Assembly: GCA_013360465.1 (NCBI GenBank)
Contig: JABWBO010000004.1
Location: forward strand, 124,001-188,000
DNA from: Anaerolineae bacterium
GTDB taxonomy: Bacteria > Chloroflexota > Anaerolineae > Aggregatilineales > Phototrophicaceae
Direction of reading: 5' to 3'
DNA length: 64,000 nt
Part shown: positions 1-64,000 of the stretch, in pieces
Position numbering within the stretch: the first letter of the stretch is position 1
Layout of the letters: each line of letters starts with the position of its first letter
Program-made: the position numbers and the translations under genes
Notes under the pieces: generated by a model
Database searches by the model: none
Seen by the model: only the letters and a program-made list of their open reading frames with translations
What the model was told of the DNA's origin: nothing

Positions 1-906
1 GAGATTCACCTTGTCGAAGCGCTGGTGGACATCACGGTGCGGCAGACGCTCGCGGAAGTCTTCCAGACTCATCAGCCGCAGATCGTCTTCCACGCCGCCG
101 CTTACAAACACGTCCCGATGCTGGAACACTATCCATCGGAGGCGGTTCGCGTCAACCTGCGCGGCACGCGTAATCTGGCCCACTTGGCACAGGAGTTCCA
201 TGTCGAACGCTTCGTCCTGATCTCGACCGACAAAGCGGTCAAGCCGTCCAGTGTGATGGGCGCAAGCAAGCGGCTGTGCGAACTGATGCTGCACGCGCTC
301 TCGCTTCAGCCGGAGACCACCACCCGTTACGCGGCGGTACGCTTCGGGAACGTCCTCGGAAGCCGGGGCAGCGTCGTGCCAACCTTCAACCGGCAGATTG
401 ATCGCGGCGGTCCAGTGACGGTCACGCACCAGGATATGACACGCTATTTCATGAGCATCCCGGAAGCGGTCAACCTGATCATCCACGCGGCGAGCATGAC
501 CGACGGGGACGATATCTACGTGCTGCAAATGGGCGAAGTGGTGCGCATCGTCGATTTGGCGGAACGCATGATTCGTCTGCGCGGTCTGCGCCCGTACCGC
601 GATATCGAGATCAAGTTCACCGGCATTCGCCCCGGCGAAAAGATGCATGAAGAGCTGTTCAATGAGATCGAAACGCCCAACGAAACGCTTCATCCAAACA
701 TCATGCAGGTCAACACCTGGCGCGAAGATTTCGAGAGCGCGCGATTCTGGGCGGAAATTGAGACGCTCGTGAACACCGAATTCGGCGCAGGAGCCGAAGC
801 TCTGGCGGTGATGACGCGCATCATCACCCCGCCGCCTGCTCCTGCCGACTCCAACGGCATCATGAACAGTCTGCGGGTCGGACAGGATGTTCCACAGCAC
901 ACCTAG
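1..906 (+). CDS. CapD/FlaA1-type nucleotide-sugar dehydratase/epimerase, 5'-truncated
   Basis: Frame 1 is open from the first base, so the gene starts upstream of the window; only the last 301 codons are present. The family converts UDP-GlcNAc-type sugars by 4,6-dehydration or epimerisation for surface polysaccharide synthesis. Visible family features are FHAAAYKHVPMLE, the STDKAVKP segment followed by S-V-M-G-A-S-K-R, where Met occupies the usual catalytic Tyr position as in CapD/PglF enzymes, and TGIRPGEKMHEELF near the C-terminus. The N-terminal Rossmann motif, and any membrane domain of a long FlaA1-like form, would lie upstream and cannot be judged. The neighbouring sugar genes galE and rmlC fit an exopolysaccharide or O-antigen locus. 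Confidence 0.85.
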   Translation, partial: EIHLVEALVDITVRQTLAEVFQTHQPQIVFHAAAYKHVPMLEHYPSEAVRVNLRGTRNLAHLAQEFHVERFVLISTDKAVKPSSVMGASKRLCELMLHALSLQPETTTRYAAVRFGNVLGSRGSVVPTFNRQIDRGGPVTVTHQDMTRYFMSIPEAVNLIIHAASMTDGDDIYVLQMGEVVRIVDLAERMIRLRGLRPYRDIEIKFTGIRPGEKMHEELFNEIETPNETLHPNIMQVNTWREDFESARFWAEIETLVNTEFGAGAEALAVMTRIITPPPAPADSNGIMNSLRVGQDVPQHT

Positions 907-1014
907 ACACAGGACCAGGCTAACAGAAGAGTCTTGCGCGAAACCCAACTGACGCGCACAATTCCACTGTGCAAGCCAGCATTCATCTCTTACAACTACC
1001 GAGTAGGTCTGTTC

Positions 1015-3144
1015 ATGGCGATTTCTCCCGAAACCTCATCTGTAGACGAGCCGTCTGGCAGCCAGACGGCACAAGAGGAGTCGCCACCCGGCTCCATAGG
1101 TCCGCTCTATACGACCCCCGAACCGCGCCGCCGGGTGCGCCGGCGCAAGCGCAAGGGGGGTATTTTCCGAAAGATCCTCAAGCGTTTCGGCATTCGGCGC
1201 AGGGTCAGCGGCATCATCGTCGCCTTGCTCAGCATCACCGTCGCCGCCGTCGTCATCTATGCGGCGCTGGTGGTGGATTCGCTCAGCGGGATCAACAGCG
1301 CGATCACCGAACTGGAGCGCATCCTGACCGGTATCGAAGGCGACTCCGCCGCCAGCATCTCGCTGAACGACTATGAACGTCTCGCCGAAGGCGTCGAAAA
1401 TGTCGATAAGAGCCTGGAGATCAGCCAGAATCGCCTGATCCTGATGCGCCCATTCCAGACGATCCACCCCAATGTGGATGTCGCGCTCAGGAGCCTCGAT
1501 ATCGCCAGGGCGCTGACCGGTTCGGCAGACACCATGCTGGCGGGGCTGCGTCCTGCCGTGTTCTATCTCGTCTCTGGCGACGAGCCGGACACCGCCATTG
1601 CCCAGATCTCGTCAGGCGACCGGCTGGTCGAACTGCTGGAGATCGGTCGAAATCAGTTCGCCCGCGCTCAAACTGAGCTGGACGCAGCCAAGACCATGCT
1701 CGAAGCCCTGCCCGTTGAAAGTGCGTCGCTCGATATCATTCGCATGACGGAACGCCTTGACGATTTCTACGAACAGGTTTCCAGCATCAACGGCGTCCTG
1801 ATCGACTCAACGAATTTGCTCAACGTCGTGCTGGGCTTGGATGGCGACAAGAACTATCTCGTGCTGGCGGTTAACAGCGACGAACTCCGCCCCTCCGGCG
1901 GTTTCCTCAGCACATGGGGATGGTTCAAAGTGCGCAATGGTCGAATCGTCGAGTACGACTACAGCGCCTCGACGGTTGACAGCCCGGTCTCGCCAGCCGC
2001 CGATATGGGAAACACGTTGGGCATCCCCAACTGGTGGATTCAGTACCGACAGCCGATCTACGCTGCCTGGGATGGAAGCTGGCATGCCGACTTTCCCTCC
2101 ACCGCCGAAATGGCGATGTGGTACTACAACAACGGCAGCAACATCAACGCGCCGGTCGATGGCGTTCTGTCGTTCGACATTTACGCCTTCGAATACATCC
2201 TTGCAGCCCTGGGCGAAGTGGAACTCGACGAGTACCGCGTCAGCGTGACCGCCGAGAATTTCCGCCAGTTGGTCTACGACATCCGCGCCTTCAGCTCAGG
2301 AATCGAACCCCACAAGGCATTTGTCGCGGCGATCTACACCAAGATCATGTCGGACTGGCAGGAAGCAAGCCGCGACCCGGAACGGAACACACTCATCCTG
2401 AACGCCCTGCTCCGGGCAGTACAGGAGAAACATGTCATGGTCCACCTCGCCGATGACGGGCTGAATCACGCCATCGACATGCTGGGCTGGTCCGGCAGTC
2501 AGCGTACCGAGCCGGCGAACGACTATCTGATGGTGGTCGACAGCAACCTCGGCAACAAGTCCAACCGCTCGGTGATCCGCGATCTGACCTACGACGTTAC
2601 GCTTCTCGATGACGGCGATCTCAGCAAGCGGCTCACGATCGCCTATGAGTACCCGGCGGAATTGGCAGACAACGACCCGGCGGTCGATCCGGAATTTCAC
2701 GGACGGATCGACTATGCTACGATGGTTCAGATCTACGGTCCGCCAGACTCGGAGGTGGTGGAAGCGCCGTCCGATATCAGCTTCCCCATCGAAAGCGAGC
2801 TGCACGATCTCTGGTTGGTCTCTACGGCGTTTGTCGTTCCCTATAACGACTCGCGGCGCATCCAGTTCACCTACGACTCGCCTGCGGTATGGGAGCGCTT
2901 CGGCAGGTACGGTCGCTATCGCCTGATCATCCAGAAACAGCCGGGAACGCGAGGCGACGCCGTGACCGTGCAGATCACCCTGCCGCCAGAAACGCAGGTG
3001 GTGGAGTCCAATCCGCCATTCACCACGACCTATGATCTGGATCAGGTCGTCGTTGAATACCGGCTCGACCTGACAACCGATGTACACCTGGACCTCATCT
3101 TCGAGTTCAAACCAGAGGCGGTGGCGCGATTGGATGGGACGTGA
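1015..3144 (+). CDS. DUF4012 membrane-anchored protein
   Basis: This 709-residue protein has a short polar N-terminus, a very basic stretch (RRRVRRRKRKGG) and one transmembrane helix (about residues 65-90), followed by a large extracytoplasmic part. The segment K-N-Y-L-V-L-A-V-N-S-D-E-L-R-P-S-G-G-F-L is the hallmark of DUF4012 proteins, which often lie in polysaccharide loci of Gram-positive bacteria and Chloroflexota; their biochemical role is not established. The frame can be extended to a TTG at 934, but ATG 1015 gives a conventional N-terminus. The gene follows the capD-like gene by about 110 nt and may be cotranscribed with it. A role in envelope glycan handling is inferred from position only. 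Confidence 0.75.
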   Translation: MAISPETSSVDEPSGSQTAQEESPPGSIGPLYTTPEPRRRVRRRKRKGGIFRKILKRFGIRRRVSGIIVALLSITVAAVVIYAALVVDSLSGINSAITELERILTGIEGDSAASISLNDYERLAEGVENVDKSLEISQNRLILMRPFQTIHPNVDVALRSLDIARALTGSADTMLAGLRPAVFYLVSGDEPDTAIAQISSGDRLVELLEIGRNQFARAQTELDAAKTMLEALPVESASLDIIRMTERLDDFYEQVSSINGVLIDSTNLLNVVLGLDGDKNYLVLAVNSDELRPSGGFLSTWGWFKVRNGRIVEYDYSASTVDSPVSPAADMGNTLGIPNWWIQYRQPIYAAWDGSWHADFPSTAEMAMWYYNNGSNINAPVDGVLSFDIYAFEYILAALGEVELDEYRVSVTAENFRQLVYDIRAFSSGIEPHKAFVAAIYTKIMSDWQEASRDPERNTLILNALLRAVQEKHVMVHLADDGLNHAIDMLGWSGSQRTEPANDYLMVVDSNLGNKSNRSVIRDLTYDVTLLDDGDLSKRLTIAYEYPAELADNDPAVDPEFHGRIDYATMVQIYGPPDSEVVEAPSDISFPIESELHDLWLVSTAFVVPYNDSRRIQFTYDSPAVWERFGRYGRYRLIIQKQPGTRGDAVTVQITLPPETQVVESNPPFTTTYDLDQVVVEYRLDLTTDVHLDLIFEFKPEAVARLDGT

Positions 3145-3232
3145 TCCCAGCGGGCGAAGATCGCTGCTTGTCCGCAAGTGCGTTCTGGAGCCGCGCAGTG
3201 CCCTTGCGATAAATGCGGGAAAACACGGCTCC

Positions 3233-3282
3233 TTGGGTTAAATTGGGAAATATTTGGGTAATTCTGCGATTCTCGTAGAATC
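3233..3282 (+). promoter_or_regulatory. Phased TTGGG repeats and putative promoter of galE
   Basis: Three TTGGG copies start at 3233, 3243 and 3254, i.e. 10 and 11 bp apart, on the same helix face. The last overlaps a weak -35 (TTGGGT, 3254-3259), with TAGAAT at 3276-3281 after a 16 bp spacer. GATTCT-CGT-AGAATC (3268-3282) is an inverted repeat over the -10. This arrangement suggests regulator binding, but no regulator can be named. Confidence 0.4.
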
Positions 3283-3310
3283 CCACACAATCGGAAGGCA
3301 GAACGCAAAC

Positions 3311-4312
3311 ATGAATGTACTGGTCACCGGCGGCGCGGGGTATATCGGCAGTCACATGGTGGATACCCTGATCAGGCGAGGCGATAGCGTGACGGTGTTC
3401 GACAGCCTGGTCACCGGACACCGCGAGGCGGTGCATCCCGACGCGAAGCTGGTCGTCGGCGATCTCCTGGACCCTGCGGCGATCAATGCCGCCTTCGACT
3501 CCCAGGCATTCGATGGCATCTATCACTTCGCATCCTACATCGTCGTGCCAGAGAGCATGCAGAAGCCGTTCAAGTATCTGCGCGACAACGTCATCGCCGC
3601 TGCCAATCTGCTGGAAGCAGCGGCGGCGCACGGCGTCAAGCGCTTCATCCTCTCCTCGACGGCAGCGCTCTTCGACCAACCGTCCAGAGTACCCATCGAC
3701 GAGTCGGAACGGGTGATCCCTGGAAGTCCCTACGGCGAGAGCAAGGCGATGATCGAACGCCTGCTTGTGTGGGTAGACCGCATCTATGGCATGAAGACCT
3801 GCGCGCTGCGTTATTTCAATGCTGCCGGCGCCCATCCCTCAGCCCATATCGGCGAAGACCATGACCCGGAATCGCATCTCATTCCTATCATACTCCAGGT
3901 CGCCCTGGGGCAGCGCGATAGCGTGGTCGTCTATGGGGACGACTACCCTACCCCAGACGGCACAGCGATCCGTGATTACATCCATGCCCTCGATCTGGCA
4001 TCAGCGCACATCCTGGCGATGGAAGCGCTGGCAGATGGTCCGAGCCGCGCCTACAACCTCGGCACCGGCAGGGGGTTCTCGGTCAGGGAAGTCGTGAAAT
4101 GCGCCCGCGAAGTGACGACGCATCCGATTCCGACGACATCGGGTCCGCGCCGCGCCGGCGACTTGGCGGAACTGGTCGCCGATTCAACAGCCATCCAGCG
4201 CGAGCTGGGCTGGCGACCGCAGTACATCGAATTGCAGCAGATCATCGAGACGGCGTGGCACTGGCACAGCACACATCCGCGCGGCTATGCTTCGGTGAAC
4301 AAGCCCGGATAA
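3311..4312 (+). CDS. galE: UDP-glucose 4-epimerase
   Basis: The 333-residue protein interconverts UDP-glucose and UDP-galactose with tightly bound NAD in the cytoplasm. The NAD-binding GGAGYIGSH motif is at residues 7-15, the catalytic Ser lies in LSSTAAL (about residue 118), and the Y-x-x-x-K pair is Y141/K145 in [20 protein letters not shown] and [11 protein letters not shown] are further GalE signatures. ATG 3311 places the Rossmann motif at the correct N-terminal distance; an in-frame ATG at 3254 would add 19 unsupported residues. A GGAAGG lies about 12 nt upstream. The last 28 bp overlap the convergent 3' end of rmlC. Confidence 0.93.
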
Positions 4313-4872
4313 GGCAGATTGTCGGATTCCGGGCGCGTAAGCCACTGCGCGAGCGTCTGTGCGCCCTGATCCCGCGCGGAGAGGATCGGGTCCGGGATGG
4401 GCCAGCGAATGCCTACCGCCGGATCATTGTAGAGAATACCGGACTCGTGCCTGCCGTCATAGGTTCCGGTACACAGGTACTCGACCTCCGCATAGTCCGA
4501 CAGCACGCAGTAACCGCGCGCGAAACCGGCAGGCGCCCACATCTGCCGGCGGTTCTGGTCGGAAAGCACTTCACCGTGCCAGCCACCCAGCGTTGGGGAA
4601 TGCTTTCGCACATCGACGGCGACTACGAAGGCTTCGCCCCGCGTCACCCGCATCAGTTTGCCCATCGGCGGTTCCCACTGAAAGTGCAAACCGCGCAGCA
4701 CCCCTTGGGTCGATCCCGCCAGATTGAGCTGGACGAAATCCGTCGGCAAGCCGACTTCAGCATAAAGGTCGCGCCGGTAGACTTCCATGAAGAATCCGCG
4801 ATGATCTTGGAAATACTCGTGGCTGAAGACTTTGACCGCGCCGAAATAGATGCCCTCGATAGTGATCTTCAT
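4285..4872 (-). CDS. rmlC: dTDP-4-dehydrorhamnose 3,5-epimerase
   Basis: This cupin epimerase (195 aa) catalyses the third step of dTDP-L-rhamnose synthesis. Catalytic residues are recognisable: H63 in RGLHFQ, K72, Y132 in the EYLCTGTYD segment, and an Asp late in the sequence (about D168). Start and end fit the family length (about 180-195 aa). The start codon overlaps the stop of the upstream exporter gene as ATGA, so it is probably translated from the exporter mRNA. No rmlA, rmlB or rmlD is visible in the window, so the remaining rhamnose genes must be elsewhere. Close relatives with altered specificity exist, so the exact sugar is inferred. Confidence 0.9.
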
Positions 4873-6725
4873 ATTGCCTCTTCGCTTTCGATGAACTGCC
4901 GCTGGTACAGCTGCGCATACAAGCCATCAAGCGTCAGGAGCGTGTCATGCGTCCCTTCTTCCACGATCTTGCCGCGCTGCATCACCAGGATGCGATCCAC
5001 CTGGCGCACCGTGCTGAGACGATGGGCGATGACGATGCTGGTTCGTCCCTGGAGTACACGGTGAAGCCCGGTCTGAATATCTTCTTCCGTCTCGGTATCG
5101 ATGCTGCTCGTCGCTTCATCCAGGACCAGGATGCTGTCCGGATGATGCAGCAGCGCGCGTGCCAGGGCGATGAGCTGGCGCTGTCCCTGCGAGAGATTTG
5201 CCCCACCCGGCAGCAGCGGCGTATCCAGCCCCTGCGGCAGCCGCTCAATGAATCGGCTGGCACAGGCGGTGCGCGCCGCCTGGATAATGCGCTCACGAGG
5301 GATTGCCGTGTCGAACAGGCTGATATTTTCGGCGATTGTTCCGGTAAAACAATAGGGGTTTTGCGGCACAATCGTGACCATGCGGCGCAGTTCAGCGGCG
5401 CTGATCTGCCGTACATCGACCCCGCCGACGCGCACTGCGCCCTGCGTCACATCGTAGAACCGACCGACCAGCCCCGCCAGCGATGTCTTGCCCGCGCCGG
5501 TTGCGCCGACGATTGCTACGCGCTGCCCCGCGGGGATATGCAGTACCAGGTCTTGAATGACCGGATGCCCTTCCTCATAGGCGAACGTCACATGGTCGAA
5601 TTCGACCGTCAGCGCGACACCGGCGGTCGCCGCAGGCTGCGCCGGCTCTTCCACCGAAGGCTCGACATGCAGCATACGCGCAAGACGCTCGCCCGCCGAA
5701 AGCGCGGTCTGCACCTGAGCGATCTGCTCGGCAAGGTTCTGAATCGGTTCAAACATGCGGCGGGTGTAGTCCACAAAGGCGATCAGCATGCCCAGCGTCA
5801 CCCACCCGGCGAAGACCCCTTCCCCACCTGCATAGAGTACCAGCGCCAGCCCCAGGGTGATCAAGACCTGAAGCGTGGAAGCGTACCAGGTGTAGTAATC
5901 GCGCAGGTCGGTGTGTACTTCACGATAGGCGTCGTTCTTCTCTTTGAAGCCGGCGCGGCTGACTGCCTGTCGTCCAAAGAGCTGAATCACCAGCATGCCG
6001 CTGAACTGCTCGTTCAGAAACGCTAACTTTTCCGCCACCAGGCGGTGATAGCGATTTGACGCCTGGCGGATCCGCTTACGGAAGTAAACTGTCGAGCCGA
6101 TCATCACCGGCAGCACGATGAAGGCGATCAGCGCCAGCCGCGCATTGATCAGCAGCATAGCGATGATGATTCCGATGAGCGTGACCATGTTCGTGGCGAC
6201 CATCACCACGCTGGTCGAAACCAGCTCCGTCAGCGCATCGATGTCGTTGGTCATACGCGAAACGAGCTGCCCAACCGGCGTCACGTTGAAAAAGCGCATG
6301 TCCTGCCGCAGGATGTGTTCGAACAGCCGTGCGCGCAGATCGCGCAGGGTGTTCTGACCGACCGTCTGAAGGAGATAGATATAGCCGAATCGCAGGACGA
6401 AGATGGCGATGACCACGCCGAAATAGAGCAGCCCGAACGGGATCAATCCGTCCAGGTCGCCGGCGGCTATTGGGCCGTCCACCGCCTGCTGCACCAGGTA
6501 TGGCAGCGCGGTGGAAAGGATCGACACGATGACCAGCCCGACGAAGACCAGCGCCAGGGAACCGCGATAGGGCGCGAGAAACTGCCCCAACATGCGGAAG
6601 AGATAGCGGTCGGTGATCTTTTCTGTCTGCAAATCAACAGCGGAGAGCCGTCGCGCATCAATGCTGGATGAACTCAATTTCGTCTTCCTCGAATTCGCGC
6701 GCTGCCATCCGCGCATACATGCCAT
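4869..6725 (-). CDS. ABC exporter half-transporter, catalytic-site subunit (TM288-like)
   Basis: A fused transmembrane domain (six predicted helices, about residues 45-330) and nucleotide-binding domain. Walker A GATGAGKTS is near residue 405; the signature is the non-canonical LSQGQ (about 511); Walker B ends in LVLDEATSSID with the catalytic Glu present (about 532); the switch His is in IVIAHRLSTV. Together with the next gene this forms a heterodimeric exporter: this chain supplies the normal Walker B but a degenerate signature. The start is uncertain. ATG 6725 overlaps the upstream gene by 68 nt, ATG 6716 is in the same region, and a TTG at 6632 would avoid overlap. Substrate unknown (lipid, drug or peptide). 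Confidence 0.85.
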   Translation of the reverse strand: MACMRGWQRANSRKTKLSSSSIDARRLSAVDLQTEKITDRYLFRMLGQFLAPYRGSLALVFVGLVIVSILSTALPYLVQQAVDGPIAAGDLDGLIPFGLLYFGVVIAIFVLRFGYIYLLQTVGQNTLRDLRARLFEHILRQDMRFFNVTPVGQLVSRMTNDIDALTELVSTSVVMVATNMVTLIGIIIAMLLINARLALIAFIVLPVMIGSTVYFRKRIRQASNRYHRLVAEKLAFLNEQFSGMLVIQLFGRQAVSRAGFKEKNDAYREVHTDLRDYYTWYASTLQVLITLGLALVLYAGGEGVFAGWVTLGMLIAFVDYTRRMFEPIQNLAEQIAQVQTALSAGERLARMLHVEPSVEEPAQPAATAGVALTVEFDHVTFAYEEGHPVIQDLVLHIPAGQRVAIVGATGAGKTSLAGLVGRFYDVTQGAVRVGGVDVRQISAAELRRMVTIVPQNPYCFTGTIAENISLFDTAIPRERIIQAARTACASRFIERLPQGLDTPLLPGGANLSQGQRQLIALARALLHHPDSILVLDEATSSIDTETEEDIQTGLHRVLQGRTSIVIAHRLSTVRQVDRILVMQRGKIVEEGTHDTLLTLDGLYAQLYQRQFIESEEAI

Positions 6726-8451
6726 TCTGACCGATCAGCGCGTGATGGGTGCCGCTTTCTGCCACCCCACCGTTATCCAGGACGATAATCAGATCGGCAT
6801 CTTTCACCGTCGCAATGCGGTGAGCGATGATCAGGCTGGTGCGCGCCCGCAGCACATCGCGCAGTGCGTGCAGGATGTCGGCGGCGGTATGTGTATCCAC
6901 GCTCGACAGGGCGTCATCCAGCACCAGGATCGCCGGGTCCCGCACCACCGCCCGAGCGATGGCGACCCGCTGCTTCTGCCCGCCGCTGAGCATCACCCCT
7001 TTTTCACCCACCAGAGTCTCCATGCCCTTGGGGAGCTGAGGCAGATCGCTGGTCACCCGCGCAATCGTCGCTGCGCGCACCAGCGCCTCTTCGCCGGCAT
7101 CATCCTTGCCCATTCGGATGTTTTCGCGCAGCGGCGCGCTGAACAGAAACGTTGACTGTGGGACATAAGCGATGCCGCGTCGCAGGTCTTCCAGACACAG
7201 ATCACGCACGTCCACGCCGTCGACCAGCACACGCCCCTCAGTCACGTCCAGCGCCCGCGCCAGCAGGCTGACCAGCAGCGTCTTGCCGGAGCCGGTCGGT
7301 CCGGCAATGCCGACCACCGTGCCTGCCGGAATAGCCAGGTTGATCCCGCGCAGCAGCCAGCGCCCATCGATCTGGACGCCGACGTTTTCGAAGCGGATGT
7401 GTCCACGCACTGACGGCAGCGGCACGGCGTCCGGCGGCGATTCGATGTCGGTGCGGCGCAGCAGCAGAGTCAGCCGCGCCAGCGCGCCGCCCGTCTGCTG
7501 GTAGCGCTGATAGATCGTGCCGAGGTGCAGCAGCGACTGGCTGATCCAGCCGAGGAAGAAGAGAAACTGCGTGAAGTTACCCAGAGTCATCGCGCCCTGC
7601 ACGGTCAGGATTCCGCCGAACAGCACCACCACCGCCATCGTCAGATTGCTGATCATGTTGGGGAACATACCGACCGGCTCATAGCGCCGCTTGAAGTACA
7701 GCCAGCGCCGCCGGTATTCCTTATTCTGAACGGCGAATCGAGCGTTGATGCTGTCCTCACGCCCGAAAGTCTTGATGGTTTGAATGCCGGTCACCGAGTC
7801 CTGCACAATCGAGGCGATCATCCCTGCCTGATCCTGAACCGCCTCAAACATCGGCGTGAGCGCCGCGCCAGCCCGAATCTGGAACGCTGTTGACAGCGCC
7901 AGCACGATGAACACGACCAGCGCCAGCGGCAGATGGATCGTCGCCAGCAGGATGAAGACCACCAGCAGGTTGAGCAGGGCGCTGCTAGCGCGGTTGAAGC
8001 CGATCGCCAGCAGACGCCAGATCATCTCGGTGTCGGCATGGACGCGCGAGATCAGGTCGCCGGTCGAGTGATGCTGAAAGAAGCCGTTATCCTGGGTGAG
8101 CAGATTTTCGTAGAGGTCGCGGCGGATATCGTAGTTCACCGCATAAGCAATATTCCCGCTGAAGTGACGCATGCCGAAGAACGCCAGCACCGCGATCAGC
8201 GAGAGACCGATCAGGATGGCGATGTCGCCGATCATCTGATCCATCGACAGTCCCGCCTGCAGATGATCGACGATGATGCCGATGAGCAGCGGTTCGGCAG
8301 CCGTCGCCATGCCGCCGATCATGCCGCTCAAGATGGAACCAAATGCGGAGCCATTGTGTCTGCCGATGTAGCCTATCAACCAGCGCATATCGGCAGTGCG
8401 CGCCTCTGGCACAGCCGGGCGTGTGCCTTCCGCGTTCGCCTGGGCGCTCAC
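6658..8451 (-). CDS. ABC exporter half-transporter, degenerate-site subunit (TM287-like)
   Basis: The 597-residue partner of the preceding exporter has the same TMD-NBD order. Walker A is GPTGSGKT (about residue 383) and the signature is canonical LSGGQKQRVAIARA (about 487). The Walker B segment reads AILVLDDALSSVD, with Asp where the catalytic Glu is expected. In heterodimeric exporters such as TM287/288, BmrCD and LmrCD, one ATP site is inactive because of exactly this substitution together with a degenerate signature in the partner. GTG 8451 is the start, supported by a strong GGGAGGG 9 nt upstream. It is first in the leftward operon exporter-exporter-rmlC. Confidence 0.87.
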   Translation of the reverse strand: MSAQANAEGTRPAVPEARTADMRWLIGYIGRHNGSAFGSILSGMIGGMATAAEPLLIGIIVDHLQAGLSMDQMIGDIAILIGLSLIAVLAFFGMRHFSGNIAYAVNYDIRRDLYENLLTQDNGFFQHHSTGDLISRVHADTEMIWRLLAIGFNRASSALLNLLVVFILLATIHLPLALVVFIVLALSTAFQIRAGAALTPMFEAVQDQAGMIASIVQDSVTGIQTIKTFGREDSINARFAVQNKEYRRRWLYFKRRYEPVGMFPNMISNLTMAVVVLFGGILTVQGAMTLGNFTQFLFFLGWISQSLLHLGTIYQRYQQTGGALARLTLLLRRTDIESPPDAVPLPSVRGHIRFENVGVQIDGRWLLRGINLAIPAGTVVGIAGPTGSGKTLLVSLLARALDVTEGRVLVDGVDVRDLCLEDLRRGIAYVPQSTFLFSAPLRENIRMGKDDAGEEALVRAATIARVTSDLPQLPKGMETLVGEKGVMLSGGQKQRVAIARAVVRDPAILVLDDALSSVDTHTAADILHALRDVLRARTSLIIAHRIATVKDADLIIVLDNGGVAESGTHHALIGQNGMYARMAAREFEEDEIEFIQH

Positions 8452-8558
8452 AGCGGTATTCCCTCCCTGACAAATGTGAACTCTGATGCGGCAATGTTAA
8501 GTGTAGCGGGGACAAGGCGACCATACCAGACCATTGTGGACTGGATGGTCGCTTCTTT

Positions 8559-8578
8559 TTGATGAAAGTTGATGAAAG
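8559..8578. repeat. Tandem 10-bp repeat in the 227-nt gap before the exporter operon
   Basis: TTGATGAAAG occurs twice in perfect tandem, directly after a T-run, about 110 nt upstream of the exporter start. Two copies one helical turn apart could be an operator for the exporter operon. The rest of 8452-8678 shows an imperfect GACCAT/ATGGTC hairpin (8530-8551) and CAGCGG/CCGCTG (8640-8656), but no gene. Confidence 0.35.
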
Positions 8579-8678
8579 ACCGGTGCTGACGGGGATGCCC
8601 TATCGTGAAGTCTTAAAAGAAGCCTGCAAGCGGTCGAACCAGCGGCTCGTCCGCTGAAAAGATACGGAGTCCTGCGTT

Positions 8679-10037
8679 TTATTGGCTGTCGCGCCGTTCG
8701 AGCAGGAACATCGGCACGACCGATCCGCCGCCGGCGGTGACGTTCAATAGTGAAACCGACGACAGACGTGTCAGGCAGCCATAGACCGTTCGCCCATAGA
8801 ACACGTACGGATCGGCATCGACATAGCGCGGGCTGATGTCAAGGTGTCCGTCGATCCAGGCAGGGAACAGGCGGGTGATCGGCTCTACCCGATGCTGCGC
8901 GACAAAAGGCGAGGACAGCGCGTGCATCAGCGCCTCATCCCACGCCTCTTGGCTGGATTCCCATCCGAGCATCACCCCTTTGCCGCCATACTCGTCGTTC
9001 GGCTTCAACACGAAGCGCTCGCGGTTCTCGCTCAGGAATTCCAGCAGGTCGACTTCGCGCCCCTGAAACTCCGTCCGCCGGTCGCTGACCAACCGCGTCC
9101 AGGGGATGTGCTGCTCAATGGCGCTGCGCTGTTCGGCGGTGAACAAGCCGGCATTGCGCTCATCGCTGACGAAGGCGAACGATGCTTTCTTCGCCATCAG
9201 CTTGCAGCTGAAAGAATTGGTCAGCAGCACCGCGCGATCCCGGTATGCCCGCACGATTGGGTTATCGATCCCCATACGGTCGATCAACTCGTTGATCAGC
9301 ACCCGCTTGTAGATCAGATCGATCTTGCGGTCGCCCGCCCACAGCGCGCCGCTGCGATATTCTACCGCGCGCGGATCAACCAGGAAGGCGCTGACATCCT
9401 CGCTTTCAAACGCCCGGCGCGACAGCTCATGTTCGTTCAGCGTAGGAACCTCGCGCCAGTCCATGATCGCTATCTGCGGTTTGCCCTGCCCGCCCCACTC
9501 GGCGTATGCCTGAAGCAGTACGCCCAGCAGATCTTTCAGCATCGGCATGGCGTGGACATGAAAGCGCTTTTCGAAACGACGCATCGGCTGGAGCATCTCG
9601 AACATCTCGACCAGCACGTCTCCGTAGCCCATGCCCGCCGGGGTTTCCGCATTGTATTCTACGAACTGGAGCTTGCCCTCTTCAGGACGAAAGAAGGAAT
9701 CCAGCCGCGAGGTTGTCCAGGGGACGATGCCGCCAATATCCAGGCTGAACAGCTGCTCTTCATAGGCTTGCAGCGCCAACTGCTGGCGCAGTTCTGCGCT
9801 GTGAAGACAGGCTTCGTGCGCCCGCGCAAAAGCCCCAAGGAGGATCTCGGTCTCGTGCTTGAGGTATGCCCACTGATCGGTGAAGTAGAAATGCGGGCGC
9901 AGCACCGTGCAGATGGGGCGGTCACCGAAGTAGAGACCCATGCGGCGCAGATGCCCGCGCATCTCACCATCGGTCTCAGCGGCGAGGCTGCCGGCGCTCA
10001 GAATCTCGTGATAGGTCTCGATGGCTTCACGCAGCAT
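8679..10037 (-). CDS. ATP-grasp enzyme, circularly permuted / glutathionylspermidine-synthase-like
   Basis: The 452-residue protein resembles ATP-grasp ligases of the circularly permuted type: an N-terminal all-alpha part, VEYNAETPAGMGYGDVL in the middle, ERFVLKPNDEYGGKGVMLGWE as the ATP-binding beta-strand and glycine-rich loop, and a C-terminal GCLTRLSSVSLLNVTAGGGSVVP. Such enzymes activate a carboxylate as acyl-phosphate and join it to an amine. Start ATG 10037 is preceded by GGAGG, which lies inside the last codons of the upstream ATP-grasp gene (6 nt gap), so the two are translationally linked. Substrates are unknown. No signal peptide is seen, so it is cytoplasmic. It is the last gene of a five-gene operon. 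Confidence 0.75.
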   Translation of the reverse strand: MLREAIETYHEILSAGSLAAETDGEMRGHLRRMGLYFGDRPICTVLRPHFYFTDQWAYLKHETEILLGAFARAHEACLHSAELRQQLALQAYEEQLFSLDIGGIVPWTTSRLDSFFRPEEGKLQFVEYNAETPAGMGYGDVLVEMFEMLQPMRRFEKRFHVHAMPMLKDLLGVLLQAYAEWGGQGKPQIAIMDWREVPTLNEHELSRRAFESEDVSAFLVDPRAVEYRSGALWAGDRKIDLIYKRVLINELIDRMGIDNPIVRAYRDRAVLLTNSFSCKLMAKKASFAFVSDERNAGLFTAEQRSAIEQHIPWTRLVSDRRTEFQGREVDLLEFLSENRERFVLKPNDEYGGKGVMLGWESSQEAWDEALMHALSSPFVAQHRVEPITRLFPAWIDGHLDISPRYVDADPYVFYGRTVYGCLTRLSSVSLLNVTAGGGSVVPMFLLERRDSQ

Positions 10038-10043
10038 CGCCGC

Positions 10044-11012
10044 TCAACCTCCGCCGTCTAACGCTTGCGCCAGCTTCCCCCATTGATAGCGCGACCGCGT
10101 CTGAGCCTCCGGATCGAGCGCATAGCGGATCGCCACTTCTGCCATCGTCTGGACCATCCAGTCGAAATGGACGCGCCCCAATGAATTCATATCCATATCC
10201 GGCGCGGGATTCATGAAATCGATGGCGTAAGGTACACCATCCTTGATGGCGAATTCGACAGCGTTCATGTCGTAGCCAAAGGCGCGATTCAGCCGAAGCG
10301 TGTAATCGACCATGCGCTCGACCAGATCATCCGGGAAGTCGTGTTCCGGCAGGTAGTTGTTGCCATAGATCGGGCGCGGCGTGTACTTCATGACATGCAC
10401 GTGCTGCTGCCCCAGCCCCATACACCGTCCGTAGTTGTCCCAGTGGATGTATTCCTGAAGGATCATCGTCAGCAAGCCGCTGTCGTTGTATTTCTCGAAC
10501 AGGTCGGTCATGTCGTGGACGATGTGAACCGATTTCCATCCGCCGCCGTGCGCATCCTTCAGCACCAACGGGAAGCCGCCGAGATAGTCGACGATCCCTT
10601 CCCAGTCGATCGGGTAGATCAGGTTGCGCAGGCTCTCTTCATGGACGATTCCCGGCACGTATTCCTTGTTGGGAAGCACAACCGTCCGGGGGTGCGGAAT
10701 GCCCATCTTACTCAGCAGCGACGCTCCGAAAAACTTGTCATCCGCCGTCCACATGAACGGATCGTTGATGACCAGCGTTCCCTGCAGTGCCGCGTTTTTC
10801 AGCATGCTGCGATAATACGGGACCTCGTGCGAGATGCGATCGATGATGACGCGGTATTGCAGCGGCTCATTCATCTGCGTACCGCCCACCTTGGCATAGT
10901 CTGCCATCACCCCGGTCTCGGATGTGCGGCGGTTGACTTCATCGATGAACGCCGGCGGAAAAGACCATTCGCGCCCAACAAATACGCCAACTTTCAGCAG
11001 TCCCTCGCTCAT
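10044..11012 (-). CDS. RimK-like ATP-grasp ligase
   Basis: This 322-aa protein has the layout of compact ATP-grasp ligases: an N-terminal Rossmann-like part (VGVFVGREWSFPPAFIDEVN), a central FPLVLKDAHGGGWKSVHIV that matches the ATP-binding lysine and flexible glycine loop, LQEYIHWDNYGRCM (hinge strand), and NAVEFAIKDGVPYAIDFMNPAPDMD, whose acidic/Asn residues would bind the magnesium ions. The product is inferred to be an amide, peptide or thioester bond; the substrate is unknown. ATG 11012 follows an AGGTGAGGG ribosome site. It sits between the hydrolase gene (49 nt) and the third ATP-grasp gene (6 nt). Confidence 0.77.
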   Translation of the reverse strand: MSEGLLKVGVFVGREWSFPPAFIDEVNRRTSETGVMADYAKVGGTQMNEPLQYRVIIDRISHEVPYYRSMLKNAALQGTLVINDPFMWTADDKFFGASLLSKMGIPHPRTVVLPNKEYVPGIVHEESLRNLIYPIDWEGIVDYLGGFPLVLKDAHGGGWKSVHIVHDMTDLFEKYNDSGLLTMILQEYIHWDNYGRCMGLGQQHVHVMKYTPRPIYGNNYLPEHDFPDDLVERMVDYTLRLNRAFGYDMNAVEFAIKDGVPYAIDFMNPAPDMDMNSLGRVHFDWMVQTMAEVAIRYALDPEAQTRSRYQWGKLAQALDGGG

Positions 11013-11061
11013 TTCACCCTCACCTCGTTTAGGAATAAGCTAAGAAGAATAACCTGTGCAC

Positions 11062-11784
11062 CTAATCATGTCCGCCGATATACTTCGGCACGATACGCTG
11101 CCAGTAGGGCCAGTCATGCACCCAGCCATCCCACTCGCGATAGGCGTTCCACAACCCCTTGGACCACAGCATGGCGCTGAAATCGCGCGACCACTGCACC
11201 TGAGGATCGCCAGAGCCGGCGACGATGATGATGTCCTGCCGGCGGATGGCATCGATCCGTCCCGGATCGTACTCGTGTGGGATGAACGACGCCGGATTAT
11301 TGAAATGCACGTAGTCGTCGCTGTAACCGCCGGTGAAGGCGCGAATATCATACAACCCGCAGATCCCCAGGATGCGATTGACCTCCCAGGGGTACTTCAG
11401 CCCGAATCCTGCCGCGTGAAACGCTCCGAATGACGCGCCCATCGTGATGGTATAAGGATTCGGGTTCTTCCAGCGCATGAACGGCAGGACTTCATTGTGC
11501 AGATATTCGAAATACTGATGATGGCGATAGGCGCGCCCGCCCGGATGCGCCCACCAGGCATACCAGCTCTCTTCGTCGATGCTGTCAACAGCGAAGACCT
11601 GAAACCAGCCGCGCTCCAGAGGTTCGCGCAGCGCGCCCCACATCATGCCGCGATCTTCCCACTCGTAGAAACGCCCCTTGGATGTCGGAAAAAGCAGCAC
11701 CTTCGCCCCGGCATGACCGAAGACCAGCAGCTGCATGTCGCGGTTCAGGGACGGGCTGTACCAACGGTGGTGTTCGCGATTCAT
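11062..11784 (-). CDS. Alpha/beta-hydrolase, esterase-D-like
   Basis: A 240-residue cytoplasmic alpha/beta-hydrolase with no signal peptide. The nucleophile elbow is GASFGA with S118; D193 (AGSGDPQ) and H223 (GWVHDW) are at suitable spacing for the acid and base. The family includes esterase D, S-formylglutathione hydrolase and mycolyltransferase-like proteins, so its reaction could be ester or thioester hydrolysis or acyl transfer. The start overlaps the subtilisin-like gene's stop as ATGA, implying coupled synthesis. In this operon it might release or proofread an activated intermediate made by the ATP-grasp enzymes; that role is inference. Confidence 0.75.
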   Translation of the reverse strand: MNREHHRWYSPSLNRDMQLLVFGHAGAKVLLFPTSKGRFYEWEDRGMMWGALREPLERGWFQVFAVDSIDEESWYAWWAHPGGRAYRHHQYFEYLHNEVLPFMRWKNPNPYTITMGASFGAFHAAGFGLKYPWEVNRILGICGLYDIRAFTGGYSDDYVHFNNPASFIPHEYDPGRIDAIRRQDIIIVAGSGDPQVQWSRDFSAMLWSKGLWNAYREWDGWVHDWPYWQRIVPKYIGGHD

Positions 11785-12962
11785 CGTCCGTTATCCCTCT
11801 GCTGATCGGCTTGCGACAGGCTGGTTTGTGCGCCAGATTCGACCGCCAGAGCCGGGTTGATCGCGCCTCTCCCCTGATGCTCGCCGGGGACGTTGGGCAG
11901 CGGGACGGCGGTTCGCATGAGAATAGACCGAATCTCCTGCGGCGTCAAACGAGGATTCGCCTCCACCATTTGCGCTACCACCGATGTGGCGATGGCTGCG
12001 GCGACCGACGTTCCATCAACATGCTGATGCCGGGCATCCACCAGCTTGTGTCCGTTGATGCGCGCTTGCAGCAGCGCATACAGGCTGCGATCAGGATGCT
12101 GCGCATGTTCGCGAGAGATGCTGAGATCGCCATAGCCGCTCATCAGCAGGCGCTTCAGCGCGCGCTCGCTCTCCGTCGCCAGCAGCGGTCCCAGCCAGTA
12201 GGCTTCGCGATCGACAATGGAACCGGGCAGGATCGGCGAGGCGATCCAGCGCGCGGGGGCGACCACATCCGGCTTAGGCGAACCATCATGGGCGTGTCCG
12301 TAATTGCTGTGGAACATGCCCCACCGCGCACGATCCAGCGAGTTGCCATCGTCATAGCCCCCCACCACGATGGCTTCGGGGGCGCTGGCTGGCGGCACGA
12401 CTTCGCCGACGCCGCGATTCCCCGAAGCGGCGATCACCGTAATCCCCATCTCGACGAGGCGCTTCACTGCCCAGTGAAGGGGGTGTTCCGGATCGTCGCT
12501 GACGAAGTCGCCGCCCACCGACATGTTGACCACCTGAACCCCGAACCGCCTGCCGGCATCGATCAGCCAGCGCAGCCCGCGCAGGATGTCGCGCTCCTTG
12601 ACCTGACCGCGCGGGCTGCTGACCTTGACCAGGACCAGCGACGCGCGGGGCGCCAATCCGCGATAGCGCCCACCAGAGACCGTGCCATCGCCGCAGGCGA
12701 TCACACTGGTCATCTGTCCATGCCAGCTCAGATCGTCCACCTGGGCGACCGACGGCTCCTCGATGACGTGATGTGTCGAAGCATCGACATGGATCAGGAT
12801 GCGCCCGGTCAAATCGGGATGCATGTAGAAGCCGGAATCGACGAAGGCGACGGTGACGCCGCGTCCGGTATATGCCGGCGGAGCCATCAGCCGATCAGGC
12901 GTGGGCAGCAGCATTGGCAAAGAAGGATCGTCGTGCGGATAAGGCGCTTTGAAAAGGGTCAT
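11781..12962 (-). CDS. Cytoplasmic S8 (subtilisin-like) peptidase
   Basis: The 393-aa protein carries the subtilisin triad in the expected contexts: D42 in VAFVDSGFYMHPD, H81 in SWHGQMTSVI, and S319 in DGTSVAAA, with the oxyanion Asn near AASGNRG. It lacks both a signal peptide and a recognisable propeptide, so it should act inside the cell, unlike most secreted subtilisins. The TSV in place of TSM after the active Ser is a mild variant. It is second in the operon, between an ATP-grasp gene (79 nt) and the hydrolase (ATGA overlap). Likely roles are maturation of a peptide or protein made or modified by the operon; not shown by sequence. Confidence 0.88.
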   Translation of the reverse strand: MTLFKAPYPHDDPSLPMLLPTPDRLMAPPAYTGRGVTVAFVDSGFYMHPDLTGRILIHVDASTHHVIEEPSVAQVDDLSWHGQMTSVIACGDGTVSGGRYRGLAPRASLVLVKVSSPRGQVKERDILRGLRWLIDAGRRFGVQVVNMSVGGDFVSDDPEHPLHWAVKRLVEMGITVIAASGNRGVGEVVPPASAPEAIVVGGYDDGNSLDRARWGMFHSNYGHAHDGSPKPDVVAPARWIASPILPGSIVDREAYWLGPLLATESERALKRLLMSGYGDLSISREHAQHPDRSLYALLQARINGHKLVDARHQHVDGTSVAAAIATSVVAQMVEANPRLTPQEIRSILMRTAVPLPNVPGEHQGRGAINPALAVESGAQTSLSQADQQRDNGR

Positions 12963-13041
12963 GATTTCGGCTAGGCGGCGTCTGACAGGTTCAGGTCAAA
13001 TCAGGGTACGAAATCGACAGATTTTCTTCATAGACGCACGG

Positions 13042-14256
13042 TCAGCCGGTCTGACCAGTGCGCGTGGCATCCATCGGCTTAGCGGAAGTGGTGAAATCGC
13101 GCGCGAAGCGCTCGGCATAAGACGCCAGAAGCGACTCGACGCGCGCAGGATCAGGCGAGACCACCACCAGCGCCGCATGATACGGCTTGTTGGCGCGCCA
13201 CACCACTTCGGGATCGTTGTAGACCGAAAGATCCGGGTGCTGCTGTCGCGCAAGCGTGACCATCACCCCGCCGTAGTCGCTGCGCGTCGCCGGTAGACTG
13301 TACCGTTCGCCGCGCAGCTGCGCGACCTCCAGCGCCGCCCATTCGCGCCACAGGTTGATGTTGGTCGCCTGTTCGATCATGTCGGAGATGAACGCCCCGC
13401 CGACTCGCGCCGCCGCTTCCAGGAAATAGAAGCGCCCATCGCCGTGCGCCTTGATGAACTCGGCGTGCGTGACGCCGTTGACCATGCCAAGCGCCTGAAG
13501 CACCTGGCGATTGATGGCGTCCAGCGCCGGCGCATCATCCGACTCGCGCGGCACGATGCGCGACATGAAGATGCCCCCGCCTTGATAGACCTGCATCGGG
13601 GGCGCGCCGTACTTCTGTGCGCTCACGAACTCGATCTCGCCATCGACGGTGAGCGTATCCACATGGTAGACATCGCCGGGGATGAACTGTTCCAGCAGAT
13701 AATACGACTGTCGGTCCCCCAGCTCGTCGAGTACGCGCCACACTTCTTCGCTGGAGTTCGGCTTGCGAATGCCCATCGATCCCGCTTCAGTGCGCGGTTT
13801 CAGCACCCAGGGCGGCGCGACGCGCTCCATATACTTGCGCAGAGCGTCGTAGTTCTTGACCTGGATGAATTCGGGCACCAGGATGCCGGAAGCATCCGTG
13901 ATCTGGCGCATCGCCAGCTTGTCACGGAACCGCCGCGCGGCAGTGACCCCTGTGCCGGACAGGCGAAGGTGTTCGCGCAGCAGCGAAACCAGCTCGACTT
14001 CAAATTCATCGAGCGGCAGGATGTGATCGATGACCATACCCCGGCACATCCAGCTGACGGTATTCGTCACATCCTGGTAGCGCCGCAGGTCGGGCACAAA
14101 CTGGAACAGATCGATGCTCTCGCGGGGCCACGGCTCATTGCGCAGGCTTTCTTCCGTCACCAATACGACTCTGCACCCCAGCGCCTTTGCAGTCTGGAGC
14201 ATGACTTCACCCTTGAAGGAACTGGAAAGGAACAGAATCGTCAGCGGTTGTGCCAT
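13042..14256 (-). CDS. ATP-grasp carboxylate-amine ligase (PurK/carbamoyl-phosphate-synthase-like fold)
   Basis: The 404-aa protein has an N-terminal Rossmann-like domain starting at TILFLSSSFKGEVML, then an ATP-grasp domain: PPWVLKPRTEAGSMGIRK (ATP-binding strand and loop), YYLLEQFIPGDVYHVDT, and HAEFIKAHGDGRFYFLEAAARVGG, whose Glu and Arg match the metal and phosphate-binding end of the fold. This is the layout of L-amino-acid ligases and other carboxylate-amine ligases. ATG 14256 is chosen because AAGGA lies exactly 7 nt upstream; the frame extends to 14310 without a ribosome site. It is the first gene of the operon and different in subtype from the other two ATP-grasp genes. Confidence 0.82.
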   Translation of the reverse strand: MAQPLTILFLSSSFKGEVMLQTAKALGCRVVLVTEESLRNEPWPRESIDLFQFVPDLRRYQDVTNTVSWMCRGMVIDHILPLDEFEVELVSLLREHLRLSGTGVTAARRFRDKLAMRQITDASGILVPEFIQVKNYDALRKYMERVAPPWVLKPRTEAGSMGIRKPNSSEEVWRVLDELGDRQSYYLLEQFIPGDVYHVDTLTVDGEIEFVSAQKYGAPPMQVYQGGGIFMSRIVPRESDDAPALDAINRQVLQALGMVNGVTHAEFIKAHGDGRFYFLEAAARVGGAFISDMIEQATNINLWREWAALEVAQLRGERYSLPATRSDYGGVMVTLARQQHPDLSVYNDPEVVWRANKPYHAALVVVSPDPARVESLLASYAERFARDFTTSAKPMDATRTGQTG

Positions 14257-14308
14257 GCCCATGTCCTTGCTCGCTCGTGACGGAGATGCCTGATGATCGT
14301 CTGTCTTC

Positions 14309-14337
14309 ACTATATCAAGAATCTGGACGATTGCCTA
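14309..14337 (-). promoter_or_regulatory. Putative promoter of the ATP-grasp operon
   Basis: On the minus strand TAGGCA (14337-14332) and TATAGT (14314-14309) are separated by 17 bp, upstream of the first ATP-grasp gene. The -10 matches consensus at five of six positions; the -35 at four. Confidence 0.45.
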
Positions 14338-14362
14338 TTCGCCAGCCTCAAGGCGACAAACA

Positions 14363-14374
14363 TGACATATGTCA
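14363..14374. promoter_or_regulatory. Palindromic operator candidate TGACATATGTCA
   Basis: A perfect 12-bp palindrome lies midway between the two divergent putative promoters, 14 bp upstream of the rightward -35 and about 26 bp from the leftward -35. The size and position suit a dimeric repressor or activator serving both operons. No regulator gene is adjacent. Confidence 0.45.
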
Positions 14375-14387
14375 CCCACAGCCGGAG

Positions 14388-14417
14388 TTGCAGAGGGCGG
14401 GGAAAGCGTATTATAGT
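14388..14417 (+). promoter_or_regulatory. Putative promoter of the ketoacyl-synthase operon
   Basis: TTGCAG (14388-14393) and TATAGT (14412-14417) are separated by 18 bp, about 55 nt before the ATG of the ketoacyl synthase gene. Confidence 0.5.
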
Positions 14418-14470
14418 CAGCGGCAGCATCGTGGTTCCTGTGGTTGTAGATGTGGCGGAGTCTCTTTTTT

Positions 14471-15484
14471 ATGAGCGATACAGTAGGAATCGTCGGTTGG
14501 GGGACCGCTTTTCCGAAGCGCGTCGAGACTGCCGCCGACCTTGTGGGGCGAACCGGCATCCCTGAAAAAGTGCTGCGCGAGAAGATGGGCATCCACCAGC
14601 GTCACGTCGCCGGCAGCGACGATACCGTCACAGCGATGGCATCCGCCGCTGCGCGCAAGGCGATCCATCTGGCAGGCATTGACCCCGCTCAGATCAACAT
14701 CGTCATTTCTCACGGCAGTGAATACAAGGATCATAACGTCTGGAACGCCGCCGCCAAGATCGCCAGCAACGTCGGCGCGGTCAACGCCTATGCCTTCGAT
14801 CTGTATGCGCTCTGCGCGGGCGCGCCGATCGCGATCAACGCTGCCAAGGGGCTGATGCTGGCGGGTCCTCATCAGGATTACGCCCTGCTCGCGGCGGGCA
14901 GCCGGGAGAACGACCTGGTCAATCCCGCCAACCAGCGGGCGCGCTTCATGTTCAACTTCGGGGCGGGCGGCGGCGCGATGCTGCTGCAATACGGGGCGGC
15001 TCGCAACCTAATTCTGGGAGCTTCGGCGCTGACCGACGGCAGTCTGTCGGAAGCGGTCATCCTGACACACGCGCCGGGCGCGCTCGAAGATGGGGCGGCG
15101 GAGGCGCTTGGCGATCTGCGCGGACGCCTGGATGTGACCGACTCGGCATTCATGGCGGAACGATTGGGCGTGGTCTCCCTGCCCAATTTCGTCCGCGTGA
15201 TCCGCGAAGCGGTCGAACGCAGCGGCGCGGCGATGGAAGACGTTCGCTTTCTGGGGATCACCCACATGAAGCGTTCGTTCTTCGAGGAGATTCTAGAGAC
15301 CATCGGGCTGACGCCCGATCGAAGCGCCTATCTCGACAACTATGGACACATTCAGAGCGTCGATCAGGTGCTTTCGCTGGAAATCGGTCTGGCGCAGGAA
15401 AAAATTCGCCCCGGCGATCTGATCGTGCTGGCGGCTGCCGGAACCGGCTATACCTGGAGCGCAGTGGCGGTACGGTGGGGGTGA
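14471..15484 (+). CDS. Ketoacyl-synthase-III-like (FabH/HMG-CoA-synthase-like) enzyme
   Basis: A 337-aa thiolase-fold enzyme. The catalytic Cys is C115 in YALCAGAP, the His is in GITHMKRS, and the Asn is in DNYGHIQSVDQ, so the FabH-type C-H-N triad is intact. The MGIHQRHVA segment near residue 40 is typical of KAS III and HMG-CoA synthase relatives. It would condense an acyl-CoA with a malonyl or acetyl thioester. ATG 14471 has GGAG about 10 nt upstream. The neighbouring methyltransferase and acyl-CoA ligase suggest that it starts a specialised lipid or ketone pathway rather than bulk fatty-acid synthesis; this is inference. Confidence 0.85.
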   Translation: MSDTVGIVGWGTAFPKRVETAADLVGRTGIPEKVLREKMGIHQRHVAGSDDTVTAMASAAARKAIHLAGIDPAQINIVISHGSEYKDHNVWNAAAKIASNVGAVNAYAFDLYALCAGAPIAINAAKGLMLAGPHQDYALLAAGSRENDLVNPANQRARFMFNFGAGGGAMLLQYGAARNLILGASALTDGSLSEAVILTHAPGALEDGAAEALGDLRGRLDVTDSAFMAERLGVVSLPNFVRVIREAVERSGAAMEDVRFLGITHMKRSFFEEILETIGLTPDRSAYLDNYGHIQSVDQVLSLEIGLAQEKIRPGDLIVLAAAGTGYTWSAVAVRWG

Positions 15485-15555
15485 GCGTCACTCGTGATGC
15501 ACGACCGCCGCTTGAATTCGGTCACAGCGAGGATTCGGTTGGGATCAGGGATGAT

Positions 15556-16011
15556 ATGAACTGGGCGCAGGCATTCGTGGCAGGTCAGATGACTCTCTTC
15601 GCCATCTTCGCGGCGGCATGGCTGCGGCTGACGCGAAGCGCCGAGGGACTCCTGGTGATCCTGGGGCTGGCGCTGATCGCCGGCGCAGGCGGGCTTTTTG
15701 TGCTGGCGGTAGTCGAGCACCAGCGGCGTAACCAGTCTCTGCCGAAGATATCCCCGACGCCCGATCAGCGCGCGCGATTGGTCGAGTCCGGTCTGTATCG
15801 TCACATCCGCCATCCCATCTACACTGCCGTGCTGACCGGCGCGCTTGGCGCAGCAGCGCTGCACGGTCATCTTGCGCTGTTCGCGATGGTCGCGGCGCTG
15901 GCAGCGTTCTTCACCATCAAGGCGCGTTACGAGGAATCGCTGTTGAGACAGGCTTACCCGGAGTACGCAGCGTATATGCAGCGGACGGGGCGTTTTCTAC
16001 CCTTCTTTTGA
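15556..16011 (+). CDS. ICMT/PEMT-family membrane methyltransferase
   Basis: The 151-residue protein has three or four membrane helices and the C-terminal signature of isoprenylcysteine carboxyl methyltransferases and phospholipid N-methyltransferases: GLYRHIRHPIY followed by ARYEESLLRQAYPEYAAY and ending in GRFLPFF. These residues bind S-adenosylmethionine at the membrane surface. ATG 15556 is favoured by CAGGG a few bases upstream; the frame extends upstream into the ketoacyl synthase. Bacterial members methylate small hydrophobic products; in Bacillus an ICMT-like enzyme O-methylates alkylpyrones made by a neighbouring condensing enzyme. A similar pairing with the upstream gene is plausible but unproved. 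Confidence 0.85.
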   Translation: MNWAQAFVAGQMTLFAIFAAAWLRLTRSAEGLLVILGLALIAGAGGLFVLAVVEHQRRNQSLPKISPTPDQRARLVESGLYRHIRHPIYTAVLTGALGAAALHGHLALFAMVAALAAFFTIKARYEESLLRQAYPEYAAYMQRTGRFLPFF

Positions 16012-16023
16012 GAAGCATAAATC

Positions 16024-17562
<1,539 letters not shown>

Positions 17563-17696
17563 CGGCTTGCAGTTGGAACATTCTGTCCCGTCTTTGTCAA
17601 TTCTTAAACTTTTCTAGCCGGAAGAATCGCCCGTTTCGTAGTATATTCAGCGAAATGCTGATCGCTTTCGAATATCGTTAAGCATTAGGGGAAACT

Positions 17697-18755
17697 ATGC
17701 CTGTTCCAACCCTTCCTGGCATCACCGCTAAGACAGTTTCAACCCCTCGTCTGACCACTCGTGTTCTGTTCAGCGGTCCCGAAGGAGGCGTTCCGGTCCT
17801 GTTCCTTCACGGAAATGCTTCCAGCGCCACCTTCTGGGAAGAGACGATGCTGGCGCTGCCGCCTGGTTATCGCGGCATCGCGCCCGATCAGCGCGGTTAT
17901 GGCGACGCTGATCCAGAAAAACATATCGACGCGACGCGCGGGACCGGCGATCTCGCCGACGACGCCCTGGCGCTCCTTGATCACCTGGGCGTGGACCGTG
18001 CCCACGTCGTCGGGCATTCAGCGGGCGGATCGGTGATCTGGCGGCTGCTGATCGACGCCTCGCATCGCTTCCTGACCGTTACGCTTGCCGCGCCGGGTTC
18101 GCCCTACGGCTTCGGCGGTTCGCACGGCGTAGACGGCGCGCCGAATGCCGCCGACTTTGCCGGGACCGGCGGCGGGACAGTCAACCGCGACTTCGCCCGG
18201 CGGGTCTCTGAGGGCGACCGAAGTGAGGAGAACCCTCAGTCCGCGCCGCGCATCGTCATGAACAGCTTCTACTGGAAGCCGCCCTTCCGCCCGACGCGCG
18301 AAGAAGACCTGCTGTCGTCGCTGCTCTCGACGCATGTCGGCGATCAGGATTATCCCGGCGATCTGGCAGTCTCGCCGAACTGGCCCGGCGTCGCCCCCGG
18401 CGCATGGGGCATGGTCAACGCCCTATCGCCGAAGTATGCCGGCGACGTCTCGCGGCTGTTCGCCATCACTCCGAAGCCGTCGGTCCTCTGGGTGCGCGGT
18501 GCGGAGGATCAGATCGTCGGCGACAGTTCCTTCTTCGACCTGGTCACGCTGGGGACACTGGGCTACCTGCCCGGCTTCCCCGGCGCGGATATCTTGCAGC
18601 CCCAGCCGATGATCGGTCAGACGCGCGCCGTCCTGGAGCAGTATCAGGTGGCAGGCGGCGCATATACCGAGGTCGTCTTCGCCGACTGCGCGCACACGCC
18701 CTTCGTCGAGAAATTCGACGAGTTCAATGCTGTCTTTCACAAGCACATCGGGTAA
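17697..18755 (+). CDS. Alpha/beta hydrolase
   Basis: The 352-aa protein has VLFLHGNASS (oxyanion region), DQRGYGDAD, and the nucleophile elbow VVGHSAGGSV, with a late Asp/His pair (CAHTPFVEKF). There is no signal peptide. An AGGGGAAA ribosome site precedes ATG 17697. The family includes epoxide, haloalkane and meta-cleavage-product hydrolases; the substrate is unknown. A 134-nt AT-rich gap separates it from the acyl-CoA ligase, with a possible -10 TATATT at 17642 but no clear -35. It lies 71 nt before the Liv binding-protein gene, so a link with import of the transported compound is possible. Confidence 0.8.
   Translation: MPVPTLPGITAKTVSTPRLTTRVLFSGPEGGVPVLFLHGNASSATFWEETMLALPPGYRGIAPDQRGYGDADPEKHIDATRGTGDLADDALALLDHLGVDRAHVVGHSAGGSVIWRLLIDASHRFLTVTLAAPGSPYGFGGSHGVDGAPNAADFAGTGGGTVNRDFARRVSEGDRSEENPQSAPRIVMNSFYWKPPFRPTREEDLLSSLLSTHVGDQDYPGDLAVSPNWPGVAPGAWGMVNALSPKYAGDVSRLFAITPKPSVLWVRGAEDQIVGDSSFFDLVTLGTLGYLPGFPGADILQPQPMIGQTRAVLEQYQVAGGAYTEVVFADCAHTPFVEKFDEFNAVFHKHIG
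18208..18239. repeat. In-frame inverted repeat inside the hydrolase gene
   Basis: CTGAGGG (18208-18214) and CCCTCAG (18233-18239) flank an 18-nt loop and encode a polar stretch, SEGDRSEENPQS, between two hydrolase segments. It looks like an inserted dispersed repeat, or a surface loop that happens to form a hairpin. Confidence 0.35.
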
Positions 18756-18826
18756 TCCGGGGTCAGTTTTCCCCGTTTTGTTTACCGGCATCCACAGGTT
18801 CTGTTGTTTCAAGGGAGTTTCTATTC

Positions 18827-20104
18827 ATGTCGAAGAAAATCGTCTTGCTTGTCCTGGCAGCGCTTCTGCTGATCGGTGCAGTCAGCGCGAGCGCACAGGA
18901 TGTCCTGAAGATCGGTCTGCTGACCGATCTCTCCACCGGGCTGGCAACTTACGGCGTCGAGCTGGTCAACGGCTTTCAGCTTGGGCTGGTCTACGCGGCA
19001 GGTCTCGACCCTGCCGACTACGCCGGTATTGACGAGGCGCTTGCTGCTGTGACCATCGGCGGTCGCCCCATCGAAATCCTGATCCGCGACACCGCCAGCG
19101 ACCCCGAAGTCGGGGCGAGCCAGGCGCGTGAGCTGATCGAACAGGAAGGCGTCGAAATCCTCGTCGGCGCGCCGTCGTCCGGCGTCGTCGTTGGCTTGCA
19201 GCAGGTGGCGTTGGACTACAACACCATCCTGTTCGCCGCCCCCGGCGCATCGCCCACCATCACCGGTGCCAATTTCAACGTCAACACCTTCCGCGTCTGC
19301 CGCAATACCTTCCAGGACTTCGCAGCCTTCGCGGCTTACGCCACCGAAAACCTGGGCAGCGAATTCGTCATCCTGGCTGCCGATTACGACTTCGGGCGTT
19401 CCTCGGCTGATGCGGCTGTGGCGACCTACAGCGCGGCGGGCATCACCTTCCCCATCGATACGATCTACGCTCCGCTGGAGACGACCGACTTCACGCAGTA
19501 CATCCAGCAGATTCTCGACAGCGGCGCGGACGTCCTGGTGCCGATCTGGGCGGGCGACACCGCCATTCCCCTCTATCAGCAGTTGGACGAGCTGGGCGTG
19601 CGCGATCAGATGACCGTCCTGGGCGCATTCAACTCCAACGATATCGTCAAGCTGGCTGCCACCCCGGCGAATCTGGGCGACATCTCCTGGATCGTCTATC
19701 ACTACACGCTGCCGCAGACCGAGATCAACGGCTGGTTGGTCGAAAAGCACGGGGCGGTCTTCGCTGACGTGCCTGATCTGTTCACCGAGTGCGCCTTCGC
19801 CACCGCCCAGGCGCTCTACGCGGCAGTCGAAGGTGCGGCCGGCGATACCACGCCGGAAGCCCTCATCCCGCAGCTGGAAGGCATGACCTTCGATGGTCCC
19901 AAGGGCGAGTACATCATCCGCCCCGGCGACCATCAGGCGCTCGTACCGATGTACATCGTTCAACTCGAAAACCTGGATGATCCCGATTTCAAGTTCTACA
20001 CCCTCCTGCAAGAGGTGGACGCGCTGACTATCGCGCCGCCCTGCCTCGCGCCGGAAGACCGCTGCGCGATGAACGAAGCGTTCATGGCGTCGCTCGGTTC
20101 GTAG
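18827..20104 (+). CDS. livJ: Liv-type ABC transporter substrate-binding protein (system 1)
   Basis: A 425-residue secreted binding protein of the Peripla_BP_6 family. The signal peptide (KKIVLLVLAALLLIGAVSASA) is cleaved before QD at about residue 24, and the mature protein begins with the family's KIGLLTDLSTGLATYG. It delivers branched-chain amino acids or other small ligands (amides, aromatic acids) to the permease encoded downstream. ATG 18827 has AAGGGAG 9 nt upstream; the longer open frame reaching back into the hydrolase gene has no support. There is no lipobox, so retention at the membrane is not evident. A strong hairpin follows directly after the stop. Confidence 0.9.
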   Translation: MSKKIVLLVLAALLLIGAVSASAQDVLKIGLLTDLSTGLATYGVELVNGFQLGLVYAAGLDPADYAGIDEALAAVTIGGRPIEILIRDTASDPEVGASQARELIEQEGVEILVGAPSSGVVVGLQQVALDYNTILFAAPGASPTITGANFNVNTFRVCRNTFQDFAAFAAYATENLGSEFVILAADYDFGRSSADAAVATYSAAGITFPIDTIYAPLETTDFTQYIQQILDSGADVLVPIWAGDTAIPLYQQLDELGVRDQMTVLGAFNSNDIVKLAATPANLGDISWIVYHYTLPQTEINGWLVEKHGAVFADVPDLFTECAFATAQALYAAVEGAAGDTTPEALIPQLEGMTFDGPKGEYIIRPGDHQALVPMYIVQLENLDDPDFKFYTLLQEVDALTIAPPCLAPEDRCAMNEAFMASLGS

Positions 20105-20120
20105 GCTCCGTCCCTGAAAA

Positions 20121-20154
20121 GTGCAGAGGTCGGTCGGCTGACCGACCTCTGCAC
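20121..20154 (+). terminator. Intra-operon 15-bp hairpin after the binding-protein gene
   Basis: GTGCAGAGGTCGGTC, loop GGCT, then the perfect reverse complement. There is no U-tract (GTATTTG follows), so it is more likely an mRNA-stabilising or partial-attenuation element that keeps binding-protein mRNA abundant relative to livGFHM. Confidence 0.7.
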
Positions 20155-20177
20155 GTATTTGAAGAACTGCTGAGACG

Positions 20178-20975
20178 ATGCAGGAAAACATTCTTCTCGA
20201 AACGCGCGATTTACGTAAGGCATTTGGCGGGTTGATCGCGGTCGATGGCGTCAGCGTCAAAGTCGCCCAGGGGTCGATGCACTCGATCATCGGTCCCAAC
20301 GGCGCAGGCAAGACCACGTTCTTCAACCTGCTCACCGGAAATCATGCCGCGACCAGCGGCGTGGTCCTGTACAAAGGTCAGGACATCACCCATCTTCCGC
20401 TGCACCGGCGAGCGCATCTGGGCATCGGACGGTCGTTTCAGATCACCAACATCTTCCCGAATCTGACGGTGCTGGAAAACGTCCGTCTGGCGGCGCAGGC
20501 GCTCAGCGGCGATAACTACCGGCTGTTTCGCCGTGCCGATTCCTTTCAGCGCTACATCGAGCGGGCGCGCCAGGTGATCGACCTGGTCGGGCTGAACGCC
20601 GAGACGCTGCTCCCGGCGACCGTCCTGCCGCACGGCGGCAAGCGCAAGCTGGAACTGGCGATCCTCCTCGCCTCTAATCCCGAACTGCTGCTGCTCGACG
20701 AACCAACCGCCGGCATGGCATCGGAGCAGGTCCCCGAACTCATCCAGACCATCGACCGCGTTCGGCGGCAGGGCGGCAAGACGATCATCATGGTCGAACA
20801 CAACATGAGCGTCGTCATGGGCGTCTCCGACCGCATCACGGTCATGAATCAGGGGCGTCTGCTGGCGGAAGGGACGCCCGCCGAGATCGCCGCCAACAAG
20901 ACGGTGCAGAGCGTCTACCTGGGAGAACTGTACGGCGATCTCAACGAGGCGGCAGGGGGTGGTCATGGCGGCTAG
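20178..20975 (+). CDS. livG: Liv-type ABC transporter ATPase (LivG, system 1)
   Basis: A 265-aa cytoplasmic ATPase with Walker A GPNGAGKTT (near residue 37), the LivG-characteristic GIGRSFQITNIFPNLTVLENV segment, and LLLLDEPTAGM as Walker B. The signature reads LPHGGKRKLELA rather than LSxGQ; LivG proteins commonly deviate here (LPYGxQR), although the Lys after GG is unusual. It follows the binding-protein gene after 73 nt occupied by the hairpin; no strong ribosome site is visible before ATG 20178. The downstream livF start lies within its last codons. Confidence 0.9.
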   Translation: MQENILLETRDLRKAFGGLIAVDGVSVKVAQGSMHSIIGPNGAGKTTFFNLLTGNHAATSGVVLYKGQDITHLPLHRRAHLGIGRSFQITNIFPNLTVLENVRLAAQALSGDNYRLFRRADSFQRYIERARQVIDLVGLNAETLLPATVLPHGGKRKLELAILLASNPELLLLDEPTAGMASEQVPELIQTIDRVRRQGGKTIIMVEHNMSVVMGVSDRITVMNQGRLLAEGTPAEIAANKTVQSVYLGELYGDLNEAAGGGHGG

Positions 20976-21678
20976 CGAAGCCATCCTGGAAGTCAGGGAT
21001 ATTCACACCTTCATCGGGCAGTTTCACATCCTGGAAGGGGTGAACGTCAACCTGCCGCGCGGCAGCATCGGCGTGCTGCTAGGACGAAACGGAGCCGGCA
21101 AGACGACCACCCTGCGCACCATCATGGGCATCACGCCCCCGCGCAGCGGCGAAATCCGCTTCGAAGGACAGCGCCTCAACGGCATGCGCTCGTTCGGCGT
21201 TGCCCGGCTGGGCATCGGCTACGTGCCGGAGCATCGCGCCATCTTCAAAGGGCTGACCGTCCGCGAGAATCTGCACATCGCCGAGCGCCGGTCGGGCGAT
21301 TTCGCGCGCAAGGCGGACCTCATCTTCGACCTATTCCCAGACCTCAAGCGTCTGGTTCACCTGCCGGGCGGCAACCTCTCCGGCGGGCAGCAGCAGATGC
21401 TCGCCATCGCCCGCGCCCTGGTTCCCGACAACCGTCTGCTGCTCATCGATGAGCCTTCCGAAGGGCTGGCTCCGGTGATCATCGAACAGCTGATGCACGC
21501 CATCCGCCGCCTGTCCGAGCAGACCACCGTCCTGCTGGTCGAGCAAAACTTCCGCATGGCGAGCCAGCTTGCCGACCGCTACACGATCATCGACGAAGGG
21601 CGAAGCGCCGTCGCCGGCGACATGCGCGACCTCGTTAAGGATCAGGCGCTTATCCAACGTTATCTAGGTGTGGCATGA
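20965..21678 (+). CDS. livF: Liv-type ABC transporter ATPase (LivF, system 1)
   Basis: A 237-aa second ATPase of the importer, with Walker A GRNGAGKTT, signature NLSGGQQQMLAIARAL and Walker B LLLIDEPSEGLAP. The LivF hallmark GIGYVPEHRAIFKGLTVREN is present. ATG 20965 is chosen over the GTG at 20959 because AGGGGG lies 5 nt upstream. The gene overlaps livG by 11 nt, and its stop overlaps the livH start as ATGA, so the whole set is translationally coupled. Confidence 0.92.
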   Translation: MAASEAILEVRDIHTFIGQFHILEGVNVNLPRGSIGVLLGRNGAGKTTTLRTIMGITPPRSGEIRFEGQRLNGMRSFGVARLGIGYVPEHRAIFKGLTVRENLHIAERRSGDFARKADLIFDLFPDLKRLVHLPGGNLSGGQQQMLAIARALVPDNRLLLIDEPSEGLAPVIIEQLMHAIRRLSEQTTVLLVEQNFRMASQLADRYTIIDEGRSAVAGDMRDLVKDQALIQRYLGVA

Positions 21679-22661
21679 GACCAAATATCCTCGTCTCCGT
21701 TGCGCTCCTGGTCGCCGTCGTCGTCTTCGGGTACTTCCTCTCGCCCGATCTCGGAAGTTTCGGCATCACCCTCATGTCCGGGTTGTTCCAGGGGATGCTG
21801 CTCTTCCTCGTCGCCTCCGGGCTGTCGATCATCTTCGGCTTGATGGACGTGCTGAACTTCGCACAGGGCGCGTATTTCATGGTCGGAGCCTACGTCAGCT
21901 ACTCCGTACACCACAGTCCCGATGTCATGGCGGCGATCCCGGACCCCAACATTCGCTTCTTCCTGTCGGTCATCTCGGCGGTCGCTGTCGGAGCCGTCCT
22001 CGGCGGGCTGCTGGAACGGTTTCTGCTGCGCCCGCTGTACGCCCGCCCCATCTTTCAGATCGTGCTGACCTTCGGCGTTGCTATTGTGATGACCGAAGCC
22101 GTCGAATTCATTTGGAGTACCACTCCCTACAGCTGGACCGTCCTGTTCTCGCTGCGCGATCAGAGCTTCCAGCTCTTCGGGCAGAGCTTCGGCGTCTATC
22201 GACTGGTGGTCATCGGCATCGGCTTTGCGCTCATCATCCTGATCGGTCTGCTGCTCCAGCGGACGCGCATCGGCATCATCATCCGCGCCGGGGTCGAAGA
22301 TCGCGAGATGGTCGAGGCACTGGGCATCAACGTGCGCATGGTCTTCACGCTCGTCTTCACCATCGGCTGTGCTGTGGCGTCTTTCGGCGGGGCGATTGCC
22401 GCCCCCTTCCTCGGCGCATCCGCCGGCTTGGCGAACCTCTTCCTGCTCTCGGCTATCGCGGTCGTCGTGTTGGGCGGCATGGGGTCTTATGCCGGTACGG
22501 CGATGGGCAGTCTGCTGCTCGGTCTGGCGCTAGCGGTCATGCAGGTCTTTGCCGGCAAGCCGCAGATCGGTCTGCCTGTGTTGGCAAGTATGACGCCGAT
22601 GATGCTGATGATCCTGGTGCTGCTGGTCCGCCCCGGCGGTCTGTTCGGAAAGGGGCGCTGA
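21675..22661 (+). CDS. livH: Liv-type ABC transporter permease (LivH, system 1)
   Basis: A 328-residue membrane permease with about eight helices. LFLVASGLSIIFGLMDVLNFAQGAYFMVGAY is the standard LivH N-terminal signature and GVEDREMVEALGIN the cytoplasmic coupling-loop motif contacting the ATPases. Length is normal (about 290-330 aa), unlike the expanded LivH of system 2. Coupled to livF through an ATGA overlap and followed 3 nt later by livM. Confidence 0.92.
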   Translation: MRPNILVSVALLVAVVVFGYFLSPDLGSFGITLMSGLFQGMLLFLVASGLSIIFGLMDVLNFAQGAYFMVGAYVSYSVHHSPDVMAAIPDPNIRFFLSVISAVAVGAVLGGLLERFLLRPLYARPIFQIVLTFGVAIVMTEAVEFIWSTTPYSWTVLFSLRDQSFQLFGQSFGVYRLVVIGIGFALIILIGLLLQRTRIGIIIRAGVEDREMVEALGINVRMVFTLVFTIGCAVASFGGAIAAPFLGASAGLANLFLLSAIAVVVLGGMGSYAGTAMGSLLLGLALAVMQVFAGKPQIGLPVLASMTPMMLMILVLLVRPGGLFGKGR

Positions 22662-22664
22662 CCG

Positions 22665-23702
22665 ATGCTTCGCCGCACACTTGCTTCCAACTGGTTCTAC
22701 GTCGTCCTCATGATCGCACTGATCATCCTGCCCCACGCCATCGGCTGGGTCAGCGGCGACAGCCCGTTCGGCGTGAGAGGACGCCCGGTCGGTCAGTCGA
22801 TCTACTGGCAGGGCATCCTGATCGAAGTCTTCGTGCTGGCGGTGCTGGCGATGAGCTACAACCTCGTCTTCGGCTTCACCGGCGTGATCTCCTTCGGGCA
22901 CGCCCTCTTCTTCGGCATCGGCGGCTACATCCTGGGGGTTGTCCTGGAATATACCGACCTCACCGGCGAGGTCGGGCTGCTGATCGGCATCGGGCTGACC
23001 CTGATCATCAGCGCCGTCCTGGGGTTGGTAATCGGCATGGTCACCCTGCGACTGCGCGGCGTCTACTTCGCCATGTTCACCCTGGCGGTCGCCGAGATGT
23101 TCTACATCTTCTTCAGCCGTCTCGCCCTGACGCGCGCCGAAGACGGCTTTGCGCTGACCGAACTACCGGTCTGGATCGACCCGACACGGAGCCGCCTCAC
23201 CTTCTATTACATCGCGCTGGCGCTGCTCGCCGCGACCTTCCTGTTCATCCGCCGGCTCATCTTCTCGCCGACCGGCGCGGTGCTGCTGGCGGTGCGCGAA
23301 AACGAGGAGCGCGCCCGCACCATCGGCTTCGACACCCTGCGTTTCAAGCTGCTGGCGATCACCCTCGCCGGCATGATCGCCTCGCTGGCAGGGTTGGTCC
23401 AGGTGATCCTCAACAAGAAGGTCGGACCGGAAGTCTTGAACGTCAGCAATACCATCGATCCGCTGCTCATGACCATCATCGGCGGCGCGGGGACCTTCAC
23501 CGGACCGGTCATCGGCGCTGCCGGGCTGCACCTGGGGGATCGCCTGCTGCGCGATCTGGTCATCGAGGTTGGCGGGGCGAGCATCGACATCGGCGCGAAC
23601 TGGGCACTGATCCTGGGTATCGTCTTCATCCTCGTCGTCCTGGTCTTCCCGTACGGCATCGTCGGCACGTTCAGGCGGTGGCGCACCAAGCAGGCTAAAT
23701 GA
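22665..23702 (+). CDS. livM: Liv-type ABC transporter permease (LivM, system 1)
   Basis: A 345-aa permease partner of LivH. Typical LivM features are AMSYNLVFGFTGVISFGHALFFGIGGYI, LRLRGVYFAMFTLAVAEM and the coupling motif VRENEERARTIGFDTLRFKLLA. ATG 22665 has GGAAAGGGG in the end of livH. It is the last gene of the operon: the next 141 nt contain no obvious terminator before the alkaline phosphatase gene, so some read-through is possible. Confidence 0.92.
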   Translation: MLRRTLASNWFYVVLMIALIILPHAIGWVSGDSPFGVRGRPVGQSIYWQGILIEVFVLAVLAMSYNLVFGFTGVISFGHALFFGIGGYILGVVLEYTDLTGEVGLLIGIGLTLIISAVLGLVIGMVTLRLRGVYFAMFTLAVAEMFYIFFSRLALTRAEDGFALTELPVWIDPTRSRLTFYYIALALLAATFLFIRRLIFSPTGAVLLAVRENEERARTIGFDTLRFKLLAITLAGMIASLAGLVQVILNKKVGPEVLNVSNTIDPLLMTIIGGAGTFTGPVIGAAGLHLGDRLLRDLVIEVGGASIDIGANWALILGIVFILVVLVFPYGIVGTFRRWRTKQAK

Positions 23703-23843
23703 TATTGAGTCTCTTCACTGCACGATGACATCCTGTTAACGAGAACTGCAACAGCGTTTTAACTGGACTCTGCTACAAACAGTGACGCCGGTTCGTTTGA
23801 TAGGACCCGGCATTTCTGCAATGGTTTGGAGGGAGTCCAGCTT

Positions 23844-25631
23844 ATGTCATTCGTCCGTTTGTTGTCGCGCACGGGAATGGTGGCGCTCCTGGCGTTCGCC
23901 ATGCTGCTGCCATTCGCCTCGGTATCCGCGCAAGATCTTCCCGTACTTGTTCTGCCGGTCGATCAGGCGCAGTTCCTGCCCGGCGCGGTGTTCGACTTCC
24001 GCGTCGAAGTCCACGCAGAAGCCCTTCCAGAGGATTTTGCTGTCACTGTTGGGACCGAACCCACCGCCGAAAGCTGGGCATTTGGACCTGAAGATGCCCC
24101 GACACCGGCGCAGTCCTGGGTTTGGCGCAGCGTCACCGCGCCGGCGCCCGGCGAGTATGTTGTCGAGGTGACTGCTGCTGACGCGACCACCAGCGTCACC
24201 TGGGTCGTCCGCGAACCTTCCAGCGAACGTGTGGCGCGCAACATCATCCTCTTCGTCGCCGATGGCATGAGTGTCCCGACCATCACCGCCGCCCGCGCGG
24301 CGCGCGGCATCACTCAGGGGCGTCCGATCAATCGTCTGGCGATGGACAGCGCCGAGTTTATCGGTCTCGCCAGCACCAGCAGTGTTGACTCCATCATGGC
24401 GGACAGCGCCAACACCGCCAGCGCCCTGAACACGGGTCATATCGGCAGCGTCAACGCGACCGGCAGCTACAGCGACACCTCGCCCGATTCGCTCGACGAT
24501 CCGCGCGTCGAAACCCTGGGTTCTCTCGTGAGCCGCCTTTACGGCATGTCGGTTGGCGTCGTCACGACCGCTGATTTCAGCGACGCAACTCCGGCGGCCG
24601 TCTGGGCGCATGGGCGCAATCGCGGAAACGGAAACCGCAACGCCTACCTCGTGCAGGCGCTTGAATCGGGCTATGTTGATGTTCTGATGGGTGGCGGCGC
24701 GCGCCGCCTGATCCCCCAGACGGTCGAAGGCTCGCGCCGCGAAGATGACCGCGACCTCTACGCCGAATACGAAGCAGCCGGCTACACCATCGTGACCAGC
24801 GCGACCGAGATGAATGCCGCGCTGGCTGCCGGCGGCGCCGATCAGATGCTCGGCGTATTCCACCCGAATGACATGAACGTCTGGCTGGATCGCAACGTCT
24901 ATACCGACAACCTGGGCGAATTCACCGACCAGCCGGGTCTGACGGACATGACCCTGGCGGCGATCCAGGTGTTGAGCCAGAACGAAAACGGTTTCTATCT
25001 GCAGGTCGAGGCTGCCAGCGTCGATAAGCAGCTGCACCCGCTCGATCAGGAACGCGCGCTGAGCGATCTGATTGAATTCGATCAGGCGATTGCAGCGGCA
25101 GCGGCGTGGGCGGCGGAAAATGCTCCTGACACGCTGATCATCGCGACGGCGGATCACGGACACGGCTATGATGTCTATGGGACCGTCAACCTCGACGAGT
25201 TCACTGCCGCGACCGATGATGCAGGACGCAGGGAAGCCATCGACGTTTACAACGGTGCCCGCTATCCGAATTACCCCGATGTCGACGGTGACGGTTTCCC
25301 GGAATGGCAGGATGCCAGCCGCGTCTTCGCCGGCACTGTCAACAACGGACCGGATCACACCGAAGACTTCCAGGTCAGCCCTGTGCCGCGCGTCCCGGCG
25401 ATTGACGACGGCAACGGCGTGTACGTCGATAACCCGGAAGACGATCCGAACGGCATCCCGGTTTCCGGCGTCCTCGATATTGGCAGCAGCACCGGCGTCC
25501 ATACCCTTCAGGATGTTCCGGTGTTCGCCTGGGGTCCCGGCGCTCAGAGCGTAGTCGGTCTTTACCACCAAAGCGAAATCTTCTTCATCATGGCGTCCGC
25601 ACTCGGTCTGAACCCCGCTGCGGGCAGCTAA
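23844..25631 (+). CDS. phoA: Secreted alkaline phosphatase
   Basis: A 595-residue secreted phosphomonoesterase. A signal peptide (to about residue 30, SVSAQD), an Ig-like beta-rich domain (about 31-130), then the alkaline phosphatase domain: metal-binding NIILFVADGMS, the nucleophile region MADSANTASALNTG, the VEAASVDKQLHP segment that corresponds to the usual E-G-x-x-D-x-x-x-H, TADHGHG, and GVHTLQDVP with the third-site His. A DVDGDGFPEW stretch resembles a calcium loop. ATG 23844 has GGAGGGAG 8 nt upstream. It supplies phosphate outside the cell; no Pho box could be recognised. A strong terminator follows. Confidence 0.92.
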   Translation: MSFVRLLSRTGMVALLAFAMLLPFASVSAQDLPVLVLPVDQAQFLPGAVFDFRVEVHAEALPEDFAVTVGTEPTAESWAFGPEDAPTPAQSWVWRSVTAPAPGEYVVEVTAADATTSVTWVVREPSSERVARNIILFVADGMSVPTITAARAARGITQGRPINRLAMDSAEFIGLASTSSVDSIMADSANTASALNTGHIGSVNATGSYSDTSPDSLDDPRVETLGSLVSRLYGMSVGVVTTADFSDATPAAVWAHGRNRGNGNRNAYLVQALESGYVDVLMGGGARRLIPQTVEGSRREDDRDLYAEYEAAGYTIVTSATEMNAALAAGGADQMLGVFHPNDMNVWLDRNVYTDNLGEFTDQPGLTDMTLAAIQVLSQNENGFYLQVEAASVDKQLHPLDQERALSDLIEFDQAIAAAAAWAAENAPDTLIIATADHGHGYDVYGTVNLDEFTAATDDAGRREAIDVYNGARYPNYPDVDGDGFPEWQDASRVFAGTVNNGPDHTEDFQVSPVPRVPAIDDGNGVYVDNPEDDPNGIPVSGVLDIGSSTGVHTLQDVPVFAWGPGAQSVVGLYHQSEIFFIMASALGLNPAAGS

Positions 25632-25641
25632 CCCTTCCTTC

Positions 25642-25671
25642 CGCCGGTGGGGAAATCCCCACCGGCGTTTT
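25642..25671 (+). terminator. Rho-independent terminator after the alkaline phosphatase gene
   Basis: An 11-bp perfect stem, CGCCGGTGGGG with loop AAAT, is followed directly by TTTT. It separates the phosphatase gene from the lipoprotein/ABC operon. Confidence 0.85.
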
Positions 25672-25693
25672 GATTCGGGAGGAACCGCCAATC

Positions 25694-26392
25694 ATGTTGC
25701 GCAGACAGCTATTCCTTTCACTGATAGCCGCTGCTGCCAGCCTTACTCTCCTGGGGGGATGCAGCATTCCATCTGGCGCAGTCCAGCAGGTCACTCCACT
25801 GCCGCAGACCGCCTTTGTAGGTACTGCCGCCGCGACGCCTGCGCTTCAGGCTTCATTCACGGCACAGATGGATGAATCTCAGCAGGGAAACCCGGAAGCC
25901 GTGACGCCGACACCGCTCGATCTCAACCTGCTTGAAGGTCAGGCGCGCGCCATCGCCGCCGCCACCGACGCGGCACTTCAGCCGACACCGCGCAGCGTGA
26001 TCACCTTTGACTCCGAGCCGGTGCGTATCCGCTTTGACGAGTTTTACGACGGCTACAACCTGCGCACCGGACTGCTGCTTTCCGACAAGCTGGTCTCACT
26101 GGATGGCAGACAGGCAGTTTTGGAAGGTTACATGGCTCCGCCCCTGAAACCGGAACTGGATTACTTCGTCCTCACGCGCGTCAAGCTGGCGTTTTGTCCG
26201 TTCTGCAGCACGGCGTCGGATTGGCCCGACGACATCGCCCTGATCTATATGCCCGATGGGATGTCCACCGTCGCCACCGATCGCCCGGTGCGCATTACAG
26301 GGCGTCTGGAAATCGGACAGTCCGTCGATCAAGAGACCGGCATGGTCAGCCTCGTCCGCCTTTATGCCGATCTCGTCGAGGCGCTGGGCTGA
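25694..26392 (+). CDS. Lipoprotein with CPFC motif
   Basis: A 232-residue lipoprotein: signal sequence ending in the lipobox LLGGC, a low-complexity linker rich in T, P and A (about 30-100), and a compact C-terminal domain containing YMAPPLKP, FVLTRVKLAFCPFCSTASDWP (C168-P-F-C171) and ending in a conserved-looking VRITGRLEIG region. The two Cys could bind a metal or form a redox pair. The domain resembles DUF3299-type lipoproteins found next to LolD/LolE-like transporters; that match is from memory and moderate. ATG 25694 has GGAGG 11 nt upstream. Stop and next start overlap as TGATG. Confidence 0.65.
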   Translation: MLRRQLFLSLIAAAASLTLLGGCSIPSGAVQQVTPLPQTAFVGTAAATPALQASFTAQMDESQQGNPEAVTPTPLDLNLLEGQARAIAAATDAALQPTPRSVITFDSEPVRIRFDEFYDGYNLRTGLLLSDKLVSLDGRQAVLEGYMAPPLKPELDYFVLTRVKLAFCPFCSTASDWPDDIALIYMPDGMSTVATDRPVRITGRLEIGQSVDQETGMVSLVRLYADLVEALG

Positions 26393-27081
26393 TGCTGCGC
26401 TTCGATTCGGTATTCCTCGCCTACAGCGCCCGCGGTATCGAGTCGCGGATAGTCCTCAACATTCCATCCTGGAACCTGGCGCGCGGAACTCACGCCCTTC
26501 TGCGCGGTGTCAGCGGCAGCGGCAAAACCAGCTTCTTCAACATCGCTGCCGGTCTGCTCCGCCCAACATCCGGGGAAGTCTATCTGGATGATCAGCCGCT
26601 CTATCGACTGAGCGAAGCTGCGCGCGACCGCGTCCGGTCCGCCAAGGTCGGCTACATGTTTCAGATGCATCACCTCATGCCCGGCTTCACCGCGCTCGAA
26701 AATGTCCTCATGCCGATGATGTTCCTTCAGACCATACCCACTGCCCGGCGTAGAGCGCGCGCACTCGATCTGCTTGGCGCAGTCGGGCTTTCCGATTTTG
26801 CGCAGCATCGTCCTCACCAACTCAGCGCCGGACAGCGCCTGCGCGTCAGCGCAGCCCGTGCCCTGGCGAACGAACCTGTGATGGTGCTAGCGGATGAGCC
26901 GACGGCGGCGCTTGATGCCCTTAGCTCCGCCCTCGTCCTTGATATGCTGCAAAGCGTCTGTCGGATGAACTATGCGTCATTGATTGTCGCCAGCCATGAT
27001 CCGCTGCTTGCCGCTCGGTTCTCAGTCGTTTATGACCTGCGTGATGGGCATCTAAGCGAAAGCGAGATCGCACCGGCATGA
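26392..27081 (+). CDS. LolD/MacB-type ABC ATPase
   Basis: A 229-aa ATPase with Walker A GVSGSGKTS, the Q-loop segment GYMFQMHHLMPGFTALENVLMP, signature QLSAGQRLRVSAARALA and Walker B VMVLADEPTAALD, all typical of LolD/MacB/FtsE-like ATPases that pair with FtsX-fold permeases. The TGATG start at 26392 is coupled to the lipoprotein gene; the longer open frame upstream lies within that gene. The downstream permease start overlaps its stop (ATGA). It probably powers mechanical work on a lipoprotein or periplasmic partner, not classic import. Confidence 0.88.
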   Translation: MLRFDSVFLAYSARGIESRIVLNIPSWNLARGTHALLRGVSGSGKTSFFNIAAGLLRPTSGEVYLDDQPLYRLSEAARDRVRSAKVGYMFQMHHLMPGFTALENVLMPMMFLQTIPTARRRARALDLLGAVGLSDFAQHRPHQLSAGQRLRVSAARALANEPVMVLADEPTAALDALSSALVLDMLQSVCRMNYASLIVASHDPLLAARFSVVYDLRDGHLSESEIAPA

Positions 27082-28322
27082 CCTACGACCTATTTCTGGC
27101 TTGGCGAAGCCTGCGCTCCCGCCCGGTCCAAAGCGGCATCACCCTCCTGATCATCGGTCTGGCAGTCGCTCTACCGCTGGTCGTCCTATCCCTCAGCGAC
27201 GGTGCTAGGCGCGGTATCGTTCGAGCCAGCGATCCCTTCGGGGTGCTGGTGATCGGCGCGAAGGGCAGCGGGCAGCAGCTCGTCCTCAGCACACTGCTCT
27301 TGCAGGGCGCGCCGGTGGGCAATATCCCAACAACCCTGTACACCGAACTTAGGGACGACACCCGTGCAACGCTAGCCGTCCCCATCGCGCTCGGCGACAA
27401 TGTCGGCGGAGCGCGCCTGGTTGGCACGTCCGCCGACCTCCTGGAACTGCGTCCATCTACCACTGAACCGCCAACCTTCCGCATCGTTCAGGGACGTTTC
27501 TTTGAGGCAGCGTTTGAGGCGGTCCTGGGCAGCGCTGCTGCGCAGGCGCTGGGTCTCACTGTCGGCGACACGTTTCTGGCATCACATGGCGTTGCACCGG
27601 GTTTGGAAGAGGATGTCCACGACGAGCCCTATACCATCGTCGGCGTGTTCGATTCAACCTCCAGCCCTTACGACACTGCCGTCTTCGTTTCGCTGGAGAG
27701 CATCTGGCATACGCACGAACATGAGGAAGACGAAAGGCTGTCGGCGTTCGACTATGCCATTGAGCCGACTGAGCCGGAACAGATGATCACTGCGGTACTC
27801 GTCAAGCCTGCCGGATTCATCGAGGCGAATCTGCTGTGGCAGTCATTCTCGACCGGAACTCAGGCTCAGGCGGCGTTTCCTGGACAGGAGCTTGGCGCGC
27901 TCTTCGATCTCTTTGCCCAAGTCGAGCGTATCCTTGGCGCTGTCGGTGGGCTAGTGCTGGTCATCGCGGGGCTGACAGCGTTCCTGTCCCTCTACAATGC
28001 CATCGCCGCGCGCGAGGGTACAATTGCACTCATGCGCGCCCTGGGCTGCAGCCGCACATCCATCTTTCGGGTGGTGATCCTCGAGTCCCTGATCGCAACA
28101 ATCGCCGGTATCATCCTGGGGCAGCTACTCGGGTATGTCACCGCCCTCGTCATCGCCGCGCTGCTGACAGCGCAGTCGGCAATACCAATCCCGGTGCAGT
28201 TCCTGCCCACACAAGCGACGCTGCTTTGGCTCACGCCGCTGTTGCTCGGTGTCGCCGCAGCGATCATCCCGGCAGTCCGGGCATACCGTGTCGAAATCAT
28301 CCAGAAGCTATTCCCAACCTGA
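27078..28322 (+). CDS. FtsX/MacB-type permease
   Basis: A 414-residue permease with one N-terminal helix (about 17-40), a long extracytoplasmic domain (about 45-285) resembling the MacB periplasmic core (GRFFEAAFEAVLGSAAAQALGLTVGD), and three C-terminal helices, the layout of FtsX-domain proteins. ARALGCSRTSIFRVVILESLIA is the usual intracellular motif before the second helix. A histidine/acidic stretch, HTHEHEEDE (about residues 213-221), lies in the extracytoplasmic domain and could bind divalent metal. It overlaps the ATPase (ATGA) and the following TlpA gene (TGATG). Confidence 0.88.
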   Translation: MTYDLFLAWRSLRSRPVQSGITLLIIGLAVALPLVVLSLSDGARRGIVRASDPFGVLVIGAKGSGQQLVLSTLLLQGAPVGNIPTTLYTELRDDTRATLAVPIALGDNVGGARLVGTSADLLELRPSTTEPPTFRIVQGRFFEAAFEAVLGSAAAQALGLTVGDTFLASHGVAPGLEEDVHDEPYTIVGVFDSTSSPYDTAVFVSLESIWHTHEHEEDERLSAFDYAIEPTEPEQMITAVLVKPAGFIEANLLWQSFSTGTQAQAAFPGQELGALFDLFAQVERILGAVGGLVLVIAGLTAFLSLYNAIAAREGTIALMRALGCSRTSIFRVVILESLIATIAGIILGQLLGYVTALVIAALLTAQSAIPIPVQFLPTQATLLWLTPLLLGVAAAIIPAVRAYRVEIIQKLFPT

Positions 28323-28828
28323 TGCGCATGTTCATGATCGCCGCGCTCGTCGTGGTGTTGGCTGGATGCGTGGGAAGGGTTGACAGCCCTGCCCCAGACG
28401 CGATTTCGGAAGAAGAGCCATTTTCCGCCCCAGATTTCTCACTCGCGGACCCGGAGGGTACGCCTGTTCGATTGTCTCAGCAGCGTGGGCGCTGGGTTAT
28501 CCTCAACTTCTGGGCAACATGGTGCGCCCCCTGCGTCGCTGAGATGCCCTTGCTCGCGGCACTGGCTGCCGAGCGCGCTGAAACGCACATCCTGATCGGC
28601 ATCAACGTGCGCGAGGGTCGTGCGGCGGTCGCCAGGTTTGCCGAACAACACCAGCTGGGTTTTCGGCTCCTCGTCGATCCGCCGGACTCGCTGCTCGTGG
28701 ACTACAGCGTAATCGGTCTTCCGCAGACACTCGTCATCAGCCCCGAAGGCGAAATCATCTGGCGTCAGTTCGGACCCGTCGACGGAGAGTCTTTCGGCAC
28801 GCTGCTGGATTCGCTCATTTCAGGCTGA
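28322..28828 (+). CDS. TlpA/ResA-like thioredoxin-fold lipoprotein
   Basis: The 168-aa protein has a lipoprotein signal (VVLAGC), then a thioredoxin-like domain with NFWATWCAPCVAEMP (WCxxC active site) and the cis-Pro in IGLPQTL. It belongs to the TlpA/ResA group, which reduces disulfides outside the membrane. Start ATG 28322 overlaps the permease stop (TGATG). Its place at the end of an operon that begins with a CPFC lipoprotein suggests that it may keep those Cys residues reduced, or help to load a metal; inference. Confidence 0.87.
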   Translation: MRMFMIAALVVVLAGCVGRVDSPAPDAISEEEPFSAPDFSLADPEGTPVRLSQQRGRWVILNFWATWCAPCVAEMPLLAALAAERAETHILIGINVREGRAAVARFAEQHQLGFRLLVDPPDSLLVDYSVIGLPQTLVISPEGEIIWRQFGPVDGESFGTLLDSLISG

Positions 28829-28890
28829 TCGCGTTACATTCGTGGGCATGATTGTGAATCTACGTCAGCATCGCTCAGAGGAAGTATGCC

Positions 28891-29868
28891 ATGCCCTTAT
28901 TTGATCTCTCCTTCCATGAACTACAGCACTACCGTCCCACGCGCGAGGAGATGCCCGACTTCGATGCTTTCTGGTCGGCGACGCTCGCCTATACGCGAGG
29001 CTATGATCTCAACGCCCATTTCGAACCCGTCGATCACGGTTCAAAGGTCTTCAAGACCTACGATGTCACCTTCAACGGCTACGGAGGGCAGCCCGTCAAA
29101 GGTTGGTTCATCCTGCCGGCGCAAACTGAAGGACTGGTCCCCTGCATCGTCATGTATGTGGGCTACGGCGGCGGTCGCGGCTTTTCCTTCGACCATTTCC
29201 AGTGGCCCGCCTGCGGCTATGCACTGCTCCTGATGGACACGCGCGGGCAGGGCAGCACATGGTCGCCCGGCGACACGCCCGACCTGCCGACCGACGGCGC
29301 GAATCCGTTCTTCCCCGGCTTCATGACCCAGGGTATCCTCGACAAGACCACTTACTACTACCGCCGCGTCTTCGCCGATGCAGCGCGCGCCGTTGAGGCG
29401 GCGACTTCGCACCCCCAGGTGGATTCTGGACGAATCGCCATCACCGGCGGCAGCCAGGGCGGCGGCATCACGCTGGCAGCGGCGGCGCTCATGCGCGGTC
29501 ACGTGGCGGCAGCGCTGCCCGATGTGCCCTTCCTGTGCCATTACCGCCGCGCCACGACGCTCATCGATACCGCGCCTTACAACGAGATCACCCGCTACCT
29601 CAAGACTCACCGCGACAAGATCGATGCTGCCTTCACCACCTTGAGCTATTTCGATGGCATGAACTTCGCCGCCCGCGCCGACGCGCCGGCGCTCTTCTCG
29701 GTCGGCTTGATGGACGACATCTGTCCCCCTTCCACCGTCTACGCTGCTTATAACCACTACGCCGGCGACAAGCAGATCGCCATCTACCCCTTCAACAATC
29801 ATGAAGGGGGGCAAAGCTTTCATCATCTGGCGAAGGTGCGCTTCCTGGAGCGACTCTGGGGTGGGTGA
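28891..29868 (+). CDS. Acetylxylan esterase / cephalosporin-C deacetylase (CE7)
   Basis: A 325-residue alpha/beta hydrolase matching carbohydrate esterase family 7. RGQGSTW (oxyanion/structural RGQ), GGSQGGG with nucleophile S188, the late Asp in [10 protein letters not shown] and His in NNHEGGQ (about residue 303) are in order. CE7 enzymes remove acetyl groups from short xylo-oligosaccharides and antibiotics and are normally intracellular; no signal peptide is seen. AGAGGAAG precedes ATG 28891. It lies 62 nt after the TlpA gene but has no functional link to it. A bidirectional terminator follows. Confidence 0.9.
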
Positions 29869-29904
29869 TCGAACGCCGCCAAACGGGGGACAAGCAGAAG
29901 AAAA

Positions 29905-29937
29905 CAGAGGACCCGGAGCGCTGTTCCGGGTCCTCTG
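29905..29937. terminator. Terminator between convergent esterase and VOC genes
   Basis: A 13-bp perfect stem (CAGAGGACCCGGA, 7-nt loop, complement). On the minus strand the stem is followed by TTTTCTTC, giving a good intrinsic terminator for the VOC gene; rightward transcription lacks a U-tract. Confidence 0.75.
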
Positions 29938-29944
29938 CTTGAGA

Positions 29945-30316
29945 TCAATGGGTCGAGTAAAGACCAAAGGCGTTGCCCTCGGTGTCCTTCACGGTGGCGT
30001 AGTAGCCCGCCCCCTCCATGTACGTCTTTTCGGTTACGACGACGCCGCCCGCGCCGACGACACGGCTGAGCGCTTCCATCAGGTCCTCCCCGCAGTTGAT
30101 GTAGACGTACATGCCCTTGTCGCTCGGTTCGAAATTCGCCGTCTGGTTGAGCGAGAATCCCGGTCCGCCGGCATCGCCATCGCCGAACAAAGTCGCCGTG
30201 CGCCGCGCGCCGTCGTCGCGAATCTCGGTCGCCTCGAACTGAAACACCGCCCGGTAGAACCGCACTGCACGCTCAATATCCTTGACCGGAACCTCGACCC
30301 AGACAATGCTCGTCAT
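29945..30316 (-). CDS. VOC/glyoxalase-family protein
   Basis: A 123-residue single VOC unit with two beta-alpha-beta-beta-beta motifs: IVWVEVPVKDIERAVRFYRAVF at the start and MYVYINCGEDLMEALSRVVGAGG in the second half, ending in VKDTEGNAFGLYST. Members include glyoxalase I, dioxygenases and antibiotic-binding resistance proteins; specificity cannot be told. GAAAGGAAA precedes ATG 30316. It has its own strong promoter with an overlapping palindrome, suggesting inducible expression. Confidence 0.85.
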   Translation of the reverse strand: MTSIVWVEVPVKDIERAVRFYRAVFQFEATEIRDDGARRTATLFGDGDAGGPGFSLNQTANFEPSDKGMYVYINCGEDLMEALSRVVGAGGVVVTEKTYMEGAGYYATVKDTEGNAFGLYSTH

Positions 30317-30348
30317 CTCACGGTTTCCTTTCTGATTTTAGCGCACAC

Positions 30349-30383
30349 GTTCTATTATAGAACATGTGTACCATCTTCGTCAA
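30349..30383 (-). promoter_or_regulatory. Promoter with overlapping operator palindrome, VOC gene
   Basis: On the minus strand TTGACG (30383-30378), an 18-bp spacer and a perfect TATAAT (30359-30354) form a strong promoter. The 15-bp palindrome GTTCTATTATAGAAC (30349-30363) is centred on the -10, as a repressor site would be. The -35 overlaps the last codons of the O-methyltransferase gene. Confidence 0.6.
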
Positions 30384-31069
30384 GCGCGACCATCATAACT
30401 CGTATCGATCACGTAAGCCAGCACCATCCCGTCATAGCCCTTGCCGTCTACCGTCTGAAGCACTGTCGCGCTCAGGCGCGGTTCCGCCGCCAGCCAATCC
30501 ATCGCCCGGCGGATTCCCTGTACACTCGCATCATCGATCTGTCTATCGATCACCTTGCCCTGTCTGACGACATTGTCGATGATGATCAGCCCGCCGGCGC
30601 GCGTCAGACGCAGCGACCAGTCCAGGTACACCGCCGTGCTGGCTTTGTCGGCATCGATGAAGACCAGATCAAACGGCGCAGCGCCTTCCGCTGCCAGCGC
30701 GGGCAGCAGATCATGCGCGCTGCCGTTTCGCACCTCTACACGGTCCGCCAGCCCTGCCCGCTTCATATTTTCGCGCGCCGCATCGGCATGTCGGGAATCG
30801 ACTTCCAGCGTGATCAGCCGTCCGCCCGGAGCCAGCGCCCGCGCCAGCCAAACCGTGCTGTAGCCGCCCAGCGTACCGATCTCCAGGATACGCCCAGCAT
30901 TCAACAGACGCCCCAGCATCCAGAGGAATTTCCCCTGGGTCGGCGACACTTGAATCGGCGGCAGCCCGGCAGCGTCCGATGCCGCCTGAACGGCATTCAG
31001 CACTGCATCGGGCGGCAGCAGCAGTTGGCTGAAATAGGCGTCCACCCGTGTCCACATGCCCTGAGTCAT
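30380..31069 (-). CDS. SAM-dependent O-methyltransferase (family 3, caffeoyl-CoA-OMT-like)
   Basis: A 229-aa class I methyltransferase. ILEIGTLGGYSTVWLARAL is the SAM-binding motif I, ITLEVDSRHAD the acidic ribose loop, and DLVFIDADKASTAVYLDW together with IIIDNVVRQGKV give the metal-binding Asp/Asn residues of catechol-type O-methyltransferases. The acceptor is probably a small hydroxylated aromatic, not determinable further. CTGGAG lies 6 nt before ATG 31069. It is separated from trpB2 by a terminator and followed at once by the VOC promoter. Confidence 0.88.
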   Translation of the reverse strand: MTQGMWTRVDAYFSQLLLPPDAVLNAVQAASDAAGLPPIQVSPTQGKFLWMLGRLLNAGRILEIGTLGGYSTVWLARALAPGGRLITLEVDSRHADAARENMKRAGLADRVEVRNGSAHDLLPALAAEGAAPFDLVFIDADKASTAVYLDWSLRLTRAGGLIIIDNVVRQGKVIDRQIDDASVQGIRRAMDWLAAEPRLSATVLQTVDGKGYDGMVLAYVIDTSYDGRA

Positions 31070-31093
31070 CTTATCTCCAGTCCAGGAAAAAAT

Positions 31094-31122
31094 CGGGGCA
31101 TGACGCGCCGCGCCATGCCCCG
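31094..31122 (-). terminator. Rho-independent terminator of trpB2
   Basis: CGGGGCATG (31094-31102) pairs with CATGCCCCG (31114-31122), and the arms extend inward with GC pairs. In the minus direction the stem is followed by a run of six T. Confidence 0.85.
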
Positions 31123-31158
31123 TTCACACGCCATGATTCCGCAGTCGGATTCAGCGGC

Positions 31159-32529
31159 TCACGCCTCGACGATCGGCAGCGACGCCATCGCCGCGTCGAT
31201 ATCTTCCTGCGGGTATTCGTAGTTCTCCAGCCTGCCGCCGAGGTACGCTTCGTACGCCGCCATGTCGAAATGACCATGCCCGCACAGGTTGAACAGGATC
31301 GTCCGCGCCTCGCCCTTCTGCTTGGCATCCAGCGCCTCGCGGATCACCTGCGCGATGGCGTGCGACGGCTCCGGCGCAGGGACGATACCCTCGGATTTCG
31401 CGAAGCGAAGCGCGGCATCGAACGTGTCCAGCTGCGGCACAGAGACGGCTTCGATGATGCCCTGGTCATAGAGTTCGCAGACGATGCTCGCCATACCATG
31501 ATAACGCAGCCCACCGGCATGGAACGGCGGCGGCACGAACTGCGCGCCGAGCGTATACATCTTCACCATCGGAGCCATACCGGCAGTATCGCCGAAGTCG
31601 TAGGCATATCTGCCGCGCGTCAGGCTGGGGCACGCCGCCGGTTCAACCGCGACGATGCGCACATTCTTGCCCTTCTTCAGCTTCTCGTGGACGAAGGTCA
31701 GCCCGATGCCGGCGAAGTTGCTGCCCCCGCCAACACAGCCGACCACCACATCGGGGTAGTCGCCCGTCATCTCCAACTGCTGAAGCGCCTCCTGCCCGAT
31801 CACCGTCTGGTGCATCAGCACGTGATTGAGTACCGAGCCGAGGGCGTATTTGTATTTACCGCCACTGGTCGCCGCCGCCTCGACCGCCTCGCTGATGGCG
31901 ATGCCGAGCGAGCCGGTACTGTCCGGGTGCTGCGCCAGGATGCTCCGCCCGGCGTTGGTGTTCTCTGAGGGGCTGGCGTACACTGTCGAGCCGAAGGTCT
32001 GCATCATCACCCGACGATACGGCTTCTGCTGGTAGCTCACCTTGACCATGTAGACGACGCATTCCAGCCCAAAGAAGGTACACGCCTGTGAAAGCGCCGT
32101 CCCCCACTGTCCCGCCCCGGTCTCCGTCGTCAAGCCCTGAACACCCTCCGCCTTGTTGTAGTATGCCTGCGGCGCGGCGGTGTTCAGCTTGTGGCTCCCA
32201 CTCGGCGAGACACCTTCGTACTTGTAGTAGATCTTCGCAGGGGTATCCAGCGCCTTCTCCAGCCGCCTGGCGCGCAGCAGCGGCGTCGGACGCCACAGCT
32301 TATAGATCTCGCGCACCTCATCAGGAATCTCGATGCGCTGCTCCTGGCTGACTTCCTGCCCGATCAGCGCCATCGGGAACAGCGGAGCCAGATCAGCGGG
32401 TCCGACCGGCTGCTTGGTCCCCGGATGCAGCACTGGCGGCAGCGGGCGCGGCAGGTCTGGCTGAACGTTGTACCAATGAGTTGGGATCGCGGACTGCGGA
32501 AGGTCAAAGCGAATTGGTTGATCTGGCAT
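31159..32529 (-). CDS. trpB2: TrpB2-type tryptophan synthase beta chain
   Basis: A 456-aa PLP enzyme of the TrpB2 class, which condenses indole with serine (or phosphoserine-type substrates) independently of TrpA. The PLP lysine is in [22 protein letters not shown] and [16 protein letters not shown] (phosphate-binding loop) are diagnostic, and the 450-residue length with the N-terminal extension distinguishes TrpB2 from TrpB1 (about 400). ATG 32529 is chosen for the GGGGAG 7 nt upstream; the frame runs 16 codons further. No other trp gene is nearby, as is usual for orphan trpB2. Confidence 0.93.
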
Positions 32530-32592
32530 AACAGACTCCCCAGATGCAGGATGACGACACAGGTTGAAAAACAGCACTAGCAGAGATTACGG

Positions 32593-32620
32593 ATTATATC
32601 CTGTCGGCGTGACGGCGCAA
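32593..32620 (-). promoter_or_regulatory. Putative trpB2 promoter
   Basis: A perfect TATAAT (minus strand 32598-32593) lies 16 bp downstream of TTGCGC (32620-32615), in the gap between recD2 and trpB2 and about 65 nt before the chosen ATG. Confidence 0.5.
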
Positions 32621-32625
32621 CGCGC

Positions 32626-34818
32626 TTATCCTCGCCCGCGCAGACGCGCTCGCAGCCCGCTGAAACGCTCCGTCACCCGGTCATTGCTGATGGCAATCGC
32701 CACCGCCTTGCGGCTGCCAACCAGCACCACCATCTGCCGGGCACGAGTCACGGCAGTGTACAGCAGGTTGCGCTGAAGCATGATGTAGTGCTGTGTCAGC
32801 ACCGGCATCACCACGACCGGATATTCTGATCCCTGGCTGCGGTGGGTGCTGATGCAGTAGGCATGGATCAGCTGCTCGACTTGCTGGAACTCGTACTGCA
32901 CCGAATTGCCATCGAATTCGACGGAGACGCCGTATTCCCGGTCGATCTCGTCCACATAGCCGATGTCGCCGTTGAAAACATCCAGTTCGTAGTTATTCTT
33001 GGTCTGCATGACTTTGTCGCCAACGCGCAGCACCCTGCCGCCCGCTTTGGTTTCCGGCGTGCCGCGCGCCGGGTTGAGCGCGCCCTGAAGCATGGCGTTG
33101 AGCGCATCGACGCCGGCGGGTCCGCGATACATCGGCGCGATCACCTGCACCTCGCGCAGCGGATCGATGCCGAAGCGCTTGGGCAGGCGGTTGATCACGA
33201 TATCGACGATCAGGTCGCCGGTCTGTTCCGGGTCTTCCGCGCCAAAGAAGTAGAAATCACTGCCGTTGTTGTCCAGGATCGGCTGTTCGCCGGAATTGAT
33301 ACGATGCGCGTTGGCGATGATCATGCTGCCGGCTTCCTGGCGAAAGATCGTCTTCAGGCGCGTCACCTGGGCTGCCCCGCTTTCGATCACGTCGTGCAGC
33401 ACATTGCCCGCGCCGACGCTCGGCAGCTGATCGACATCGCCCACCAGCATCAGATGCGCTTCCGGCTTCAAAGCGCGCAGCACGGCGTCGAACAGCATCA
33501 GATCGAGCATCGATGTTTCGTCCAGCACCAGCACATCGACATCCAGTGGGTTGGTCTCGTCGTAGAGGAATTCGCCGGTATCCGGGAAAAAGCCGAGCAG
33601 ACGGTGGATGGTCATCGCCGGACACCCGGTGGCTTCGCTCAGGCGCTTGGCGGCGCGCCCGGTCGGCGATGCCAGGGCGAAGCTCGCCTCCAGCGAGTCC
33701 AGGGCGTGAATGACGATCTTCAGCGTGGTGGTCTTGCCTGTGCCGGGTCCGCCGGTCAGCACCGTCACCTTGTGCAGCAGCGCCGCCGCCGCCGCATCGC
33801 GCTGCTGGTTCGTCAGCGCCAGATCATGCTCCCGTTCCAGCGAGCGCAGCAGTCCGGTATCCAGTGCCGACTCCGTCTTGGTCGCCAGCGGCGACTGGGA
33901 ACCGGCAAGCCGCCTCAGGAGCTGCGCGGCGTTGGTCTCCGCCTCGTAGAATTCCGGCGTGTAGATCGCCGCTTCGTCGCTCTGGGCGTCGCCTTCAACC
34001 ATCAGATATCCCTGGAAGACCTGTTCGGCGATGATCTGTTTGATGAGCGACTCGTTGCTGCCGATGGCGAGCGCCTCGCCCGCCCGGCGGATCAGCTCGC
34101 CGCGCGGCAGGTAGACGTGTCCGTCGAACGCCGCCTGATTCAGCGTGTAGCGCAGCCCGGCGCGGATGCGGTTCGGATCGTCCGCCGCCACGCCCAGCCC
34201 GCGCGCCACCGCATCGGCGCGCACGAATCCATAGCCGTACACATCGTCGGCGAGCGTGTAGGGATTCCCCCGCACGGTCTTCGGGGCATCGGTCCCCATG
34301 TATTTGACGATGCGCGCCGCCATCGCCCCGGAAATGCCGATCCCCTGAAGTTCGATCAGCGCGCGCCGGCTGTCCTGTCCGTCGCGCCATGCCATGACCA
34401 GCTTCTCCGCCAGGTCACGCTTCAGTCCCGGCACATCGAAGACCCGGTTGGGGTTGTGATCCAGCGTGCGCAGAGCATCCTTGCCCAGGAAGCGGACGAT
34501 CTTCTCCGCCGTCTTCGGACCGATTCCCTTGACCAGCCCGCCGCCCAGATAGGCGATCAGTCCTTCGCGCGAACTGGGCGCGGCGGGGACGCAGGTCTCG
34601 GCTTTGAACTGCCGCCCATATTTCGGGTTTTCCACCCATGCGCCGGTGAATTCCAGGTCTTCCCCCGTCGTGATCGGCGGCAGCGTGCCGACCACGACGA
34701 CCATGCCATCGATCTTAGGTTGGGAATGCAGCGGGTCGGCTTTCAGGGTCAGCACCGTATAGCCGTTATCCGGGTTATTGAAGGTGATTCGTTCCACGTG
34801 TCCGCGTAAAGTATCCAT
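32626..34818 (-). CDS. recD2: RecD2-type ATP-dependent DNA helicase
   Basis: A 730-aa SF1B 5'-3' helicase found in bacteria lacking RecBC partners. The N-terminal part has an OB-like region and a helix-hairpin-helix set (GLVKGIGPKTAEKIVRFLG). The motor begins at LTGGPGTGKTTTLKIV (Walker A), followed by SPTGRAAKRLSEATG, VLDETSMLDL (motif II), LVGDVDQLPSVGAG (motif III), and near the C-terminus AYCISTHRSQGSEYPVVV and YTAVTRARQMVVLVG (motifs V and VI). It acts in DNA repair and lagging-strand processing. Its promoter probably lies in the 97-nt divergent gap with malQ. Confidence 0.95.
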   Translation of the reverse strand: MDTLRGHVERITFNNPDNGYTVLTLKADPLHSQPKIDGMVVVVGTLPPITTGEDLEFTGAWVENPKYGRQFKAETCVPAAPSSREGLIAYLGGGLVKGIGPKTAEKIVRFLGKDALRTLDHNPNRVFDVPGLKRDLAEKLVMAWRDGQDSRRALIELQGIGISGAMAARIVKYMGTDAPKTVRGNPYTLADDVYGYGFVRADAVARGLGVAADDPNRIRAGLRYTLNQAAFDGHVYLPRGELIRRAGEALAIGSNESLIKQIIAEQVFQGYLMVEGDAQSDEAAIYTPEFYEAETNAAQLLRRLAGSQSPLATKTESALDTGLLRSLEREHDLALTNQQRDAAAAALLHKVTVLTGGPGTGKTTTLKIVIHALDSLEASFALASPTGRAAKRLSEATGCPAMTIHRLLGFFPDTGEFLYDETNPLDVDVLVLDETSMLDLMLFDAVLRALKPEAHLMLVGDVDQLPSVGAGNVLHDVIESGAAQVTRLKTIFRQEAGSMIIANAHRINSGEQPILDNNGSDFYFFGAEDPEQTGDLIVDIVINRLPKRFGIDPLREVQVIAPMYRGPAGVDALNAMLQGALNPARGTPETKAGGRVLRVGDKVMQTKNNYELDVFNGDIGYVDEIDREYGVSVEFDGNSVQYEFQQVEQLIHAYCISTHRSQGSEYPVVVMPVLTQHYIMLQRNLLYTAVTRARQMVVLVGSRKAVAIAISNDRVTERFSGLRARLRGRG

Positions 34819-34852
34819 CCGCGCCTTGGTAGTTTTCGTCGGTCTGCACGAA

Positions 34853-34898
34853 ACTATAGTATAGCCGACAGAGGTTGTGATATGTTACGCGCATATCA
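34853..34898. promoter_or_regulatory. Divergent recD2/malQ control region with a spaced dyad
   Basis: ACTATAGTATAG (34854-34865) contains -10-like hexamers on both strands. TGATATG (34878-34884) and CATATCA (34892-34898) form a perfect dyad with a 7-nt centre, ending just before the malQ ribosome site, so a bound protein or RNA hairpin could limit malQ expression. No clear -35 is visible. Confidence 0.35.
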
Positions 34899-34915
34899 TG
34901 AAAGGACATGGTCTC

Positions 34916-36439
34916 ATGACACTCTTTCCGCGCGCCAGCGGGATTCTCCTTCATCCGACATCGCTGCCCGGTCGCTATGGCATCGGCGATCTCGGAGCCT
35001 GGGCATACAAGTTCGTGGACTGGCTGCACAGCGCCCACCAGTCGATCTGGCAGGTGCTGCCGCTCGGTCCCACGAGCTATGGCGACTCGCCGTATCAGGC
35101 GCTTTCGGCGATGGCGGGCAATCCGAACCTGATCAGCCTGGACATGCTGATCGATGTCGGATGGCTGAGTCAGGCGGATGTCGCCGACAAACCGCCCTTC
35201 CCGGAGGATCACGTCGATTTCGGCTGGATCATCCCCTGGCGCGCGGCGGTGCTGCGCAAAGCCTATGACGGTTTCGCCCGCCGTGCCAGCAAGGCGCATG
35301 TTGATGCGTTTCGCGCCTGGGGCAGCAAGAACGCTCATTGGCTGGAAGATTATGCGCTGTTCATGGCGCTCAAGAACGCGCATGGCGGCAAACCCTGGAC
35401 GGAGTGGGATGAAGCGCTGGCGCTGCGCGACCGCGACGCCCTGATCGACGCGGAAAAGCGGCTGGGCAAGGAACTTGACCTGTACCGTTTTCAGCAGTGG
35501 GTCTTCGCTGAACAATGGGCGGCGCTGCGCGCTTACACCCATTCAAAAGGCATCCGCTTCGTCGGCGACATTCCGATTTTCGTCGCCCACGACAGCAGCG
35601 ATGTCTGGGCAAACCCTCATCTGTTCGCCCTCGATCCCAAAGGCAAGCCGATCACGCAGGCGGGCGTGCCGCCGGATTATTTCTCCGAAGATGGTCAGCT
35701 CTGGGGCAACCCGCATTACCGCTGGGAGGTGATGGCGAAGGATGGCTATCACTGGTGGATTCGCCGCTTCCAGGCGCAGCTTGAACAGGTAGACCTGCTG
35801 CGAATCGACCACTTCCGGGGCTTCGAGGGCTACTGGGCGGTCCCCGGCAGCGCCAGGACCGCCCGTGTCGGCGAATGGATCAAGGGTCCCGGTCTGCCAT
35901 TCTTCCGCGCCGTCGAATCCGCCCTGGGGGCGCTGCCGATCATCGCCGAAGACCTGGGCGTGATCACCCCGGAAGTGGATGCCATCCGCCTGGCGCTCAA
36001 CCTGCCGGGCATGAAGGTACTCCAGTTTGCCTTCGGCGAAAGCACCGGCGACGCCAAATTCCTGCCCCATAACCACGTCGAAAACTGCATCGTCTACACC
36101 GGCACGCACGACAACAACACGACCTTCGGCTGGTACATCACCGACGAGAGCGGTGACGAAGCGCGCGATCATCTGATGCGCTACGTCGATCGCGATTACC
36201 GCACCATCGAGCCGCACTGGGATATGATCCGCCTCGCCTGGGCGTCGGTGGGGCACACGGCAGTTACCCCCTTGCAGGATATCCTGGGGCTGGGGCGCGA
36301 GGCGCGCATGAACACACCCGGCAAGCCCTATGGCAACTGGCAGTGGCGCTTCACGCCCGACATGCTGGAAGGTCCGGCGCGGGGGCGGCTGGCGGCGCTA
36401 ACCCGCCTGTATGACCGCGCGGAGGTCCCGCATACGTAA
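34916..36439 (+). CDS. malQ: 4-alpha-glucanotransferase
   Basis: A 507-residue GH77 amylomaltase that transfers alpha-1,4-glucan segments between maltodextrins in the cytoplasm. Family features in order are SGILLHPTSLPGRYGIGDLG, KGIRFVGDIPIFVAHDS, the nucleophile Asp in LLRIDHFRGFEGYWAVP, the acid/base Glu in IIAEDLGVITPEV and the third Asp in TGTHDNNTT. ATG 34916 has AAAGGA 9 nt upstream; upstream ATG and GTG codons lack one. With the secreted pullulanase at 42.7 kb it would complete breakdown of alpha-glucans, although the two are not in one operon. Confidence 0.95.
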   Translation: MTLFPRASGILLHPTSLPGRYGIGDLGAWAYKFVDWLHSAHQSIWQVLPLGPTSYGDSPYQALSAMAGNPNLISLDMLIDVGWLSQADVADKPPFPEDHVDFGWIIPWRAAVLRKAYDGFARRASKAHVDAFRAWGSKNAHWLEDYALFMALKNAHGGKPWTEWDEALALRDRDALIDAEKRLGKELDLYRFQQWVFAEQWAALRAYTHSKGIRFVGDIPIFVAHDSSDVWANPHLFALDPKGKPITQAGVPPDYFSEDGQLWGNPHYRWEVMAKDGYHWWIRRFQAQLEQVDLLRIDHFRGFEGYWAVPGSARTARVGEWIKGPGLPFFRAVESALGALPIIAEDLGVITPEVDAIRLALNLPGMKVLQFAFGESTGDAKFLPHNHVENCIVYTGTHDNNTTFGWYITDESGDEARDHLMRYVDRDYRTIEPHWDMIRLAWASVGHTAVTPLQDILGLGREARMNTPGKPYGNWQWRFTPDMLEGPARGRLAALTRLYDRAEVPHT

Positions 36440-36562
36440 TTCTGATAGTCTCATACGCTCCTCCTATACGGAGTCGATACGGCTCTTACACTGCTGCGCT
36501 ATCTTTAGGGACGTAAACACATAACGAAACGCACAGCAGTCCGGTGCATGTGGAGGAACAAG

Positions 36563-37018
36563 ATGAGTACGATTATCCGTTGGAATCCGATCCGTGAGAT
36601 GGCGGTCATGCAGAATGCGCTGGATCGCCTTTTTGAGGAAGCCTGGAGCGGCGCACGTTCCAACACAGCGGTGAGTACCCTGCCGCTTGATGTATACGAG
36701 AACGATGCTGCTTACATGGTGAGCGCTTCGGTCCCCGGACTGACCGCTGATCAGATTCAGGTCAACTTCCATGACGGCGTTCTGACCATCGCGGGCGAAA
36801 TCCCGCAGGAAACCCGCGAGGATGCGCGCGCTATCCTGCTGGAGCGCACCTTCGGCAAGTTCCAGCGCAGCGTACGTCTGCCGCTGGCGGTGAGCATCGA
36901 CAACATCGAGGCGTCGCTGGAGAACGGCATCCTCAAGCTGACTCTGCCGAAGACGCCGGAAGTTCAGCCGCGGCAGATCCCGGTGCGTGTGGGCAGCACC
37001 GTGATCTCCAACAACTAG
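36563..37018 (+). CDS. Hsp20/alpha-crystallin small heat-shock protein
   Basis: A 151-aa holdase chaperone. The alpha-crystallin domain (about residues 42-138) includes DVYENDAAYMVSASVPGLT, the IQVNFHDGVLTIAGEI strands, and ASLENGILKLTLPKTPEVQPRQIPV with the C-terminal I-x-V motif that docks oligomers. A very strong GGAGGA precedes ATG 36563. No CIRCE element is seen in the 123-nt upstream gap, so control is not through HrcA at this gene as far as can be read. Two terminators follow. Confidence 0.93.
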   Translation: MSTIIRWNPIREMAVMQNALDRLFEEAWSGARSNTAVSTLPLDVYENDAAYMVSASVPGLTADQIQVNFHDGVLTIAGEIPQETREDARAILLERTFGKFQRSVRLPLAVSIDNIEASLENGILKLTLPKTPEVQPRQIPVRVGSTVISNN

Positions 37019-37025
37019 GCGGTTT

Positions 37026-37062
37026 CGTCTGGGCGAGGCGTTCGGAACGCCTCGCCCAGACG
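37026..37062 (+). terminator. Terminator after hsp20
   Basis: CGTCTGGGCGAGGCGTTC is followed, after a single G, by its perfect complement, giving about 16 base pairs with a five-base loop. The T-rich tract (TAGAATTGTTT) is weak. Confidence 0.7.
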
Positions 37063-37110
37063 TAGAATTGTTTGCAGGGGCACAGCGCCCCGAAAGATGT
37101 TCCCCCTTTT

Positions 37111-37143
37111 TGAACGCCGCCCGGCGAAACCGGGCGGCGTTCA
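37111..37143. terminator. Second terminator before menA
   Basis: TGAACGCCGCCCGG, loop CGAAA, then a perfect 14-bp complement, followed by TTTG and preceded by CCCCCTTTTT, so it could stop transcription from both sides. Confidence 0.75.
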
Positions 37144-37166
37144 TTTGATCACCCGTCCGCTGCCCA

Positions 37167-37182
37167 CCTGCTATAATACAGG
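37167..37182 (+). promoter_or_regulatory. Extended -10 promoter of menA (CCTGCTATAATACAGG)
   Basis: TG-C-TATAAT (37169-37177) is an ideal extended -10 placed about 35 nt before the ATG; no good -35 lies at 17 bp. The 16-mer has CCTG/CAGG inverted ends and recurs with one change before typA (62401). Confidence 0.6.
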
Positions 37183-37221
37183 GCACGTTCCCAGAGTACA
37201 TTACAACGTGAGCAAATCCCA

Positions 37222-38142
37222 ATGGCAGAGACCCGCCCCTCCCGTTTCAACGCCTGGTATCGCGCCGCGCGACCACGCACGCTGACCGCGACCTACGTCC
37301 CTCTGGGAGTGGCGGCGGCACTGGCGATTCAGAACGGCGTCTTCGACCTGCTGCGCTTCGTCCTGTCGCTCATCGCCGCGCTGCTGCTGCAAGTCGCCGC
37401 CAACCTGATCAACGAATATTTCGATTACCGCCGGGGGGCGGAAGAACTGAAACAGGCTGGGCAGGGGATGGTCCTCAAGCGCGGCGTGATGACCCCGCGC
37501 GAGGTGCTGATCGGCGCGGTCGTGACGGTCGTCGCCGGCTCGCTGATCGGCTTGTTCCTGCTGACACAGAGTGGTCCGCTGCTGCTGTGGATCGGGCTGG
37601 CGGGCGTGCTGGTGGTGGTCAGCTACACGGCGGGTCCGTTCCCCCTCGCCTACAAGGGCTTGGGGGAGATCGCCGTGTTCATCTTCATGGGTCCGCTGAT
37701 GGTCCTGGGCGCCTACTATGTCATGGCGCGCCAGTTTTCCGCCGCACCGCTGGTCGTCGGCATCCCCATCGGCTTTATGGTCGCGGCGATCATGCTCGCC
37801 AACAACATCCGCGACCTGGACGCAGACCGGGCGGTGAAGAAAAACACGCTCGCCGTGCGCCTGGGCGATACCGGCGCACGCCAGATCTACTTCGTGTTGG
37901 TCGTCTCCGCCTATATGACCGTCGGGGCGTTCGTCGTCTCCGAACTAATGCCGATCACCACCCTGGCGGTGCTGCTGACCGTCCCAGAGGCGCGCCGGCT
38001 GGTCTACATCTTCGGCACGAGTCGAAATCAGCAAACGCTCCATCAGGCGATGGGGCGCACCGCCCGCCTGCACGGCGTCTTCGGCTTGTGGATGGTGATC
38101 GGATGGGGAGCATGGCTGGCATTCCAGCTCATCCAGCGCTAG
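37222..38142 (+). CDS. menA: 1,4-dihydroxy-2-naphthoate polyprenyltransferase (UbiA family)
   Basis: A 306-residue integral membrane prenyltransferase with about eight or nine helices. The first Asp-rich motif is NLINEYFDYRRG and the second NNIRDLDADRAVKKNTLAVRLG; WYRAARPRTLTATYVPLGV is the MenA-type N-terminus. It joins a polyprenyl chain to DHNA in menaquinone synthesis; related UbiA enzymes cannot be wholly excluded. ATG 37222 lacks a strong ribosome site. The TAG stop codon falls inside the CTAG that begins repeat element A. No other men gene is in the window. Confidence 0.9.
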   Translation: MAETRPSRFNAWYRAARPRTLTATYVPLGVAAALAIQNGVFDLLRFVLSLIAALLLQVAANLINEYFDYRRGAEELKQAGQGMVLKRGVMTPREVLIGAVVTVVAGSLIGLFLLTQSGPLLLWIGLAGVLVVVSYTAGPFPLAYKGLGEIAVFIFMGPLMVLGAYYVMARQFSAAPLVVGIPIGFMVAAIMLANNIRDLDADRAVKKNTLAVRLGDTGARQIYFVLVVSAYMTVGAFVVSELMPITTLAVLLTVPEARRLVYIFGTSRNQQTLHQAMGRTARLHGVFGLWMVIGWGAWLAFQLIQR

Positions 38143-38275
38143 AGGCTGTCACGAACCCCTCAACCCTCTAGTCCCCCTTCTCCCACAAAACGGGGGGAAG
38201 GGGGAGTCGAGTCCCCTCGCCCCGCGCGCGTGGGTGAGGGGAACTCCTGCCGTAGAAGTGCATGACAGGTTCTAG
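38139..38275. mobile_element. MITE-like element A, copy 1, flanked by CTAG
   Basis: A 129-bp body (38143-38271) lies between direct CTAG repeats (38139-38142 and 38272-38275). Its ends are imperfect inverted repeats (AGGCTGTCACGAAC at the left; GCATGACAGGTT at the right). It is homologous, in inverse orientation, to the element at 51432-51662. It contains no coding sequence. The left CTAG holds the menA stop codon. The remaining 38276-38348 has no recognised gene or repeat. Confidence 0.7.
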
Positions 38276-38348
38276 AGGCGATCAGAGTATTCACGCCGTT
38301 TCCCGTAAGGGCGCCCCGGCGGGTCGCCCGCAGGCTTCGTGTACGCTC

Positions 38349-38469
38349 TTAGGCTGTTCCAGACAAAAGACGCGCCAGCGGTTGCAGGGGCGAACCCACG
38401 TGTTCGCCCGTGAACGGCGGGCGGAGACACAGCTCCGCCCCTACAACTGATTTTCTTGGAACAGCCTTA
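38349..38469. mobile_element. MITE-like element B, copy 1, flanked by TTA
   Basis: A 115-bp body (38352-38466) has perfect 10-bp terminal inverted repeats (GGCTGTTCCA / TGGAACAGCC) between direct TTA triplets. A second copy, also 115 bp, at 51535-51649 is inverted and almost identical over about half its length. Internal inverted repeats (GGGCGAA/TTCGCCC and GGGCGGAG/CTCCGCCC) would fold strongly. The right TTA is the stop codon of the leftward M20 gene. Confidence 0.75.
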
Positions 38470-39642
38470 CTGTCCCTGCAGGATGCGCAGCGCCGTCTCG
38501 GCAAGGAGCGCCGCCCCGTCCTTGAAAGTGCCCTCGTTCAGGTCGAAGAGCGGGTTGTGATGCGGGCGATTGATCTCATCGCGTTTCGCGCCCAGCATGA
38601 ACATCGCGCCGGGCGCACGTTCCGCCATCAGGCTGAAATCTTCCCCGCCCAGGCTCGGCAGGCGCTCGAACAGGCGATCCGCGCCGAACAGATCGACTGC
38701 TGTGTCATGGATGAGCGCCGCCACCTTCGGATCATTGTGCGTGCTGGGACAGCCCTTCTTGAGGTGCAAACGGTAATCCCCTCCGAACGCCCGCGCCAGA
38801 GCGAACGCGCCCTCGACATCCGCCCACAACTTCTCGCGCACATTACGGTCATAACTGCGAATCGTCCCGCTCATCGTCACGTCGTCGGGGATGATGTTCT
38901 CCGCCGTGCCGCCGTTGATCTTGCCGACCGTCACCACCGCCGGATGAATCGGATCGCGCTGACGGCTGATCACCCCCTGTAAGGCATTGATCACCTGGGC
39001 GGCGATGAAGATCGGATCGACCCCCTGGTCCGGGTGTGCGCCGTGCGTCGCCCGTCCGATCACCGTGCCGAAGAAGTTGTCGGCGGCGGCGCTGATGTGA
39101 CCGGGGTTGATGGCGATCTTGCCGGCGGGCATGTCACTGGCGACGTGCAGCGCGATCACCTTGTCCACCCCATCCAGCGCGCCGTCCTTGATCATGTGCC
39201 ATGCGCCGCTGTAGCCATCCTCGCCTTCGGTCTCTTCGCAGGGCTGGAACAGCAGGCGAATCTGCCCCTTCGGACGATCCGGCATTTCAACCAGCATCCG
39301 TGCCACGCCGAGCAGGATGGCGGTGTGGGCGTCATGACCGCAGGCGTGCATCACTCCATCGTGTTTCGAGGCATACTCGACCTGATTTGCCTCCAGGATG
39401 GGCAGCGCGTCCATATCGGCGCGGATGCCGACGACGGGACCGCCATCGCCGATGATACCGACCACGCCCGTCTTGCCAACGCCGGTCGTCACTTCGACGC
39501 CCATCGCGTTCAATTCACGCGCCACCACCCCTGCCGTGCGGAACTCCTTGAAGCCAAGTTCCGGGTGCTGGTGAAAATCACGCCGCCAGGCGATGATCTG
39601 ATCTTCGAGGGTCAGGGCGCGCTCGACCATGTTGAACGTCAT
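38467..39642 (-). CDS. M20 amidohydrolase (HipO/IAA-amino-acid hydrolase-like)
   Basis: A 391-aa metallopeptidase-family amidohydrolase. Zinc-binding motifs are VMHACGHDAHTAILLG and PCEETEGEDG, with AADNFFGTVIGRATHGAHPDQGVDP marking the dimerisation domain and LPSLGGEDFSLMAERAPGAMFMLG near the end. Family members release amino acids from N-acyl, N-benzoyl or indole-acetyl conjugates. Cytoplasmic; no signal peptide. CGGAG lies about 9 nt before ATG 39642. The TAA stop is formed by the TTA flank of element B, yet the C-terminal ending (ILQGQ) looks complete. Confidence 0.9.
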   Translation of the reverse strand: MTFNMVERALTLEDQIIAWRRDFHQHPELGFKEFRTAGVVARELNAMGVEVTTGVGKTGVVGIIGDGGPVVGIRADMDALPILEANQVEYASKHDGVMHACGHDAHTAILLGVARMLVEMPDRPKGQIRLLFQPCEETEGEDGYSGAWHMIKDGALDGVDKVIALHVASDMPAGKIAINPGHISAAADNFFGTVIGRATHGAHPDQGVDPIFIAAQVINALQGVISRQRDPIHPAVVTVGKINGGTAENIIPDDVTMSGTIRSYDRNVREKLWADVEGAFALARAFGGDYRLHLKKGCPSTHNDPKVAALIHDTAVDLFGADRLFERLPSLGGEDFSLMAERAPGAMFMLGAKRDEINRPHHNPLFDLNEGTFKDGAALLAETALRILQGQ

Positions 39643-39711
39643 GGTTATGGACTCCGTCGGATGAACCGTCTTATGCTAGAATTTGCCGATTATACACAAG
39701 GCGAAGAAACC

Positions 39712-40362
39712 ATGTACGATGTGATCGTGATTGGCGCTGGCGCCGTCGGCAGCGCGACCGCCTACGCCGCAGCCCGCTCCGGCGCGCGCGTCCTCCTCCT
39801 TGAGCAGTTCGAGATCGATCATGGTCGCGGGAGTTCGCACGGCGCATCCCGCATCCTCCGTCATGCTTACGACCATCCCGTCTACGTGGCGATGGCGCGC
39901 GACTCCTTCCTGGCATGGGCAGACTTGGAATCCGAATCCGGCGAACTCGGGCATCTGCAAAACGAATATGGTCATATCCTCTATGGGCTGCCCAGCGTCG
40001 ATGGCAGCGGCAGTAAGGTCGGCGTACACGGCGGCAAGCCAATCGATCCCCAATCGCCGGATCGCCTGCCCGACCCGGAAGTGATCGCCGCCATGACTCG
40101 TTTTTCCGAGCGCGTTTTTCCGACGGCGTCACAGCATAAACCGTCGCGGGTGTGCCTCTACACCAATACGCCCGACGAGTATTTTATGATCGACCTGTAC
40201 CCGGAACACCGCCACGTGGTCATCGCCTCCTGCTGCTCTGGGCATGGCATCAAGTTCAGCTCGGTGCTGGGGCAGACCATCGCGCATCTCGCCTTGACCG
40301 GCGAACCGTTGCGCGACCTCTCGCTTTTCACGCTGGCGCGTTTTTCTGCGGAGGCTGAATGA
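39712..40362 (+). pseudogene. Internally deleted sarcosine/N-methyltryptophan-oxidase-like protein
   Basis: The 216-aa product begins with a normal FAD-binding site (VIVIGAGAVGSATAYAAA, EQFEIDHGRGSSHGASRI) and ends with the normal C-terminal part (RVCLYTNTPDEYFMIDL, with C148 equivalent to the Cys that binds FAD covalently, and CSGHGIKFSSVLG). About 150 residues that form the substrate domain and part of the FAD domain in the about 370-390 aa family are missing between residues 82 and 86 (near base 39960), with the frame kept. It is therefore probably non-functional, or a reduced paralogue. It still overlaps the aminotransferase start as ATGA. Confidence 0.75.
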
Positions 40363-41534
40363 ACGGAGCATCCCCCACCGTCGTGCGTGCCAATGATGCG
40401 GCAAGCCTGCGCCCGCTCTTCCTACTTGACCCGTCGGTGATCTACCTCAATCACGGTTCGTTCGGTGCCTGCCCGATCAGCGTCTTTGAGACGTACCAGT
40501 CCTGGCAGTTGGAGCTGGAGCGTAATCCCGTCCGCTTTCTGAAGGTGCGTGCGGCGGGGCTGATGGCGGACGCCCGCGACGTCCTGGCGGATTACGTCGG
40601 CTGCCCGGCAAAGGACTGCGTGTTCGTCCCCAACGCCACCGCCGGCGTCTATCTGGCGACGCAGTCGCTCCTGGCACTGCTGGAACCGGGCGACGAGATT
40701 GTCATGACCGATCACGAATACCAGCCCTGTCAGACTATCTGGCAGGAGGTCAGCGAACGCACCGGCGTCCGGTTGGTGGTCGTACCCATCACGATCCCTT
40801 ACACCACCGATGACGCCTTCGTCGAGGAATTCTGGGCACGCGTGACTCCCCGGACGAAAATCGTCTTCCTCAGCCATATCACATCGATCACCGCGCTGCG
40901 GTTTCCGGTCAAAGCGATCTGCGCGCGGGCGCGCGCCGCTGACATTACCTCAATCATCGACGGCGCACATGCTCCAGGACATGTGCCTCTCGACATCTCG
41001 GACATCGATCCCGACTTCTACGGCGGCAGCTGCCACAAGTGGATGCTTGCGCCCAAAGGCACGGGTTTTCTCTACGTCGCCGAGCCGTATCAGGCGGCGA
41101 TGCGCCCTCTCTTCCCTTCCTGGGGCTGGCGCGAGATCGCTGATTTCACAGTGCGTCATCATGAGCAGGGCACGCGCGACCCGGCGGCGCTGCTGGCGGT
41201 CCCGGAAGCGGTCGCCTTCATGCGCGCTTACGATTGGGATTCAGTTCGCGCCCGCAGTCATGAATTGGCGCTGCGTACGCGGGACGCGATTCACGCGCTG
41301 ACCGGTCTGGCAGTGCTGACCCCGCCGACGCACTTCAGCCAGATGTGCGCCATCCCCCTGCCGCAGAACCTCGCCGCAGAAGCGATCAAAGAAGCGCTTT
41401 TCGAGCGCTACCACATCGAAGCGCCGGTCCACGCGCTCAACGGCAGCCCGTACCTGCGCCTCTCTATCCAGGGTTACAACGACGACCACGACGCTGACGC
41501 CTTGATCCGCGCAATGGAGGAGCTTCTTGCCTGA
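40359..41534 (+). CDS. Class V aminotransferase-fold enzyme (isopenicillin-N-epimerase-like)
   Basis: A 391-residue PLP enzyme. VIYLNHGSFGACP is the typical N-terminus of isopenicillin N epimerase and cysteine-desulfurase-like proteins. Asp in IIDGAHAPGHVPLD contacts the cofactor ring, and the Schiff-base Lys is in GGSCHKWMLAPKGTGFLY. There is no signal of SufS/IscS cysteine chemistry, so epimerase, lyase or another desulfurase-like activity is possible. The start overlaps the oxidase remnant (ATGA), and its end overlaps the next gene by 8 nt, implying a three-gene operon. Confidence 0.88.
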   Translation: MNGASPTVVRANDAASLRPLFLLDPSVIYLNHGSFGACPISVFETYQSWQLELERNPVRFLKVRAAGLMADARDVLADYVGCPAKDCVFVPNATAGVYLATQSLLALLEPGDEIVMTDHEYQPCQTIWQEVSERTGVRLVVVPITIPYTTDDAFVEEFWARVTPRTKIVFLSHITSITALRFPVKAICARARAADITSIIDGAHAPGHVPLDISDIDPDFYGGSCHKWMLAPKGTGFLYVAEPYQAAMRPLFPSWGWREIADFTVRHHEQGTRDPAALLAVPEAVAFMRAYDWDSVRARSHELALRTRDAIHALTGLAVLTPPTHFSQMCAIPLPQNLAAEAIKEALFERYHIEAPVHALNGSPYLRLSIQGYNDDHDADALIRAMEELLA

Positions 41535-42657
41535 AATCCTGGAGTTCACCGCGCGGGCGCTGGTCTTCCTGCTGGGAGTCGGCATCGTCTTCGCGGTGAT
41601 CAGCGCGGCGGTGCGCACCTTCGTCCTGCCCCGCAGCGCTTTTGATCCGCTGACCTCTCTGGTCTTTCGTGCCGTCTATCTGATCTTCCGGATGCGGGCG
41701 AACACGCGAAAGACCTACGAAGAACTCGATTCGACAATGGCGCTGTTCGCCCCCATCGCCCTGCTCATCCTACCGGTGGTCTGGGTCGTGCTGATCATCC
41801 TGGGCTACACCCTGATGTTCTGGTCGGCGTTTTCCCTCGCGCTCTATGACTCTTTCAGCCTGGCGGGATCATCGCTGCTGACGCTTGGCTTTACCAAGAG
41901 CGAGGGAGTCCTTTCGCTGGTCTTCGAGTTTTCGGCAGCGATATTTGGCTTGACGATGGTCGCCCTGCTGATCGCCTATCTGCCGACCATGTACAGCGCC
42001 TTCAGCCAGCGCGAAGTCATGGTGACTCTGCTGGAAACTCGCGCCGGGTCGCCGCCCTCCGCCCAGGAGATGATCCTGCGCGCCTATCGCATCGGCGGGC
42101 TGGAAGCGATGGACGGCGTCTGGCACGAATGGGAGCAGTGGTTTGCCGAAATCGACGAGTCGCACACATCGCTGATCGCCCTGGTCTTCTTCCGGTCGCC
42201 TGATCCGCATCGTTCCTGGGTGACCGCCGCCGGGACGGTCCTGGATGCCGCCGCCATCCTGATCTCGGCGGTGAGCCGAGAAACACCGCCCACCGCGCGC
42301 CTGATGATTCGCGCCGGCTATGTCGCACTGCGACACGTCGCCGACTACTTCGCCATCGACTACAATCCCGCGCCGCAGCCCAGCGACCCGATCAGCATCT
42401 CTCAGGACGAGTTCAACGACATGCTCGACCAACTGGCAACGCGCGGCGTGCCGCTTAAGCCGGACCGCGATCAGGCTTGGCGCGACTTTTCCGGCTGGCG
42501 GGTCAACTACGACCGTCCGCTGCTGGCGCTGGCAGCCCTGACGATGGCTCCCTATGCTCCCTGGGTGAGCGACCGCTCCATCCCTGTCGCCTTCCGCAGG
42601 ACGCAGCGCGCCGGTCTGCTGGGCAGGTTGGGACGCACCGCACCTCGCAAGCGTTAG
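41527..42657 (+). CDS. Membrane protein with channel-like pore segment
   Basis: A 376-residue protein with three or four N-terminal hydrophobic segments (about 8-32, 70-105, 130-155) and a soluble C-terminal half. Between the helices lies DSFSLAGSSLLTLGFTKSEG, which resembles the pore loop and selectivity filter of two-helix ion channels, though TLGF replaces the usual TVGYG, so potassium selectivity is doubtful. The C-terminal part is mostly helical and unrecognised. The start is TTG 41527, decided by GGAGGAG 5 nt upstream inside the aminotransferase gene. Ion channel-like function is inferred from the pore-like segment alone. Confidence 0.6.
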   Translation: MPEILEFTARALVFLLGVGIVFAVISAAVRTFVLPRSAFDPLTSLVFRAVYLIFRMRANTRKTYEELDSTMALFAPIALLILPVVWVVLIILGYTLMFWSAFSLALYDSFSLAGSSLLTLGFTKSEGVLSLVFEFSAAIFGLTMVALLIAYLPTMYSAFSQREVMVTLLETRAGSPPSAQEMILRAYRIGGLEAMDGVWHEWEQWFAEIDESHTSLIALVFFRSPDPHRSWVTAAGTVLDAAAILISAVSRETPPTARLMIRAGYVALRHVADYFAIDYNPAPQPSDPISISQDEFNDMLDQLATRGVPLKPDRDQAWRDFSGWRVNYDRPLLALAALTMAPYAPWVSDRSIPVAFRRTQRAGLLGRLGRTAPRKR

Positions 42658-42678
42658 GACCACACCTGACAGAAAAGC

Positions 42679-42707
42679 GCCGCGCCCGCCGGATGGGCGG
42701 GCGCGGC
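42679..42707. terminator. Terminator between convergent membrane-protein and pullulanase genes
   Basis: A 12-bp GC stem (GCCGCGCCCGCC, 5-nt loop, complement). In the minus direction TTTTCT follows, so it serves the pullulanase gene best. Confidence 0.78.
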
Positions 42708-42737
42708 ATACCGCGATCACGCTTTCGCGTGAGCCGC

Positions 42738-45700
42738 TTACTGCACAGCGGCGTCGAGCGCCACGAACACCGCCGTCGTCCGTCCGGGCACGCTGAACGT
42801 CCCCGTCTCCGGGTTGAAGGCGGCTTCTCGGACTACCGGGTCGCTGGAGTCTGCCAGCACCGGATGCAGCGCCAGCGGATAACCGACAGCCGATTCCAGT
42901 GTATACTCCGCCGTCTCAGGAGCGGCATTGAACAGGACGTAGATCACCGCGTAGGTCGGGTCGATGCTTTCACCAACGGTGTCGTTCAGCTCCATCACGA
43001 TCAAGCCCGGCGTCTGCTCTGCCCCGGCATCGGGGAAGCGCACCACCTGGGTGATCTGCTCAGCGTTGCGCAGGCGGAAGAGAGGCGAACTGCGGCGGAT
43101 GCTCAGCATTTCCTCGAAGTGCGCCACCGACCCGCGAATGTCGCTTTCTGACGGTTTGAGATCGGGGTTCGCCAGAAGCGGTCCCCACAGAGACCAGTTC
43201 TCGCGATTCTTGTCGGCGATGGGCAGTCCGCGCCCCCAACCGTTATCCTGATACGTGAAGTCCAGGAAGTTGAACCAGTCGCCGCTGTTGTAGCTATCCT
43301 TGTCGCCCGATTTCGAGCGCAGCATGTCGATGCCGGCGTGGAAGAACGGGACGCCCTGGCTTAGCATCGGGATGTCGATGCCCAGATGGTGCATGCGAAT
43401 GCGTTCGGACAGCGGCAGGTCTTCCGGCGACTTGGTCTGAATCACGTCGAAGAAGGTCTCATTGTCGTGCGCTTCGGCGTAGACGATGTGTTCCTGCGGA
43501 TCAAGCGTGTATCCCGTCGGTTTGCCGTTGTAATCGACATCCGCCCCGGTCACAGAAGCTCCGGTGTAATCGGTGAGGCTGTAGTCGCGCAGATTGCCCG
43601 CCAGCGCCACTCGAATCCGGTCCTGGAAGAGCAGCAGCGTCTCCAACTGTACGGCAGGCGGGCGCGCATCGACCGTGTTCGGATCGACCCACAACCCGGT
43701 GGCGAACCCCTGATCCTGCAAGCCGCCGAACGGATTCCCGCCGCGCACCGAGTCGCGCACCCGGTCGTTGAAGGTCCCAATGCCGCTGCCGCCCATGTTC
43801 AACTGGGTCGCATTGATACCGCGCGCATTATTGGCGACCTCGCCGAAATCCCAGCCTTCGCCGTAAACGTAGACCTGCGCGCCATCGACTCCGTCCGTCT
43901 CGGTCGTCAGGCTGTCGAGCATGGCGCGCACAGCCTCCATGTCGGAACGCAGGTGATGTCCCATCAGGTCAAAGCGGAAGCCATCGACCTTGTAGGCGGT
44001 CGCCCACACGCGCACCGAGTCCACCATCAGGCGCCCCATCATGGCGTGTTCGGTGGCGGTATTGGCGCAGCAGGTCGAGGATTCCACGCGCCCCTCTGCG
44101 TTCAGCCGGTGGTAGTAGCCGGGTACGATCTGATCGAGTACCGAAAAGTCGGATTGTCCGCTGGCGTTGGTGTGGTTGTAAACCACATCCATGACGACCC
44201 GCAGCCCGGCTGCGTTGAGCGCCTGGACCATCTGCCGGAACTCGCGAATGCGTTCCGCGCCGTCAGGTGCGGTGCTGTAGCTGCCTTCGGGGACGGTGTA
44301 ATGGAAGGGATCGTATCCCCAATTGAACGGATCGTCGTCGCGCACGGCGTTGATCAACGCCTGCTGTTCTTCGCCGTTAGGTGGAAAACCGGACAGCCCT
44401 TCGCGGCTGATGGCGATCCGCGCCGCCGCGTTTTCATCGATGGTGGCGATATCGAAGACCGGCAGCAGGTGGATGTGCGTCAGTCCGGCTGCCGCAAGCC
44501 GCTGGAGGTGCTGCATACCCGCCGAATCGGCATGGGTGAACGCCAGATAGGTCCCGCGATGCGCTTCCGGTACGCTCTCGTCGTAGATGCTGAAATCGCG
44601 CATATGCAGCTCATAAAGCACGATGTCTTCCGGCGCTTCGAGTGCCGGCTTCGCCGTCGCCGCCCACCCTTCCGGCATGGTCGCCGGGTCGGTCAGATCG
44701 ATGATCTGGCTGCGGGTGCTGTTCATCGCCAGGCTGAAGGAGTACGGATCAGTGACGACGTTGCTCACCACCGACTGCATGGATGGCACGTAGACCGAAA
44801 CCTCGAACAGGTAGTACTTGCCGTACCAATCCGGTTCCCCCCAGTACTGCCAGACCCCCGTCGCCGGGTCGAATACCATATCCTGGACTTGCAGCGCCTC
44901 GCTGGCGGGGTCGCTGTCCGGGAAAAGATGAACCCGCACACTCTGCGCGGTCGGCGCCCACAGGTTGAAGAGCGGCGCGCGTTCCTCGTTGAACACCATA
45001 CCCAGCGTCGCGTCAGTCGCGTACAGGTCATCCAGCACGCCGGGAATCTGAATCGAGGTGGCGTCGTACAGCGCCCCGTAGATGTCGTACATAGCGAGCG
45101 CGACCTGCCCGCGCAGCAGTTCAGGAATCCGTTCGACATCGTCGGCGCTGATACGCAGCGCGCTGAATTCCGCCAGCTGCGGGAATCGGGCTGCCAGCGC
45201 TGCGTCAACGCCGGTGCGCACCGAGCGCAGCTTCAGGAACGCCCCGCCCTCGATGCCCGCCTCGGTGAGGGTGAGTCCGCCGGTGGGACTGTAGTACAGC
45301 CGGTATTCAGCGCCCGGAAGGCGTGGGACGTTCCAGGCGATGATGTCGGCGCTCAGCCAGTGCGCCCGCGCCTCCGCCAGATTGCCGACTGCCGGCGGCG
45401 CTTCGCCGCCTATGATGATCGTCATGACATTGTTCTTGGTCGTGTCAAAGCGGAATTCAACCACCTGCCCATCAGCAGCGACGGTAAACGAAATATTCGC
45501 GCCATTCTGCGCACCGGACTCCCCCCAGTTCAGGTCCCAGCTTTCATTGGCGGCAACTTTCGCCTCGTACGAACCGGCGGGCAGCGCCGTGCTGAACACA
45601 TAGACGCCGTCGCCGTCCGGGTCTTGCAGCAGGCTCTTCAGACAACCCGGCTCCCACTCGCCGCAGCCGATCTCATCCTGATAGCTGCCGGGCACGTTGA

Positions 45701-46100
45701 CGATCAGCGAGTTCACGCTGTCGGTGACCCAGTGCGTGCCGTGATGATAGATGAAGCGCACTTCGGTCTCCTCCGCCAGCGACAGCGGAATGTTGGCTCC
45801 GCCGGGTTCGGCATGAAGTCCGTAGTTCACATCCCAGGTCCCGTCCAGGGCAGCTTTGTACTCATAGTCGCCCGGAGGCAGCGTGAATGTCGCCGACCAC
45901 AGGTCATCGTTGGCATCATAGCTCAGCGCCGTCGCTTCGCAGTCCGTCTGCCAATCGCCTGGGCAGCCAAGCACGCTCTGGATCGTGCCAGACATCACGA
46001 CCAGGGCTGGGGCATCGTCCTGCGCTGCGGCGAACATCGCAAACAGCGCTAACATCAGGACAGACAGCGCGAGGAGCGCCGTCCGCAGGGGCTTGTTCAT
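42738..46100 (-). CDS. pulA: Secreted type I pullulanase (GH13)
   Basis: A 1120-aa secreted debranching enzyme that cuts alpha-1,6 bonds in pullulan, starch and glycogen. Signal peptide to about residue 27 (MFAAAQDD). Two tandem pullulanase X25-type modules follow (about 35-110 and 130-215; each has a D-G-x-W-D/N-x-N-Y/W-G core), then a domain with LFNLWAPTAQSVRVHLF (CBM48-like), and the GH13 barrel: MDVVYNHTNAS, the nucleophile in GFRFDLMGHH (about 708), the acid/base Glu in VYVYGEGWDFGE (about 747) and AEAHDNETFFD (about 877). A beta-rich C-terminal domain ends the protein. ATG 46100 has GAGGAG 8 nt upstream. Confidence 0.94.
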   Translation of the reverse strand: MNKPLRTALLALSVLMLALFAMFAAAQDDAPALVVMSGTIQSVLGCPGDWQTDCEATALSYDANDDLWSATFTLPPGDYEYKAALDGTWDVNYGLHAEPGGANIPLSLAEETEVRFIYHHGTHWVTDSVNSLIVNVPGSYQDEIGCGEWEPGCLKSLLQDPDGDGVYVFSTALPAGSYEAKVAANESWDLNWGESGAQNGANISFTVAADGQVVEFRFDTTKNNVMTIIIGGEAPPAVGNLAEARAHWLSADIIAWNVPRLPGAEYRLYYSPTGGLTLTEAGIEGGAFLKLRSVRTGVDAALAARFPQLAEFSALRISADDVERIPELLRGQVALAMYDIYGALYDATSIQIPGVLDDLYATDATLGMVFNEERAPLFNLWAPTAQSVRVHLFPDSDPASEALQVQDMVFDPATGVWQYWGEPDWYGKYYLFEVSVYVPSMQSVVSNVVTDPYSFSLAMNSTRSQIIDLTDPATMPEGWAATAKPALEAPEDIVLYELHMRDFSIYDESVPEAHRGTYLAFTHADSAGMQHLQRLAAAGLTHIHLLPVFDIATIDENAAARIAISREGLSGFPPNGEEQQALINAVRDDDPFNWGYDPFHYTVPEGSYSTAPDGAERIREFRQMVQALNAAGLRVVMDVVYNHTNASGQSDFSVLDQIVPGYYHRLNAEGRVESSTCCANTATEHAMMGRLMVDSVRVWATAYKVDGFRFDLMGHHLRSDMEAVRAMLDSLTTETDGVDGAQVYVYGEGWDFGEVANNARGINATQLNMGGSGIGTFNDRVRDSVRGGNPFGGLQDQGFATGLWVDPNTVDARPPAVQLETLLLFQDRIRVALAGNLRDYSLTDYTGASVTGADVDYNGKPTGYTLDPQEHIVYAEAHDNETFFDVIQTKSPEDLPLSERIRMHHLGIDIPMLSQGVPFFHAGIDMLRSKSGDKDSYNSGDWFNFLDFTYQDNGWGRGLPIADKNRENWSLWGPLLANPDLKPSESDIRGSVAHFEEMLSIRRSSPLFRLRNAEQITQVVRFPDAGAEQTPGLIVMELNDTVGESIDPTYAVIYVLFNAAPETAEYTLESAVGYPLALHPVLADSSDPVVREAAFNPETGTFSVPGRTTAVFVALDAAVQ

Positions 46101-46156
46101 GAAATTCTCCTCAAGCATCACAATTCTTCGGCGGGATCATCGAGCCGCCGAATGTG

Positions 46157-46186
46157 TGTATAACGCACCCGGTGGCGGCTTGTCAA
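46157..46186 (-). promoter_or_regulatory. Promoter of the pullulanase gene
   Basis: On the minus strand a perfect TTGACA (46186-46181) and TATACA (46162-46157) are separated by 18 bp, about 57 nt before the ATG. No maltose-regulator site was recognised. Confidence 0.6.
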
Positions 46187-46317
46187 TCAAAAATGCACAA
46201 ACTTCAGGCGGTGGCGCGGCGCGGCGCTTCCAGGTGGAAAGGAATCGCGCCGTGCGGCGAAACGCGGTAGACTTCTGCACGATTTGTTTGTAGATATGCC
46301 TGATTAAGGAAACCGTG

Positions 46318-47967
46318 ATGTGTGCCTATGCACTTCCTACCCTGTCACACCCTGCCCCGGTTGGGGCAAACGAAGCAATTCTGATCGCCAGCGGCGATCT
46401 GCGCCTTTCCGCCAACAAGGTTTGCTGGGCTGCCCAGGCGGAGATGGAAGCCAGAGTCGTAGCAGCCTTTGCCGCCGAAGGTATCACCGTCAGGCGCGGT
46501 CATCCGTATGATCCCAACCTGCAGCACGGCTTCATTTACAGCCAGCGCATGGGTATGGATGTCTTCGCCGGCATCGACCCCAACGCCCGGCTGATCGTCG
46601 CAGAAGCCGTGTGGCAGTACAGCCATCACGTGCTGGCGGGGCTGCGCGCCCACCGGGGACCGATCCTGACGGTCGCCAACTGGAGCGGGCAGTGGCCCGG
46701 TCTGGTCGGTATGCTTAATCTGAACGGCTCGCTGACCAAAGCCGGCATCCCCTACAGCACCCTCTGGAGCGAAGATTTCTCCGAAGAGGCGTTCAAGCGG
46801 GCGATACGCCAGTGGCTCCGCGAAGGGAAGATCGATCACGACACCTCGCATGTGCGCCGCGTCAGCGCGGACGATCTGCCCACCGCTGAGCGCACCCTCG
46901 GCGAGGCGCTGGCGGCTCAGATCGCCCACGACAAAGCCATCATGGGCGTCTTCGACGAGGGCTGCATGGGCATGTACAACGCCATTATCGACGACGAGCT
47001 GCTCAACCCGGCGGGCGTCTACAAGGAGCGGCTGAGCCAGTCGGCACTGGTCGCCACCATGCGCCTGGTCAGCGATGCCGAGGCGGATGCCGCCAGGCGC
47101 TGGCTTGATGAGCGCGGCATGACCTTCAACACCGGGTCCGATGCAGCCACCGAACTGACCGACAGCCAGATTCGCGATCAGCTCAAGATGTACGTCGCCG
47201 CCGTGCGCATCGCCCATGAATTCGGCTGCGACGCCATCGGCATACAGTATCAGCAGGGACTCAAGGATATGGCTCCGGCGAGCGACCTGGTCGAAGGGCT
47301 GCTCAACAATGTCGAACGTCCACCGGTCTACTCAGCGGAGGGCGTCGAACTGTATGCCGGTCGGGCGCTGCCGCACTTCAACGAGGTCGATGAATGCGCC
47401 GGGCTGGACGGATTGATCACCAACCGCGTCTGGACGGCGATGGGCTTCGACCCGGCGAACACCCTGCACGATCTGCGCTGGGGCGAACACTTTCGCGGCG
47501 AAGGGATGGATGATTATGTGTGGGTCTTTCTGATCTCCGGCGCAGCCCCGGCATCGCACTTCATCGGCGGCTATGCCGGAGCGTTCAGCGACCGTCAGCC
47601 TCCCATGTACTTTCCCTTCGGCGGCGGCACGCTGCGCGGTATCAGCAAGTCCGGTGAAATCGTCTGGAGCCGTGTCTTCGTCATGGGCGGCACGCTGCAT
47701 GCCGATCTGGGGCGCGCCACCGTCGTCGAACTGCCGAAGGCGGAGACCGAACGCCGCTGGAACCTGACCACGCCGCAGTGGCCCATCATGCATGCGGTGC
47801 TGCACGGCGTCAGCCGCGATCAGATGATGGCGCGCCACAAAGCCAATCACATCCAGGTCGCCTACGCGCCATCGGCAGACGACGCCGACAAGGCGCTGGC
47901 GGCGAAGGCGGCGATGTTCCTGGCGATGGGCATCGAAACGTCGGTCTGCGGCACAGTCACACTATAA
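46318..47967 (+). CDS. L-fucose/L-arabinose isomerase-family protein
   Basis: A 549-residue protein with the domain plan of fucose and arabinose isomerases: an N-terminal Rossmann-like region (AILIASGDLRLSANK, GPILTVANWSGQWPGLVG), a central region with GVFDEGCMGMYNAIIDDELLNPAG, and a C-terminal region with DAIGIQYQQGLKDMAPASDLVEG. The Glu and Asp residues in DEGCMGMYN and GIQYQQGLKD are candidates for the metal site. Which sugar it isomerises is unknown. ATG 46318 has AAGGA 7 nt upstream, preferred to the overlapping GTG at 46315. A ribokinase-type gene follows after 64 nt, a natural partner. Confidence 0.75.
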   Translation: MCAYALPTLSHPAPVGANEAILIASGDLRLSANKVCWAAQAEMEARVVAAFAAEGITVRRGHPYDPNLQHGFIYSQRMGMDVFAGIDPNARLIVAEAVWQYSHHVLAGLRAHRGPILTVANWSGQWPGLVGMLNLNGSLTKAGIPYSTLWSEDFSEEAFKRAIRQWLREGKIDHDTSHVRRVSADDLPTAERTLGEALAAQIAHDKAIMGVFDEGCMGMYNAIIDDELLNPAGVYKERLSQSALVATMRLVSDAEADAARRWLDERGMTFNTGSDAATELTDSQIRDQLKMYVAAVRIAHEFGCDAIGIQYQQGLKDMAPASDLVEGLLNNVERPPVYSAEGVELYAGRALPHFNEVDECAGLDGLITNRVWTAMGFDPANTLHDLRWGEHFRGEGMDDYVWVFLISGAAPASHFIGGYAGAFSDRQPPMYFPFGGGTLRGISKSGEIVWSRVFVMGGTLHADLGRATVVELPKAETERRWNLTTPQWPIMHAVLHGVSRDQMMARHKANHIQVAYAPSADDADKALAAKAAMFLAMGIETSVCGTVTL

Positions 47968-48031
47968 CAACCTGCGCGGTGCAGGAGCGCGTCACTGCCG
48001 ACGCCTCCTGCTCTCCTGAAGGAAAAGGACA

Positions 48032-48973
48032 ATGGCAGGAAAAAAGAGACCGAAGCTGGTAATGGTCGGCAGTTCCAACATCGACCTGGTCGCCTATGCC
48101 CCCCATCTGCCTGCCCCGGGAGAGACGCTGCACGGCTCCCGTTTTTCGATGGGTTTCGGCGGCAAGGGCGCAAATCAGGCGGTGATGGCGGCGAAGCTCG
48201 GCGCAGAAGTCACGGTCATCACCAAGCTGGGGCGCGACATCTATGGCGATATGACGCTCGCCAACTATCGCAGCGTCGGAGTCAGCACTGAAGCTGTCCT
48301 ATTCGACGATACGAATGCGTCGGGCGTCGCCCTGATCGTCGTCAACTCCGAGACCGGGCAGAACAACATCGTCATCGTCGGCGGCGCAAACGATATGCTC
48401 TCGGCGGACGATGTCCAGCGCAGTGCCCCCGTCTTCAAGAGCGCGGATGCGGTCATGTGCCAGTTGGAAACGCCGATTGACGCGACGCTGGAGGCGTTTC
48501 GCATCGCGCGCGCTGCCGGCGTCATCACCCTCCTTAACCCTGCCCCGGCAGCGGCGCTCCCGGAGGATCTGCTGGCGCTGACCGACTGGCTGATCCCCAA
48601 CGAGATCGAGGCGGAAATGCTGACCGGCGGCGCGGTCCGCACACGCGATCAGGCGATCACCGCCGCCCAGGCATTGCAATCCAGCGGTCCAAAGAATGTC
48701 ATCATCACCCTGGGCGAGCGAGGTGCGCTGCTGGTCCTGGCAGGCGGATCGGTGACACAGGTGGCGGTGGAACCGGTCAAAGCGGTGGATACCACCGGCG
48801 CGGGCGACTCGTTCGTCGGCAGCTTCGCCTACCTGCTCGCGGCGGGTTTCAGCCCGACGGCGGCGGCAAGAAACGCCTGTGCCATCGCGGCGCGATCCGT
48901 CCTGAAACCGGGGACGCAGTCGTCATTTCCGGCGCGCGCCGAAGTATTGGACCTGCTGACGCCGACAAGATAA
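48032..48973 (+). CDS. PfkB-family sugar kinase (ribokinase-like)
   Basis: A 313-aa cytoplasmic kinase. It begins MVGSSNIDLVAYAPHLPAPGETLHG and has the substrate motif FGGKGANQAVMAAKLG, WLIPNEIEAEMLTG and the ATP/catalytic signature VDTTGAGDSFVGSFAYLL with the base Asp. This pattern is ribokinase-like; fructose or other ketose kinases look similar. Two AAGGA-type sites precede ATG 48032. It is probably cotranscribed with the isomerase-like gene, so the pair may isomerise and phosphorylate one sugar. Confidence 0.88.
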   Translation: MAGKKRPKLVMVGSSNIDLVAYAPHLPAPGETLHGSRFSMGFGGKGANQAVMAAKLGAEVTVITKLGRDIYGDMTLANYRSVGVSTEAVLFDDTNASGVALIVVNSETGQNNIVIVGGANDMLSADDVQRSAPVFKSADAVMCQLETPIDATLEAFRIARAAGVITLLNPAPAAALPEDLLALTDWLIPNEIEAEMLTGGAVRTRDQAITAAQALQSSGPKNVIITLGERGALLVLAGGSVTQVAVEPVKAVDTTGAGDSFVGSFAYLLAAGFSPTAAARNACAIAARSVLKPGTQSSFPARAEVLDLLTPTR

Positions 48974-48986
48974 CCCAACCGTACGT

Positions 48987-49015
48987 TTGACAGTATTAAA
49001 ATAGTTATTTAGACT
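48987..49015 (+). promoter_or_regulatory. Promoter of the histidine-kinase operon
   Basis: A perfect TTGACA (48987-48992) is followed after 17 bp by TAGACT (49010-49015). Transcription would start near 49022, at the first arm of the leader structure. Confidence 0.65.
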
Positions 49016-49016
49016 A

Positions 49017-49081
49017 GAGGAGTCTGAGCGTTGCCCCTCCGTACTCCTCAAAACCAGCACGCTCAGATCCTGAGCCGTGCC
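49017..49081 (+). promoter_or_regulatory. 5' leader with mutually exclusive hairpins
   Basis: TCTGAGCGT (49023-49031) can pair with ACGCTCAGA (49059-49067). The same downstream arm, read as GCACGCTCAG (49057-49066), can pair instead with CTGAGCCGTGC (49070-49080), leaving one bulge. GAGGAGT (49017-49023) and ACTCCTC (49043-49049) form a further crossing pair. The ribosome site (49094-49102) lies in a small CGGG/CCCG loop. This resembles a switching leader, but no known riboswitch class was recognised. Confidence 0.4.
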
Positions 49082-49111
49082 TAATGAACTCGGGGCGAGA
49101 GGTCCCGTCTA

Positions 49112-50983
49112 ATGAATCAACCTCTGGTGGTTGTGCTGCTCGGCGCGACGGCGATCCTGACGCTCCTCCTGGCGGTGCGCATCTGGGGACAGCGCCAGCA
49201 CTCAAGGGCGGCGTCTGTGGCGATGACAGCGCTTATGGTTGGAGTGCTGTACTGGACTGTCCTCTACCTGTTGGAAATCTCCAGCATCGACACAACCTTC
49301 TGGCTTGCCGTCTACCGCCTGAAATTCATCGCAGTCGTCCTTGTGCCAGTTGCTTCATTCGCCTTCTCCGCCGCCTACACCGGTCGAGACGCGCTCCTGA
49401 GGACCAATACCCTCGCCATACTGCTGGTGGTCCCCCTCCTCACCACTGTCATCATCTGGACCAACGACTACCACCATCTGATGTGGCAGCAGATCAGCCG
49501 GACCCAGGAGTCCGGCGTCAGCACGACGACGACGGTGACCGGCATGTGGTTCTGGGTGAACGCCTTCTACGCCTATGTGCTGTTGCTCGGCGGCGCCTGG
49601 CTGCTGCTGCGGCAGTTCATCAAAGCGCCTGCCGCCTACCAGCGCCAGCTTATCGCCCTGATCATTGGTCTCGCAGCTCCGTTTGCGGCGAACGCCGTCA
49701 CTATTTTTGGGACCCTGCAATTCGACCTGACTCCATTCGCGTTCGCCGTTACCGGCGGCGCGCTGACCTGGGGGATGCTCCGTTTCAACCTGCTGGATAT
49801 CGCGCCGATCGCGCGCAATGTCGTCATCGACAGCCTGCCCGACGCGATGTTCGTCCTGGATCAGCAGGGGCGTCTGGTCGATCTCAATCCGGCGGGCAGC
49901 AGCCTTTTCCAGGCAGGTCCCTCTGACCTGGTGGGCAAGCCCATCGCCGAGGTTGCTCCGATGCTCCGGCAGCGCCCGGAACTTGCCGAACGTTATCGCG
50001 CCAACACACCGTACCAGGAGGAAGTGACATTCGACCGCCCCGGCGAGCCAGGGATCAGCTATGAAATCCGCATCTCGCCGCTGCGTGATGGGCGCGGCGA
50101 GCCGATCGGTCGGGTCGTCCTGATGCGCAACATCACCGAGCGCAAGCGCATCGAGCGCGAGCTTCAGGCGCAGAACGACGCCCTGGTGCGCGCCAACGCC
50201 GAACTTGCCGAGGCGCGAGAGATCGCCGAGGCGGCGACCCAGCTCAAGAACCAGTTCCTCGCCAATATGTCGCATGAGCTGCGCACACCCCTCAACGCCA
50301 TTATCGGCTATACCGAGATTCAGCTCGCCGGCATGACGGGCGCGCTCAACGAGGAGCAGACGCGCTATCAGGAGCGCGTCCTGGCGAACTCCGAGCAGCT
50401 TCTCGGCTTGATCAACGACGTACTCGACATCGCCAAGATCGAAGCCGGTCGCATGAATCTGATTCGTGCGCCCTTCGCGCTGCGTCCCTGGTTTCACGAT
50501 CTTTACGAGAAGAACCGCGTCCTGGCGGAATCCAAGGCGCTCGACTTCAAGCTGGACATCGCTGCGGACCTGCCGGAGACCATGACGGAAGACGCCATAC
50601 GACTGGCTCAGGTCGTCACCAACCTGCTTTCTAATGCCATCAAGTTCACCACTCAGGGGTTGATCACGCTCGCCGCCAGACGGAACGACGCCGAGGGCTG
50701 GCAGATCGCCGTCAGCGACACCGGCATCGGCATCCCGCTGCACGCTCATGAGACTATCTTTGAGGAATTCCGACAGATCGACGGAACGTCCAGCCGCAAA
50801 TACGGCGGGACGGGACTGGGGCTGGCGATTGCCCGCCGAATCGTCCAGATCATGGGGGGGACGATCACCGTCCGCAGTGAATTGGGCGTGGGAAGCACCT
50901 TCACAGTCGCACTGCCAATCGCTAAACTTGCAGAGTCTCCTGAAGCAATGGCGGCGGCAGCTTCCGTGAAAACGAACCCATGA
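49112..50983 (+). CDS. Sensor histidine kinase: 7TM + PAS + HisKA + HATPase
   Basis: A 623-residue membrane kinase. Seven N-terminal helices (about 1-225) match the 7TM region of histidine kinases, followed by a PAS domain (about 235-350; DAMFVLDQQGRLVDLNPAG), a coiled coil, the HisKA helix with phospho-acceptor H388 (NMSHELRTPLNAIIGY), and the ATPase with NLLSNAIKFTTQG (N box), VSDTGIGIP (G1) and [16 protein letters not shown] (G2). All catalytic motifs are intact. GAGAGG precedes ATG 49112. Its stop overlaps the start of the first response regulator (ATGA). The stimulus is unknown; 7TM sensors often see small ligands outside. Confidence 0.92.
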   Translation: MNQPLVVVLLGATAILTLLLAVRIWGQRQHSRAASVAMTALMVGVLYWTVLYLLEISSIDTTFWLAVYRLKFIAVVLVPVASFAFSAAYTGRDALLRTNTLAILLVVPLLTTVIIWTNDYHHLMWQQISRTQESGVSTTTTVTGMWFWVNAFYAYVLLLGGAWLLLRQFIKAPAAYQRQLIALIIGLAAPFAANAVTIFGTLQFDLTPFAFAVTGGALTWGMLRFNLLDIAPIARNVVIDSLPDAMFVLDQQGRLVDLNPAGSSLFQAGPSDLVGKPIAEVAPMLRQRPELAERYRANTPYQEEVTFDRPGEPGISYEIRISPLRDGRGEPIGRVVLMRNITERKRIERELQAQNDALVRANAELAEAREIAEAATQLKNQFLANMSHELRTPLNAIIGYTEIQLAGMTGALNEEQTRYQERVLANSEQLLGLINDVLDIAKIEAGRMNLIRAPFALRPWFHDLYEKNRVLAESKALDFKLDIAADLPETMTEDAIRLAQVVTNLLSNAIKFTTQGLITLAARRNDAEGWQIAVSDTGIGIPLHAHETIFEEFRQIDGTSSRKYGGTGLGLAIARRIVQIMGGTITVRSELGVGSTFTVALPIAKLAESPEAMAAAASVKTNP

Positions 50984-51435
50984 CGATGCCCCCTCCTGAT
51001 TCAACCGCCTCGCAAAGTTCGCGCACCGACGCGCTCAAGGTAGCGGAGATTTCATCCTGGGTGGTCGCCGCTATTGATGATGAGATGGATAACCTGACTC
51101 TCGTCACCAAGGTGCTGACCTTCAACGGCGCGACAGTGCATACGGCGTTCAATGGGGCGCTGGGTCTGGAGCTGGTCCGGCAGGTTCGCCCGACGCTGAT
51201 CCTCCTGGATTTGTCCATGCCGGTGATGGATGGTTGGGCGATGGTCGCCGCGCTGCGCGCCGACCCGAACTTTCAGAAAACCCCGGTTATCGCCCTGACG
51301 GCGCACGCGATGGTGGGAGACAAAGAGCGCATCCTTGCCGGCGGCTTCGACGGATACATCTCCAAGCCGTTTCGAATCAGCACTTTCCTGGGCGAAATCA
51401 TACGCTGCCTGACTCAGAGCGCGCAGCAAGCCTAG
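50980..51435 (+). CDS. Single-domain response regulator 1
   Basis: A 151-aa receiver-only protein: 25 N-terminal polar residues, then VAAIDDEMDNL (acidic pair), the phosphorylation Asp in LILLDLSMPVMDGW, Thr in ALTAHAM and Lys in GYISKPF. It has no output domain, like CheY or phosphorelay proteins. The start overlaps the kinase stop as ATGA, so it is the likely direct partner. The TAG stop codon is inside the CTAG that begins the nested repeat. Confidence 0.9.
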   Translation: MTMPPPDSTASQSSRTDALKVAEISSWVVAAIDDEMDNLTLVTKVLTFNGATVHTAFNGALGLELVRQVRPTLILLDLSMPVMDGWAMVAALRADPNFQKTPVIALTAHAMVGDKERILAGGFDGYISKPFRISTFLGEIIRCLTQSAQQA

Positions 51436-51662
51436 AGGCTGTTATGAACTTCTGCGGCAGGAGTTCCCCTCACCCCTGTATCCCCTCTCCCACAAAAACG
51501 GGGAGAAGGGGGTTGAGGGGAGAAAAGTTCATAAGGCTGTTCCAAGAAAATGATCGAGCAGTAGGGGCGGAGCTGTGTGCCCGCCGTTCACGGGCAAACA
51601 CGTGGGTTCGCCCCTGCAACCGCTGGCGCGTCTTTTGTCTGGAACAGCCTAACAGGCGCTAG
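51432..51662. mobile_element. MITE-like element A, copy 2, interrupted by element B
   Basis: Element A body (51436-51534 and 51653-51658) lies between direct CTAG repeats (51432-51435, 51659-51662). It aligns in inverse orientation with copy 1: AACTTCT, then G/A CGGCAGGAGTTCCCCTCACC is shared. Near its right end it is split by element B. The left CTAG includes the stop of the upstream response-regulator gene, and the composite separates that gene from the second regulator. Confidence 0.72.
51532..51652. mobile_element. MITE-like element B, copy 2, inserted in element A
   Basis: A 115-bp body (51535-51649) with terminal repeats GGCTGTTCCA / TGGAACAGCC lies between TAA and TAA (TTA on the other strand, as in copy 1). 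Removing it with one TAA restores the right end of element A (GTTCATAACAGG), showing that B entered after A. Confidence 0.78.
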
Positions 51663-51678
51663 CAAGTAAGTGAGGGAA

Positions 51679-52062
51679 ATGCAGGTGGATTATTCTCGCT
51701 GGACTATCCTGGTAGTCGAAGACGATTTCGACAGCCGCCAGATGATCTCGAAGATTCTTCAGCATCACGGGATCGACGTCACGGTTGCGACGGATGGTCG
51801 CGAGTGTCTGGCGATGCTCGAAAGCATCACCCCGACGCTGATCGTGACCGATCTGGCGATGCCGCGCATGGATGGATGGGAGACGCTCAACGCTATCCGC
51901 GCTAACAGCGCCACCCGTCACATCCCGGTCATCGCCATCACGGCATATGATTCGCCCGCCACCGCGCAGGGTGCGGTGATGGCGGGCTTCAACGCCTATT
52001 TCGCCAAGCCGCTCGACCCGCGCACCTTCGTGCAGGCGCTCTCGCAGTTCATCGCGGCGTGA
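51679..52062 (+). CDS. Single-domain response regulator 2
   Basis: A 127-aa receiver-only protein with ILVVEDDFDSRQM, the phospho-acceptor Asp in LIVTDLAMPRMDGW, the Thr in AITAYDS and Lys in AYFAKPLDP. It starts 17 nt after the nested repeat. ATG 51679 follows GAGGG very closely (2 nt), while GTG 51670 has no site, so the start is uncertain by three codons. It may be a second target of the 7TM kinase or a phosphorelay partner. Its last 14 nt overlap the convergent inositol-monophosphatase-like gene. Confidence 0.88.
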   Translation: MQVDYSRWTILVVEDDFDSRQMISKILQHHGIDVTVATDGRECLAMLESITPTLIVTDLAMPRMDGWETLNAIRANSATRHIPVIAITAYDSPATAQGAVMAGFNAYFAKPLDPRTFVQALSQFIAA

Positions 52063-52825
52063 TCAGCGCGCGCGCCGCTTCATAGAGCGCGCCGTTGGTA
52101 GCGAAACCTTCGCCACCATCGATACGGCTCGCGCCCTGCCAGTCGGTGAACGTACCGCCGGCTTCCGGCAGGATCACGCCGAAAGCGGCGCTGTCCCAGA
52201 TCGCCATCCAGCCGTCGATCATGATCTCGGCGCGCCCGGTCGCCACCAGCGCATAACCGTAGGAGTCTCCCCAGGTGCGCTGAAAGGTGGTCGCCTGTAC
52301 GATCCGCTCCCACGAATCCGCGCGTTCTCCCCAGTTGTTCAGGTCGCTGCACAGCGCCACCGCATCCGCCAGCTTCGACACGGAAGAGACGCGCGCCCGA
52401 CGCCCATTCCAGAACGCGCCGCCACCCTTGCGCGCATAGACGGTCTCGTTGAGGGCGGGGAAATGTGCCACGCCGACCAGCGGTTCGTGGGCTTCGTTCA
52501 CTAACGCCAACAGGCATCCATAGATCGGCACGCCGTGCGTGAACGACTTCGTTCCGTCGATCGGGTCGATGATCCAGGTCAGCCCACTGCTGCCGGACTC
52601 ATGCCCATATTCTTCGCCCAGCACGCCGTCCGCCGGGAAGCGCGCCCGGATCGCGGCGCGCAGAAGCTGTTCCGCGCCGCGATCCGCCGCCGTCACCGGG
52701 CTGGAATCGCTTTTTCGCTCGACTTCGATCCCGCGCAGGAAATAGCCAAGGGTCAGCCGTCCCGCCTGAAATGTCGCATCCAGGGCGAATTCCAGCAGCC
52801 CATCCAGGTCCACATGCTGCGTCAT
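52049..52825 (-). CDS. Inositol-monophosphatase-family phosphatase (possibly HisN-like)
   Basis: A 258-residue magnesium-dependent phosphatase. Metal-site motifs are GEEYG, WIIDPIDGTKSFTHGVPIYG and IWDSAAFGVILPEAGGTFTDW. The last motif and the FTHGVP segment resemble histidinol-phosphatases of the IMPase type as much as true inositol phosphatases, so specificity is open. ATG 52825 has only a weak ribosome site; the longer frame to 52981 carries unlikely sequence. It lies 73 nt after the ThuA gene in the same direction and may be the end of that long unit. Confidence 0.88.
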   Translation of the reverse strand: MTQHVDLDGLLEFALDATFQAGRLTLGYFLRGIEVERKSDSSPVTAADRGAEQLLRAAIRARFPADGVLGEEYGHESGSSGLTWIIDPIDGTKSFTHGVPIYGCLLALVNEAHEPLVGVAHFPALNETVYARKGGGAFWNGRRARVSSVSKLADAVALCSDLNNWGERADSWERIVQATTFQRTWGDSYGYALVATGRAEIMIDGWMAIWDSAAFGVILPEAGGTFTDWQGASRIDGGEGFATNGALYEAARALITPR

Positions 52826-52898
52826 TACACCACACCGATCTTTCGTAGGGGCTAGCCGCTGGCTAGCCCACTTCATTGAAACACGGGGAAACTTTGCT

Positions 52899-53627
52899 TC
52901 AGCTGATCGGTTCGATCGGCTGCTTGCGGTTCTCGACGAAGATACGGGGTCCACTTGTTGGCGCCGCCCAGCGCACGGCATTGGCGATCACCTGGCGCAC
53001 TTCCGGCTGGAAATAGATCGGGTGCGTTTCGTGACCGGGGCTGAAGTAGAAGATCTTGCCGCGTCCGCGCAGGAAGCAGCATCCGCCGCGAAACACCTCG
53101 CCGCCCTGAAACCAGTTGACGAAGACCAGCGAATCCGGTTCGGGGATGCCAAAGGGTTCGCCATACATCTCGTGGTGCGGGATCTCGAAGTAATCGGGCA
53201 GCCCTTCGGCGATAGGGTGCGCGGGATTGACGCACCAGACGCGCTCGCGCTCGCCCATCTCGCGCCATTTCAGGTCACAGGTGGTCCCCATCAGGCGCTT
53301 GAAGATCTTCGAGTAATGACCGCTGTGCAGCACGATCAGCCCCATGCCGTCCAGCACGCGGGCGGCAACCCGCTCAACGATCTCGTCCTGCACATCACCG
53401 TGCGCCATGTGTCCCCACCAAAGGAGTACATCGGTTTCGGCGAGAACTTCAGTAGTCAGTCCATGCTCCGGCTCGTCCAGCGTGGCATAGCGAACGTTCT
53501 CGACTCCGTGCGCCTTCAGCCCGTCGCCGATGACCGTATGGATGCCATCCGGATAGACGGCGATGACGCGCTCATGCTGCTTTTCGTGCCGGAATTCGTT
53601 CCAAACAGTGACGCGAATCGATGTCAT
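52899..53627 (-). CDS. ThuA-like protein (trehalose-utilisation family)
   Basis: A 242-aa cytoplasmic protein of the ThuA family, with a class I glutamine-amidotransferase-like fold. Typical segments are [43 protein letters not shown] and [16 protein letters not shown]. Family members are linked to trehalose and other disaccharide use, but the biochemical activity is uncertain. Its ATG overlaps the stop of the histidine kinase gene (ATGA), an unusual pairing that suggests joint expression with the two-component system. Confidence 0.85.
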
Positions 53628-54796
53628 GATGCGGCTCGTTCCCTTTCACGAGGTTCAATGGGCAGTCTCACAGTGATCGTCACGCCCTGCCCCGGCGATG
53701 ATTGCGCTTCGATGATGCCGCCGTGCGCTTCCACGAAGCCGCGCGCGATTGCCAGCCCCAGCCCTGCCCCGCGCCGTCCATCGTCTGACCGGGCACGCGA
53801 GGATTCACGGCGGTAGAAACGGGTAAAGGCGCTCGTTACGTCGAGCATCTCCATCCCCTCTGCATGATTATTGACCACGATGTGCGCCATGTCACGGTCG
53901 CGTTCGACAATTATGCGCACCGTTCCACCGCGCGGCGTATAGCGCAGCGCATTGTCCAGCAGATTGTTGAGTACACGCTGAATCTTGTCCGGCGCGGCGG
54001 AGATCAGATCGACGGAGTCGTCCACAGCGCCGGAAAGCGCGATTCCCGCCAGCGCCGCGCGCGCACTCATGCCGCTGAGCGTATCGGATACCATATCGCG
54101 CAGCGACGTAGGCTGTTTGTCCAGGTGGATATGCCCGGCGTCGAGCTGCGCCAGTTCCAGCAGATTGTCGATCAGCCGGGTCAGATTCTCGATCTCCGAC
54201 TGCATATCGCGGGCATAGCGCGCAGTCGATGCCGGGTCGCTCACCACACCATCCGCCAGGGCTTCGATCATCGCGCGAATCGAGGTGACCGGCGTGCGCA
54301 GATCGTGCGACGCCCAGGCGATCAGGTCGCGCCGCTGTTGATCGAGCTGCCGCTTCTGCGCGTCCAGTTCTTGCAGGCTGCGCGCCATCGCGTTGAACGT
54401 GCGGGCGAACTGCGCCAGCTCGTCGCGTCCTTCCACAGGCAGGCGCGTATCCAGCCGCCCCTGGGCGATCCGCTCCGCCGCGCCGCCCAGCTCGCTGATC
54501 GCCTCGGTGATGGCGCGCGACACGAAAAAGCCAAAACCAATCGCCACCAGCGCCGCAAAGACCAGCAGCACGCCGGTCAGATTCAGGTCATAGGGGCTGA
54601 TGAACATCAGCTGCGCGCTCACCCAGACGTTGGCGAACAGCAGGGCGACGATCAGGATGACCATGACGAACAGCGCCCAGCGCAGACTGGGCAGGCGGCG
54701 CAGCAGCCGCGCCCGGTAGATGGCATAGGCGCTGCCCATCGAAAAGAGCGCTATCGCCGTGAGCAGCGTGAGCAGCGTTTCCAAGGATTCATCCAT
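53624..54796 (-). CDS. Histidine kinase with degenerate ATP-binding G1 box
   Basis: A 390-residue kinase with two N-terminal helices (about 8-30 and 40-105 region), a HAMP domain ([20 protein letters not shown]), HisKA with H164 in [15 protein letters not shown], and an ATPase with N box [14 protein letters not shown] and G2 box [14 protein letters not shown]. The G1 box reads V-N-N-H-A-E-G-M (residues 308-315): Asn310 replaces the Asp that contacts adenine, and Ala replaces the first Gly. It is encoded just after its regulator (9 nt). ATP binding may be altered; a sequence error is less likely because the frame is clean. Confidence 0.85.
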
Positions 54797-54805
54797 GCGC
54801 CAGTT

Positions 54806-55525
54806 TCAGGGGGTGGGGTCGAACTTGTAGCCGACGCCCCAGACCGTCTGGATGAAGCGCGGCTCGCCGGGGTCGGGTTCAATTTTTTCGCGCAGGCGGC
54901 GGATGTGTACGGTGATGGTGCTGGCATCGCCGTAGAACTCGTAGCCCCAGACGTGGTTCAGGATTTGCTCCCGGCTGAATACCTGCCGCGCATGACGCAC
55001 CAGAAACAGCAGCAGATCGTATTCTTTCGCCGTGAGCATGATCATCCTGCCGTCGATACGTATCTCGCGGGCGCGCGGGTCGATCCATAGATGCGCCGCC
55101 GCGAAGGGTTTTGCATCTTCCTCTTCCGGAGTGATGCCGCTGCGCCGAAGCACCGCCTTGACGCGGGCGACCAACTCGCGCGGGCTGAACGGTTTGACGA
55201 CGTAATCGTCGGCGCCCAGTTCAAACCCCGCGATGCGATCCAGTTCGCTGGTGCGGGCGGTCAGCAGGATGACCGGAATCTCGCCTTCGGCAACCAGCGG
55301 CGGCTCTTCGCCGCGCAGCGCCCGGGTGATGGCGAAACCATCTGCGCCGGGAAGCATGATGTCCAGGATGACCAGATCAGGGCGCTGCTCGCGCAGAAAA
55401 GCCAGCGCCGCTAACCCGTCGCCGATCTCGCTGACGTGAAAGCCGTCCCGCTCCAGATACTTGCGCAGCACTTCGCGCACGGTACTCTCGTCATCGACGA
55501 TCAGGATGTGCGCCGGTTTCGCCAC
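54806..55525 (-). CDS. OmpR/PhoB-family response regulator
   Basis: A 239-aa transcription factor: a receiver domain with ILIVDDES, phospho-acceptor in LVILDIMLPGADGF, Thr in LLTARTSE and Lys in YVVKPFSP, then a winged-helix domain (MLTAKEYDLLLFLVRHARQVFSREQIL ... TITVHIRRLREKIE ... VWGVGYKF). It starts at GTG 55525, 18 nt after livF of system 2 and in the same direction, so it may be expressed from the transporter promoter. The kinase gene follows directly. Targets are unknown; feedback on the transporter operon is plausible. Confidence 0.93.
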   Translation of the reverse strand: MAKPAHILIVDDESTVREVLRKYLERDGFHVSEIGDGLAALAFLREQRPDLVILDIMLPGADGFAITRALRGEEPPLVAEGEIPVILLTARTSELDRIAGFELGADDYVVKPFSPRELVARVKAVLRRSGITPEEEDAKPFAAAHLWIDPRAREIRIDGRMIMLTAKEYDLLLFLVRHARQVFSREQILNHVWGYEFYGDASTITVHIRRLREKIEPDPGEPRFIQTVWGVGYKFDPTP

Positions 55526-55543
55526 AGAACACCCCTGCGCCGC

Positions 55544-56272
55544 TCAATGCTCGCCGAGATAGACCTTGCGGACATCCTCATTGACCATCAACGACCGGGC
55601 GCTGTCGCTCAGGACGACTTCGCCCGTCTGCAAGACGTAGCCGCGATGCGCGATCTCCAGCGCCATCAGCGCGTTCTGCTCCACCAGCAGGATCGTCTTC
55701 TTGGCTTCCTTGTTCACCCGCTGCACGATGTCGAAGATCGCCTCGACCAGCACCGGAGCCAAGCCCATCGACGGTTCGTCGAGCAGCAGCACTTCGGGGT
55801 CCGCCATCAGCGCGCGGGCAATGGCGAGCATCTGCTGTTCGCCGCCGGAAAGCGTGCCGCCCTTCTGGGTTACGCGCTCCTTCAGGCGAGGAAACAGCGT
55901 GAACGCCTGATCCATGCGCTCGTCAAACTGCGACCGTTCCTTGACGTTCCAGGCGCCGACTTCCAGGTTTTCGCGGACGGTAAGCAGCGGAAAGATACGC
56001 CGTCCTTCCGGCACGTGTCCCACCCCCAGGGCAGCGACCTCATGCGCCTTCAAGCCGATGATGGTCTTGCCGCGCAGCTCGATCACGCCGTGGCGCGGGC
56101 GCACCATCCCACTGATCGTGCGCAGCGTCGTACTCTTGCCCGCGCCGTTCGCCCCGATCAGCGTGACGATCTCCCCGGCTTTGACGATGAGCGAAATCCC
56201 CTTGAGGGCGTGGATATGCCCGTAGTAGGTGTGCAGATTGTCGATCTTCAGCACTGGCGCTGCGCTGCTCAC
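55544..56272 (-). CDS. livF: Liv-type ABC transporter ATPase (LivF, system 2)
   Basis: A 242-aa ATPase with Walker A GANGAGKSTT, the LivF segment GVGHVPEGRRIFPLLTVREN, signature TLSGGEQQMLAIARAL and Walker B VLLLDEPSMGLAP. The start is GTG 56272, overlapping the livG stop (GTGA). It is the last transporter gene; only 18 nt separate its stop from the response-regulator GTG. Confidence 0.93.
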   Translation of the reverse strand: MSSAAPVLKIDNLHTYYGHIHALKGISLIVKAGEIVTLIGANGAGKSTTLRTISGMVRPRHGVIELRGKTIIGLKAHEVAALGVGHVPEGRRIFPLLTVRENLEVGAWNVKERSQFDERMDQAFTLFPRLKERVTQKGGTLSGGEQQMLAIARALMADPEVLLLDEPSMGLAPVLVEAIFDIVQRVNKEAKKTILLVEQNALMALEIAHRGYVLQTGEVVLSDSARSLMVNEDVRKVYLGEH

Positions 56273-57084
56273 TTGGCTGCCTCCGCTTTGGCTGGATTCG
56301 GATTGTTAGGGTCGATGCCGCTGGCTGCCCCGCGACCGAGATACGCCTCGATCACGCGCGGGTTGGCGCGAATTTCGGCGGGCGCGCCGTCCGCGATCTT
56401 CTCCCCGTAATCCAGGACCGAGATATGCTCGCTGATGCCCATGACGACTTTCATGTCGTGTTCGATCAGCACGACGGTGATGCCCAGTTCGTCGCGCACC
56501 CGCCGGAAAAGCGCCATCGCGTCGGCGCTCTCGTTCGGGTTCATACCGGCGGTCGGCTCATCCAGGAGGATCAGTTCAGGATCGCTGGCAAGCGCGCGGG
56601 CGATCTCCACCCGCCGCTGGTCGCCATAGGGAAGATTACGCGCCACCTCGTCGCCCTTGCCCGCCAAACCGACGAAATGCAGGAGCTGCGTCGCCTTTTC
56701 CGTCAGGCGTTCCTCCTGCCGGGTAAACGCCGACACCCGGCTCAGCGTCTGCAAGATTGAGACATGCAGCCTCGAGTGCGCGCCGACCATGACGTTTTCC
56801 AGCACCGTCATCGTCGGGAACAGGCGGATCGACTGAAACGTCCGCGCCATCCCGGCGGCGTTCACCTGGTCGGGGCGCAGTCCGATCATCGACCGTCCGT
56901 TGAAGATAATGGAGCCGGTGTCGGCTTTGTAGATGCCGGTCAGCAGGTTGAAAAGCGTCGTCTTGCCCGCGCCGTTCGGTCCGATGATCGAACTGATGCT
57001 GCCCTTTTCGATGCCAAGGGTGACGCTGCGCACTGCACGGATACCGCCAAACGATTTGCTGACATCCTTCACATCAAGCAGCAT
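56269..57084 (-). CDS. livG: Liv-type ABC transporter ATPase (LivG, system 2)
   Basis: A 271-aa ATPase with Walker A GPNGAGKTTLFN, GMARTFQSIRLFPTMTVLENVMVGAH, signature NLPYGDQRRVEIARALA and Walker B LILLDEPTAGMNPNE, which is the textbook LivG pattern, unlike the PHGGKRK variant in system 1. GGAG lies 8 nt before ATG 57084. A short Pro/Asn-rich tail follows. The stop overlaps the livF GTG. Confidence 0.94.
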   Translation of the reverse strand: MLLDVKDVSKSFGGIRAVRSVTLGIEKGSISSIIGPNGAGKTTLFNLLTGIYKADTGSIIFNGRSMIGLRPDQVNAAGMARTFQSIRLFPTMTVLENVMVGAHSRLHVSILQTLSRVSAFTRQEERLTEKATQLLHFVGLAGKGDEVARNLPYGDQRRVEIARALASDPELILLDEPTAGMNPNESADAMALFRRVRDELGITVVLIEHDMKVVMGISEHISVLDYGEKIADGAPAEIRANPRVIEAYLGRGAASGIDPNNPNPAKAEAAK

Positions 57085-57088
57085 GACA

Positions 57089-58534
57089 TCAATCTCCTGC
57101 AGCGGCGGGGTTTGCGGGACCGCTAGGCGTGCCGGGAATATCGCTCGGAGGTTCGTCTGGCAGATCGTTCGTCTGCATCAGCTCCAGGCGGCGGCGCGAC
57201 TCTGGCAGCAAGCCGGCGGGGCGGAAGAGCATCATCAACACCAGCAGGATGCCGAAGACGAAGCGCTCATACTTCGCCGGTTCAAGCTGCGTGGGCCAGT
57301 CGCGGATATGGAAGCCCAGGATCACATAATCGATATTCTTGAGCGCATTCAGCTGAAGCGAGAAATTCTTGAGGACCTGAAGCTGAAGCAGCGTGACGAT
57401 CATCGCGCCCAGCAGCACGCCCTTGATGCTCCCCAGACCACCGACGATGACCATCGCCAGGATGGAGATCGAGTTGAGCAGCGTGAACGACTCCGGGCTG
57501 ACAAACGTCTGTTTCGCCCCGTACAGCACGCCAATCGCACCGGCGAACGCCGCGCCGAGCGCGAACGCCATCAGCTTCATGCGCACCAGTGGGACGCCCA
57601 TCGCAATCGCCGCGACTTCGTCCTCACGGATCGCCGTCCAGGCGCGCCCGATCACCGAGTTTTGCAGGCGGTTGGCGACGACCAGGATGATCCCCAGCAT
57701 AAGGATGGCGATGAAATAGAAGAGAATCTGCTGGGTCAGCGGTTGAAGATTGCCGACCACCCGAATATTTAGCGTATTGGAAAGCTCGTCGATCCGTGAA
57801 ACCATGTCGGCGCTCACCAGCGGTCTGCCGACGTTCAGCAGCCCCTGGCTGCCGTTGGTGAAGTTGGTCGGGCTGTCGCCGTTGCGGGCGATGATGCGGA
57901 TGACTTCACCGAAACCGAGCGTGACGATGGCGAGATAGTCGCCGCGCAGACGCAGCACCGGCAAGCCGAGCAGGATGCCGATGCAGGCGGCGGCGAGGAT
58001 GCCGATGCCGATGAAAATGATGAAGGCGACCGCCTGCGAATCCGGCGGGATCAGGATGCCGAGTTCGTTGAAGATCGTCGGCGCGGTCGAAGTAAACATG
58101 CCCCACACGTAGGCGCCGACGGCGAAGAAGGCGATGTAGCCCAAGTCCAGCAGCCCGGCGAAGCCGACGACGATATTCAGTCCGAGCGCCAGCCCCGCGA
58201 AGATGCAGACCTGGATCGCCAGTTCCAGGTAACTGCTGTCGGAAATGCCGATGATCGGCATGGCAATGAGCATCACCAGACCGATCAGGACCGCCTTCCA
58301 CGTCCTGGGAATGGGCGCCGAATGGATCAGCAGCGGTGACAGGATGAACGCCGGAAAGACGATGGTACTCTGAATGGAGAACCACAGGCTCGCCCGGTCG
58401 AGCGACAGCAGCAGCCCGATAACTACCGCCAGATAGACGATCAGGAACACGGCGGCGCTCGTCGGGCTGAGGAAGCGCCCCCAGAACCCGGAGCGCGCCC
58501 CTGCTTCCGAAACGGCAGCTCTTGAGGTCGTCAT
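57089..58534 (-). CDS. livM: Liv-type ABC transporter permease (LivM, system 2)
   Basis: A 481-residue permease, longer than the usual 320-420 residues because of about 100 extra N-terminal residues with additional helices (residues 25-115) and a hydrophilic Pro-rich tail. The core has LGLNIVVGFAGLLDLGYIAFFAVGAYV, LRLRGDYLAIVTLGFGEVIR and the coupling motif IREDEVAAIAMGVPLVRMKLMAF. AAGGTG precedes ATG 58534. LivH ends 4 nt upstream, and livG starts 4 nt downstream, so the genes are tightly packed. Confidence 0.93.
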   Translation of the reverse strand: MTTSRAAVSEAGARSGFWGRFLSPTSAAVFLIVYLAVVIGLLLSLDRASLWFSIQSTIVFPAFILSPLLIHSAPIPRTWKAVLIGLVMLIAMPIIGISDSSYLELAIQVCIFAGLALGLNIVVGFAGLLDLGYIAFFAVGAYVWGMFTSTAPTIFNELGILIPPDSQAVAFIIFIGIGILAAACIGILLGLPVLRLRGDYLAIVTLGFGEVIRIIARNGDSPTNFTNGSQGLLNVGRPLVSADMVSRIDELSNTLNIRVVGNLQPLTQQILFYFIAILMLGIILVVANRLQNSVIGRAWTAIREDEVAAIAMGVPLVRMKLMAFALGAAFAGAIGVLYGAKQTFVSPESFTLLNSISILAMVIVGGLGSIKGVLLGAMIVTLLQLQVLKNFSLQLNALKNIDYVILGFHIRDWPTQLEPAKYERFVFGILLVLMMLFRPAGLLPESRRRLELMQTNDLPDEPPSDIPGTPSGPANPAAAGD

Positions 58535-58538
58535 AGGC

Positions 58539-59966
58539 TTACACCTTTTCGTCTACGCGCTCGCCGAGCAGACCGCTGGGGCGGAAGATCAGGATAAGGA
58601 TGAGCACGGAGAAGGCGAAGATATCGGTGTAGCGCTGACCGAGCGCCGGGAAATAGACGAGCGTGCCGTTCAGGAACGCTTCGACCATGCCCAGCGTCAG
58701 ACCGCCCAGGAGCGCGCCGGTGATGTTGCCGATGCCGCCCAGCACCGCCGCCGTGAACGCCTTCAGACCGGGGATGAAGCCGACGTAAGGCGTGACGGTG
58801 CCGACGTTCAGCCCAAACAATGCCCCGGCTGCTCCGCCGAATGCCCCTCCCAGGAAGAAGGTGATGGCGACCATACGATTGACGTTGATCCCCATCAGAC
58901 CGGCGGTCGCCTGATCCTGCGACACCGCGCGGATGCCTTTGCCGATCTTGGTGCCGTTCACGAAGTAGTTGAGCAGCACCAGCATGATGACCGCGCTCAG
59001 CACGATGATGATCACCGTGATGCGGATGTTGACGATATTGGCGCCGTCTTCGATTTCATCCAGGTCGCGCCCTTCAACCAGGATCATGTCATATCCTGTT
59101 TCGCCGCTGGAGATGTCATTCGCCTTGACGGGGACGCCGCCAAGCGTCACGCCGCCAACGGTGATGCTGCTGTAGGTTGCGCTCTCCACCTGCCATTCGT
59201 CCAGGACCACGCCGTCGGCGGTGATCTGTTCGTAAGTGACGCCGCCGATGTTGGTCCCGCCGACGACCGGTCCGTTGAACGTGAGCGGAATCGGATTCTT
59301 CAGGAAGTCCAGCTCTTGCGTCGGGTAGGTCAGGTTGAAATCGTTGCGCGTCACCGCGACGAGCGCGCGCACGCCATCGATCAAGAAGAAGGACAGCCCG
59401 ATAGCGGTGATCAGCGGGACAAGCCGGGGCGCGCCGCGCAGCGGACGATACGCCACCCGCTCGATCAGCACCGCCAGCCCGCCGCTGACCAGCATCGACG
59501 AGATGACCACGAACGGCACCAGGATCAGCGGATTCCACGAGGCAATCGTGCCGGAAGCGGCGAGCCGATCGGTAATTTCGAAACCCACCACCGCCCCCAC
59601 CATGAAGATTTCGCTGTGGGCGAAATTGATGAACTTGAGGACGCCGTAAACAAGCGTATAGCCGAGCGCGATCATGGCGTAGACGAAGCCGATGCCGACG
59701 CCGCTGACGATCATGCCCGGAAGCTGCTTGGTAATTTGCGCAGCCAGGTTGATGTTCGGACGCGGTTCTGGGACGACGATGGACACCGCATAGGCGATAA
59801 CCGTCATCACCAGCGCCGCCGCCACGATGAAGAAAAGCATCTGTCCGATGGGGAAAACTATATACCGATAAATCCAGTTCGACTGGATGCGCTTGACCGT
59901 CGGGTTTTCCCGAAGCGAGTCAAGGATGCCCGTCGTCGGGCGCGTGGAAAGTGTCTCTGTGGTCAT
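58539..59966 (-). CDS. livH: Liv-type ABC transporter permease (LivH, system 2) with large loop insertion
   Basis: A 475-aa permease, against about 290-330 in the family. The core signatures IALGYTLVYGVLKFINFAHSEIFMVGA (from residue 99) and QDQATAGLMGINVNRM are normal. Two additions explain the size: about 80 N-terminal residues with one extra helix (about 41-62), and a Gly/Val/Thr-rich extracytoplasmic insertion (about 207-313) containing repeated GGVT/GGVP units in place of a short loop. ATG 59966 with GAGG upstream is preferred; the frame reaches back into the hairpin region without support. The insertion could dock or retain the binding protein. Confidence 0.9.
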   Translation of the reverse strand: MTTETLSTRPTTGILDSLRENPTVKRIQSNWIYRYIVFPIGQMLFFIVAAALVMTVIAYAVSIVVPEPRPNINLAAQITKQLPGMIVSGVGIGFVYAMIALGYTLVYGVLKFINFAHSEIFMVGAVVGFEITDRLAASGTIASWNPLILVPFVVISSMLVSGGLAVLIERVAYRPLRGAPRLVPLITAIGLSFFLIDGVRALVAVTRNDFNLTYPTQELDFLKNPIPLTFNGPVVGGTNIGGVTYEQITADGVVLDEWQVESATYSSITVGGVTLGGVPVKANDISSGETGYDMILVEGRDLDEIEDGANIVNIRITVIIIVLSAVIMLVLLNYFVNGTKIGKGIRAVSQDQATAGLMGINVNRMVAITFFLGGAFGGAAGALFGLNVGTVTPYVGFIPGLKAFTAAVLGGIGNITGALLGGLTLGMVEAFLNGTLVYFPALGQRYTDIFAFSVLILILIFRPSGLLGERVDEKV

Positions 59967-59998
59967 GAAAAACCTCGCCAGTCGAACAGCCAAGACAG

Positions 59999-60028
59999 CA
60001 TCGGGGCAGCGTATGCGCTGCCCCGATG
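59999..60028 (-). terminator. Intra-operon 13-bp hairpin after the second binding-protein gene
   Basis: CATCGGGGCAGCG, loop TATG, perfect complement; no U-tract follows in the minus direction. It lies between the binding-protein stop and livH, the same arrangement as at 20121-20154 but with unrelated sequence. Confidence 0.7.
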
Positions 60029-60046
60029 AAATACTGCATGGTCCGG

Positions 60047-61258
60047 TTAGGAACTCATCGCCGCTGCCATGAGCGGGGATGCGATGGACTGAGTGGACAG
60101 TAGAGCGTTGTTGTTCCACTCGGCAGAGTCCGCCGACCCGACCTGGAGGATGAAATAGTTGGCGAGTTCAGGGTCGCCGTTGTCGTCGAAGGTGATCGCG
60201 CCGGTCAGACCTTCGAAGCCTTCGGTCGCGCGGACAGCTTCGGCAACCTGAGCGCGGGTCGGCATTGCGCCGCCGTTGGCTTCGATAGCTGCCGCGATGC
60301 TCTGCAGGACGATAGCGGCGGCGTCAAACGACTGCGCGCCGAAGGGCTGCACGCCTTCGCCGAACTTCTCTTCGTAGTCCGTCGCGAACTGCGCCGCAGT
60401 TTCGTAGACGGTCACCGGGGCGGCGACCGACGTGTAGTACGTGCCGACGCCGGCATCGCCCGACAGATCGGCGAATTCCGACGAGTCGAAGCCATCGGGA
60501 CCCATGAAGAAGCCTTCATAACCGGCAGCGCGCGCCTGGCTGATGAAGATGCCGGTCTGCGAATAGATGCCGCCGAAGTAGATCAGGTCCGGTTCCAGCG
60601 CCAGGACCGGCTGGATGATGCCGTCGAAGTTGGCGGCTTCTTCGGTGCCCTCAAAGCCAAGGACCGACAGACCCTGCGCTTCAGCTTCCGCCATGAAGAA
60701 TTCCGCGACGCCCTGACCGTAGGCGGTCGTGTCGTGGAGGACATAGACGGTTTCGACGCCTTCGATGGTCGCGGCGAAGGCTGCGCCTGCTGCGCCCTGC
60801 GTATCGTCACGACCGCAGACGCGGTTGACCGTCGCGTAGCCGCGGTCGGTGATGTTGACGTTGGTGTTGGCAGGAGAGAGCATCACCAGGTCGTTGTCAT
60901 TGTAGACTTCCGACGATGGCAGCGCGACGCCGCTGTTCAGGTGACCGACGACCGCCAGGATCGCCGCGTCGTTGACGATATTCTGCGCGTTGGAAACGCC
61001 GACATCAGGAGTCGCCTGATCATCGAAGGGGACGAATTCAACCGAATAGCCCAGGTCGTTCAGGGGTCCCTGAAGCTGTTCAATCGCCAGCTCCACCGAA
61101 TTGCGAATGCTGATGCCCAGGATCGACTGAGGGCCCGACAGCGGGCTTTGCGAGGCGATCTTGATCACCTGCATGTCCTGCGCCTGCACCATCACCACGC
61201 TGAGGCTCAGCGCGACTGCCAGCACAAGCAATACGAGCATAGATTTCTTAGTGCGCAT
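60047..61258 (-). CDS. livK: Liv-type ABC transporter substrate-binding protein (system 2)
   Basis: A 403-residue secreted binding protein with an N-terminal signal peptide (KKSMLVLLVLAVALSLSVVMVQA, cleaved before QD). IKIASQSPLSGPQSILGISIRNSVELAIEQ is very close to LivJ/LivK-type proteins, and AVVGHLNSGVALPSSEVYNDNDLVMLSPANTN matches the ligand-binding hinge region, so amino-acid binding is more likely here than in system 1. ATG 61258 has AGAGG 8 nt upstream; an earlier ATG at 61297 is less suited. First gene of the leftward unit. Confidence 0.93.
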   Translation of the reverse strand: MRTKKSMLVLLVLAVALSLSVVMVQAQDMQVIKIASQSPLSGPQSILGISIRNSVELAIEQLQGPLNDLGYSVEFVPFDDQATPDVGVSNAQNIVNDAAILAVVGHLNSGVALPSSEVYNDNDLVMLSPANTNVNITDRGYATVNRVCGRDDTQGAAGAAFAATIEGVETVYVLHDTTAYGQGVAEFFMAEAEAQGLSVLGFEGTEEAANFDGIIQPVLALEPDLIYFGGIYSQTGIFISQARAAGYEGFFMGPDGFDSSEFADLSGDAGVGTYYTSVAAPVTVYETAAQFATDYEEKFGEGVQPFGAQSFDAAAIVLQSIAAAIEANGGAMPTRAQVAEAVRATEGFEGLTGAITFDDNGDPELANYFILQVGSADSAEWNNNALLSTQSIASPLMAAAMSS

Positions 61259-61361
61259 AGACTGACCTCTCCGTATAAAATACTGCTTCTTGCCCACAAG
61301 CGGCTGCTAAACTCGGCGCGCAACAGGGGATTGTTACGAACCGGGTCGCACGACCGTCACA

Positions 61362-61389
61362 AGTATAACCGAGTCGATAGAACTTACAA
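61362..61389 (-). promoter_or_regulatory. Putative promoter of the second Liv operon
   Basis: On the minus strand TTGTAA (61389-61384) and TATACT (61367-61362) are separated by 16 bp, about 100 nt before the binding-protein ATG, in the divergent gap with the DMT exporter gene. Confidence 0.5.
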
Positions 61390-61457
61390 GAAAGAAGCCT
61401 TCAAATCAGCACGCTGCAGTTTGTGACAAGTACCAGAAAGGACCACAGGTCGCCTTC

Positions 61458-62363
61458 ATGAATCGATCGCTGCGCAGTGCCATCTACGGGGTTTCCGCCG
61501 CCGCCATCTGGGGCGGCATGTATGTCGTCTCCGATCTTGTTCTGCCGGTCATCCCCCCATTCACGCTGCTCAGCATCCGGCTGACGATGGCGGTTGTCGT
61601 CCTGCTGGGGGTTGCGCGGGCAGGCGGCATTGCTATCGCCATCCCCCGTCGGCGTCAGATCGAACTGCTGGGGGTTGGGCTGATTGGCTTTGGCGTGAGC
61701 GTCGGCGCACAGTTCGTCGGCACCGATCGTTCGACGGCGGTCAACGGCTCGCTGATCACCAGCGCCTCGCCGGCGTTCATCCTGATCTTCGCGGCACTGC
61801 TGCTGCGCGAGAAGCTGACCCTGCGCCGGATCGCAGCGGTCGTCCTGGCGACGGTCGGCGTCATTATCATCATCGATCTGGCGAACGCCGACTTCTCATC
61901 AGACACCTTCTTTGGCGATATAGCGCTGGCGGTTGCCGCCCTGACTTGGGGCTTGTACTCCGTCCTGGTGCGGGCGGTCAGCCTGCGCGCACATGCCGAC
62001 ACCACCATCGTCACGGTTTACGGGCTGATCGGCGGGCTGATCCTGACCCTGCCGGCGTCGGCGGTCGAACTTTCGGCACGCCCCATCGGGGAAATCACGC
62101 CGCCGGTCATCCTGGGAATCCTGTACCTGGGCGTCGTCTCGACGGCGGCGGCGATGTGGCTGTGGAGCCGCGCCTTCGCCCTGGTCGATGCCTCGGTGGC
62201 GTCGCTTTACTTTTTTGCCCAGCCGCTCGTCGGCGCGCTCCTGAGCGTGATCCTCCTGAGTCAGCCGATGACCACCAGCCTGTGGGTCGGCAGCCTGCTC
62301 ATCCTGCTCGGCGTCCTACTGGCGACCGTGCAGGTACGCCGCCGTGCTGCGACTGTCGGCTGA
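61458..62363 (+). CDS. EamA/DMT-family transporter
   Basis: A 301-residue membrane protein with ten predicted helices in two EamA repeats (about 5-140 and 150-290). AAIWGGMYVVSDLVLPVIPPFTLLSIRL opens the first repeat, and ALTWGLYSVLVRAVSLRAHADTT the second. Family members export amino acids, metabolites or drugs. The gene diverges from the second Liv importer; import and efflux of related compounds may be balanced here, but nothing in the sequence proves it. No strong ribosome site directly precedes ATG 61458. Confidence 0.9.
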   Translation: MNRSLRSAIYGVSAAAIWGGMYVVSDLVLPVIPPFTLLSIRLTMAVVVLLGVARAGGIAIAIPRRRQIELLGVGLIGFGVSVGAQFVGTDRSTAVNGSLITSASPAFILIFAALLLREKLTLRRIAAVVLATVGVIIIIDLANADFSSDTFFGDIALAVAALTWGLYSVLVRAVSLRAHADTTIVTVYGLIGGLILTLPASAVELSARPIGEITPPVILGILYLGVVSTAAAMWLWSRAFALVDASVASLYFFAQPLVGALLSVILLSQPMTTSLWVGSLLILLGVLLATVQVRRRAATVG

Positions 62364-62400
62364 TCTTCATAAGATTCCCCACTATGTCGCTTAATGGTCA

Positions 62401-62416
62401 CCTGCTACAATACAGG
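62401..62416 (+). promoter_or_regulatory. Extended -10 promoter of typA (CCTGCTACAATACAGG)
   Basis: TG-C-TACAAT (62403-62411) is an extended -10 about 48 nt before the GTG start. It matches the menA promoter 16-mer (37167) at 15 of 16 positions, including the CCTG/CAGG ends. No good -35 is seen. Confidence 0.55.
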
Positions 62417-62458
62417 CAGTTAGTGATCCCATAAAATCTGAGCTACAAAGGTTCGTAT

Positions 62459-64000
62459 GTGACGGAAATACGCAGCGATATCCGCAATATCGCCATCATT
62501 GCCCATGTCGATCATGGCAAAACCACTCTGGTCGATGGAATGCTCAAGCAGTCGAAGGTCTTCCGCGACGCCAGCGCCGCCGGCGCTGCCGGCGAACGCA
62601 TCCTGGACAGCAACGCCCTTGAACGCGAGCGCGGCATCACAATTCTCGCCAAGAACACCGCGATCACCTGGAACGGAACCAAGATCAACATCGTCGATAC
62701 CCCCGGGCACGCCGATTTCGGCGGCGAAGTCGAGCGCGTCCTAAATATGGTCGATGGCGCGCTGCTCCTGGTTGACGCCGTAGAAGGTCCCATGCCCCAA
62801 ACGCGCTTCGTACTCCGCAAGGCGCTGGCGCAGAACCTGCGGGTCATCGTCGTCATCAACAAGGTGGATCGTCAGTACGCCCGCCCGGCGGAAGTGCTGA
62901 ACGAGACCTTTGACCTCTTCATCGAGCTGGGGGCGAACGACCATCAGGCGGACTTCCCGGTCGTCTACGCCGTCGGCTTGGAAGGCAGAGCCGGTTACAG
63001 TGCCGAGACGATGGAAGACAACCTCACCGCCCTCTTCGAGACCATCATCAAGGAGATCCCCGCTCCGGAGATCGAAGTCGATGCGCCCCCGCGCCTCCTG
63101 GTCACCACGCTGGAATACGATAACTATAAAGGGCAGATCGGCGTGGGACGTCTGCGCTCCGGTGTGCTTCGCCGGGGGCAGCAGGTGATGCGCATCCCGG
63201 TGGAGGGCGCGCCGGAAAAAGGCAGTATCGCCTACCTCTTCACCTATCACAACCTCGCCAAACAGGAAGTCGATGAGGTGCGCGCCGGCGACATCCTCGC
63301 CTTCGGCGGATTCGATCGCATTGCGATCAGCGATACCATCGCCGACCCGGCGTATGCCGAGGCGCTGCCGCCGATCAGCGTCGAACAGCCAACGGTGCGC
63401 ATGACCTTTGGCATCAACACGTCGCCGTTCGCCGGGCGCGAAGGCAAGACCGGGCTGGGCACGTCGCGCAAGCTGCGCGAGCGGCTGTACAACGAGACGC
63501 GCCATAATCTGGCGCTGCGCGTGGAAGATGGCGACTCGCCGGAGAAATTCATCGTCAGCGGGCGCGGCGAACTCCACCTGGGCATCCTCATCGAGACGAT
63601 GCGCCGTGAAGGCTACGAGTTCGAGGTCAGCAAGCCGGAAGTGATCTTGCAGGATGATGCGGAATCGGGCGAACTGCTGGAGCCGATCGAGGAAGTGCAT
63701 ATCGAGGTCGCCGACGATCTCACTGGCACGGTCGTCGAGATGCTCGGCGCGCGGCGCGGGCGCATGATCAATATGAGTACCGAGAGCGGCACGACCTACA
63801 TGACCTACCTGGTCCCGACTCGCGGACTGCTCGGTCTGCGGTCCCGTTTCCTGACAGCGACTGGCGGCATGGGGCAGCTTCACACCATCTTCTACGGCTA
63901 CGAACCCTATGCCGGTTCCATCCCTGGTCGCCAGTTCGGCAGTTTGGTGGCGTGGGAAACCGGCAAGTCGACCAATTACGCTTTTGATCAGGTCAAGCAG
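62459..64000 (+). CDS. typA: Translational GTPase TypA/BipA, 3'-truncated
   Basis: The first 514 codons of a ribosome-binding GTPase (family length about 610) that aids ribosome assembly and stress growth. G1 is [17 protein letters not shown]2 ERERGIT, G3 [15 protein letters not shown] and G4 VINKVD; domains II ([19 protein letters not shown]), III ([21 protein letters not shown]) and the TypA-specific C-terminal start ([24 protein letters not shown]) follow. The start is GTG 62459 with AAAGG 7 nt upstream; the overlapping ATG 62457 is followed by a stop. The frame is open to the last base of the window. Confidence 0.95.

Follow-up and report, generated by a model that had tools for sequence, protein, structure and literature searches.

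A conserved gene row joining a PhoA-type alkaline phosphatase to a Zrg-like ABC unit, a putative zinc-handling partner of the secreted enzyme

In the stretch of Anaerolineae DNA analysed here (64,000 nucleotides; the window), the gene alkP for a secreted alkaline phosphatase is the first gene of a conserved unit, followed by genes for a CPFC-motif protein with a predicted OB fold, an ABC ATPase and a permease, a core that is shared across phyla. The explanation that best accounts for this arrangement, to which we give a probability of about 0.5, is that the unit is an ATP-driven zinc-handling partner of the secreted zinc phosphatase and probably supplies its metal. The features referred to below are as follows.

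23844..25631, + strand: alkP, 595 aa, signal peptide, N-terminal domain and PF00245, PhoA-type alkaline phosphatase
25694..26392, + strand: CPFC lipoprotein, 232 aa, lipobox, Thr/Pro-rich linker, predicted C-terminal OB-fold domain of the DUF3299 type
26195..26206, + strand: CPFC motif, residues 168-171, invariant in alignments
26392..27081, + strand: LolD-like ABC ATPase, 229 aa, ABC_tran 97 bits
27078..28322, + strand: permease of the MacB/LolE type, 414 aa, four TM helices, large ectodomain
27585..27587, + strand: ectodomain H170, invariant in 44/44 permeases
27618..27620, + strand: ectodomain H181, invariant in 44/44 permeases
27708..27734, + strand: HTHEHEEDE stretch with H213 (27714-27716), invariant in 44/44 permeases
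28322..28828, + strand: TlpA/ResA-like thiol-disulfide lipoprotein, 168 aa, CxxC at 28523-28534, AhpC-TSA 86 bits

The initial annotation had described four overlapping genes between 25694 and 28828, and all four are recovered as open reading frames on the + strand at these coordinates, joined in order by TGATG, ATGA and TGATG. Its dicysteine lipoprotein can be recognized by the lipobox LLGGC23 and the CPFC motif, its His/Glu-rich permease stretch is HTHEHEEDE at residues 211-219, and its disulfide reductase is the TlpA-like protein with lipobox LAGC16, a WATWCAPC motif and the AhpC-TSA match. As the gene order recurs in other genomes, which is the synteny that the annotation had proposed to look for, the four-gene row is more than chance. 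The annotation did not mention alkP, which ends 62 bp upstream of the CPFC gene.

With respect to distribution, alkP adjoins the unit in 79 of 80 loci from several phyla, the exception being a contig end; these are the best 80 of at least 574 confirmed stretches from a pattern search with GxMAPPLK or CPFC, and the adjacency is independent of the search patterns but covers the loci nearest to the query. The conservation of GxMAPPLK and CPFC within the same 80 loci is in part selection, because the search patterns include those motifs. Plasmid records likewise carry alkP beside the unit, which in Deinococcus radiodurans R1 corresponds to DR_RS15680-15700, and in a sample of the phylum the CPFC protein occurs in 3 of 301 genomes, the same three that encode a full-length phosphatase of the family. 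The unit is also found in Bacillota, for example Paenibacillus, which possess no outer membrane. Departures from the standard arrangement are L095 and L099, with alkP and the CPFC gene but no adjoining ATPase or permease genes, L047, with alkP behind the permease gene, and L056 and L058, which end before or at the permease; L051 lay outside the adjacency test. No Pfam family was present in more than four of the downstream ORFs scanned for a fifth conserved gene 3' of the permease (54 of 67, from crude gene calls, 13 being left out), and neither TolC nor MacA was found in the conserved unit in the loci examined. The Azospirillum copy adjoins a separate MacB/HlyD/TolC set, which is absent from the other records fetched.

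The phosphatase itself is assigned with 249 bits to PF00245 (cut-off 24.4) and matches solved alkaline phosphatase structures with a best E of 1.5e-35. Residues D140, S188, T249, E389, D394, H398, D437, H438 and H553, which from mapping to E. coli PhoA we take to be the metal site, are conserved in 97% or more of 87 members. PhoA-type phosphatases require zinc, a metal that can be limiting for organic phosphorus use. Many homologues elsewhere have one to five cysteines, but neither the window enzyme nor any of its four relatives in the genus contains one; formation of phosphatase disulfides by the CPFC protein or TlpA is thus ruled out for these enzymes. As family phosphatases stand without an adjoining unit in G034 and G040, the enzyme can do without this partner.

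The CPFC motif is invariant in 53/53 aligned domains and in 91/91 of a larger set, 80 of which were found with patterns including GxMAPPLK or CPFC and the remaining 11 without such patterns. The lipoprotein had zero matches in Pfam up to E = 10, PF11736 (DUF3299) included, and neither the protein nor its profile had a significant match among PDB sequences; fold comparison alone gave a match. The predicted model (pLDDT 87.5) is that of an OB fold with the DUF3299 protein PA4066 (4hsp) as best solved match at Z 10.5, which by the rule of the tool ties with the next OB fold at 9.7. Compared profile to profile, the CPFC family and PF11736 agree weakly (E 0.0013, probability 19%), and over 201 genomes of the phylum PF11736 gave sub-threshold matches in 18 and none above the cut-off.

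The ATPase matches 183 NCBIfam models and stays under the cut-off of each of the 25 listed, with 181.4 of the 307.75 bits needed for LolD and 137 of 966 bits for MacB. The permease matches MacB_PCD (52 bits) and FtsX (48.5 bits) in Pfam and reaches 42.1 of 362.45 bits with the LolCE model; its predicted structure (pLDDT 89.5) carries the MacB/LolCDE fold, matching LolC/LolE and MacB structures at E of about 1e-16. The unit thus has the ATPase and permease types of MacB and LolCDE, but MacB is a fused ATPase-permease working with MacA, while the genes here are separate and lack MacA and TolC, and LolCDE differs from the unit in having two permeases and in its model cut-offs, of which the unit falls far short. 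H170, H181 and H213 of the ectodomain are also present in both ZrgB sequences compared (n=2); one MacB-like outgroup has G at the H170 position and, as aligned, His at the H181 position. The His-rich loop varies in length and His content, the number of His residues in the compared region running from 1 to 21.

The closest likeness is to ZrgABCDE of Vibrio and PA4063-PA4066 of Pseudomonas aeruginosa, which also combine a LolD-like ATPase, a separate four-TM MacB-type permease and a DUF3299-type OB-fold protein, the last by fold match only, PF11736 being blind to the CPFC protein. As permease fold, histidines and OB fold agree, the unit can be regarded as kin of these zinc-regulated systems, and Zur-type control, for which some copies have candidate operators, would be a further likeness. 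On the other hand, alkP stands in place of the zinc-binding ZrgA (DUF2796), at the very position of zrgA in Phaeobacter, the OB-fold motif is CPFC instead of GAC.H, the OB-fold gene precedes the ATPase gene instead of following that of the permease, and most proteobacterial copies have Pho-box-like repeats that suggest a phosphate-type control. A weak ZrgA model, made from one Phaeobacter sequence, detected no further copy among the loci (best 80 of at least 574). Excerpts of PMC9820375 describe knockouts of zrgE alone as having no effect, and those of PMC11481552 read PA4063-4066 as an exporter. No description of the pairing with an alkaline phosphatase was found in the titles and abstract starts listed from the open-licence PMC literature. 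The annotation's statement that the set matches no described machine consequently applies to the phosphatase pairing and not to the ABC and OB-fold parts, which are of the Zrg/PA4063-4066 type.

Upstream of the unit, candidate Zur-type operators are present in Bosea and in three organisms related to that of the window. In Bosea, a Zur-like palindrome (at most 1 mismatch) occurs at two places in one genome and at one in another, the alkP promoter being among them in both, and znuA has a related element upstream in 6/7 genomes; these genomes are close kin, and shuffles and random windows leave their relatedness in. One other 1-mismatch site in Bosea (L132) lies, by eye, upstream of a porin-like ORF. 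In Chloroflexota, eight perfect TGATACNNNGTATCA sites in six genomes precede ZnuA (5), L28-CobW (1), CobW (1) and the alkP operon of L025 (1). Besides this perfect site, the unit is preceded by a site with 1 mismatch in L037 and by two copies with 2 mismatches each in L027, which is one locus with L036, a Chloroflexota locus counted among the other loci in one operator tally. The 1-mismatch sites checked were those at the L037 alkP operon, upstream of ZnuA in L160 and, by eye, at phage-like genes in L147, against 0-6 such sites per genome for the reversed control of TGATACNNNGTATCA. For the window copy no Zur operator is convincing, the candidates having 2 mismatches (within the upstream gene) or 3 (at -143), and the alkP promoters of G006 and G001 have no TGATACNNNGTATCA site within 1 mismatch. 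Where they overlap the promoter, the Zur-type operators suggest expression in zinc shortage and not in excess.

Pho-box-like repeats are present in 31/46 proteobacterial promoters compared with a mean of 1.5 in random windows, kinship ignored and three loci of Mailhella (Desulfovibrio kin) included, while the deltaproteobacterial L050 was placed in the other group. In 40 other promoters neither the Pho-box nor the alphaproteobacterial Zur consensus was enriched. The box of L113 lies between alkP and a divergent ORF and could serve either. A search of the window genome for PhoU found none.

TlpA is an add-on that as a neighbour of the unit is confined to Chloroflexota. It is present in 4 of 5 genus copies and in L037-L041 (in L041 upstream of alkP), and adjoins the unit in none of 74 non-Chloroflexota loci at TlpA hits of at least 60 bits; one tally ignored matches below 60 bits, such as one of 26 bits in L049. 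A CxxC thioredoxin-fold lipoprotein like the TlpA/ResA proteins, it scores 94 bits with the ResA subfamily model (cut-off 170). The conservation that the annotation had made decisive for its set consequently holds for the CPFC pair but fails for TlpA.

Of the two functions the annotation had offered, metal handling at the outer face is supported by the histidines shared with ZrgB, the predicted DUF3299-type fold, the zinc phosphatase neighbour and the Zur-type operators, and the unit is very probably a zinc-linked partner of the phosphatase. A direction of traffic towards the phosphatase is more tentative, with slightly less than even odds. Synthesis of a zinc enzyme during zinc scarcity would be odd for pure delivery. 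In the mechanism proposed, zinc would gather on the permease ectodomain, at the histidine site and the His-rich loop, ATP hydrolysis would move this ectodomain by mechanotransmission as in MacB, and the CPFC protein, anchored beside the permease (here as a lipoprotein), would hand the metal to the phosphatase, which may thereby be loaded with zinc even under zinc scarcity. In Chloroflexota, TlpA might keep the CPFC cysteines reduced and able to bind metal.

The main competitor, unlikely yet to be taken seriously, is a zinc importer as proposed for ZrgABC, in which the phosphatase replaces ZrgA as zinc-binding or zinc-releasing partner, for example by freeing zinc bound to organic phosphates, or is co-expressed as a zinc drain. 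The position of alkP at the place of zrgA in Phaeobacter and Zur-type operators preceding the whole operon including alkP, as suits scavenging, fit an importer. However, the permease fold is that of MacB/LolCDE, a superfamily in which we know of no member that imports small ions, and two ZnuA genes are already present in the window genome. Excerpts of PMC9820375 and PMC9817125 describe Zrg systems as supporting growth in low zinc, which is again compatible with import.

Export of some metal, or of a small molecule with bound metal, along the lines on which PA4064-PA4065 has recently been read, is improbable: it would agree with the MacB-like permease and with the cobalt accumulation of PA4065 mutants in excerpts of PMC11481552, but the conserved unit comes without TolC or MacA, the Azospirillum set being separate, and the operator position suggests expression in zinc shortage. 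FtsEX acts on its hydrolases at the membrane, and a comparable metal-free unit that releases, folds or opens the phosphatase by force would suit the constant phosphatase neighbourhood and the mechanotransmission named as the MacB mode in excerpts of PMC11481552; it leaves the invariant histidines, His-rich loops and Zur-type operators unexplained, and is rated a shade lower still. Redox-dependent lipoprotein processing, the annotation's other proposal, or LolCDE-like sorting is very improbable, although the gene row combines lipoproteins and TlpA with a LolD-like ATPase, as its reading is largely refuted by the restriction of TlpA beside the unit to Chloroflexota, with the Cys-free window phosphatase, a single permease instead of two, scores of 181 of 308 (LolD) and 42 of 362 bits (LolCE) and the occurrence in Bacillota also against it.

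A zinc-handling partner of the phosphatase, if real, would link phosphate acquisition with bacterial zinc management. As the gene for the likely client lies in the same row, the unit offers a new handle on the unsettled function of Zrg, PA4063-4066 and DUF3299 proteins, and the metal supply of secreted phosphatases becomes directly testable through a conserved set that combines alkP and a zinc-type ABC unit with Zur-type operators and Pho-box-like repeats.

The four overlapping genes of the initial annotation, encoding a CPFC lipoprotein (named for its Cys-Pro-Phe-Cys motif), a LolD-like ATPase, an FtsX permease and TlpA, are confirmed in position and overlap, and an alkaline phosphatase gene absent from that account lies directly upstream on the same strand with a gap of 62 bp:

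23844-25631, + strand, alkP, PhoA-type alkaline phosphatase (PF00245, 249 bits)
25694-26392, + strand, CPFC lipoprotein (zero Pfam matches up to E = 10)
26392-27081, + strand, ATPase (ABC_tran)
27078-28322, + strand, permease (MacB_PCD and FtsX)
28322-28828, + strand, TlpA (AhpC-TSA)

The ATPase is LolD-like, yet stays under the cut-offs of every model shown. Downstream of TlpA, an AXE1 gene (acetyl xylan esterase family, 386 bits) at 28891-29868 adjoins the unit also in the homologous locus L024, with no match for it in L025-L027.

The order alkP, hypothetical (CPFC) protein, ATPase and permease recurs far beyond the window, as plain tblastn retrieved it from plasmid records of Deinococcus radiodurans, Thermus, Allomeiothermus, Azospirillum, Shinella, Paracoccus and D. 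wulumuqiensis, the last with a permease interrupted by an IS element, and the same row is found in Rhizobium sp. CB3171. In D. radiodurans (L028) as well as Shinella (L032), genes for dihydroxyacetone kinase are found close to the unit, which may be chance. A CPFC-profile scan of one genome per species (84,980 species) gave at least 574 confirmed stretches, and in 79 of the best 80 of these alkP stands beside the CPFC gene or unit, upstream in 78 and behind the permease in L047; the remaining locus, L051, is cut by a contig end. By a distance test on the same best 80 of at least 574 loci, alkP was placed in 78, the ATPase in 78 and the permease in 76, the misses being L047, L051, contig ends (L056, L058) and the Beijerinckiaceae loci L095 and L099. 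Going by their record titles, the best 80 derive from Chloroflexota, Deinococcota, Synergistaceae, Bacillota (Negativicutes, Paenibacillus, Hydrogenibacillus and others), alpha-, beta- and gammaproteobacteria, one deltaproteobacterial MAG and Mailhella. L095 and L099, both MAGs, carry alkP and the CPFC gene without adjacent ATPase and permease genes, and in L099 a second CPFC-like stretch about 2 kb further precedes an ATPase and a permease.

Among relatives, the CPFC protein was detected in 5 of 61 genomes searched, all from the genus of the window (5 of its 15), and alkP directly precedes the CPFC gene, ATPase and permease in each. The family phosphatase is present in seven of the 61, namely these five plus G034 and G040, where no adjoining CPFC, ATPase or permease gene was found in 6.5 of 7.0 kb and in the whole 8.7 kb contig, respectively. 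Among 301 genomes of the phylum, the CPFC protein and a full-length family phosphatase coincide in the same three; G233 adds a partial phosphatase match, and two more genomes give weaker ones. TlpA is downstream in four of the five genus copies (window, L024, L025, L026) and was not found in the fifth, L027; it also lies downstream of the unit in L037-L040 and upstream of alkP in L041. The 74 non-Chloroflexota loci within the best 80 have zero adjacent TlpA genes and a single distant match (L095), so that TlpA as an integral part of the set is not borne out. The conserved core is thus alkP, CPFC gene, ATPase and permease, with TlpA as an accessory specific to Chloroflexota; no recurring fifth gene was found downstream among 54 ORFs scanned.

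The metal-site residues of the phosphatase correspond to those of E. coli PhoA, their motifs can be seen in the alignment to solved phosphatases, and at least 97% of 87 members retain them. Modelled with a mean pLDDT of 89.5, the permease resembles LolC/LolE and MacB structures (E about 1e-16), and its ectodomain histidines H170, H181 and H213 occur without exception in 44 of 44 permeases. An acidic, histidine-rich loop surrounds H213 (HTHEHEEDE in the window, up to 21 His elsewhere), and in several homologues H213 is the sole His of the loop region. The CPFC domain, modelled from an alignment of 53 domains (mean pLDDT 87.5), retrieved 4hsp (PA4066, a DUF3299 protein) as top Foldseek match in the PDB (E 9.8e-6) and an OB-fold binder as runner-up (E 4.4e-4). 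With VIA-align, 4hsp ranked first at Z 10.5 (112 residues, 3.1 A) and the next structure reached Z 9.7; as rows differing by at most 1 in Z count as tied, the model makes the OB fold secure and a relationship to DUF3299 likely, short of proof. The motif row GxMAPPLK...FFVLT...CPFC...WP aligns by eye with PGxxxP...F.LVP..GAC.H.P.P..NQ of DUF3299, in the same register as a weak profile-profile match (E 0.0013, probability 19%). The window protein is a lipoprotein. Of 91 CPFC copies, 49 show a twin-arginine-like signal (loose pattern, some spurious by eye), which would suit export in the folded state. On the Marinobacter adhaerens plasmid pHP-187 (L121:957-5468), a DUF3299 gene directly follows genes for a PhoD-family phosphatase and a metallophosphoesterase, with zero ABC genes in the annotated stretch, which hints, as a second clue, at a tie between the DUF3299 fold and secreted metallophosphatases.

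With respect to regulation, one znuA promoter of the window genome (5.9 Mb) contains TGATACTCTGTATCA, and no other perfect TGATACNNNGTATCA occurs in that genome; five related genomes hold seven further perfect sites. The eight precede ZnuA genes (5), an L28-CobW pair (1), CobW (1) and the alkP operon of L025 (1). In G011 (L154:1501-3013), a perfect Zur-type operator stands ahead of genes for L28 ribosomal protein and CobW GTPase, a combination known from other Zur regulons. The alkP promoter of L037 has a Zur-type operator with one mismatch and that of L027 two copies with two mismatches each; the upstream genes of L025, L027 and L037 are tandem, not divergent.

Proteobacterial promoters upstream of alkP (46 loci, including three Mailhella) contain a Pho-box-like repeat, according to the consensus we assumed, in 31 cases at up to three mismatches (random windows from these loci: mean 1.5, maximum 4), and TGTTATANTATAACA, which we regard as a Zur-like palindrome, in eight, likewise at up to three mismatches (random windows: mean 0.3, maximum 1). 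These eight, six Bosea, Rhizobiales bacterium 2SD and Mangrovicella, all have a Pho-box-like site beginning 28-39 bp further downstream, with up to three mismatches in seven. Within one mismatch, the palindrome occurs at two places in Bosea caraganae (6.2 Mb), one being the alkP promoter, and solely there in Bosea sp. OK403; a related element, TGTTATAGTRTTTCA, is upstream of a znuA gene in six of seven genomes. The gene that precedes alkP in L076, cynS-like by eye, is on the same strand, so the Zur-like box is not explained by a divergent gene; L113 has a divergent ORF upstream of alkP. Predicted Zur-type control of such operons is well supported in two distant lineages. It is not supported for the window copy, where the alkP promoter showed no convincing Zur-type site, and the G006 and G001 alkP promoters had none within one mismatch. 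The window genome (listed as 97% complete) gave no PhoU match, versus PhoU in 13 of 14 control genomes.

ZrgABCDE is a Zur-regulated zinc system comprising zrgE (DUF3299), zrgB, zrgC, zrgA (DUF2796) and zrgD (PMC9817125). For ZrgB, four TM helices and a MacB-like domain in the periplasm are predicted; ZrgA is required in a znuA background, and single knockouts of zrgD or zrgE are without effect (PMC9820375). PA4063-4066 has been interpreted as a periplasmic zinc system (PMC8561739) and later as a MacB-type exporter tied to cobalt-pyochelin (PMC11481552). H170, H181 and H213 are all present in the two ZrgB sequences included in the comparison, from Phaeobacter (L034) and Sulfitobacter (L126), whereas the single MacB-like outgroup has, as aligned, H181 alone; in a tree with that outgroup as its only one, the phosphatase-linked permeases cluster (support 0.90) next to the Zrg pair. 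ZrgA is missing and a phosphatase paired instead, so the unit is not Zrg in the strict sense. Among the open-licence papers listed, none described, by title or abstract start, a pairing of an alkaline phosphatase with such a transporter. The unit is best described as a modified Zrg-type zinc unit that has a phosphatase as its partner.

The initial proposal is partly supported, in that the evidence favours metal handling and does not favour redox-dependent lipoprotein processing. A redox role toward the disulfides of the window phosphatase is excluded, as this enzyme and its genus relatives have zero cysteines, which leaves CPFC and TlpA no disulfides to serve there. Zinc handling for the phosphatase is the most economical reading of a conserved row that combines a zinc-dependent enzyme, operators and a permease site of the zinc type, and a cysteine-bearing protein with an OB fold. 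In our preferred scheme, zinc would pass from the permease ectodomain via the CPFC protein to the phosphatase, with ATP powering delivery. TlpA-type proteins keep other periplasmic metal carriers reduced, and in Chloroflexota TlpA may do so for the CPFC cysteines. The main rival holds that the phosphatase helps to gather zinc, and bears on a puzzle, as Zur derepression would yield a zinc enzyme under zinc scarcity. Either the phosphatase would help to collect zinc or, with the unit handling zinc for the enzyme, the unit would grant the phosphatase zinc priority.
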